DNA of 36,572 nt, from positions 1 through 36,572 of the forward strand of contig DYEF01000046.1 in assembly GCA_020725805.1 (NCBI GenBank), read 5' to 3'. Below are positions 1-36,572 of this stretch, piece by piece. The stretch's first letter is position 1. Each line of letters opens with the position of its first letter. This DNA comes from Bdellovibrio sp. Its GTDB lineage: Bacteria; Myxococcota; SpSt-1050. The notes below the pieces were generated by a model, which saw nothing but the letters and a program-made list of their open reading frames with translations, was not told where the DNA came from and ran no database searches. The position numbers and the translations under genes were made by a program.

Positions 1-546
1 GGATATACGCCTGTTAACCGTGCAGGAGACACAATGACCGGTGCACTGAATCTTCCGTCAAATGGTCTGACTGTGGGAGGAAATCAGTTGGTTGTGACCG
101 GCGGGAATGTCAAGGCCGCGAATGCGATATACTGGGGAAGCGCAAGTCAGTTATCTACTGATCAGGAGGGTTCTATTGAACTCGGAAATTCAACAGTGAG
201 CGGAAAGACCCCTTTTATAGACTTTCACTATGGTACGGGTTCAAGTCAGGATTACAATGTAAGGATTATCAATGACGCAAATGGGAGACTGACGGTCAAT
301 GCCACAGACTTTTATGTAAATGGCAATATCAAGTCTTCGACGGGAACAGCCGTTTACAGACAGAGCACAGGGTGTGCAAGCGGTGGTGCACTTAGTACCA
401 ATGCGACATGTCAGACTATTTGCTGTGTATATGACGAATATAACAGTTGCTATGGATATTATAATTGCAGCGGTTCCTGTCAGTACTATGTTTATAGTCC
501 CTCTACCTGTACAAATACTATTTTAGGAAAACTCATAAGTCCGTAA
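1..546 (+). CDS. Tail-fibre/adhesin-like protein, 3' end of gene (partial)
   Basis: The reading frame is open from base 1, so the gene begins before the window; the ATG at 34 is probably internal. The first residues (GYTPVNRAGDTMTGALNL) match the 'GDTMTG-L' repeat motif common in phage tail fibres and in fibre-like bacterial surface proteins. A beta-rich stretch follows, ending in FYVNGNIKSSTGT, and then a distinct last ~60 residues with about eleven cysteines and many Tyr, Ser and Asn. The Cys-rich end suggests an extracytoplasmic disulfide-bonded tip, but no named domain is recognised there. Its stop codon lies inside the 3' end of the convergent HMA gene (14 bp overlap). It could be a prophage fibre, a tailocin fibre or a secreted adhesin; nothing else phage-like is visible in the window, so a cellular surface protein is at least as likely. 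Confidence 0.55.
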   Translation, partial: GYTPVNRAGDTMTGALNLPSNGLTVGGNQLVVTGGNVKAANAIYWGSASQLSTDQEGSIELGNSTVSGKTPFIDFHYGTGSSQDYNVRIINDANGRLTVNATDFYVNGNIKSSTGTAVYRQSTGCASGGALSTNATCQTICCVYDEYNSCYGYYNCSGSCQYYVYSPSTCTNTILGKLISP

Positions 547-757
547 TCTTTGAAACGGTCGGAATATATCCGAGCTCCTCGATCTTGTCGAGTGCCATCT
601 GAATATCTTCATTCTTATCCGCATAGAAAACGGCTATTTTATTCCTGTAATCGACGGTAATATTTCTGAATCTGTTGAGATTCTCAAGTGCACTTTTTAT
701 CTTTCTCTCACAGTGTTCGCAAATCATGTTGGTGATAGAAACATTTACGATTTTCAT
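533..757 (-). CDS. Small heavy-metal-associated (HMA/CopZ-like) protein, 74 aa
   Basis: The product is a single HMA (ferredoxin-like fold) domain. The metal-binding motif is MICEHC (Cys13, Cys16), and the pattern of a C-terminal ELGY followed by a short strand is typical of CopZ/MerP-type metallochaperones. It would bind a soft metal such as Cu(I) or Zn(II) in the cytoplasm. The start is placed at the ATG at 757 because GGGAGGAT lies just upstream and because this ATG overlaps the thyX stop as ATGA. The frame is open further upstream, but that part lies inside thyX and is not HMA-like. It is the last gene of the leftward operon. No P-type ATPase or copper regulator is nearby, so the partner and metal are unknown. 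Confidence 0.85.
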   Translation of the reverse strand: MKIVNVSITNMICEHCERKIKSALENLNRFRNITVDYRNKIAVFYADKNEDIQMALDKIEELGYIPTVSKITDL

Positions 758-2184
758 CTTATTATCCTCCCAAAATAATTTTCGAACTCGTCCTTGCCGC
801 AGCACATATCGAAGACAAGTGGTATTCTTTTCTTTGCTTCCTCGACCATCCTCTCCGATAATCTCCTTATTTCCCACTGTGCGTGGTGGTCCATCCTCAG
901 TCTGGATATATGATATAACTCCCTTGCGTTCAACAGCGAATAAACTCTCCTTCTGTGTCCGTTGAGAACGACATATTCGGCCGAATGCTGATTCTTTTTG
1001 GCAATCTTTTTATAAAGGTCAAAGGCTATATGGGAGTGTCTGAGGATCTTCTCCCTGAATCCGCATTCCAGTACAAGAGGAGGTATCTCTATTCCCAGTG
1101 CAAATGAATATGGCTGGGCAATCTGTGTCATCATACGGTGACGTTTGAACTGGGCATAGCAGCTTGCGCTCATTGTAAGTTCATATTCCGTTATTATTGT
1201 CTCGAAGAATCTCGGGAGCTGATTGTGCTTTGTGAGAGACCTGAAGATGTCGTAAATAATCTCCCTCTTTTTATCCTGACTGAGACCCTGTGAGTATTTC
1301 TGCGAGGCCTCAAAGGAATTAACTGACCTGAAAAAATTATAAACAGCTATCAGTGCATCGGTATTGTTTTTTACGGATATAAGATTTACCCCGTCGTCTT
1401 TTAATGAGCAGTCATCTGTAATTTCCGGACCGAGTCCGTTGTTGTATTCGGGATACCAGTACTTTTCGAAATATTTCTCCGGCTCTGTATATCTGATAAG
1501 TGAAGGGGCATATCTGATTGTTTCATTGAAAATCAGTTTTGATATCTCTTTCAGTTCTAAAACCGGTGATGATGCCAGAATTTTGATAATATACTCAATG
1601 TTTCTTGCGTTTGCTGTGAGGCCCAGCTGGGTTGTAACTGCGAGAGGGAGGACATACCTTGCATCCTCCATAGCAAGTCCTTCGATATCTCTCTTTTTTA
1701 ACTCCTCGTCTTTATATGCCTTTTTTGATTTTATTTGAGGAAGAATCGATTGATATATCTCTTCGTAGAGCGAGAACGAATCTTTTATAAAAGAGACATA
1801 TTCATCTTTTAATTTGTCGCTGAGTTCCTCAGGAATTACAAAATCCTCTCCAAGTTTGATATATCTCTGTGATTTTTCCGTGTAGGATGCGAGTCTGAAT
1901 CTTTCTACGTATTCTGCGGCAAGTCTTGATATTCCGATGATATCCAGATTGAAGACCGCGTGTTCGGCGATAGAGGAGTGTCCCATATCAAAGACCACTC
2001 TTCTATTTAGTTCTCTTGCACTCTTTACGTCTTCTCTTGCATCCTTTCGTATTTCCCATATAGGTCTTTTGTCTCTGGATATCTTTGCGTAACTCGATGC
2101 TATTGTCTCACAGGTCACATCAGAGAGATTTTTACTTTCAATGCTCTCGATGTCACAATTAAAGCCGGCAACCTTTATTATCAT
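754..2184 (-). CDS. thyX: Tandem-domain ThyX-like flavin-dependent thymidylate synthase
   Basis: At 476 residues this is about twice the usual 210-250 aa of ThyX, and it reads as two ThyX-like halves. The first half carries RFRLASYTEKSQRY at residues 95-108, matching the ThyX signature RHRxxSxNExSxRY except H to F and N to T. The second carries RHRMMTQIAQPYS (348-360), which keeps RHR but lacks the Glu/Ser/Arg that follow, and ends with a ThyX-like C terminus (NARELYHISRLRMDHHAQWEIR). ThyX makes dTMP from dUMP using FAD, NADPH and methylene-tetrahydrofolate; family active sites form between subunits. An AAGAGG ribosome site precedes the ATG. The gene follows the TPR lipoprotein by 12 bp and overlaps the HMA gene by ATGA. 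Family assignment is firm; activity of each half is inferred. Confidence 0.85.
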   Translation of the reverse strand: MIIKVAGFNCDIESIESKNLSDVTCETIASSYAKISRDKRPIWEIRKDAREDVKSARELNRRVVFDMGHSSIAEHAVFNLDIIGISRLAAEYVERFRLASYTEKSQRYIKLGEDFVIPEELSDKLKDEYVSFIKDSFSLYEEIYQSILPQIKSKKAYKDEELKKRDIEGLAMEDARYVLPLAVTTQLGLTANARNIEYIIKILASSPVLELKEISKLIFNETIRYAPSLIRYTEPEKYFEKYWYPEYNNGLGPEITDDCSLKDDGVNLISVKNNTDALIAVYNFFRSVNSFEASQKYSQGLSQDKKREIIYDIFRSLTKHNQLPRFFETIITEYELTMSASCYAQFKRHRMMTQIAQPYSFALGIEIPPLVLECGFREKILRHSHIAFDLYKKIAKKNQHSAEYVVLNGHRRRVYSLLNARELYHISRLRMDHHAQWEIRRLSERMVEEAKKRIPLVFDMCCGKDEFENYFGRIIR

Positions 2185-2196
2185 AAAACCTCTTTT

Positions 2197-3264
2197 TTAG
2201 TTGACGTGTTCCTCGATAAAGAGCTCTTTGAGCTTGTCCATATGCTCCTTTGCATATGTAATCCATTTTGAATCCATTCCGGTCCTTTTGCCTACATCGA
2301 TTGTGGCCTCATACACTCTGACCGCCTTTGTAATAAGGACAGCGATCTTCTTTTTGAGTTCCTCTTTGTAGATTTCCTTCTGTTCGTCCGTCAGTTCTTC
2401 GGGGATTGGGGCGTTAATCAGATGGTCATAAAAGATTTCGTAAAGTTCTCCGGTCTTGAATCCGGCAGCAGTTGCCCAGTGAATATTTCCGGTCTTGATG
2501 ACCCTTAGATAATAGTTTTGTGCCGAGAGGAGTAGTTTTGCCTTTTCTTCGAGACGTCTCTCGAGGAGTTCCTGCGGAAATTCCAGAACTACATCTCTCA
2601 TCTTTGCCGCCTCGACCTCACCGAGATAGAAGATCGACTGTGCAACAAAGAAGTTGTTTTCAATGTATTTTTCCTTACTCAGTTTGGCATAATCAATTAT
2701 AGCCTGATTGAAATATTCTACAGCATCCTTGTATTCCTTTTTGTTGTACTTTACTACTCCCAGATTGGTCTTTGCCTCGATGATATCCATCTCGGATGCC
2801 GATGAGTCACTGATGAGAGCGGAAAACGCCTTCTCTGCTTCGTCAAAATCCTTAAGACATAGCGAAACATATCCGAGTCTGAATTTGTAGTCGAGGTCTT
2901 TTGTAGTATCCGTTAATTCGGAGTATTTCTGGTAGTACTTTTTTGCCTCTTCACACTGCTCCTGCATTTCGAGGGAGAGCGCAAGGTTATAAACCGCACT
3001 TTTGTAGTGAACCGATTTCGGATAATTCTCTATTATCTTTCTGAAGCAATCGGCAGCATTCTTGTAGTCTTTCTTTTCGAAATATTTTGAGCCGACCCTG
3101 TTTAGTTCTTCGTCATCATAGACGGTAAGCGGTCCGCTTCCGGGCTGGATAAATATAGGATGGTCGGTCATATCAATATGCTGTCTTGTCCGGGATGGAC
3201 AGGCCGTCAGGAATATGACAATGAGCGGAAAAAACAGAAATGTTTTAATTTGTGTCTTGTGCAT
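2197..3264 (-). CDS. TPR-repeat outer-membrane-type lipoprotein
   Basis: The start at 3264 gives a classical lipoprotein signal peptide: MHKTQ, a hydrophobic core, and the lipobox LTAC with Cys22. The frame is open further upstream, to 3321, but that start would bury the signal. After a Pro-rich linker (about residues 23-60) come helical tetratricopeptide-type repeats with patterns such as YFEKKDYKNAADCFRKIIENYP and AVYNLALSLEMQEQCEEAKKYYQKY. The C-terminal third is Lys/Glu-rich helix. Proteins of this shape (YfgM/YbgF/BamD-like) scaffold envelope complexes. No partner can be named here. It sits between yjbQ (75 bp upstream) and thyX (12 bp downstream) in the same direction, so co-transcription is likely although the functions look unrelated. 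Confidence 0.8.
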   Translation of the reverse strand: MHKTQIKTFLFFPLIVIFLTACPSRTRQHIDMTDHPIFIQPGSGPLTVYDDEELNRVGSKYFEKKDYKNAADCFRKIIENYPKSVHYKSAVYNLALSLEMQEQCEEAKKYYQKYSELTDTTKDLDYKFRLGYVSLCLKDFDEAEKAFSALISDSSASEMDIIEAKTNLGVVKYNKKEYKDAVEYFNQAIIDYAKLSKEKYIENNFFVAQSIFYLGEVEAAKMRDVVLEFPQELLERRLEEKAKLLLSAQNYYLRVIKTGNIHWATAAGFKTGELYEIFYDHLINAPIPEELTDEQKEIYKEELKKKIAVLITKAVRVYEATIDVGKRTGMDSKWITYAKEHMDKLKELFIEEHVN

Positions 3265-3339
3265 AGACCCCAAAAAATCAGAGATAAAAATATCAATTAC
3301 TTTCAATAAAGTAAAGGGCAAAATTCTGGCAACACCTGT

Positions 3340-3729
3340 TTACAGCAATTTTATAAATACCTTCCTTGTCCGCGGGCCGTCGAATTCGCATAGAAAGATT
3401 CCTTCCCATGTGCCGAGGGCGAGTCTGCCGTTTTCTATAATCACGATTCTGCTGTTGCCGATAATAGATGCCTTGATGTGTGCGTCGCTGTTTCCCTCGG
3501 AGTGTGCATAATTGCCTCTGTGCGGGATGAGTTCACCAAGTTTTTGGGTAATATCCCTTACTACATCTGGGTCGGCGGATTCATTGATTGTAATTGCTGC
3601 GGTTGTATGAGGTACATATAGTATGCATATACCGTCTTTCTTACCCGATGTTTCGACAAGTGCATTGACGAGATCTGTTATATTAACAAAAGATTCCCTT
3701 TTGTTTGTCTTTGTTTCGATAAAAAGCAT
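3340..3729 (-). CDS. yjbQ: YjbQ/UPF0047 family protein
   Basis: This is a full-length (129 aa) member of the small YjbQ family. Family signatures are all present: the HTTAAITINE segment near the middle, HSEGNSDAHIKAS, and the C-terminal block LALGTWEGIFLCEFDGPR. These contribute the conserved His/Glu/Asp cluster at the trimer interface. E. coli YjbQ has been reported to have weak thiamine-phosphate synthase activity, but the physiological role of the family is not settled. A strong SD, GGAGGAG, precedes the ATG. The start lies one base after the nrfA stop (TAA-T-ATG), so it is translated from the nrf operon messenger. No thiamine gene is nearby. Confidence 0.92.
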   Translation of the reverse strand: MLFIETKTNKRESFVNITDLVNALVETSGKKDGICILYVPHTTAAITINESADPDVVRDITQKLGELIPHRGNYAHSEGNSDAHIKASIIGNSRIVIIENGRLALGTWEGIFLCEFDGPRTRKVFIKLL

Positions 3730-3730
3730 A

Positions 3731-5200
3731 TTATCTCTCCTCCGTTTTTTCCGGAATGAATTTATAAAGCAGATTGTACGGGTCTCTGAATTCCTGTTCG
3801 GGTTTGAAGTTGAGCTTCTTCTTTCCCCTGTTATTAAGGTGTTCAGAGAGTAGAAGTTTTATAGAGTTGTAATCCACATTGTTTTCTGTAAGAATCCTGA
3901 CCGTGAGTTTTTCACATTCCGATGCGAACGCGATTGAATCGGAAAGGATTCTCATTGTTTCGGTAGGGTTGTGAAAACCGACCGAATTTTCTGCGATAAT
4001 AAATATCAGTCTATAGACAGCCTCCTCGTAGAGGTCCTGAATCTTTGCAAGAACAGCATTGTCAATTTCTTTTCCATCCTTTGCAAGACCGTTTATTCTC
4101 TCTATGTATTTTGCCACATAGGCAAGCTTGTATCCCGCCTTCAGAAGGGTAGAAATAGTCCTGTCCTGAATGGTCAATACCTGATTCCTGAGATACTCTT
4201 CGCCCTCTGAATGACATACGATGCAGCTCTTCATACCGCTTTTCAGCGGACTTGTTATATTGTGGTCAGAGACCTTGAAACTACCTACTCTCTTATACGG
4301 CATATGGCAGTCTGCACAGGAGACATTTGCGTTGAAATGAACGGAATTTCTTGTATAGAGTTCATATTCGGGATGGCGGATAAAACCGAGTTTATACCCT
4401 GTTGTCTTATGTGTCCATTCCTTATATTTCGGGGAACTTTTTATAACCTTTATAATGTTTTCGATTGAAATATCACCGTATTTTGAACCATCCCATGGGA
4501 AGAATACATATTCGGATTTCTTGTTTTCATCTTTCGGGATAGTGTAGGTAACGTGGCACTGTGCACAGACAGCCGAGCGTAACTCCTGATGTTCGAGAAT
4601 CTGAGGGTCTTTGCCAATCTTTTTGAATGCCTCGATAGCGGTAAATTTGGTTATCCTGTTCCGCATCGTTTTCGGATTGTGGCATTCAATACAACTTACT
4701 CCGAGTTCTTTGTGTCTGTCAGGAATCTTCGAGTGAACCTCATCAAACGTCTTTTTAAAATAATCAATACCCAGCTGCTCTTTCAGCTGATCTGCATAAG
4801 GAGACTTACAGGTAAGACAGACACCTCCTGCCCCTCTTCTTAGCGGGTCGATTTCTAGTACATCTGTCAGCATAAAATAATGTCCTCTTGGCTCATTGTA
4901 TTCGACCGAAAATGCCATACCACTGTAAATCACAGCCAGAAAAGGATACTCGCTTATCTTGTCGTATGTTGTTCCGCCAAGGTCGGAGCCCTTCTTATAT
5001 CTGGAGAGACCGGAGGGCTTTGGTTCAGCCGTCTTCTTCCAGAGATCATACTCAACAGGATAATTCTTACCCCAAACAGACGGTTCAATCTCATTTTCTG
5101 GAATTTCAAATTTTTTTGGAGATTCGGGCTTTGGACCCTGACAGGCAAAGAGAAAGAGAATTACAAAGAAAACAACAGATAAAAATTTTGCTTTGTTCAT
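3731..5200 (-). CDS. nrfA: Cytochrome c nitrite reductase catalytic subunit NrfA (pentaheme)
   Basis: NrfA reduces nitrite to ammonium with six electrons in the periplasm. Five haem-binding motifs are visible in the expected order: CLTCK (128-132, the Lys-ligated catalytic haem), CIECH (170), CAQCH (212), CADCH (295) and CIVCH (326). The family start SVWGKNYPVEYDLWKKT, Arg122 region (LRRG), Tyr219, His288 and HPEYE are present. Residues 1-20 form a lipoprotein-type signal (FLFAC, Cys20), so the enzyme is probably lipid-anchored. The canonical calcium ligands appear changed: VEY is VTY, and the KxQHPEYE segment is FIRHPEYE, with Arg275. That fits the calcium-independent Arg subclass described from Geobacter lovleyi. 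Its ATG overlaps the nrfH stop by one base (TGATG), indicating coupled translation. Confidence 0.95.
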   Translation of the reverse strand: MNKAKFLSVVFFVILFLFACQGPKPESPKKFEIPENEIEPSVWGKNYPVEYDLWKKTAEPKPSGLSRYKKGSDLGGTTYDKISEYPFLAVIYSGMAFSVEYNEPRGHYFMLTDVLEIDPLRRGAGGVCLTCKSPYADQLKEQLGIDYFKKTFDEVHSKIPDRHKELGVSCIECHNPKTMRNRITKFTAIEAFKKIGKDPQILEHQELRSAVCAQCHVTYTIPKDENKKSEYVFFPWDGSKYGDISIENIIKVIKSSPKYKEWTHKTTGYKLGFIRHPEYELYTRNSVHFNANVSCADCHMPYKRVGSFKVSDHNITSPLKSGMKSCIVCHSEGEEYLRNQVLTIQDRTISTLLKAGYKLAYVAKYIERINGLAKDGKEIDNAVLAKIQDLYEEAVYRLIFIIAENSVGFHNPTETMRILSDSIAFASECEKLTVRILTENNVDYNSIKLLLSEHLNNRGKKKLNFKPEQEFRDPYNLLYKFIPEKTEER

Positions 5201-5652
5201 CAGAAAACTCCTGTATGTTTATGTGTGTGTCTTCTGTGACAATCTGTACAACTTCTGCTCTCTGTATTAATACGGCTTACCATCTCAGAGTGACAGAAAA
5301 GACAGTTTTCCTTAACAACTTTTTTGCCGTGATCTGAGATATTGATTGGTTCTTTATAAAGCCCGCCGTAGAAGTAGATTACATCCTTTGTCCCGTCTAT
5401 GCTCTTCCAGAGAATATGGTTTGCAAAATTATCATTCGGGAGATGACAATCAATACATCTTTTATTCTGATGTGCACCATTGTGAACGAAATTGTCGTAC
5501 TGGTAATTCATAACGTGGCAGGTGTTGCAGAACAAGGGAGACTCTGAGTAGTGATAAAGACGTTTACCGAAAGACAGACCAAACAGCAATGTCAGAACAA
5601 TGAAGATTATAGTAACTTTCTTAATCACTGGTTCGATGCCCTCTTGCTTCAC
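5200..5652 (-). CDS. nrfH: NrfH-type membrane-anchored tetraheme quinol dehydrogenase
   Basis: The protein belongs to the NapC/NirT/NrfH family and passes electrons from the menaquinol pool to NrfA. One N-terminal transmembrane helix (VTIIFIVLTLLFGLSFG) precedes four haem motifs: CNTCHVM, CIDCH, CLFCH and CTDCH. The first has the CxxCHxM form typical of NrfH, in which Met ligates haem 1. The length (150 aa) is normal. The start is uncertain. The GTG at 5652 overlaps the marR end by 32 bp with a poor ribosome site. A second in-frame GTG at 5628 has AAGAGGG about 12 bases upstream and would give only an 8 bp overlap. Gene order marR-nrfH-nrfA supports a dedicated nitrite respiration operon. Confidence 0.93.
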   Translation of the reverse strand: MKQEGIEPVIKKVTIIFIVLTLLFGLSFGKRLYHYSESPLFCNTCHVMNYQYDNFVHNGAHQNKRCIDCHLPNDNFANHILWKSIDGTKDVIYFYGGLYKEPINISDHGKKVVKENCLFCHSEMVSRINTESRSCTDCHRRHTHKHTGVF

Positions 5653-6274
5653 AAATTGGCAGGACGGGTTTTCTGAGACTTATCTTCGACTCGGATGGCC
5701 TGTTGGATGAGCAGTCAATCTTTATGTCCTGATTACTCATTCTGATATTCAGCAGATTACAGAAATGCGGGTTATCTTCGCCCGTAAATTTATCCGGTTC
5801 GAAGTTTTCACAAAGTATGCAGGACCTGAGAATTTCTATGTTTCCGTTTTGTTTCAGTATCCTGAGGGTCTCTATCAGAAATGTGTATATGAGTGTCTTT
5901 TCTTTCTCATGGAAGACATCGACAGCCGAATAAAACCAGTTTTCGAACTCTTTAATGTCGGTAATTATCTTTTTTCCTTTCGGCGTCAGGTACAGATACT
6001 TTATCCTGTTGTCTTCCTTTGAACTTTTTCTTTTCAGGTATCCCTTTTTTATGAGGACATTTACGGCGTCACTGACTGTAGGTTTCGTAAGTGAATACTC
6101 AAGCGCAAGATTCGTTACCGTTCCGTTTGTCTCGTCGTGTTCGGATATGTATTTCAGAAACTGTATCATTATAGGTGAGACCGAATATTTTTTGTTGATA
6201 TCCCAGAGTCTTGAGCGGTATGCCGAAAAGAATTTCTCGAAAGCATAGTAAATCTTTCTGTTTAATTCTTTCAT
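5621..6274 (-). CDS. MarR-family regulator with C-terminal cysteine cluster
   Basis: Residues 1-145 form a MarR winged helix-turn-helix domain (recognition region NLALEYSLTKPTVSDAVNVL; wing KSSKEDNRIKYLYLTPKG). A ~70-residue tail follows with Cys152, Cys155, Cys172 and Cys188 in the order CxxC, HFC, DC. Similar four-Cys tails occur in a subgroup of MarR proteins and are plausible metal or Fe-S ligands, which would suit a sensor of nitrite, NO or redox state. The ligand is inferred, not seen. A GGAGGAGT ribosome site precedes the ATG. The gene heads the nrfHA operon and its promoter carries a TTAG/CTAA inverted repeat over the -10 box, so autoregulation of the whole operon is likely. Confidence 0.88.
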   Translation of the reverse strand: MKELNRKIYYAFEKFFSAYRSRLWDINKKYSVSPIMIQFLKYISEHDETNGTVTNLALEYSLTKPTVSDAVNVLIKKGYLKRKSSKEDNRIKYLYLTPKGKKIITDIKEFENWFYSAVDVFHEKEKTLIYTFLIETLRILKQNGNIEILRSCILCENFEPDKFTGEDNPHFCNLLNIRMSNQDIKIDCSSNRPSESKISLRKPVLPICEARGHRTSD

Positions 6275-6290
6275 ACTCCTCCGCGATTCG

Positions 6291-6307
6291 TTAGGAATGC
6301 AAACTAA
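6291..6307. promoter_or_regulatory. Possible MarR operator over the -10 region
   Basis: A 17-base imperfect inverted repeat has outer arms TTAG (6291-6294) and CTAA (6304-6307). It covers the last bases of the predicted -10 box and the predicted transcription start of the marR operon. MarR proteins usually bind 16-20 bp palindromes at this position. Only the four outer pairs match, so this is tentative. Confidence 0.3.
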
Positions 6308-6333
6308 ATAACACAGAAATCGGTGCTTGTCAA
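6305..6333 (-). promoter_or_regulatory. Sigma-70-type promoter of the marR-nrfHA operon
   Basis: On the minus strand a perfect -35 box TTGACA (6328-6333) is separated by 17 bases from TATTTA (6305-6310). The -10 box is weak (3 of 6), which fits a regulated promoter. The predicted start is near 6298, about 24 bases before the marR ATG. Confidence 0.5.
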
Positions 6334-6405
6334 ATGAACTCTGCGGGAAGGCCGGTATAAAGGGCTGCTACTGTTTTGCGGCCGGATTTTTTACACAGAT
6401 TTGTC

Positions 6406-6435
6406 TTGACTCAAAATGATGCAACAGGTTATAAA
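6406..6435 (+). promoter_or_regulatory. Promoter of the SBBP exoprotein gene
   Basis: TTGACT (6406-6411) is followed after 18 bases by TATAAA (6430-6435). This predicts a start near 6442 and a leader of about 58 bases ending in AAGGAGGT before the GTG at 6500. Confidence 0.5.
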
Positions 6436-6499
6436 CAGATAGTTTAATAATCCTTATTCTAACCGTTTTCTTTTGTGAAATCAGTTAAAGGAGGTAAAC

Positions 6500-9187
6500 G
6501 TGAGAAGATTTCTGATTTCCTGTTTGTGTGTGTTTCCGTTGTTTCTTTTTGTCTTTTCTGTAAGGACGGATTACGAAAGACCGCAGGTCTTAGGCAGTGG
6601 CCTGAAACCGGGTTGGTATCTCAATCTGCCGCTGTATTTCATAAAGAATGACGGACAGACAGATGAGAGGGTTAGATATTACGAGAACGGATTCGGGAAG
6701 GGTATATTTTTTACCGATGACGGGATATATATAAGTATGTCCGGCATTGATACGGGAGACGGCAAGAGAACCGAAGAGTATGTAAAGATTACTCCTCTTG
6801 ATACAAGCAAAGAGAGCAGGATAGAGGCCGAGGAAATTCTTGAGGGCAGGGTGAATTACTTTACCGGAAATGATCCGTCGGGGTGGCACAGGGACATACC
6901 CGTATATGCAAAACTCAGGTATAAAGAGATTTACGAAAAGACGGATCTGGTTTTTTACGGCAATCAGGGTCAGCTGGAATACGACATCGTTGTAAATCCG
7001 GGAGCGGATCCGGGGAAAGTCGCTTTCAGGTACGACGGGATAAATGATTTGCGGGTAAACAGCCGGGGAGAACTTGTTGCGGTTCTTCCCTCAGGAAGGG
7101 AGATTATTCAGAGGAGACCTCACATATATCAGGTAAAAGATGGCAAAAAGGTCGAGCTTTCGGGTGAGTATTCGTTCAGAAAGGATGGTAATTCGTTCGT
7201 ATATGGTTTTGCTGTGCCGGAATATGACAGAGGTTATGCCCTTGTGGTTGATCCGGTAATGCTGATTGCATCGACTTATCTGGGAGGAACCGGTGAGGAT
7301 TTCGGGTCCGGAATAGCCCTTGATTCGGAAGGTAATGTATATCTGACCGGGAATACAAGCTCTGTTGACTTTCCTTTGCAGAATCCTCTTCAGTCCGAGC
7401 GATACTCGGTTGATGTATTTGTGACAAAAATGAACCCGTCGCTCAGTTCTCTCATTTATTCGACATATATCGGAGGTAGCAATCCTGATGTTGGAGCGAA
7501 AGTCGTTGTTGATAACCTCGGCAATGCGTATGTTACAGGCTATACAGATTCGTCAGACTTTCCTCTGAAGGATGCGGGACAGAACGCCTTTGGGGGCAGC
7601 AGAGATGCTTTCATGCTTAAACTGGGCCCTCTGGGAAATGAGCTGTTGTATTCGACATATATAGGTGGCTTGGGTTATGATCAGGGTTATGGAATTGCGG
7701 TTGACTCACTGGGCAATACCTATGTCTGCGGTTTTACAATGTCAGATACATTGCCGGGACAGTTGGATATCTTTAAGGGGGGAACGTCCGATGCCTTTGT
7801 TGCAAAGGTGAATAAGGAGGGTATTGTAACGTCGGGTTTTATAGGAGGGTCGGCGTCCGAATCTGCCGAGGCAATTGCGTTTGGCAAAGATGGGTATTTA
7901 TATATTGCGGGTTCAACAAATTCGGGAGATTTTCAGGTCAGTTCTGATGCCCTTCTGAAAAGTGCAAAGGGGATTGAAAACGGTTTTCTGATGAAGATCA
8001 ATCCGTCGGTACTTTCAATGGTGTATTCAACCTATATCAGCGGTAGTGACTGCGGGGCTGTCGAACAGGAGTTCGTTAGCGGTGTGGCCGTGGACTCATC
8101 GGGCCTCGTTTATCTAACCGGTCACTCGAGTTGTAACGATTTGCCCCTGAAGAACGCATATCAGGCTGCTGTTTCAGGGAGCGATGATATTTATATTATC
8201 AAGCTCGACCTGTCGAAGAGCGGAGAGGATGCAGTTCTTTATGCCTCCTTCATCGGGGGAAGCGGTATAGAAAGAGGGCGTGCTATTGCTGTCGATGATT
8301 TGGGGAATGCCTTTATTGCCGGTTATGCTGATTCAATGGATTTTCCGGTGAAGAATGCCTTTCAGACGAAGAAGAAAGGCTTTGATGAGGTTGTGGTTGT
8401 AAAGATGGATACGACAAAGAGCGGTGAAGAGAGCCTTGTATATTCCACATATCTCGGAGGGGAAGCCAGCGAAAGAGGGCACGGAATAGCGATAGATTCG
8501 GCGGGGAATGCCTATCTGACCGGACACACAGGTTCTCCGAATTTTCCCACAACCAGCGATACTTTTATGCCGAAATATAAGGGTTCGTATAAGGTTTTTA
8601 TTTCGAAACTCGGGGTTTCATATACTCTGAAAGTCTCGCTCCCGGGCACAGGGAAGGGCTCTGTTCGCAGCAGTCCGGCCGGAATAGATTGCGGAAGTGA
8701 CTGCGAAGAGATATATGCATCAGGTACAAAAGTAGAAATGACCGCGACCCCTGATGGTGATTCGGTTTTTATGGGCTGGGGAGACGACTGTCTATCCTGT
8801 GCCGGCAATGCGGTTTGCTCAATCTCTGTAACTTCTGACAGGAACTGCTCTGCAAAATTTGATATCAAGCAGGTAGAAGCAGACGCAGGAGAGGATATAA
8901 TCGATATTCCTGATGTCTCACAGGATACCGGCACAGAAGATATAACTGACGTGACTGAATCGACCGATATATCAGATACAGCAGAGGTATCCGATATTAC
9001 TGACCTGTCGGAACCGCAGGATATAAAGGATATTATTCAGACCGAGGACATAACGGATATTTCTGCGGATGTGTCAGTTACGGATGCCGGACAGGATACG
9101 GCTCAGAAGAATGACGGTTCTACAAATGTAACAGAAGATAAGAGCAAGGGAGATGAGAGCGGCTGCTCCTGCAGTCTGATTGAATGA
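6500..9187 (+). CDS. Secreted SBBP beta-propeller protein
   Basis: The start is GTG at 6500 behind a near-perfect AAGGAGGT ribosome site. Residues 1-20 form a signal peptide. Residues ~30-250 match the region usually found N-terminal to SBBP repeats in large exoproteins (FIKNDGQTDERVRYY, then VNYFTGNDPSGWHRDIPVY). From ~255 to ~707 there are seven SBBP-type repeats of the form YSTYIGG...GIAVDSxGNxYxTGxTxSxDFP, enough for a seven-bladed beta-propeller. Residues ~708-789 form a 'bacterial repeat' beta domain (GKGSVRSSPAGIDCGSDC ... FMGWGDDC) with three Cys pairs. An Asp/Thr/Ile-rich linker (~790-885) follows, then the short tail GCSCSLIE. It is probably a cell-surface or secreted protein. Ligand and function are unknown. 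Confidence 0.85.
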   Translation: MRRFLISCLCVFPLFLFVFSVRTDYERPQVLGSGLKPGWYLNLPLYFIKNDGQTDERVRYYENGFGKGIFFTDDGIYISMSGIDTGDGKRTEEYVKITPLDTSKESRIEAEEILEGRVNYFTGNDPSGWHRDIPVYAKLRYKEIYEKTDLVFYGNQGQLEYDIVVNPGADPGKVAFRYDGINDLRVNSRGELVAVLPSGREIIQRRPHIYQVKDGKKVELSGEYSFRKDGNSFVYGFAVPEYDRGYALVVDPVMLIASTYLGGTGEDFGSGIALDSEGNVYLTGNTSSVDFPLQNPLQSERYSVDVFVTKMNPSLSSLIYSTYIGGSNPDVGAKVVVDNLGNAYVTGYTDSSDFPLKDAGQNAFGGSRDAFMLKLGPLGNELLYSTYIGGLGYDQGYGIAVDSLGNTYVCGFTMSDTLPGQLDIFKGGTSDAFVAKVNKEGIVTSGFIGGSASESAEAIAFGKDGYLYIAGSTNSGDFQVSSDALLKSAKGIENGFLMKINPSVLSMVYSTYISGSDCGAVEQEFVSGVAVDSSGLVYLTGHSSCNDLPLKNAYQAAVSGSDDIYIIKLDLSKSGEDAVLYASFIGGSGIERGRAIAVDDLGNAFIAGYADSMDFPVKNAFQTKKKGFDEVVVVKMDTTKSGEESLVYSTYLGGEASERGHGIAIDSAGNAYLTGHTGSPNFPTTSDTFMPKYKGSYKVFISKLGVSYTLKVSLPGTGKGSVRSSPAGIDCGSDCEEIYASGTKVEMTATPDGDSVFMGWGDDCLSCAGNAVCSISVTSDRNCSAKFDIKQVEADAGEDIIDIPDVSQDTGTEDITDVTESTDISDTAEVSDITDLSEPQDIKDIIQTEDITDISADVSVTDAGQDTAQKNDGSTNVTEDKSKGDESGCSCSLIE

Positions 9188-9403
9188 CGTGATTGCCGAT
9201 AAAATACTGATTATCTGATTTACCTGTTTGCTCGCGGAAAAACCTTTATTTTAGAATGTAATCTGGCCGTTGTTCTGTATTAGACACCTGTTTACAATAT
9301 AATCCGATATGCTTATGTTCGTACACGGTTATTCCTTAAACACTTATTTTGCAGATGTCTTTTGGGTGTTAGGGATAAACAACTATATTCCGCTATGATA
9401 AAT

Positions 9404-9781
9404 CTATAATTCTTCCACTTCCCATTTTTCGTTTATATAGATTCCGAAAACGTCGATATCCTTGAGATGACTTTTTGCGACCTCTGTACTCTTCTTTACC
9501 AGTTCAATGTGTCTTTCCTTGCTGACCGGATTGCCTGCACAGTCGTGATGACCCACAATTATCAGCTTCTTTGAGCCGTGTTTTTCGGTCGAGATTCTAA
9601 TCTTTTTAAGTGTGTATTCGAGGAATTTCTGGTCCTCTGTCAGCAACACAAGGTCGGGACCCGGTTCATTGATCATATCGACATAATCTGCCCCGAACTT
9701 CTTCTTTGCCCAGTTTATAACAGGCTCCTGTGTCCTTCCGTCCATACAGTTGATAGATGTAACAAACTTTCCGTGACTCAT
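9404..9781 (-). CDS. Miniature beta-carbonic-anhydrase-like protein
   Basis: At 125 aa this is about 60 percent of a classical beta-carbonic anhydrase, but it keeps both zinc-site motifs: CMDGR (Cys12, Asp14, Arg16) and HHDC (His78, Cys81) inside VGHHDCAGN. The segments between them are short and the C terminus stops soon after the second motif. Small beta-CA-like proteins of this kind are widespread and mostly uncharacterised; CO2 hydration should not be assumed. Its ATG overlaps the stop of the S26 peptidase gene as ATGA, with GGAGGAA as ribosome site, so it is the translationally coupled last gene of the recA train. Confidence 0.8.
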   Translation of the reverse strand: MSHGKFVTSINCMDGRTQEPVINWAKKKFGADYVDMINEPGPDLVLLTEDQKFLEYTLKKIRISTEKHGSKKLIIVGHHDCAGNPVSKERHIELVKKSTEVAKSHLKDIDVFGIYINEKWEVEEL

Positions 9782-10266
9782 TTATTCCTCCTTAGTGACT
9801 CTGTTATATCTTTATGTGAGATTCTGAGTCCGAGCAGGGATTTGACCTGTCTTGCCCTGTTCAGAATAAATCTTGCAGCCGATATTACGATCGGATGAAA
9901 TGATGGTGGTGTGAATTCCCTGCTGCCCCTTATTACCTTAGTAGCCTTCCCTCCTATATCCTCCTCCCATACCGGCTGGTCTTCGTAAGAGAGGTTGTCG
10001 CCCCTGATGATAAAGAGCCTTCTTCCTTTTGCGGTTGTGTGGATTCTGATAATTCTGTGAACAATCATAACATTTTTTCTGACATACATTACAATATCAC
10101 CGGTTCTCAGGTCTTCCGGCAGTACTCTTTCTATAATCACCTCATCGCCGTCAATAAGAAAGGGGAACATAGAGACACCTTTTACCCTGAACCTGAATCT
10201 TCCGTGTTTTTCAATCGCATCTCTGATTGTTCTGACAGATATCTCTTCCCTCTTCCTTTTATTCAT
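9778..10266 (-). CDS. S24/S26 family serine peptidase (signal-peptidase-like, no membrane anchor)
   Basis: The protein has the S26 peptidase core: GVSMFPFLIDGDEV (nucleophile Ser32), the GDIVMY strand, IVHRI with His70, and the terminal FIIRGDN box. The presence of His where bacterial LepB has Lys is the S26B pattern of archaeal/ER and SipW-type enzymes. There is no clear N-terminal transmembrane helix and the 162 aa length is short, so it may act in the cytoplasm. S24/S26 peptidases of this size often sit beside radical SAM, HPr-kinase-like or PqqD genes in peptide-modification loci. Here the neighbours are a SPASM enzyme (8 bp overlap) and, one gene further, an HPr-kinase-like protein. A role in maturing a modified peptide is inference. 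Confidence 0.8.
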   Translation of the reverse strand: MNKRKREEISVRTIRDAIEKHGRFRFRVKGVSMFPFLIDGDEVIIERVLPEDLRTGDIVMYVRKNVMIVHRIIRIHTTAKGRRLFIIRGDNLSYEDQPVWEEDIGGKATKVIRGSREFTPPSFHPIVISAARFILNRARQVKSLLGLRISHKDITESLRRNK

Positions 10267-11305
10267 AGTACATCCTTGCTCTCTGGCAGGCGAGCTCCGA
10301 TGGTTTGTATATATCGTTATTATCTCTGAGATTCAGTCCCGGGCAGATAGAGCAGATACCCAGATATCTGCAAGACAGGCATTTTTTGTAGTCCTTTATT
10401 CTGAGGCCCTGAATCTCTTTGAGTCTTGATGAGTTCTTCCAGATGTCGGTAAGACTCTCTTTTCTGATGTCACCGAGCAGTTCGTTCCATTCCACGCAGG
10501 GGAAGACCTTCCCGTCCGGTGAAATATAAAGACCGGTAATTCCGGCGTAGCAGGTAACGGCCTCTTTTCCGACCTTCTTCAGTTCGGAATCTTCCATCTC
10601 TTCGACCTTTACCTCTTTCTTCTTTTCTATCTTCTTTATCTCTTTATACAGTCTCTTCTTCTCCTCAAAGGGTATGTTCAGCTCTTTTACACCCGGCCGC
10701 GATTTCATCGTGGGAGAGATGACCATATCGTATTGGGCGAGAATGTTCTCTCCCTGTGATTTGACCCATTTAAGCAGTTCCGGATACACTTTGTAGTTTT
10801 CTTTCATTACCGAGGTTTTGATTACGACGTTTATGCCTTTTTTGTGCAGAATTTCTATTGCCCTCATTGTCCTGTAAAAGGAACCTTTTACCCCTGTGAT
10901 ACTGTCGTGAATATCGGGTTGCAGGGCGTATAGGGAGACTCCCGCACTTACTGTGTTGTACTTTTTTAGAATCTCTGCCTCTCTCTCTCCGAGCAGATAT
11001 CCTGACGTGATAATCTTAATTGAAAAATTGAGTTTTCTTGTAATTTTGAGTATTTCCCCGAAGTCTTTTCTGGCAAAGACCTCTCCGCCGGAATATGTGA
11101 CGAACATAGCATTTAGTCTCAGAGCATCCCTTAAAACCTTTTCAATCTCCTTTGGTGTAAGCTCTCTGGTTCTTCTGTGGTCAATGTAGCAATGAATGCA
11201 TCTGAGAGGACATCTGTATGTAATATCGATGTGAAGTGAGAGGAGAGAACCACTCTTTCTCGCCTTCTTCCGCAGATATTCAAAGGCCGAAATCTTTTCT
11301 GCCAA
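10259..11305 (-). CDS. Radical SAM/SPASM-domain enzyme
   Basis: The radical SAM [4Fe-4S] motif is CPLRCIHC (Cys32, 36, 39), followed by the SAM-binding TYSGGEV. From about residue 253 there is a SPASM domain: TCYAGITGLYISPDGKVFPCVEW, then LLGDIRKESLTDIW, then the Cys cluster CLSCRYLGICSICPG and a final ACQR. SPASM enzymes commonly modify ribosomal peptides or proteins (thioether links, C-C links, epimerisation) using auxiliary Fe-S clusters. The start is a TTG at 11305, directly after the TGA of the HPr-kinase-like gene, with GGAGGTGAT as ribosome site. No RiPP recognition (PqqD) domain is visible at its N terminus. The substrate is unknown. Confidence 0.9.
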   Translation of the reverse strand: MAEKISAFEYLRKKARKSGSLLSLHIDITYRCPLRCIHCYIDHRRTRELTPKEIEKVLRDALRLNAMFVTYSGGEVFARKDFGEILKITRKLNFSIKIITSGYLLGEREAEILKKYNTVSAGVSLYALQPDIHDSITGVKGSFYRTMRAIEILHKKGINVVIKTSVMKENYKVYPELLKWVKSQGENILAQYDMVISPTMKSRPGVKELNIPFEEKKRLYKEIKKIEKKKEVKVEEMEDSELKKVGKEAVTCYAGITGLYISPDGKVFPCVEWNELLGDIRKESLTDIWKNSSRLKEIQGLRIKDYKKCLSCRYLGICSICPGLNLRDNNDIYKPSELACQRARMYYE

Positions 11306-12097
11306 TCAGATCACCTCCAGAAATTTGGAGTCTTTCGTAAAGTAGAGGAAGGCATTTTCGGTCTTCCCGATAATCTTCTTCATACTGTCAAAGGCTTTGC
11401 CGAAACTATCATTATCAACAGATGCATAGAGCATATTCTCAAGCATGTTTTGTATTGCCTCGTCTCTTGTTGTACTCTTTTTGTAATTCTTTTTTGCCTG
11501 TCTTATGAAATAGATATTTGAAAGAGGGGCCTTTTTGTATTCTCCCCTGATTTTTGTATTCCCCCAGAAGGGAGTGGAGTACGCAAATACCTTTCCCCTT
11601 TCGATGGAGATATAGGAAATCTCGTCGGAGAGAACCGATATCTTAGGGTCGGCCGAGGCGGCAATTCTTGAAAGCGTGCTCTTGCCGGCACCTGATTTTC
11701 CGGGGAAGAGATACGCCCTGTCGTCTCTCACAAAGGATGCGGCGTGGACAAATAATCCTCCAGAATTGATGATTTTGATGGCATATATCATTCTGAGAAA
11801 AGACGTGAGTACATACGGCCTGCTGTTGATTTTAGCTGATGCAGAACCACTTGAGAGGTCGAATGTCCCTGAGAAGTAATACCATTTTATTTCGTACGTG
11901 TGCAAACCGGTCCTGACGGCGGGGGCCGGACCTTTATAGTCATCGTATCTGAGTCCGTCCGTGAGGTTTGCCCTGAGAACGATATCCGGCTTTTTGGTGG
12001 TCAGAAAACCCCTCAGGATATCCTTTATAAAATCTTCGTGGGCTGATGGTCTGATTATGATTTCGGTTGTAAACTTTCCTATTTTAATCCTGAACAT
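11306..12097 (-). CDS. HPr kinase/phosphorylase-like protein
   Basis: The C-terminal two thirds resemble the HPr kinase catalytic domain: GLFVHAASFV (His118), a Walker A loop FPGKSGAGKST (131-141), and VLSDEISYI with a conserved Asp-Glu pair. The N-terminal ~100 residues are beta-rich and not the usual HprK N domain. HprK-related proteins without a PTS partner occur in lasso-peptide and radical SAM peptide loci, where some phosphorylate a precursor. No HPr or PTS gene is present nearby. The ATG starts two bases after the polyprenyl synthase stop (TAG-CC-ATG) and the radical SAM gene starts immediately after its own stop, so the three are one transcription unit. The substrate is not identifiable. 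Confidence 0.82.
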   Translation of the reverse strand: MFRIKIGKFTTEIIIRPSAHEDFIKDILRGFLTTKKPDIVLRANLTDGLRYDDYKGPAPAVRTGLHTYEIKWYYFSGTFDLSSGSASAKINSRPYVLTSFLRMIYAIKIINSGGLFVHAASFVRDDRAYLFPGKSGAGKSTLSRIAASADPKISVLSDEISYISIERGKVFAYSTPFWGNTKIRGEYKKAPLSNIYFIRQAKKNYKKSTTRDEAIQNMLENMLYASVDNDSFGKAFDSMKKIIGKTENAFLYFTKDSKFLEVI

Positions 12098-12099
12098 GG

Positions 12100-13035
12100 C
12101 TATTTTTTCCGTGCAGAGACCGATTCGAGAAGAGGGGCAAAGATATCTTCTGAAAAGCTGCTTACCAGTCTGAGATGCGCTCCGATCTCTTTTCTGTTTT
12201 TTTCGATAATTTCGTTTACTTCCTTTGTGAGAGATTCATCGCATATGGTCTTTTCTATCTCATTGATTGCTGTGTGGTTTTCACCCCTTGAGGCAAAGTA
12301 TTCCGAAACAAGCTCTCTGAATCCGGCATTCTTTTTCATAAGGAGAATTGCCGGGAGGGTGATATCACCTTCCGAGAGGTCCTTGAGCCTGCTCTTGCCG
12401 GTCTCCCGTCCTGTAAAGTCGAGAAGGTCGTCGGTGAGCTGGAATATCTCGCCGAAGAGCATTCCCGCCTCTCTGAGATGAAGTCTTTCGGATTCGTTCT
12501 TTCTGAAGATTATGCCGACGGATTCGAAGGCGGCAGAGAAGAGCGCGCCGGTCTTCCCCCTTATGATTTCGAAGTAGTCACCTTCGCCAAGACCTGTGTT
12601 CCATCTGAAAGATGCCTGTCTGAGTTCCATCAGCGTCATATATGAAACCGCATATGAATATATCTTTGCAACCTCTGAGTCATAGTTTTCAAGAACGAGG
12701 CGCGAGGCGGATGAGTAGAAGTAGTCTCCTGCGAGAATACTTATCAGATTTCCGTGTCTGGCATTGATAGTCGGTCTGTCTCTTCTGATTGTGCCGTTGT
12801 CTATGACGTCGTCGTGAAAGAGACTTGCAATATGTACGAGTTCGGTCGAGGCCGCGAGGGGGATGAGTCTTTCCGTCTCTTCTTCCCTTATGGAAGATGA
12901 CAGGGTATAAATGGTCTTAGGACGAATCATCTTCCCGCCGTTTATCTCATCGATAATATCCTCGAAGACTTCCTTGCTTCTGAGGAGTTTTATTGCTGTC
13001 TCTCTGACCTTATTGAGAAATTCTCTCTCCTGCAT
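12100..13035 (-). CDS. Long-chain trans-polyprenyl diphosphate synthase
   Basis: The protein has both Asp-rich motifs of prenyltransferases: the first, DDVID (75-79) in HIASLFHDDVIDNGTIRR, and the second, DDLLD (202-206). GKxxRP is present as GGKMIRPK and the GD box as ILAGDYFYSSA. These match IspB/HepS-type enzymes that elongate farnesyl or geranylgeranyl diphosphate with isopentenyl diphosphate. Small residues (Ala70, Ser71) just before the first motif allow a long product, consistent with a C35-C50 quinone side chain. Exact chain length cannot be read from sequence. It starts six bases after recA, and the next gene follows two bases after its stop. Confidence 0.9.
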   Translation of the reverse strand: MQEREFLNKVRETAIKLLRSKEVFEDIIDEINGGKMIRPKTIYTLSSSIREEETERLIPLAASTELVHIASLFHDDVIDNGTIRRDRPTINARHGNLISILAGDYFYSSASRLVLENYDSEVAKIYSYAVSYMTLMELRQASFRWNTGLGEGDYFEIIRGKTGALFSAAFESVGIIFRKNESERLHLREAGMLFGEIFQLTDDLLDFTGRETGKSRLKDLSEGDITLPAILLMKKNAGFRELVSEYFASRGENHTAINEIEKTICDESLTKEVNEIIEKNRKEIGAHLRLVSSFSEDIFAPLLESVSARKK

Positions 13036-13041
13036 AAATCC

Positions 13042-14097
13042 CTATTTCTTCTTCTCCTTTTCCTGTTTCTGCTCGGATGGTTTTGTGAGTCCGTATGATT
13101 CCTTTATTTTATTCTCTATCTCAGAGAGGATATCCTTGTGTTCCTTGAGAAGCATCCGGGCATTCTCCCTCCCCTGTCCGAGTCTCTCGCCTTTGTAGGA
13201 GTACCACGTGCCGGTCTTTTCGATTATGCCGAGGTTTGCGGCTGTATCCAGTATATCTCCCTCCCTCGACATACCCTCGTTGAAGAGTATATCGAATTCA
13301 ACCTCCCTGTGCGGCGGGGCGAGTTTGTTCTTTACCACCTTTACCCTCGTCCTTGCCCCTACTATATCCTCGCCGTTCTTGATTGTCCCGACCTTTCTTA
13401 TGTCGAGTCTGACCGATGAGTAGAATTTCAGAGCCTTTCCGCCGGTGGTGGTCTCGGGATTACCGTACATAACACCAAGCTGCATACGGATCTGGTTTAT
13501 AAAGACAACGAGGGTGTTTGAACGTGATATGGCGGCGGTAAGTTTTCTCAAGGCCTGTGACATAAGTCTTGCCTGAAGACCCATATGGGAATCGCCCATT
13601 TCTCCGTCTATCTCTGCCTTTGGTACGAGAGCAGCAACCGAGTCAACCACTATGAGGTCAACGGCACCGGAGCGGACCAGTGTCTCCACTATCTCGAGTG
13701 CCTCCTCCCCGTAATTCGGCTGTGAGAGGAGAAGGTCATCGACCTTTACTCCGAGCTTTGCTGCGTATTTCAGGTCAAGTGCGTGTTCTGCGTCGACGAA
13801 GACGGCTACACCCTGATTTCTCTGGCATTCTGCAATCAGATGAAGGGCAAGGGTTGTCTTTCCGGAAGACTCAGGTCCGTATATCTCCACAATCCTTCCC
13901 CGGGGGAGTCCGCCTGTGCCAAGGGCAATATCGAGAGAGAGAAGCCCTGTTGAAATGACTGGTATGTTCTTGCTGATTGCCTCAGTGTCCCTGAGTCTCA
14001 TTATAGAGCCTTTGCCGAACTGCTTTTCGATGGTGCTTATGGCTACATCGATTACTTTCTCTCTGTCGGCCTTCTTGGTTTTGTCATCCGCTGTCAT
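13042..14097 (-). CDS. recA: Recombinase RecA
   Basis: RecA forms the ATP-dependent strand-exchange filament and activates LexA cleavage. All signatures are present: [10 protein letters not shown], the Walker A loop [32 protein letters not shown], the loop L2 region [28 protein letters not shown], and a charged Lys/Glu-rich C terminus. The 351 aa length is standard. The ATG is preceded by AAAAGGAGGGC. A perfect 16-bp palindrome lies about 39 bases upstream, a good place for an SOS operator. Five further genes follow with gaps of at most six bases, so recA heads an unusual operon. Confidence 0.98.
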
Positions 14098-14135
14098 TTT
14101 GCCCTCCTTTTGCCAGGGAATGGTTATTTAATTTT

Positions 14136-14151
14136 ATTATTTGCAAATAAT
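14136..14151. promoter_or_regulatory. Perfect 16-bp palindrome upstream of recA (candidate SOS operator)
   Basis: ATTATTTGCAAATAAT reads identically on both strands. It lies 39-54 bases before the recA ATG. On the minus strand it sits in the spacer of a possible promoter TTGATT (14149-14154) -17- TTAAAT (14126-14131), so a bound repressor would block it. LexA boxes differ widely between phyla, and this one matches neither the E. coli nor the Bacillus consensus. Confidence 0.45.
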
Positions 14152-14169
14152 CAATATTTTTTTGAGGTT

Positions 14170-15585
14170 TTACTTGTAACATAATCTGAGTATGTCGTCT
14201 GCAAAACTACTGTCCTGCTCGAATCTCTCCTTTTCATTTACACTTCCCCCGCATATGACTCTTCTTACGTATTTGTAATCGGTTCTGAACAGAGCGGTCT
14301 GGTAAAGGGTATCGAAGATATCCATTGTCGAGATTGTCAGATTCGGAAGTCCCGACAGGGATGTCTTTATCAGTGCATGTTTCTTTTCGAGATTTTCAAT
14401 ACTGTCCGGGTTGTGAATAAAGAGAGGGGTAAACGGAGACGGAACAAAATTGTTTATGGTGACTTTCAGTGTCCCGAGTCTCCCCCTGTTTCTCGACGAA
14501 TCTATCAGGACCTCCCGTACCTCCCTGATAAAATCGATCATCGCCCCGATATCCTCCATCGTCTCGGAGGGAAGACCGATCATCATATAGAGTTTTATAT
14601 TCATTACGCCGTTTGCGATGAGTTCTTTCAGCGCATCAAACAGCATGTTTTTATCGTAGAATTTATTTGTTACTCTCATCAGCCTCTCTGTTGCGACCTC
14701 CGGGGCAATGGTAAGCGTCTTTATGTTTGATTTAAGAATGAGGGAGATCTTTTTTGATGTAAGGTCTGCAATCCTTATGGACGCAAAGGCCGGGCGCTTT
14801 TTTCTGTAGATTATGTAATCCACGATGTCTGCAATTCTTGAATGTGAAAGAACTGCATCTCCGATAAGCCCGATAGTCTTTATGTCGGGAGGAGATAAAT
14901 CTATCGCACGTATTATGCTGTCGTATTCGAACTCCCTGTAGATGGCATAAAGATGTTTTGAGAGACAGAAATTGCAGTTCCCTTTACAACCCCTGCTGAT
15001 CTCTATGAGGTGCATATTGGCAAACTCTGCTTCGTCGGAGTAGATTATCGAGCGGGGCGGTTCATATTCCAGCGGCCCCGGGTCTTTGAATACCATATCA
15101 ACCCGGTCAGCCAGCGGTTGTACTGTCTCGATTATTCTCTTTCTTGAATAACCGGCTTTTACCATTTTGAATATCATATTTATGTGTTCGGTGTGAGATT
15201 CGATGGTCCCCGGAAAAACGACTGCATCAGAGAATTTGAACAGACCCGGATTTGCCGCGACAGCCACACCCCCGACACAGACCGCCCTGATTTCGTGATG
15301 TGGCAGGAGACCGTAATGACACAACTTGATTACATCGGGTGCATTAAGTATGAAAGGAGCTGTAATGAATGCAACCTTGATGTCTTTGAATTCCAGATTG
15401 TGTTCGATACTTCTACCGGTCTCTACGATGAATCTGTCACAAAGGACGCCGCTGAGATTGTTAACAAATGAATAGAGACTCTGGTATGCGAGTGAGGACA
15501 TCGCGGCTTCGTACGGTCCGGGGAAGAATAGCCCCGTATGAAGGTGACGGCCGCGCTGTTTGATTATTATACCTTTCTCTATCAT
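14170..15585 (-). CDS. Radical SAM protein (B12-binding-type architecture)
   Basis: The radical SAM motif is CKGNCNFC (Cys200, 204, 207), preceded by HLIEISRGC. Ahead of it, residues 10-165 resemble the cobalamin-binding-like domain of TIGR039xx/TIGR04013-type proteins (LFFPGPYEAAMSSLAYQSLYSF, VLCDRFIVE, VCVGGVAVAANP). A DxHxxG cobalamin motif is not evident, so B12 binding is uncertain. After the motif, KTLTIAPEVATERLMRVTNK and LYMMIGLPSETMEDI are typical of the MiaB/B12 radical SAM barrel. The reaction is unknown. Its ATG overlaps the stop of the polymerase gene as ATGA, and recA begins 72 bases beyond its stop. Confidence 0.82.
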   Translation of the reverse strand: MIEKGIIIKQRGRHLHTGLFFPGPYEAAMSSLAYQSLYSFVNNLSGVLCDRFIVETGRSIEHNLEFKDIKVAFITAPFILNAPDVIKLCHYGLLPHHEIRAVCVGGVAVAANPGLFKFSDAVVFPGTIESHTEHINMIFKMVKAGYSRKRIIETVQPLADRVDMVFKDPGPLEYEPPRSIIYSDEAEFANMHLIEISRGCKGNCNFCLSKHLYAIYREFEYDSIIRAIDLSPPDIKTIGLIGDAVLSHSRIADIVDYIIYRKKRPAFASIRIADLTSKKISLILKSNIKTLTIAPEVATERLMRVTNKFYDKNMLFDALKELIANGVMNIKLYMMIGLPSETMEDIGAMIDFIREVREVLIDSSRNRGRLGTLKVTINNFVPSPFTPLFIHNPDSIENLEKKHALIKTSLSGLPNLTISTMDIFDTLYQTALFRTDYKYVRRVICGGSVNEKERFEQDSSFADDILRLCYK

Positions 15586-17486
15586 TTCTTCTCTTCGTTC
15601 AGAAGATTGTTCAAAGAGGAATCTCCCCAGTACTGACCTATACTAAGGTCGACGTCTATCTCTATCTCCCTGAGTATCTGTCTCGACGCCTCTTTCATTA
15701 AATCTCTGCCGGTTCCGGCAACCTCCGCCGCACACGCTCTGTCGGCCTCGATCAGAATTTCGTCGTGAACGATATTTACTATGTGCGCATTCAGACCCTT
15801 TTCAGTTAGTGCTTCATCTATATTGCTGATCGAGAGCTTCATAATGTCCGCCGCAGTCCCCTGAACAGGCATATTTCTTATGAAACGGTAAAGTTCCTGA
15901 ATCCTGAAATCGATATCGCGTACTGCCTTCCTTAACGGGGCATCCTCGTTTATTACATTCAGTAGTCTCCTGAGATACATTTCGTCGGACGGGACTCCTC
16001 TTTTGAAATACTCCTCCTCGAGTGCCTTGAGAACCAGCGTTTTGTATATCTCCGAGTCAGACCTGCCCGTTTTCCGTGCTATCTCACCAAGTATCTTTTT
16101 CCTCACATCTGTTATGGTCCCGAACGGATTCAGAAGGCATCTTCTGCCGGCAAGTGTGCGGAGTTCTCCCGTCTGCAACGCTGTATTGATTGTGTTCTGA
16201 ATATACGAATGAAGTGACGGAAAAACCATATAGTATGTATTGATGAGTTTTGTTGCCTCCATTTTATCGGTTCCTAATCTCCTTGCGAGTCCCTGCGCAG
16301 TCATACCATAGATGATTCCGAAGTTTATTGCCTTTGCGCGCCTTCTCAGTTCGGGGTTCTCTGTCTTGCTCACCTTTTTTGAAAACATCAGTTCCGCGAC
16401 ATATGAGTGCAGGTCGAGTCTCTTTCTGAAGGCCTTCAGAAAGTGCGGGTCTTTTGAGAGGGCGGCCAGAACACCGAGTTCGAAGGTCGAGAAATCGAGT
16501 GTGATTATCACTCGTCCCTGTGGTGCCGAAAAATACTCCCTGAATATCCTTGTCTTGGGAATGGCAAAGAGGTTTGGTGACTGGGATGATGTCCTTCCGG
16601 AGGCGGATGAAATCTGAATGAATCTGCTGTGAATCCTCGATTCGGGTAGTGTTATGCGCTTTATCAGTTCATTTGCATTCTGGCAGAGAATATGTGCCGG
16701 GTCCTTATAGTTTTTTTCAAACTCTAAGAGCAGATTTTCAAGCCGTATATTTCCCTTTACTCCGTAATTGAAGAGTTTTGCCACCTCTTTCTCGTCGAGC
16801 AGGCTTTCTTCTCCCAGAAGACTTGTTTCACGCGCGCCGCTCAGGAGTCTCGTAAAACCTTTTATGTCAAAATATATTCCGTAGTGCTGAATTCCGGCGA
16901 GACTCTTTATAAGATTGCTCTCGATTCTCGATACCCTCTCGAGCGAGGCGGCCTTGATCTTTTTTACCTGCTCCAGAAAAATTCTGTAAATTACCAGCAG
17001 CTCAATTCTCATATACTCGAGCATCTGCTCACTTATATCGCCGCTGAAATTGTCGAGCAGAATTCTCTTCCCCTTCTCGGCCTTAAAGCCGAGGTATTTC
17101 TCGGAGAGGTCATCCAGCCCTTTAAGTTCGGACGGAAAGAAGTAATTATTCGTAATCAGCTGTTCGAGCAGGAGGATGTCCGTGATATTTGTGATTTTTG
17201 TCTTTTTGTAGCGGTAGACATTGAGTATTATGTCGTATGCCGAAGACATAACCTTCAGGTTTTTTGAGCCGAGAATATCACAGAGTGTACCAGTTCCGCA
17301 CTTTCTGATGTCGAATACATAGTGAATCTTCTCTGTGCCTGCAAGAAGGAGTACAGGTTTTACGGTCTCCTTTTCGGAAAAAAAGAATATATCCAGAGCG
17401 ATGATTGGAAGAAGCGAAATCTCTTTTACGGAGTGAACCGCCTCATCGCTGTTGTTAATGAGTTTAAGACCTGTATTTCTCAGCAT
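15582..17486 (-). CDS. Divergent family A DNA polymerase without 5' nuclease domain
   Basis: The polymerase core is clear: motif A LDFSTFELGVLAALSKDP (Asp331, Glu336), motif B RRRAKAINFGIIYG (382-394) and motif C HIVNIVHDEILIEA (His574, Asp575, Glu576), with MPVQGTAADIMK before motif C. The protein is 634 aa and lacks the 5'-3' nuclease of PolA. The region corresponding to the 3'-5' exonuclease (about 20-170) has lost key acids: DxE is DIF at 32-34 and the final YxxxD is YMRIE. Motif A departs from the usual DYSQIELR. About 70 extra residues (roughly 455-530) sit between the RRxLP-like block and QGTAAD. It could be the replicative gap-filling enzyme or a translesion/repair polymerase. No alternative in-frame start exists after the ATG at 17486. 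Confidence 0.88.
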   Translation of the reverse strand: MLRNTGLKLINNSDEAVHSVKEISLLPIIALDIFFFSEKETVKPVLLLAGTEKIHYVFDIRKCGTGTLCDILGSKNLKVMSSAYDIILNVYRYKKTKITNITDILLLEQLITNNYFFPSELKGLDDLSEKYLGFKAEKGKRILLDNFSGDISEQMLEYMRIELLVIYRIFLEQVKKIKAASLERVSRIESNLIKSLAGIQHYGIYFDIKGFTRLLSGARETSLLGEESLLDEKEVAKLFNYGVKGNIRLENLLLEFEKNYKDPAHILCQNANELIKRITLPESRIHSRFIQISSASGRTSSQSPNLFAIPKTRIFREYFSAPQGRVIITLDFSTFELGVLAALSKDPHFLKAFRKRLDLHSYVAELMFSKKVSKTENPELRRRAKAINFGIIYGMTAQGLARRLGTDKMEATKLINTYYMVFPSLHSYIQNTINTALQTGELRTLAGRRCLLNPFGTITDVRKKILGEIARKTGRSDSEIYKTLVLKALEEEYFKRGVPSDEMYLRRLLNVINEDAPLRKAVRDIDFRIQELYRFIRNMPVQGTAADIMKLSISNIDEALTEKGLNAHIVNIVHDEILIEADRACAAEVAGTGRDLMKEASRQILREIEIDVDLSIGQYWGDSSLNNLLNEEKK

Positions 17487-17500
17487 ATCGTCAATTCTGA

Positions 17501-17529
17501 TTTATATATTGAGGATTATTCTTTGTCAA
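17501..17529 (-). promoter_or_regulatory. Strong promoter of the polymerase operon
   Basis: On the minus strand TTGACA (17524-17529), a 17-base spacer, then TATAAA (17501-17506). The predicted transcription start near 17494 leaves a leader of only about 8 bases before the ATG at 17486, and no Shine-Dalgarno sequence is visible there, suggesting near-leaderless translation. Confidence 0.6.
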
Positions 17530-17681
17530 AGACAGTTATTCTTCCGTTTTCCTTTTGCAGATTTGTGGTCTCTCTTTGTTCTGTCTACCTCTGATACCGG
17601 TCAGGTCATAGAGATGCAGTAAGAGACGTATTTAATTTCTGTAATCCCTTAATCTTACATATTTGCAGAAGAGACGGAAAA

Positions 17682-19226
17682 CTAATCGGACGGCTCTATC
17701 AGGATTTCACAATCCTCATTTCTGCACATAAGTATTTTGGATGCCTCCTCTCCATAGTATTTATCCAGTATTTCCGGAAGTTTCGGATTGCTGATATGAC
17801 CGGAAAAGATAAGTCTATTGGCCCTGATTCCGCACTCGCTAAGCCCTGCTACTGCCTCTTCCGAACTCCTTCTCGATATGACATATCTTGCCGACACGGG
17901 AGGACATACCGGGGTGTCGTTGTATATGTAGACATAAAAACCTTCAAAATTGATCAGAATATCTCCGCCTTCCGACCTGCTGATATTCGTATCCGCCTTT
18001 TGTATATAGAGATGGTCTTTGAGATATGTGTCATCCGGTAGTCCGGCATTTGTGTAAAAGACTTTAATAATTCTTTTCTTTCGCAGAAATTCAACGGAGC
18101 GTCTCTGGTCATTCCCTGTTGCATTTTTGTCGGCGATAAGATGCGCCCTGTGCTCACCGTCGATAAGGGTTATGATGCCGCCTCTCACCATAAGAAGGGG
18201 TTTTGTATTGTTTTTTGCAATCCTGTCCGTAACAAGTATTGTCAGAATCAGAACGGATATCAAAGCGGGTATAACGAATTTTTTCAGGGGAATCCTGTTT
18301 CTGAATATCAGGACAAAGAGCAGAACATAGAAAACCACTATCTCGGCAGACGAGGGTCTGAATACCTTAATATGGGAGAGCGGAATAGATGCAAAGAGAC
18401 TGTTGATTCTGTAAAAATGTTCAAGAGATATAAATGCCCCGTTCAGAAAGAATTCTGAGAGTGAGTGGGAAATGCCGAAAAATATCACACCGGCCGTAAT
18501 CATAGGGAGAGATATCAGTCCGGCAAAGGGTACGAGTATAATGTTTGCGATTATGCCAGATACGGATATTATTCCGAAGTGAAAGGCTACGGCGGGGAGT
18601 GTAAAGAGAGAGGCCGCAACGGAAGTCAATGTGAGTATTTTGAGATAACCGGATATTTTTTGGGGGATTGATGTTTCCGTTGATATATTATCGGGACTAA
18701 ACGAAGGGACGAATGTAATTATTCCGAGAACCGACAGGAAGGAGAGCTGGAAGCCGATATCTCGCAGCGAATCGGGTGCAAACGATGTAATAATGATAAA
18801 TGCAAAGCACAAAGAGGAGAGAATATCCCGTTCACGCTCTACAAGGACAGATATGAGATATACCACAACCATTATGGTCGCCCGGACTACCGAAGGGGAA
18901 TTCCCGAAGTAAAGGGAGACGATGATCATCAGCGGAATCAGAACTGCCGAGGATAACTTTCTGAGTGAGAATGGTTTTATGAATGTCAGAGGAAAAAGCA
19001 ATACTTTCAGCAGATAATAGAGCAGGGCGGCAATTAGTCCTATGTGTGTCCCGCTTATGGCAAGTATGTGGGATGTTCCGGACTGCGCAAATATGCGGCG
19101 GACATCGTACGAAAGTTCCTTTGAATTTCCTGTTGAGAGGGCAGTCAGAATCCGGCCTGTATCTCCCCTGTATCTGGTAAATATAAATTCGCTGATATTC
19201 TTTTTGTATTCGTCGATGCTATTTAA
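17682..19226 (-). CDS. comEC: ComEC-type DNA uptake channel, main part (downstream of frameshift)
   Basis: This frame holds the competence channel core. After the frameshift point it reads LNSIDEYKKNISEFIF, RYRGDTGRILTALSTGN, then the family signature FAQSGTSHILAISGTHIG, followed by many membrane helices and PSVVRATIMVVVYLIS and GFQLSFLSVLGII. The C-terminal ~170 residues are soluble (KPLLMVRGGIITLIDG...), where many ComEC proteins have a metallo-beta-lactamase domain, but no HxHxDH motif is seen. A TTG codon at 19001 could be mistaken for the start, but it lies after the family signature. The real protein must join the frame ending at 19223 through a -1 shift; together they make ~680 aa, a normal ComEC length. 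ComEC imports single-stranded DNA across the inner membrane. Confidence 0.8.
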   Translation of the reverse strand, partial: LNSIDEYKKNISEFIFTRYRGDTGRILTALSTGNSKELSYDVRRIFAQSGTSHILAISGTHIGLIAALLYYLLKVLLFPLTFIKPFSLRKLSSAVLIPLMIIVSLYFGNSPSVVRATIMVVVYLISVLVERERDILSSLCFAFIIITSFAPDSLRDIGFQLSFLSVLGIITFVPSFSPDNISTETSIPQKISGYLKILTLTSVAASLFTLPAVAFHFGIISVSGIIANIILVPFAGLISLPMITAGVIFFGISHSLSEFFLNGAFISLEHFYRINSLFASIPLSHIKVFRPSSAEIVVFYVLLFVLIFRNRIPLKKFVIPALISVLILTILVTDRIAKNNTKPLLMVRGGIITLIDGEHRAHLIADKNATGNDQRRSVEFLRKKRIIKVFYTNAGLPDDTYLKDHLYIQKADTNISRSEGGDILINFEGFYVYIYNDTPVCPPVSARYVISRRSSEEAVAGLSECGIRANRLIFSGHISNPKLPEILDKYYGEEASKILMCRNEDCEILIEPSD

Positions 19227-19723
19227 AAAGCCGAAACTCTTTCTTCCTCCCTTCCGATACAGGTCTTGAGGCCGTCTTCACCTGTAAAGTATCTGCATCT
19301 TCCCCGTATTAAATCTCCTCTGATTGCCTCTGCAAGCGGGACAGGAGCGATATACTGCATTCCGAAACTTTTTACGTAGAGTTTTTCATCCACTATATAA
19401 CGCTGTACGTTTATCTGATAAATGGTATTTCTGTTGCCGTATGCCGGACTCCCCGTTACATATCCGTCAAAGGTTATTACCGAATTTTTGATGTCGGGCA
19501 GGACCGGGTCCCGCATATTAACTGAAGGGATAAGTGCGCCATATAATATTCCGCCAACAAGTATAAAGATAATGTTGGGTCTTTTATTTCTGATTATCAG
19601 AAAAAGAGTTGTACAAAGATAAAGAATTATCAGCGGCAGTGTAAAACTGACAGGGAGCCTGTTGTCCGAAAACAGAAGGAGCGAAAAAAAGTATGCAGCT
19701 GAAAAAACGTAAATATGAGCCAT
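19223..19723 (-). CDS. comEC: ComEC N-terminal part (DUF4131 region)
   Basis: This 166-residue frame has two to three hydrophobic helices (IYVFSAAYFFSLLLF, LPLIILYLCTTLFLII, IIFILVGGILYGAL) followed by the OB-like DUF4131 segment (VITFDGYVTGSPAYG ... IRGDLIRGRCRYF). It ends with GREEERVSAF and a TAA at 19225-19223, just before the family would continue. Reading the T5 run one base back gives VSAFLNSIDEYKK, which joins smoothly to the downstream frame. The ATG at 19723 has no strong ribosome site. Either the gene is expressed by -1 frameshifting, or one T was lost by mutation or sequencing error. Confidence 0.75.
   Translation of the reverse strand: MAHIYVFSAAYFFSLLLFSDNRLPVSFTLPLIILYLCTTLFLIIRNKRPNIIFILVGGILYGALIPSVNMRDPVLPDIKNSVITFDGYVTGSPAYGNRNTIYQINVQRYIVDEKLYVKSFGMQYIAPVPLAEAIRGDLIRGRCRYFTGEDGLKTCIGREEERVSAF
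19224..19253 (-). promoter_or_regulatory. Candidate -1 frameshift site in comEC
   Basis: On the minus strand the bases GGCTTTTTAAAT place a T5 run directly before the in-frame TAA. The Phe tRNA on TTT can re-pair one base back and continue as TTA-AAT. An SD-like AAGGGAGGAAG (19243-19253) lies about 15 bases upstream of the slip site. Upstream SD-like sequences at similar distance stimulate -1 shifting in dnaX-type sites. No downstream hairpin was evident. Confidence 0.45.
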
Positions 19724-19875
19724 ACTACGGTATATAAGTCGTTTGAACGTCAGTTCCTTATCAGAAAATGAAGAGTTTTCATATAAAAAATTCTGTTTTC
19801 TTTAATCTGCCGGCTGGACAGATATCAGATGTTCGGGGTCAGTATCAGGAGGTATATTGTGTAATGGTTGTGTAA

Positions 19876-19891
19876 ATGTAATCGGTTACAT
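19876..19891. promoter_or_regulatory. Inverted repeat upstream of the hybrid kinase gene
   Basis: ATGTAATCGGTTACAT has perfect 6-base arms (ATGTAA/TTACAT) around TCGG. It lies in the divergent intergenic region between comEC and the kinase, 34 bases before the predicted kinase -35 box, a position suited to an activator or to control of comEC. No regulator is assigned. Confidence 0.3.
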
Positions 19892-19925
19892 ATGGGTAAT
19901 GTCTGCTTTGAGAAATGTTTACTTT

Positions 19926-19954
19926 TTGCAAATTGTGCTTTACAAGTGTGTAAT
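19926..19954 (+). promoter_or_regulatory. Promoter of the hybrid sensor kinase gene
   Basis: TTGCAA (19926-19931), a 17-base spacer, and TGTAAT (19949-19954) match the sigma-70 consensus at 5/6 each. The predicted start is near 19961, giving a leader of about 30 bases to the GTG at 19991. Confidence 0.45.
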
Positions 19955-19990
19955 AATTGTATATACGGATATATGCTGTAAATTCTGGAA

Positions 19991-22405
19991 GTGAAGCTAA
20001 GTCTTTACATAATATTCTTTTTTATATTCTCCTTTTTGCTTTGGGCAGAGCCGGAAAAGATAACTGTAATTATTGATAATAATTACCCTCCGTATTCATT
20101 TACTGATGAAAAGGGGAATCTTCAGGGTATCTCCATCGACCTCTGGCGTGAATGGGAGAGAGAAACGGGTATCAAGGCAGCACTTACCGGTACGAACTGG
20201 TCTGATGCCCTTGCAAGAATGGAGAACGGGGAGTTTGATGTAATAGATACTATTTTTTATACGGAAGAACGGGCGAAGAAGTATGATTTTTCGAAACCGT
20301 ATGCAAGAATCGATGTTGTGATCTTCTTCGAAAATTCCATCTCCGGCATTACTGATGTACTATCCCTTAAGGGACTTATGGTTGGTGTAAAGAAGGGAGA
20401 CTCCGATATCGATTTTCTCAGAAAGAACGGGGTTGAGTATCTGACAGAGTTTGATAACTATGAGGATGTTGTAGTTGCAGCAAAGAACAGAAGGGTGAAG
20501 ATATTCGTTATTGATAAACCTCCCGGAATTTACTACCTGTTAAAACACAAGGCAGAGAATGACTTCAGGTTTTCGGACCCTTTGTACTACGGTGAGTTTC
20601 ACAGGGCAGTCAGAAAAGGGAATAGGGATCTTCTTGAGACTGTTGAAAAAGGGTTCGGAAAGATACAGGCAGAAAAGATTGCCGCAATAAATGAAAAATG
20701 GCTTGGCAGACCTATTGCAGGGAAGGGATATACAAAGGTACTCAAGATTCTCCTCTTTGCTGTGTCTGTTCTGGTAATACTGCTGCTGATGACATATCTC
20801 TGGATATTTTCACTCAGAAGGGCGGTCAGGGAGAGGACATTGCTTCTGAATATAGAAAAGGAGAGGGCTGAGAATTTTGCAAGAGAACTTCTGAAGAGCG
20901 AGAAAAGATTCGCAAATCTTTATAACAATATCTCCGATATCATCTATACAATCAGGCTTGACGGGCAGTTGCTCGAGATGAATCCGAGGGGGTTGGAGAG
21001 GCTCGGTTGCAGCGAAACAGAACTGAAGAAATTGCGGATGGAAGACCTTGTATTACCTGAGGATCTGGAGAAGGCAAAGGAAGGGATGCGGTCCAGACTG
21101 AAAGGTGACGACAATCCCAAAGAGTTCAGAATCAGGACCAAAAGCGGTGAAGTTATTACTCTGGAGACGAGAGGGACACTTTTATACGAAGATAATAAAC
21201 CTTATGCCATTCAGGCAATAGCAAGGGATATAACAAAGCAGAAGCTGATGGAGGAGAGACTTCTCGAGTCGCAGAAACTCGAATCTCTGGGACTTCTCGC
21301 CGGTGGTATTGCACATGATTTCAACAATATTCTTATGGGTATAATCAACTACATTGAGTTCATAAAGAAGGACTACGGGAATAAGGATCTGTTTATGTCG
21401 GATATCAATTACCTGAGAAATTCTGCGGACCGTGCTGCAAGACTTGTTCAGCAGCTTCTCGGCTTTTCCAGAAAACAGATGATTCTTCCACAGCCGCTAT
21501 ACATAAATGAACTGATTATGAATTTTCAGAATTCGCTCTTTAAGTTTCTGGGTGAAAATATAAAGATTATGTTCTCTCTCTCGGAAAAGAACCCTGTGAT
21601 ATTCGCCGACAAATCCCAGATCGAACAGATACTTATGAATATTGTGGTCAACTCGAAGGATGCAATGCCGAACGGCGGAAGGATTACTATTACTACCGAT
21701 GTCGTCTGTCTTGAAAACGAAGCTGAGGGTAACCGTCTCTATAACGGTGATTTCGTACTGGTCTCCGTCAGGGATACAGGGTGCGGAATAAGTGAGGAGA
21801 ATCTGAAAAGAGTCTTTGAACCGTTTTTTACAACCAAACCAGTCGGGAAGGGGACCGGTCTCGGATTGTCTATGGTCTACGGGGCAATGCAGCAGAACAA
21901 TGGATTTGTAAGAATTATGAGCAGGCTAAACAGCGGGACTGAGGTTAGGCTATATTTTCCTCTTTCGGAGAAGGTGTGTGATGAGAAGATATCCTTAAAA
22001 CCGACAGGTACATATTCCGGTAATTTTGCTACGATTCTCTTGGTCGAGGATGATGACGAGGTGCGCTCTGTAATCCGTCAGATTCTGAATGCACACAACT
22101 TCAACGTTATAGAGGCAAAAGACGCCGGAGAAGCCCTAAGGGAGTTCGAAAACAATTCGGACCTGATAAGGCTGGTAATCTCCGATATTATAATGCCGGA
22201 TAAAACAGGCGTTGAACTGAAAAATATAATTTCAGGAAAGTATAAGGATGTCAAATTCCTTTTTATAACAGGTTATTCGGAAGAGGTGCTCCTCTCAAAA
22301 GGAGTTGAGACAGGTAAGACCGAGATACTTTATAAGCCATTCAATTCCGAAAGGATTCTCTCGGCAATCGGAAAGATTCTGGGTCCCGACATCAGACCCC
22401 TGTGA
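19991..22405 (+). CDS. Hybrid sensor histidine kinase with periplasmic solute-binding domain
   Basis: The 804-residue protein has a signal peptide (1-19) and one SBP_bac_3 Venus-flytrap domain in the periplasm (~20-245; [35 protein letters not shown]). One transmembrane helix (~250-275) follows. In the cytoplasm come a PAS domain (~305-415), HisKA with phospho-acceptor His442 (GGIAHDFNN), HATPase_c (N box [28 protein letters not shown]) and a receiver domain with Asp732. SBP_bac_3 sensors bind amino acids or similar small solutes. The signal here is unknown. The GTG start has a weak ribosome site, but an in-frame stop is 10 bases upstream. The 3' end overlaps the convergent agmatinase gene by 14 bp. 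No separate response regulator adjoins it. Confidence 0.92.
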
Positions 22406-23273
22406 TTTTCTTTATGAAATATTTGTAACCGATTAATTTGTAAGTCAGTTTTGCGGCCAGAAAATCGGAAGAGACGTCGGGCGGGAGGGGAGAGAGTTCT
22501 ACCACATCGGCGCCTACTACGTTTCTGGTGGCAAATACTTTTTTCAGAAGGGACGTAAGGTCATACCAGAGCATACCCCCGGGTTCCGGCGTACCGACTG
22601 CCGGCATAACAGAAGGGTCGAGACCGTCGAGGTCGATTGTGATATATACATTGTCACTCAGAAGGTTCAGGACTTCTTCAGAGTAATTCTGTTTTTCCCT
22701 GATGTAATCGGCATAGAATATCTTTATTTTGTTCTTTCTGATATAGACTGATTCCTCCTCGGACATAGAGCGGATTCCTACCTGAACGGCCGGACACATT
22801 TCCCTTATTCTTCTCATTACACAGGCATGATTATATTTCGTGCCCTCGTAGGTATCTCTCAGGTCCGAGTGGGCGTCAATCTGCAGAACAGAGAGATTTT
22901 TATATTTCTTTACGAGATTCCGCACTATACCTGTTGTAATTGAGTGTTCTCCGCCGAGGGTAATGAGAAACTTGTTCTCCTGAATAAATCTTTTTGAGGC
23001 CTTTTCGATTACCGAAATCATCTTCTCCGGCGAAGACATTACCGGCTCGAGTTCGTCCGTTGTGTGGATTCCGACCCTGTATGGCGAGGCAGCAAGTTCG
23101 ATGTCATAAAATTCAAGCGCCTTCGATGCCGAAATGATAGCCGAGGGACCGCCGCGTGAACCGGCCCTGTACGAGAGTGTGGAATCGTATGGAACCGGAA
23201 AGATTACGACCTTACTCTTTTTGTAATCTGTATATTCTGCGCTGAAACCGCCGAAGTTATATGGAATGAACAT
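22392..23273 (-). CDS. speB: Agmatinase (ureohydrolase)
   Basis: Agmatinase hydrolyses agmatine to putrescine and urea with a di-manganese centre. All metal motifs are present: GGEHS (His110), DAHSD (Asp133, His135, Asp137), and DLDGLDP (Asp214, Asp216), followed by PAVGTPEPGG, which is characteristic of agmatinases and related ureohydrolases. Length (293 aa) is normal. It lies 12 bases after the pyruvoyl arginine decarboxylase gene, which makes its substrate, and this context favours agmatinase over arginase or formiminoglutamase. The ribosome site is weak (CAGAG), so coupling to the upstream gene is likely. No spermidine synthase is in the window. Confidence 0.94.
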   Translation of the reverse strand: MFIPYNFGGFSAEYTDYKKSKVVIFPVPYDSTLSYRAGSRGGPSAIISASKALEFYDIELAASPYRVGIHTTDELEPVMSSPEKMISVIEKASKRFIQENKFLITLGGEHSITTGIVRNLVKKYKNLSVLQIDAHSDLRDTYEGTKYNHACVMRRIREMCPAVQVGIRSMSEEESVYIRKNKIKIFYADYIREKQNYSEEVLNLLSDNVYITIDLDGLDPSVMPAVGTPEPGGMLWYDLTSLLKKVFATRNVVGADVVELSPLPPDVSSDFLAAKLTYKLIGYKYFIKKITGV

Positions 23274-23285
23274 AAAGAACTCTGT

Positions 23286-23924
23286 TTACTTTTCTTCTAT
23301 TATGGGGAGGAGCTGCGGCTCGGCGACCTTCTTCCTCTGAATCTTACTTCTGAGTTCCTTCTTGACTTCATCGTCGATATATACAAATACCGCACCGGCA
23401 ACTACGGTCGTCCATAGTCCGTTTTTATCTCCCTCTGCTGACTGGGTGATGTTTCTTGTGCGGATTATCTTTCCGCTCATTCTGTATATCTCTTTTCGTT
23501 CATCGTAGGCGGTATTAGGATCGAACTGAATTCCGAGAGTGCTGGCAAGCATCGTGGCGGCAAGGTCCTCGGAGTAATCACCTGACTTCTTCTCGGTCTC
23601 TCCGTATCCATGATGCTCCGATATATATCCGTAGTGGTCTCCCTGTGCAGGTACTGCAAGGCCGATGGAGGCACATATCAGTCTGTTGGGCTCATTTGTG
23701 GAGTTCTGTGCGAGGACGATATATGTTATCTGGCCGGGTTTGAGCGCAGCGATTCCTCTCGAGCGCGGAATAATCTTGCAGTTGGGAGGAAATATGGAAG
23801 ATACCCGTACGAGATTGCATTTTTCGATTCCGGCATCCCTTAAGGCCATCTCGAATGACTGAAGTTTTTCCCTGTGTCTGCCTACTCCCCTCGTAAAAAA
23901 GACTCTGTTTGGTACAAAATTCAA
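23286..23924 (-). CDS. pdaD: Pyruvoyl-dependent arginine decarboxylase
   Basis: The enzyme decarboxylates arginine to agmatine with a self-made pyruvoyl group. The self-cleavage site VSSIFPP is present; by analogy with the Methanocaldococcus enzyme the chain would break between Ser42 and Ser43, leaving pyruvoyl on the larger subunit. Other family blocks are [26 protein letters not shown], and [21 protein letters not shown] with the catalytic Glu. The start is a TTG at 23924 behind a strong AAGGAGGAG. With speB it makes a two-step arginine-to-putrescine pathway that avoids ornithine. The family is archaeal and patchy in bacteria, and its bacterial forms can serve polyamine synthesis or acid resistance. 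Confidence 0.93.
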
Positions 23925-23956
23925 TTCTTCTCCTCCTTAAGAAATCCCTGAGATGC

Positions 23957-23986
23957 TTTATCTAAATTAAATTTACAATTTGTCAA
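23957..23986 (-). promoter_or_regulatory. Promoter of pdaD-speB
   Basis: On the minus strand a perfect TTGACA (23981-23986), an 18-base spacer, then GATAAA (23957-23962, 4/6). This predicts a start near 23950 and a ~26-base leader with the AAGGAGGAG ribosome site. Confidence 0.45.
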
Positions 23987-24000
23987 TAAAATATTTATAT

Positions 24001-24029
24001 TTGCTTATAAGTAAGGGTTATAGTAAAAT
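24001..24029 (+). promoter_or_regulatory. Promoter of the Gly-rich lipoprotein gene
   Basis: TTGCTT (24001-24006), a 17-base spacer, then TAAAAT (24024-24029, 5/6), followed by an AT-alternating stretch and GGAGGAAGT before the ATG at 24053. It lies back to back with the pdaD promoter. Confidence 0.5.
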
Positions 24030-24052
24030 ATATATATAAGTTCGGAGGAAGT

Positions 24053-26917
24053 ATGAAAAGACAGTTAAGTTCTATTTTCCTGCTGATATTTCTGTTCTTT
24101 CTGCTTTTCCTGTTTTCCTGTTCTTCTGATGTAAGCTCCATTTCCGATGTCCCTCTCGGAGAGGATGTGAATCTGAGGAAATGTACAACTAAGGCACAGT
24201 GCAACCCGAATGAGATTTGTGAAAACGGTTATTGCAAGAAGGAGGGCGTGAAGACCTGCAGGACGAAGGAGGATTGTATCTATCCCGATGATTGTATTCA
24301 GGGAATCTGCAAAACACCTGAGGATGCGGGTTACGGAGATATTAATGAAACAGATGTACTGACAGACATTTCTTCAGGCGGGAGGATTCTTGCCGAACCG
24401 TCATCGGTAGATTTTGGTGCAATGCAGTTCGGGGAGACGAAGAAGAAGATACTGACAGTAAAGAACGCCGGAAATGCAGATGTCGTGGTCTATAATTTCG
24501 AACTCGACCCGAATGCAGACAAAAATACATTTGCAATCAGCTCCTCGTTTGCAAAGAACTCAGTTCTCAGACCTTCCGAGAGTTTTGAAATCGAAGTAAG
24601 CTGTACCCAGACCGATGCGGAGCCTGACAATTCGAGTATTATCATTACCTCAAGCGACCCTGAATCGAGTACTTTGAGAATCCCGATATACAACAAATAC
24701 AAGGACAAGCCAAATCTGATGATAAAATATAAGACGATTGCCGGTATAGAGAAGACGTTCCCCCTGCAGGGAGATACCAACAGGCTGAATTATGAAATGG
24801 GGAATACCCTGCTCGATGCAGGAAAAAATACCAATACGGCCGAATTCGAAATTCTCAACACTGCAGAAGAGGGTATTTTCAGAATCGAAAAGATAACGGA
24901 TTTCATTAACACAAAGAACAAGTTCGAATACAAGCTCTTCAGCAGGATAAGTAATCAGGAAGTAAAGTGTCCCGTCTATCTCGCCGGTAAGGAATCTGTC
25001 TTCCTGATAATTACATTTACAGCTACTGTTAAATCGAACAATGAATCGGTTACGCTGAATATCAGTACAAACGACCCTGATATCAATAATGACGGCAATG
25101 AGAGTGAGAACGGGCTTCTTATAATAGAGGCATCCACAAGGGCGGGAATTTTTCCGGCCACACTATGGGCGAGCGAGAATCTCATTGATTTTGGTCAGGT
25201 CAGGCTCTTCGATACGGCACACAGACAGCTTCAGATATGCAATAAGGGAGATGAAGACCTCATTATCTACAACACGTCGAGGGTTCTCGGCTCGAAATTT
25301 TCTCTAACTCCGTCAAATATAGAGAAGGTCCTTCTGCCGAACCTCTGTTACAACATTGATATTGCCTTCTCACCGGCAAAGGAAGAGAAGGTAGAGGATA
25401 TATTGCAGATCGATTCGAATGATGCCGAAAAGTCGGCCTACAGTATTGTGCTGAAGGGGGAAGGGATCTCCTGTGTAAAACAGTCCGATACGGATGAGCC
25501 GGATGACCTTTTTGTGGATGCCAACTGCGACGGGATTGACGGAGAGGCGGCAAAGGCCATCTTCGTGGATACGGTCAGCGGGAGCGACAGTAACGCCGGA
25601 AATATTGGAAGCCCGCTCAAAACAATCAAGGCTGCCGTCTCGAAATCCTCGTCGGTGCCGCAGATCAAATATATTCTTGTGTCGGAGGGAAATTATTACG
25701 AGACTTTTGAGATAAATAGTGCAGTAAGCATCTACGGCGGATACAGCAAGACCAACAAATGGGCCCGTTCTGACTCATACAAGGTCAATATCTATCCGTC
25801 TCAGGACGGGATAAGGGTTTCTGATGTTTCTTCGGCAATCGTATTTGACAGGATTAATATCTCCTCTCAGGATGCGGTCCTTGCGTCGTCGAGTTCATAC
25901 GGTATGGTAATCAGCAATTCCCCGAATGTAAGGATTCATAAATGCTCCATAAAGTCCGGAAGGGGAGCAAACGGTGAAGACGGGGCAAACGGCCAGAACG
26001 GACCCGCAAATGACCTGAGTGCCGGAAAAGGGAAACAGGGTATTCCGGGGTGTGAGGATTCCGGAGGTGTTTTGTGCAGCAGCTGTTCGAGACCTGCAGG
26101 AGGTGCCGGCGGGACCAGCGTTTGCGGGATGCACGGAGGAAAAGGCGGGGATGCCGGCAAGAGCTCGGATTACGGATATGACGGGTCGGCGGGGATAGGT
26201 CCTTCAGGGAGCGGAGGAGTCGGAGGTAAGGGCGGACCGCCGGGCAGAGGGTCTGCATCACCGCTTTCAAGTCAGTTTGGACAGAACGGACCGGACGGCC
26301 AAAACGGTGATAACGGCTCCGGCGGACAGAGTTATGGCACTTTCACTCAATCAGGATATCTTGCAACTAATAACGGCGGAGATGGTCAGAACGGGGTAAA
26401 CGGAGCGGGTGGTGGCGGCGGAGGAGGTGGTGGAGGTGGTACTGCCGATTGTGATAGTTACGGAAGTTCTGCCGGAGGCGGTGGTGCGGGCGGTTGTGCC
26501 GGTACAGGAGGAAAGGGCGGAAAGGGAGGCGGGGCTTCTATAGGTTTGTATCTCTATAATTCGAACGTCCTAATTACCGATTCATCGGTCTCCTCGCAGA
26601 GCGGTGGGAGTGGCGGAAGGGGAGGGAACGGGGGAACGGGTAGTATGGGAGTTTCCGGCGGTGACGGAGGAGGTTATGGCGGAACATACGAACAGGACGA
26701 CGGCTCTATGGGAGGTCCCGGTGGTTCGGGCGGAAAGGGCGGAAACGGCGGCGCAGGTGGCGGCGGCGGTGGCGGACCTTCAATCGCAGTTTATAAAAAT
26801 GCAACGAGTGTATTCAATCAGAGCGGAACGGTTCTGACGCGGGGTAGCGGTGGTTCCGGCGGACAGAGCGCAGGTAATACAGGACAGAACGGACTCTCTG
26901 CCGAGATATATCCGTAA
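24053..26917 (+). CDS. Large surface lipoprotein: Cys-rich units, Ig-like domains, DUF1565 region, Gly-rich tail
   Basis: A lipoprotein signal ends at Cys23 (LFSC). Residues ~44-91 hold two Cys-rich units (CTTKAQCNPNEICENGYC and a similar one). Two ASH/choice-of-anchor-D-like beta domains follow (~118-220, motif SVDFGAMQFGE; ~380-475, motif LIDFGQVRLFD). DEPDDLFVDANCDGIDG leads into a DUF1565/pectin-lyase-like start (IFVDTVSGSDSNAG...PLKTIKAAV, ~505-630). From ~636 to the end the chain is collagen-like and Gly-rich (GEDGANGQNGP) with an uninterrupted run of 11 Gly, interrupted once by a beta stretch (~820-850). The order is familiar from myxobacterial-type exoproteins. It is probably exposed on the outer membrane or exported. 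Function unknown; adhesion or matrix formation is a guess. Confidence 0.85.
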   Translation: MKRQLSSIFLLIFLFFLLFLFSCSSDVSSISDVPLGEDVNLRKCTTKAQCNPNEICENGYCKKEGVKTCRTKEDCIYPDDCIQGICKTPEDAGYGDINETDVLTDISSGGRILAEPSSVDFGAMQFGETKKKILTVKNAGNADVVVYNFELDPNADKNTFAISSSFAKNSVLRPSESFEIEVSCTQTDAEPDNSSIIITSSDPESSTLRIPIYNKYKDKPNLMIKYKTIAGIEKTFPLQGDTNRLNYEMGNTLLDAGKNTNTAEFEILNTAEEGIFRIEKITDFINTKNKFEYKLFSRISNQEVKCPVYLAGKESVFLIITFTATVKSNNESVTLNISTNDPDINNDGNESENGLLIIEASTRAGIFPATLWASENLIDFGQVRLFDTAHRQLQICNKGDEDLIIYNTSRVLGSKFSLTPSNIEKVLLPNLCYNIDIAFSPAKEEKVEDILQIDSNDAEKSAYSIVLKGEGISCVKQSDTDEPDDLFVDANCDGIDGEAAKAIFVDTVSGSDSNAGNIGSPLKTIKAAVSKSSSVPQIKYILVSEGNYYETFEINSAVSIYGGYSKTNKWARSDSYKVNIYPSQDGIRVSDVSSAIVFDRINISSQDAVLASSSSYGMVISNSPNVRIHKCSIKSGRGANGEDGANGQNGPANDLSAGKGKQGIPGCEDSGGVLCSSCSRPAGGAGGTSVCGMHGGKGGDAGKSSDYGYDGSAGIGPSGSGGVGGKGGPPGRGSASPLSSQFGQNGPDGQNGDNGSGGQSYGTFTQSGYLATNNGGDGQNGVNGAGGGGGGGGGGGTADCDSYGSSAGGGGAGGCAGTGGKGGKGGGASIGLYLYNSNVLITDSSVSSQSGGSGGRGGNGGTGSMGVSGGDGGGYGGTYEQDDGSMGGPGGSGGKGGNGGAGGGGGGGPSIAVYKNATSVFNQSGTVLTRGSGGSGGQSAGNTGQNGLSAEIYP

Positions 26918-27028
26918 CAAGGCGAACAGCAGAAGATTCTGTAAAATCTGTTTTCTGGTGCTTTGTCAAATTACTTGAACCAGACAAAAATATTTGGTAA
27001 TTAAAAATTCTGAGGAGGGATTAGAGAG

Positions 27029-28126
27029 ATGAATAAGTATTTATATTTTGCTGTTTTGCTTCTTCTTTCTGTAGTTCTTCTTTTTTCCTGCAAAAGCGAA
27101 CCAAAGGAGATTAAGATAGGTTTTATTGGTTCACTTACCGGAAATTTTTCGGCATACGGAAAGCGTGCCCTCGAAGGGACGAAACTCGCCATTGAAGAGA
27201 TAAACAAGGCCGGAGGGCTTGACGGAAAGAAGCTTGTACTCTATCTGGAGGACGACAGGTCGACGGGTGAACCGGCGCTCGAATCTGTTACCAAACTTGC
27301 CGAATTCGACAAGGTAAATGCCATACTTGCCTTCGTGTCTCCGCCGGCACTATCTCTTGGAGGTCCCAAGGCCGAGCAGGAGAAGATAGTCTTTATATCC
27401 TCGAGGACCATAACATCGACCGGAAACGAGGCGGGGGAATATCTCTTTCAGTCATATTCAGAAGGGACGGTCGAGGCTATAGAGCTTGCTGTTATTGCGA
27501 GGAGCAAACTTAAGGCGAGGTCTGCGTCTATTCTCTATTCGAATGTGCCGGTGGCGATCAATCTTGCACAGGTCTTCAAGAAGAATTTTCAGGAGAGAGG
27601 CGGAGAGATTGTAAGTTTCGACTTCTATCCTCCCAAGAGAACGAATTTCAAGGCCGATGCGGAGGCAATCAAGAGACACGAGCCCGATGTGGTCTATATT
27701 GTGGGTGATTTTGACGAGATGCTGCTGATTGCAAAGACGCTCTCCCAGATTGGTGTCAAGAAGCATATCATCGTATCAGGTATTTCCGGAACGGAGGTCG
27801 TGCAGGAGATTCAGAAGTATACCGAAAAGCTCATCTTTCTTGCGCCGGACCTCTCTATCTCGAGAAATCAGGCGGAGGTTGTAAAACTGAACGTGTCGAG
27901 GGAACAGATGGACCTTTTTGTGGGAGAGGCTTACGACATCACCTATTACCTTGCCTATATTATGAAGAAGTACGGAACTACTTCCGAGATGATAGCACAG
28001 GGTATTGTGAAGGAACCGCTCTTTTCCGGAGTAAATGGGAGACACAGGATGATAAGGGGCAGTTCCAATCCGCAGGTCCAGCCTGTAATGACTATCAAAA
28101 ACGGTCAGTATGTGCCGCTCGAATAG
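27029..28126 (+). CDS. Branched-chain-amino-acid-type ABC substrate-binding lipoprotein
   Basis: This is a Peripla_BP_6/LivJ-like binding protein. A lipoprotein signal ends at LLFSC (Cys21). The fold start KIGFIGSLTGNFSAYGKRALEGTKLAIEEINKAGG is diagnostic, as are the later LEDDRS and AEAIKRHEPDVVYIVGDFDE segments. Such proteins bind amino acids, amides or aromatic acids and deliver them to a Liv-type permease. No permease or ATPase genes (livHMGF) adjoin it, and it seems to be monocistronic, so its transporter is elsewhere or it acts as a sensor component. GAGGAGGG precedes the ATG. A possible weak promoter is TTGAAC (26975-26980) -17- TAATTA. Confidence 0.9.
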   Translation: MNKYLYFAVLLLLSVVLLFSCKSEPKEIKIGFIGSLTGNFSAYGKRALEGTKLAIEEINKAGGLDGKKLVLYLEDDRSTGEPALESVTKLAEFDKVNAILAFVSPPALSLGGPKAEQEKIVFISSRTITSTGNEAGEYLFQSYSEGTVEAIELAVIARSKLKARSASILYSNVPVAINLAQVFKKNFQERGGEIVSFDFYPPKRTNFKADAEAIKRHEPDVVYIVGDFDEMLLIAKTLSQIGVKKHIIVSGISGTEVVQEIQKYTEKLIFLAPDLSISRNQAEVVKLNVSREQMDLFVGEAYDITYYLAYIMKKYGTTSEMIAQGIVKEPLFSGVNGRHRMIRGSSNPQVQPVMTIKNGQYVPLE

Positions 28127-28185
28127 ATTTGAGATGGATAAAAACAGATAATCACCTTACAGCGAATCCCTTTAGTTGCCTCATA

Positions 28186-29271
28186 TCAGGGAGTTTTGCA
28201 GAGCAGTAATTCCCCTGAATCCGACATTACAATCTGAAATTTCTCTGATGAAGGCTGGGTGCAGGTATTGAGTGTTTCTGTGTCTGTTTTCAGAAGGTCG
28301 TTTGGGCGGATGGATTTGATTATCCTCTTTTCGCTGCTGTTTTTAATGTTTATCCTCAGGTTGTGGATTTTGTTGCCGCTGCAGATTTTCAGGTCATACC
28401 CGTATCTTCTTTCCGAAGGATATCCGAGGACTCTGGCGAGACCTTCTCTTCGGCTGACCGGGGATGACGAGAGAACGAGATAGTAGAACTTTGCAGTTCT
28501 GTGTCCGGCATTGATAACCGTTTCGAGAAGCATTGATATATCCTGTTTTATGCTGAAATGACAGATATCCTGTGTGTTTTCAGTAAGGGGACAGCCGTCC
28601 GTACTAACACAGGGGGCAATGATATATAAGGGAAATCTCTTTCTAAGCTCTGTCATTATTTCCCTTGCCCGTATCCCGGCAGGTTCGATTATGATTATGA
28701 GGTTCGGTTTGCCGGATTTCAGAATTTCCGGGACAAGATTAAATATCCGGTTTGTGTTTTTTGTGTTTTCGGATAATGTATTCATTATTATGTACAGTGC
28801 GGGTTTTTGGGAGGGCCGGAGACTGGTTATAAAGTCCGAACAGATATATCGTATATTCTCTTCGCCCGTTTTTTCGAATAGTTTATTAGCAAGACCTGTC
28901 ATCAGGCGGTTTCTGTCGATCAGCACGAGCGGTCTTTTGTCCTGCATAATCAGTCTCATACATATGGCACCTGTCCCGGGCCCGCAGCCGATATCGTATA
29001 TCTCTTCTATCTGACTGAATGTCTCTTTGAATCTTTTCCTGATTTCATTGAGTACAAAATAGATTTTCGGGATATGTTCCGGCAAAAAATAGAGGAGATA
29101 TCCGAGGGCCGCTCTCTCTTCGCTGATGTTGATTCTGCCGGATATATAATCCCTGCTCAGACCTTCGATTATGCTTTTCATTTCATGGGGCCTGATTCCG
29201 CTCTCTTCGAAGAGTGAATTCAGAAGAGTGCGGAGCCGCCCGAACTCATTCTCTGCTCTTTTTATATACAT
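28186..29271 (-). CDS. Rsm22-family SAM-dependent methyltransferase-like protein
   Basis: The protein matches the Rsm22/METTL17 (mitochondrial small-subunit-associated) family. It has RAALGYLLYFLPEHIPKIYFVLNEI, then the SAM-binding loop IYDIGCGPGTGAICMRL, and later PCVSTDGCPLTENTQDICHFS, the conserved Cys cluster that in METTL17 binds a [4Fe-4S] cluster. A KFYYLVLS strand follows. The function in bacteria is probably ribosome assembly or rRNA modification, by analogy only. The frame is open from a TTG at 29298, but the ATG at 29271 (giving 361 aa) is preferred because it reduces the overlap with the NtrC-type gene to 26 bp. It is the last gene of the leftward operon and converges with the binding-protein gene. 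Confidence 0.8.
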   Translation of the reverse strand: MYIKRAENEFGRLRTLLNSLFEESGIRPHEMKSIIEGLSRDYISGRINISEERAALGYLLYFLPEHIPKIYFVLNEIRKRFKETFSQIEEIYDIGCGPGTGAICMRLIMQDKRPLVLIDRNRLMTGLANKLFEKTGEENIRYICSDFITSLRPSQKPALYIIMNTLSENTKNTNRIFNLVPEILKSGKPNLIIIIEPAGIRAREIMTELRKRFPLYIIAPCVSTDGCPLTENTQDICHFSIKQDISMLLETVINAGHRTAKFYYLVLSSSPVSRREGLARVLGYPSERRYGYDLKICSGNKIHNLRINIKNSSEKRIIKSIRPNDLLKTDTETLNTCTQPSSEKFQIVMSDSGELLLCKTP

Positions 29272-30637
29272 CCGGATATTTTTTGAGTAATTTTGCAAGA
29301 TTACTTCTGTCTATGCCGGCTATCTCAGATGCCCTTGAAATATTCCCGCCCGTCTGGTTCAGAAGCTGTGCGAAATAGTTTTTCTCGAATGACTCTATCA
29401 TCCGCCTTCTGGCATCCCTGTATTTCTCAGTGATTCTCTCCGTATTTGCCGGCTGGTAGCCCTTCGAGATGTGTGCCGGCAGGTCGTGGACCGTTATTAA
29501 GCTGCCTCTGCACATAACGACAGAACGTTCGATTGCATTTTCGAGCTCCCTGATATTGCCGGGCCAGCTGTAATTTTCAAGTATCGCCACCGTCTCGGGA
29601 GAAAACCCCTTAATATCCTTATTCTGTTTTGTAGAATATTTTCCGAGAAAATGAGATGCCAGAATAAGTATATCCTCCCTCCGTTCTCTGAGAGGAGGCA
29701 GATTGATTTCTATTACATTGAGACGGTAGAAGAGGTCTTCCCTGAATCTGCCTTCCTTTATCAACTGTCTCAGGTCCCTGTTGGTTGCGCTTATGAATCT
29801 CACATCTATCCTGATTGTTTCGTTGGAGCCGACCCTCCTGATTTCCCTCTCCTGAATCGCACGCAGAAGTTTGACCTGTATACTGAGCGGAATATCTCCG
29901 GCCTCATCGAGGAATACTGTACCGTTGTTTGCATATTCGAGGAGACCCTTCTTGTTGTCGAAAGCACCAGTAAAGGCACCCTTTATGTGACCGAAGAGTT
30001 CGCTCTCGAAGAGTGTCTCGGTAATTGCGGAGCAATTGATGGGTACGAGGGGCGAGTTCTTTCTGCTGCTCATTTTATGTATGGCCCTTGCAACGAGTTC
30101 CTTTCCGGTACCGCTCTCACCTGTAATCATCACACTCGAATCGGAGATGGCTACGGTCTCGATTGTGCTGAAGACCTTTTGCATTGCGGGTGTGTTGCCG
30201 ATAATCCCGCAGAATCCTTTCTCCGAATCGGTCTCCCTCAGGCGGGAAATCTCCTTTACGAGCCTTCTCTTCTCGAGCGCCCGCTCCATCGCGGATATGA
30301 CCAGCTGAAGATTTGCAAATGGCTTCTGTATGAGGTCGTACGCACCTTCCTTTATGGCAGTAATGGCATTCTCGACAGTTGCGACTCCGGATATTATTAT
30401 TACCTCTGTCTCCGGATACTTCTCCTTTGCCTTTTTCAGCAGCTCCAGTCCTGTTATTCCGGGCATATTTATGTCGAATATGCAGAGGTCTGGTTCTTCT
30501 GACTGAATATGTTCGAGGGCTTTCCGGGGGTCGGCATAGACAGAGACGATATGTCCTGTCTTTTTCCCGATGGCTCTGAATACCGCGAGTATGCTTTCGT
30601 CATCATCTGCAACAAGAATTCTGTATGACATGTTCAT
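29246..30637 (-). CDS. NtrC-family sigma-54-dependent response regulator
   Basis: Domains in order are a receiver with phospho-acceptor Asp55 and Lys107; a sigma-54 AAA+ domain with Walker A GESGTGKE (173-180), the sigma-54-contact loop GAFTGA (220-225), Walker [10 protein letters not shown] and the arginine-finger region; and a Fis-type helix-turn-helix ([26 protein letters not shown]). It activates RpoN promoters when phosphorylated. No histidine kinase is adjacent, so its partner is elsewhere; the orphan hybrid kinase in this window is one candidate without evidence. The ATG at 30637 overlaps the previous stop as ATGA; a second ATG at 30631 is possible. Confidence 0.95.
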
Positions 30638-31392
30638 ATGTTCTGCGGTGTTGTCTCCTGCCCGAATATTCTCCTGTATTCCTCGGTCGGACTGCCGTCG
30701 TGATTGTAGAGAATGAGCGGAGGCATTATATCGAGCGAGGACCTTCCGAACTTTACACCTTCAATAAGTGCAATATTCGACGGACTGTCCTGCCGGTGAT
30801 AGACAAGCCTTATTCTCTTTGGTTCTATCTTTCTCATTCTCATAAGGACAAAAAGGTCCACTAGTCTCATAGTCGGGTAAACAAGTTTGAGAATACCTCT
30901 GGATTTGAGAAGGTAACGTGAAATGTTGAGTATATCCTGTATTCGCAGCAGGATCTCGTGTTTGGCAAGGGCCTTTTCGGAGGCACTGCTGATTATTCCG
31001 TGGTCGACCTGCATATACGGAGGATTCGAGATGACGACGTCGAAAAGCTGTGGGGCAAAGTTTTCCTTGAGCTTCCTTATATCCTGACTGATGATTTCGA
31101 TGCGGCCATCCAGCCTGTTGAGTCTGACATTCTCGACGGCAATCTCCGATAATCTCTTCTGTATTTCCACCCCGTATATCTTTTCGACGGAAGGTGATTT
31201 TGTTGCCATAATGATAGGGATAATGCCGCATCCTGTCCCGAGGTCGATCGAGAGACCCTTTGTCATAGAACTGAAATCGGCCAGCAGAATCGAGTCTTCA
31301 CTGAAACGGTATCCCTCTTTCGGCTGATACAGCTTTATCCTGCCTCCGAAGATGCTGTCAAGACTTCTGTCGGTGTGGTTTGTCATACTCAA
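30634..31392 (-). CDS. TrmN6-like tRNA1(Val) adenine-N6 methyltransferase
   Basis: This is a class I SAM-dependent N6-adenine methyltransferase. The start IKLYQPKEGYRFSEDSILLADF is diagnostic of the TrmN6/YfiC group, followed by the SAM loop IDLGTGCGIIPIIMA and the catalytic NPPY motif. E. coli TrmN6 methylates A37 of tRNA-Val; the exact target here is inferred. Length (252 aa) is normal. The ATG at 31392 overlaps the preceding stop as ATGA and its own stop overlaps the NtrC-type start. Confidence 0.88.
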   Translation of the reverse strand: MSMTNHTDRSLDSIFGGRIKLYQPKEGYRFSEDSILLADFSSMTKGLSIDLGTGCGIIPIIMATKSPSVEKIYGVEIQKRLSEIAVENVRLNRLDGRIEIISQDIRKLKENFAPQLFDVVISNPPYMQVDHGIISSASEKALAKHEILLRIQDILNISRYLLKSRGILKLVYPTMRLVDLFVLMRMRKIEPKRIRLVYHRQDSPSNIALIEGVKFGRSSLDIMPPLILYNHDGSPTEEYRRIFGQETTPQNI

Positions 31393-31850
31393 AATCTTAT
31401 AAGTTCGAGAGTAAGGGTATTCCCCGTCCTGAGAGAGAGTTGCCTGCCGGGTCTTTCGGACTCAAAGAGGTCAAGTTCTCTCATAAGCGGATTCTTGTTG
31501 TAGTAATAGACTGCCTCTGCGGCGCTTACCGACTGATAGATCCTGTTTACGGCAGCGATCGCAATTGCAAATATTATCGATCTGTCACTGTAGTCGTCGA
31601 AGTAGAGCGTCAGAAATCCGAGTCCCAGACCTGCCAGGTCGTAGGCAATGTATCTTATGCCTCCCCATGTGTCCTTTGCATAGAAATGTCCTGTGCCGAA
31701 ACCTACAAAGAAGGCAAGCGGGACAGCCACAAAGTAGCTCTTTTCGGAATAGACCGGTTTAGTACTCTCCGGCTGAACGGACTGAAGGCTTTCCCCAAAA
31801 ATCACAAGAGGAAGAAGAATAAAAAGAATGAGTGCAGCAAGGGTTTTCAT
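31389..31850 (-). CDS. Small exported membrane protein of unknown function
   Basis: Residues 1-19 are a signal peptide (LAALILFILLPLVIFGES). At least two hydrophobic helices follow, around AVPLAFFVGFGTGHFYA and YDLAGLGLGFLTLYF, plus a weaker one at IIFAIAIAAVNRIYQ. The GFGTGHFY segment resembles small 'TM2/DUF5683-like' membrane proteins that have a conserved G-x-G-xx-Y loop. No catalytic motif is seen. It is coupled on both sides by ATGA overlaps, between ybeY and the TrmN6-like gene, so it is part of the operon, but no role can be given. Confidence 0.7.
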   Translation of the reverse strand: MKTLAALILFILLPLVIFGESLQSVQPESTKPVYSEKSYFVAVPLAFFVGFGTGHFYAKDTWGGIRYIAYDLAGLGLGFLTLYFDDYSDRSIIFAIAIAAVNRIYQSVSAAEAVYYYNKNPLMRELDLFESERPGRQLSLRTGNTLTLELIRF

Positions 31851-32281
31851 ATCCTGAAATCCTTTCTGTAGATATTATAAAGTATTTTTTCGTTTTTTTG
31901 CATAATCTTTCTTTCGGCAATCGATTTGTGGTCGAATCCCAGAAGATGAAGTATCCCGTGGATAACCGTCCTGAGAAGATAATCGGTATACTCCTTCTTT
32001 CCTCTGCTTCGCCTTTTTATGGTTTGCAATGAGATTACAATGTCTCCGAGCGGAATCCTTTTCTCTGTAACAAGGACAGGCTCCAGCAGTTCCCCCCTGA
32101 AGAATCTGTACTGGGGGAACGAGAGGACATCTGTTGTTTTGTCTATTCTGCGGTATTCTCTGTTGAGTTCTCTCATATGTATGTCTTCCGTCAGCGTATA
32201 AGAGACATCGAAAAAATCAAAGCCCAAGTCTCTTAAGATCGCTGTCGTTATTCTCCGGATCGTCTTCTCTGTCTGATTCAC
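31847..32281 (-). CDS. ybeY: Endoribonuclease YbeY (16S rRNA maturation)
   Basis: The UPF0054 zinc motif HGILHLLGFDH (His108, His112, His118) and RRIDKTTDVLSFP identify YbeY. It is a single-strand endoribonuclease that finishes the 3' end of 16S rRNA and takes part in ribosome quality control. The GTG start at 32281 overlaps the pgpH 3' end by 65 bp, and a GAAAGGACAGG ribosome-like site precedes it. A shorter TTG start at 32227 is possible but would remove the first helix. The phoH-pgpH-ybeY order is a conserved bacterial arrangement. Confidence 0.95.
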   Translation of the reverse strand: MNQTEKTIRRITTAILRDLGFDFFDVSYTLTEDIHMRELNREYRRIDKTTDVLSFPQYRFFRGELLEPVLVTEKRIPLGDIVISLQTIKRRSRGKKEYTDYLLRTVIHGILHLLGFDHKSIAERKIMQKNEKILYNIYRKDFRI

Positions 32282-34655
32282 TGTTGCCTGTCCTTTCGTC
32301 CTGTGACTTCTTCTGCGGCTCTGATTGTTTTACCGCAGGCTCGAAATATTCCGGTCTCTGATGATATATTCCGTCCAGAACCTTTATAAATGCGCGGGCA
32401 ATCTTGTCGAGGTCCCTGAGTGTCAGGTCGCATTCCGACAGCTGTCCGTCCTTGAAAATGTTGTTGATTATTTTCTGAACAAGACCCCTTAGTCTTACAG
32501 CGTCGAGGTCCGGGACGGATTTGGCGGCCGCTTCTACTGCATCGGCAAGCATCACGAGGGCGGATTCCCGGGTCTGCGGTTTGGGTCCCGGGTATCTGAA
32601 GTCCTCCTCGTTGACGCTCTCCCCCAGATTTCTGGCCTTCTGGTAGAAATACTTAATCAGGGCCGTACCGTGATGCTGCTCTATGACATCGAGTATCGGT
32701 TGACCGAGTCTGTAATTCATACCCATATCGATTCCGTCCTTGACGTGGGATTTCAGAATGAGTGCGCTCATTGTAGGCTTCAGGTTGTCGTGTTTGTTTA
32801 TTCCGTCTTTCTGGTTCTCTCCGAAGTAATCGGGCTTGTTTACCTTGCCGATGTCGTGATAGTATGCACAGACCTTTGCCAGAAGCGGGTTGGCGCCGAT
32901 TTCCTCTGCAGCCGTCTCGACAAGGGAGGCCACAACGATCGAATGATGATATGTCCCGGGTGCCTTTACTATAAGCTCCTTTAGTAGCGGATGGTTCAGG
33001 TTTGCGAGTTCGAGGAGTTTGATATCGGTAATATACTCCATGGCCACTTCGAGAACCGGGGCAGAGGAGGTGACTATCATCGAAACCATAATTCCGTTTA
33101 CAAAACCGAGAAGACATCCCAGAAGAATCGTCGAGTTTATCTGTTCGCCGCGCATAAGGGCAAAAACTATAATCATAATTGCATTCATTATACCTGTTAT
33201 TAGTCCGCCTTTAAGTATGACGGCCCGGGTGGTTGCCTGTGCCACACTGTATGCCGCTATCATCGAGCCGATTAGTGTGTAGAATCCGTAGTACATGTCG
33301 TTTGCGGTGAGCAGATAGGAGAATCCGGAAATGACGACAGAGAAGATTATGGCAGTCTCACTGTTGAGAATGAATCTTACGAGCATTGCGCCTGCGGCAA
33401 ACGGAATCATATATTCCCAGATATACTGCGGCACGTTGGGGAAGTAATCACTCAGGGCAACGCAGACAGTAAGAAGGAGTTTGCCGAATATCACGGTAAA
33501 GGAGGAGAGGATACCCATAAGTAGTATATCTTTTGTCTTGGGGGCAAACTTTCTGATGTATGATTTTGCAAAGATATACGGGACGAGGATGATTATCGTG
33601 GAAAACAGGAACATACCGATTGTGGTTATTATATCCCTCAGTTTTGTTGTCTGACGGTAGATTCCCTTGAATAGCTTTATGTGTTCCTGCGAAATCTTCT
33701 CTCCGTCCCTTATCAGGATATCGCCTTTTTTTATGTTTATGGTTACGGGTGTTATCTGGTTGAGTGTCTCGTCCTTTCTCCTTTCGGTCTCCGCCGGATT
33801 GAAGAAGAGATTTGGCTTGATCAGTTTGGAGGCAATCGAGATAATCAGTTTCCTCTCATCCTTGTTGTAGTCTGCGAGCAGAAATATTATCTTCTTTTCG
33901 ATGAGTTTTCTTATCTCCGTGATGTCCTTAATGGTCGTGAGTGAGGAGACGATTCCCTCGGCGCGCTGCTCCTTTGCATATATTCTCTGAATCATTATGC
34001 CGGAGCCCTTCTCCTGTATGAGTCTGTTCTTGTCCTCGACAATCATCTCCTGCATAATCGGATGAATGACCGAAATTATACCATCTTCAATCTCCCGGGA
34101 AAAAACGAGTGATGTGAGTTTCGAGAATTCGTCATCTGTAAGTTTTATGCCAAGGCCTTTTTCGAATTCCTCACGGCTTGTCTGTGCAACCTCCCTTATG
34201 GTTTCCATCTCCTTCTTCTTCAGATTCTCTGCCGTCTTCTTGGGGAAACCCGCCTCAGGTGGTTCTCCGTCCGTATTCTGGTAGATGGCAATCTGTATAT
34301 TGTTGCGGATATAGTTGAACGCCTCTTTTACTGAATCGGTTATTGTATCCGCAAGTGAGGCATCGTAGAAGAAGATGGGTTTGACGTTCTTCAATGCGGT
34401 CTCCCGTGCCTGCTGTGTGGCCTCATAGTCAATGATGGAATAATCCCTGTCGGCCCTGATAGTAGCGGTCGCTACCTTCCCGAGATTGCTTTCGTCGGCC
34501 GGCAGTTCCATCTGTTTTATGAGCGGAGAGGTCGCTACTGTTACAGAGGCAACCGATATGAAAAATGCAACGAATCTGATGAAGCCGGAATGTCTTTCGG
34601 TAAATCTGAGTGTCCTTCCCGAGAGGGCCTTCTCTTTTCTGGTCTCTGTAGCCAT
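32217..34655 (-). CDS. pgpH: 7TMR-HD family c-di-AMP phosphodiesterase-like protein (PgpH/YqfF)
   Basis: The 812-residue protein has the full 7TMR-HDED layout: an N-terminal helix (~27-47), a ~270-residue extracytoplasmic 7TMR-HDED domain, seven membrane helices (~345-555), and a cytoplasmic HD domain. HD residues are seen in YHHSIVVASL and CAYYHDIGK (His-Asp pair near residue 597), with IEQHHGT after it. In Listeria, PgpH degrades c-di-AMP. Whether this organism makes c-di-AMP cannot be seen here. The C-terminal tail is Ser/Glu/Asp-rich. The ATG overlaps the phoH stop by one base (TAATG). Confidence 0.93.
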   Translation of the reverse strand: MATETRKEKALSGRTLRFTERHSGFIRFVAFFISVASVTVATSPLIKQMELPADESNLGKVATATIRADRDYSIIDYEATQQARETALKNVKPIFFYDASLADTITDSVKEAFNYIRNNIQIAIYQNTDGEPPEAGFPKKTAENLKKKEMETIREVAQTSREEFEKGLGIKLTDDEFSKLTSLVFSREIEDGIISVIHPIMQEMIVEDKNRLIQEKGSGIMIQRIYAKEQRAEGIVSSLTTIKDITEIRKLIEKKIIFLLADYNKDERKLIISIASKLIKPNLFFNPAETERRKDETLNQITPVTINIKKGDILIRDGEKISQEHIKLFKGIYRQTTKLRDIITTIGMFLFSTIIILVPYIFAKSYIRKFAPKTKDILLMGILSSFTVIFGKLLLTVCVALSDYFPNVPQYIWEYMIPFAAGAMLVRFILNSETAIIFSVVISGFSYLLTANDMYYGFYTLIGSMIAAYSVAQATTRAVILKGGLITGIMNAIMIIVFALMRGEQINSTILLGCLLGFVNGIMVSMIVTSSAPVLEVAMEYITDIKLLELANLNHPLLKELIVKAPGTYHHSIVVASLVETAAEEIGANPLLAKVCAYYHDIGKVNKPDYFGENQKDGINKHDNLKPTMSALILKSHVKDGIDMGMNYRLGQPILDVIEQHHGTALIKYFYQKARNLGESVNEEDFRYPGPKPQTRESALVMLADAVEAAAKSVPDLDAVRLRGLVQKIINNIFKDGQLSECDLTLRDLDKIARAFIKVLDGIYHQRPEYFEPAVKQSEPQKKSQDERTGNSESDREDDPENNDSDLKRLGL

Positions 34656-35608
34656 TACTCTCTCTTCTTTTCGAATGCCTTGATAATTTCCTGTACCAGA
34701 GGATGTCTTACCACATCCTGTTCAGACATAAAACAAAATTCTATACCGGGGACATCCTTCAGGATTCCTATCGATTCGGTCAGGCCGGACCGGATGTTTG
34801 CGGGCAGGTCTATCTGCGTTATATCTCCTGTTACGACCACCTTAGAGGAAAAACCCATCCTTGTGAGGAACATCTTCATCTGGTCGGTGGTTGTGTTCTG
34901 GGCCTCGTCGAGAATCACAAAGGAATCGTTGAGTGTCCTGCCACGCATGAATGCAAGCGGGGCAATCTCGATAATACCGCGTGAGACGAGTGACTGGAAT
35001 CTTTCGAACTCCATCATATCGTTGAGGGCATCGTATAGAGGTCTCAGATAGGGATTTACCTTCTCCTCGAGGTCTCCCGGCAGAAATCCGAGTTTCTCTC
35101 CCGCCTCGACGGCCGGCCTCGTGAGTATTATTCTCTTGACGGTCTTGCTGAAAAGGGCAGTGATTGCCATTGCCATGGCGAGGTATGTCTTCCCCGTTCC
35201 GGCAGGACCGATACCGAATACTATATCGTTTTTTCTGATGGCATCGACGTATCTCTTCTGTCCAAGCGTCTTCGGGGTAACTGATTTTGTCTTGGAAACG
35301 ATGAACACTGTATCCATATATATGTCTGCAAGCGAGACTTCGGGGTGATTTATCAGGGTTCTGATTCCGTATTCGATGTCCTGCGGTGTGATGGTATGTC
35401 CTGTATTCATAATTTCACAGAATTCGCGGATTACCCTCTTTGCAAACTCTGTCTTCTGGGGTTCTCCCTTGAGTATTATCTGGTTCCCTTTCGTGTCAAA
35501 CTGAACATTGAGTCTCTTCTTCAGGATGTTTGCAATATCGTTCTGGTTTACAAACAGGTGCCTTGCTGTTTCAATATTCGAGAGTTCTATCTTGAGTATC
35601 TCACTCAT
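34655..35608 (-). CDS. phoH: PhoH-like ATPase
   Basis: The protein is of the short PhoH/YbeZ type (317 aa). It has an N-terminal KH-like region (FVNQNDIANILKKRLNVQF), then the Walker A GIGPAGTGKTYLAMA, the RPAVEAGEKLGFLPGDLEEKVNPYLRPLYDAL block and the Walker B FVILDEAQNTT. PhoH proteins are RNA-associated ATPases that work with YbeY, whose gene is two genes downstream. The ATG has GAGGAAAC upstream, 11 bases after the stop of the PATAN gene. Confidence 0.95.
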   Translation of the reverse strand: MSEILKIELSNIETARHLFVNQNDIANILKKRLNVQFDTKGNQIILKGEPQKTEFAKRVIREFCEIMNTGHTITPQDIEYGIRTLINHPEVSLADIYMDTVFIVSKTKSVTPKTLGQKRYVDAIRKNDIVFGIGPAGTGKTYLAMAMAITALFSKTVKRIILTRPAVEAGEKLGFLPGDLEEKVNPYLRPLYDALNDMMEFERFQSLVSRGIIEIAPLAFMRGRTLNDSFVILDEAQNTTTDQMKMFLTRMGFSSKVVVTGDITQIDLPANIRSGLTESIGILKDVPGIEFCFMSEQDVVRHPLVQEIIKAFEKKRE

Positions 35609-35619
35609 CGGTTGTTTCC

Positions 35620-36572
35620 TCAGTACAGGGGTGTCTCGAGCAGGATATCGTTATTCTGCACTCTGTATTTGTATTTCATCCTGAACGGGTAATAGAGGTC
35701 TCTCTCTTCGAGCAGACCGGTCTTTACAAGCTGTTCCGGCTGTTCGGGGAGAGTTCCGAACGAATATCTGTAGACATTTGCGGAATTTCTTATTCTCTCC
35801 TTGGTTATGTCTGATATGAGGTGTTTATATACCGACACCCTTACAGCAGCGTTGGGGCTCTCTTCCTTGAGTGACCTCACTCTCGAGAGAACTCCGCTTA
35901 TAAGAATTACAACAGTGAGGAAGGCGATTATCCCGAGAATTATATTGAGAATCAGAACGGATGGTATGATTATGCGCTTTGTGCTGAGCGGCCCGCCTTT
36001 GAGGGCATTGAACGGAACAGCGTTTTTTGGTTTTTTTGCAACCAGTATGCCGGTTCTGACGAGATTGTACAACGCCTTACAGGTTTCGAACTCTCCCAGT
36101 CTTGATATGTCGATAAGTTTCTGCACGTCGTAATCCGGGTTTTCTATCAGGAGGGTGTAAATCTTCTTCTCTCCCTCGCCAAATTCGTTCTGTCTGGCGA
36201 TCTTGTCGAAATCCTCTGACTGGGTGTTGAGTTCGAATCTCATATTTACGGCCGTAATTACGTTGTTGATGGACGGCCATTCATCCACGACCCTGAAGGT
36301 GTCCATAAGGACGCTGTCGGTCGGCTGGGGTGTATCATAGGCCGAATTGACGGATATCTCGGCAGGCTCGAATTCGAACTCTCCCTCTTTCCAGCCCATA
36401 AGTTTGTACAGAAGTTCGCTGTTTTTCAGCTTTATGAATACAATCAGGTCTTCACGACTCACAAAATTCTCGTCGAGCAGAATATCTTCTGTGCGCCGCA
36501 TAGATTTGGCTCTCTTGTCGGTAATGTACTGAAAATTCTTAGCTGATATCACTCCGGCTCTCAGAAGCATTG
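35620..36572 (-). CDS. DUF4388/PATAN-domain protein, cut at the window end (partial)
   Basis: Only the C-terminal part is present; the frame is open to the window edge and the ATG at 36570 is probably internal. The visible N-terminal stretch reads as the end of a DUF4388/PATAN domain (RRTEDILLDENFVSREDLIVFIKLKNSELLYKLMGWKEGEFEF). A winged-helix-like repeat follows (EKKIYTLLIENPDYDVQKLIDIS...ETCKALYNLVRTGIL), then one transmembrane helix (~195-220) and a short extracytoplasmic tail ending in a pseudopilin-like YPFRMKYKYRV segment. PATAN proteins act in gliding and response-regulator signalling in several phyla. The role here is unknown. It is the first seen gene of the phoH-pgpH-ybeY operon. 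Confidence 0.75.
   Translation of the reverse strand, partial: MLLRAGVISAKNFQYITDKRAKSMRRTEDILLDENFVSREDLIVFIKLKNSELLYKLMGWKEGEFEFEPAEISVNSAYDTPQPTDSVLMDTFRVVDEWPSINNVITAVNMRFELNTQSEDFDKIARQNEFGEGEKKIYTLLIENPDYDVQKLIDISRLGEFETCKALYNLVRTGILVAKKPKNAVPFNALKGGPLSTKRIIIPSVLILNIILGIIAFLTVVILISGVLSRVRSLKEESPNAAVRVSVYKHLISDITKERIRNSANVYRYSFGTLPEQPEQLVKTGLLEERDLYYPFRMKYKYRVQNNDILLETPLY

Follow-up and report, generated by a model that had tools for sequence, protein, structure and literature searches.

The closest described counterpart of the genes analysed here is the system for linear polyphosphorylated peptides (LPP) of Paenibacillus alginolyticus, for which it has been shown experimentally that an RRE binds the YxxP motif of the precursor, that an HprK-like kinase polyphosphorylates a single serine and that a SipW-like peptidase takes off the leader after presentation by the RRE (PMC13381572, Popov et al. 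2026). Radical SAM enzymes are not mentioned in that paper, which describes LPP as confined to Bacillota (PMC13381572). Similar elements are found in phosphorylated lasso peptides such as paeninodin and its relatives, which combine an HprK homologue with a YxxP or WxxP leader and a discrete RRE (PMC8498205, PMC13381572); their HprK homologues phosphorylate a C-terminal serine (PMC8498205). An HprK-like protein, a PqqD-like protein and a SPASM radical SAM enzyme likewise come together in SynChlorMet (TIGR04248-TIGR04251) and in the HPr-rel-A/B families (TIGR04352, TIGR04353, TIGR04355), and sactipeptide and ranthipeptide maturases such as SkfB and PapB are SPASM enzymes acting on cysteine-containing cores. 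Searching the open-licence literature in PMC for SynChlorMet, or for radical SAM enzymes combined with HPr kinase, returned nothing that describes the system presented below.

The window, by which we mean the whole stretch of 36,572 nucleotides analysed here, carries on its minus strand a block of four genes encoding an HprK-like kinase (11306-12097, 263 aa), a radical SAM/SPASM enzyme (10259-11305, 348 aa, with a TTG start), a soluble Ser-His peptidase of family S26 of the archaeal or SipW type (9778-10266, 162 aa) and a Pro_CA_2 carbonic anhydrase-like protein (9404-9781, 125 aa). The first two genes abut, the radical SAM and S26 genes overlap by 8 bp and the S26 and carbonic anhydrase-like genes by 4 bp. 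On the same strand, the gene for a polyprenyl diphosphate synthase (12100-13035, PF00348) is an operon neighbour 2 bp upstream of the kinase gene, with recA (13042-14097) another 6 bp further on. These coordinates and junctions, the position downstream of recA and the synthase, and the four gene identities, on which domain matches and catalytic residues agree, all bear out the original prediction. The entire block is kept in synteny, with 54-89% identity, in a second species of the same genus (G001, Deltaproteobacteria SKW273, assigned to Myxococcota by NCBI), so it is not a chance arrangement; recA, recognised by sequence and by this synteny, is 89% identical. A further genome of the same order, G002, keeps the genes for the kinase, the radical SAM enzyme and the peptidase, but its polyprenyl synthase gene does not adjoin them as it does in G001. 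We judge the synthase and recA to be unrelated to the module.

The kinase has retained H118, the Walker A sequence GKSGAGKST and D158, with a His-to-Lys spacing of 21 residues that is the same in the canonical HprK of this genome, and its AlphaFold model (pLDDT 94.9) matches the fold of PEPCK structures within the PEPCK/HprK superfamily. ScmC and HprK_rel_A are its best NCBIfam matches, both far under cut-off, and all the HprK-like, radical SAM and PqqD proteins that were tested lie under the specific NCBIfam cut-offs. SynChlorMet and HPr-rel-A/B are among the best neighbours in that database, yet the scores of 33.8 bits for ScmC, 112.9 for ScmE and 31.4 for ScmD, against cut-offs of 125, 400 and 100, respectively, place the present system outside SynChlorMet. 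The radical SAM enzyme matches PF04055 (3e-26) and the SPASM family PF13186 (3e-12), with its CX3CX2C motif and seven SPASM cysteines intact, and comparison of profiles with the PDB brings it closest to SkfB (2.5e-43), followed by PqqE (8e-36). As judged from sequence, this SPASM and cysteine anatomy is consistent with sactipeptide-type thioether formation, and the enzyme would modify a cysteine-containing core; with respect to SkfB and PapB, however, the leader motif is different, the RRE stands alone and a kinase and an S26 peptidase are added, the thioether chemistry being a prediction here. The peptidase lies above the cut-off of the archaeal-type signal peptidase I family TIGR02228 (57.2 vs 51.85 bits) and conserves S32 and H70. 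No transmembrane segment was found in it (maximal 19-residue hydropathy 1.05), a property more in keeping with a leader peptidase of the cytosol than with a signal peptidase. Its AlphaFold model (pLDDT 82.8) is weaker than that of the kinase and best matches SPC-A of the human signal peptidase complex, with modest confidence.

These enzymes create an obvious question: Where is their substrate? It had been remarked at the outset that neither a precursor peptide nor a PqqD domain nor a transporter accompanies the cassette, and this holds within the window, where [Y/W]xxP open reading frames inside or adjoining the module are random frames only. The accompanying suggestion, that the substrate may be encoded elsewhere, is well supported: searches of the whole genome (G000) gave exactly one PqqD-domain match and one precursor-profile match, both on contig C8. 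The standalone PqqD/RRE gene (C8:18369-18566) lies about 280 bp from the gene of a 2,432-aa Ig/FG-GAP lipoprotein, which runs in the opposite direction and has at its other side a [Y/W]xxP peptide of 46 residues, MENKIKSKTKKWKKPIIKKVSKKIYLAGCGMADDSACPGGPIDRSE (C8, L080:7526-7666). The open reading frame of this peptide starts 13 nt after the stop codon of the giant and has a good Shine-Dalgarno sequence (AAAAGGAGCATAACT-ATG); no terminator-like fold was found after it (z 0.95). Since the peptide was already part of the profile alignment, its match of 7.6e-8 means only that the genome has no second one, and the single strong match in G002 (6e-13) also belongs to a member of the alignment. In G001 the profile found a weak new match (E 0.035), a peptide of 49 residues encoded downstream of a different protein, a beta-propeller of 1,013 aa. 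G002 has an equivalent layout of PqqD, giant and short peptide, the latter being of YRKP type and downstream of a giant 40% identical to that on C8 over 2,419 aa. The PqqD genes of G000 and G001 occupy an equivalent place, next to a 414-aa gene that the two genomes share at 88% identity, and the split is also found in G002; the separation into two loci is thus a property of this order and not a binning artefact. Given that enzymes and substrate sit on separate contigs, their pairing in this genome rests on the relatives.

It could be argued that the C8 peptide is modified by a different radical SAM enzyme, for instance that encoded at C8:7872-8864, only 1.7 kb away, and that the module of the window serves another substrate. 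We regard this as unlikely: the nearby gene was dropped as a partner of the peptide because it is not conserved in G001 or G002, where it has no orthologue; moreover, it lies beyond an oppositely oriented gene, and the only PqqD and the only precursor-profile match of the genome are both found on C8. Its product also falls outside the HprK- and PqqD-linked clade of the radical SAM tree. That clade, to which the enzyme of the window belongs, contains 61 rows, 54 of them with HprK and/or PqqD adjacent; it is separated (SH-aLRT 97) from 55 further SPASM rows, 54 of which lack both. The enzyme of the window clusters with loci of giant type (SH-aLRT 90).

A scan of the collection with a three-member radical SAM alignment, a 13-member one being too diverse, added further related loci in Chloroflexota, Acidobacteriota, Omnitrophota, Elusimicrobiota, Bdellovibrionota, Fermentibacterota and others. 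Among the 47 loci that have HprK together with the radical SAM enzyme, PqqD is present at 41, an S24/S26 peptidase at 39 and a [Y/W]xxP precursor at 37 (41, 36 and 37, respectively, for the 44 loci outside this order), so that by gene content a short precursor and an RRE gene mark them as RiPP loci. The conserved module is the HprK-like kinase, the radical SAM/SPASM enzyme and the soluble S26 peptidase. Two loci of more distant Myxococcota (L088 and L089) unite all elements in the order PqqD - giant - precursor - HprK - rSAM - S24, with variants at L053, L058, L101, L102 and L105 in the same phylum. A second layout dispenses with the giant (PqqD - rSAM - peptide - HprK - S24) and has cores such as ICKGGLGAGPYGPGCPGGCSGGGS. 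No precursor was found at L117, where the module begins at the edge of the contig.

When aligned without gaps from the aromatic residue of their [Y/W]xxPx[VIL] motif, the precursors have the first cysteine mostly at an offset of 17-20, and exactly at 20 in 28 of 41. The signature [YW]xxP-x(13-16)-C is shared by 36 of 39 precursors, compared with 0.7 on average after shuffling. The search was partly guided by the [Y/W]xxP motif; the regular spacing between motif and cysteine is, for this reason, the more independent evidence. The last residue is Ser or Thr in 23/39 precursors (background 10%), and in 17/33 after crude collapse of similar C-termini. The peptide on C8 ends instead in -SE, its serine being penultimate, which leaves its phosphosite uncertain. 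Three precursors of giant type have no core cysteine, which rules out a single thioether reaction common to all precursors. The precursors tested had no relevant match in Pfam or NCBIfam.

Another possibility is that the module acts in the maturation of a larger protein, cellular or secreted, such as the giant lipoprotein itself, and that the 46-aa open reading frame is incidental. Whole proteins too can be matured by SPASM enzymes, and giants are constant neighbours in one of the Myxococcota layouts. Most loci have a short [Y/W]xxP peptide and no giant, however, and the rigid spacing from motif to cysteine is RiPP-like, for which we give this possibility little credence.

We consider it probable that positions 9778-12097 of the window constitute the enzyme half of a RiPP pathway divided between two loci, with precursor and RRE on C8. 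The scheme transfers the logic of LPP, namely RRE, kinase and SipW-like peptidase, and adds a SPASM step on a cysteine-containing core. The standalone PqqD/RRE of C8 would bind the 46-aa precursor at its W-x-x-P motif; the SPASM enzyme would then modify the core, most plausibly by thioether cross-links from the cysteines at +17 and +25; the HprK-like kinase would phosphorylate a core Ser or Thr, which in many relatives is probably the last residue of the peptide; and the S26 peptidase, working in the cytoplasm, would cut off the leader at position 16 of the motif or close to it, between IYLA and GCGMADD. The mature peptide would probably be exported and may act with the adjoining Ig/FG-GAP surface lipoprotein. 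What the computation establishes is the identity of the genes, their catalytic residues, their co-occurrence and the build of the precursors; the reactions and their order, the type of cross-link, the phosphosite, export and the role of the giant belong to the proposal.

By gene content, the likeness to LPP extends to the standalone RRE, the HprK-like kinase, the leader peptidase of SipW/archaeal S26 type and the [Y/W]xxP leader. The published LPP consensus places the cut at a distance of 16 residues from the motif Tyr, and the same register is occupied by A, S, T or G in 29 of 41 precursors here. The differences are equally clear: a SPASM radical SAM enzyme and a cysteine-containing core, in phyla other than Bacillota; only the [Y/W]xxPx[VIL] part of the LPP leader consensus YxxPxVLxHQxIxFETxxS in common; and neither the NTP transferase nor the MsbA-like exporter of LPP clusters among the module genes of the window. 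Phosphorylated lasso peptides differ in turn from the set conserved here, which is radical SAM enzyme, HprK, PqqD, S26 peptidase and precursor; neither an asparagine-synthase-like macrolactam synthetase nor a B2 peptidase was noticed in the gene sets examined. As the precursors tested have no meaningful match in Pfam or NCBIfam, the HprK-like, radical SAM and PqqD proteins tested score under the specific NCBIfam cut-offs and the LPP paper has no radical SAM enzyme, we read the system as a cousin of LPP and phospho-lasso RiPPs that employs a radical SAM enzyme and that, in this order, is divided between two loci.

The original prediction of a module that modifies, phosphorylates and cleaves is well supported for its three enzymes by the company of PqqD and precursor, and these families co-occur across loci as expected; the carbonic anhydrase-like protein, which had been counted as a fourth component, stands outside. 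Its membership in Pro_CA_2 is clear on sequence (PF20393, 8.5e-49, 165.3 bits vs a cut-off of 30), the zinc motifs CxDxR and HxxC appearing as CMDGR and HHDC. In two species, between which it is 73% identical, its start-stop overlap with the S26 gene would favour a functional fourth member, but a homologue is present in only 5 of 117 related genomes and lies at the module in two of them (G000 and G001). G002 has none, G005 has it on a contig other than that of the module, and 45 of the 47 HprK and radical SAM loci lack it, including all 44 outside this order. A functional part in the module is very doubtful on this evidence, and its absence from G002 and from those 45 loci led us to rule the protein out as a member; the gene is probably a co-transcribed passenger that travels with the module only in this genus. 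That the HprK-like protein is instead the HPr kinase of carbon control, sharing a transcript with unrelated housekeeping genes, is hardly credible despite the resemblance of its P-loop and His/Asp residues to HprK, because the genome has a canonical HprK (PF07475, 5.9e-66) close to the HPr gene on contig C54, a Pfam domain search found no match to PF07475 (HPr kinase/phosphorylase) in the kinase of the window, and kinases of its type are accompanied by radical SAM, PqqD and S26 proteins across phyla.

With the two-locus RiPP pathway as the preferred reading, a broader proposal can be made, though tentatively: these loci may represent an undescribed and widespread class of RiPPs, comprising small, mostly cysteine-containing peptides. 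A SPASM enzyme would modify these peptides, an HprK-like kinase would phosphorylate them close to the C-terminus and a SipW-type peptidase would release them in the cytosol. One branch of Myxococcota would have a product that works with a giant surface lipoprotein of Ig/FG-GAP type; in the present order substrate and enzymes would have become separated. The kinase and SipW-peptidase logic demonstrated in Bacillota would then extend to many phyla and be joined to radical SAM chemistry, with the prediction of a class of phosphorylated, radical-modified peptides. The precursor signature, which neither Pfam nor NCBIfam contains, allows dozens of unannotated peptides to be found, and the case warns that the precursor of a RiPP cassette that seems to lack one may be encoded on a different contig.

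Several variants were seen among the collected loci. L132 and L140 (Omnitrophota, Oligoflexia) have arrays of three to five radical SAM genes with a single PqqD, HprK and YxxP precursor between them. At L182 (Aegiribacteria), near-identical precursors (11050-11217 and 13055-13366, plus strand) flank HprK and S24, which suggests duplication. [YW]xxP peptides of KKWHKPESKEVVVKEDSTATSCQGKAVGCYAGSSCG type adjoin related radical SAM enzymes at L144, L167 and L181 (CPR/Patescibacteria), where no HprK was found. Genome G026 has a 71-aa peptide with RRKMLKKLAYLAPIVSSLVLSQNAAAAPSCPGQCPAQCSPLCTPICAPNK, probably another type of precursor, beside an HprK and radical SAM pair (L095:9570-9785, plus strand), and a 1,055-aa peptidase of family C25 (gingipain type) with a MYXO-CTERM-like tail directly after an HprK-PqqD-rSAM-S24 locus (L054:916-4086, minus strand). 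In the window itself, positions 14170-17486 (minus strand) hold two overlapping genes for proteins of 471 and 634 aa, conserved in G001; the former matches part of TIGR03960, a fused B12-binding radical SAM family that may be split in two here. At 6500-9187 (plus strand), an 895-aa secreted repeat protein has an Asp/Thr/Ile-rich C-terminus ending in SKGDESGCSCSLIE, with a cysteine cluster like that of a MYXO-CTERM anchor but without the subsequent membrane segment and Arg tail.
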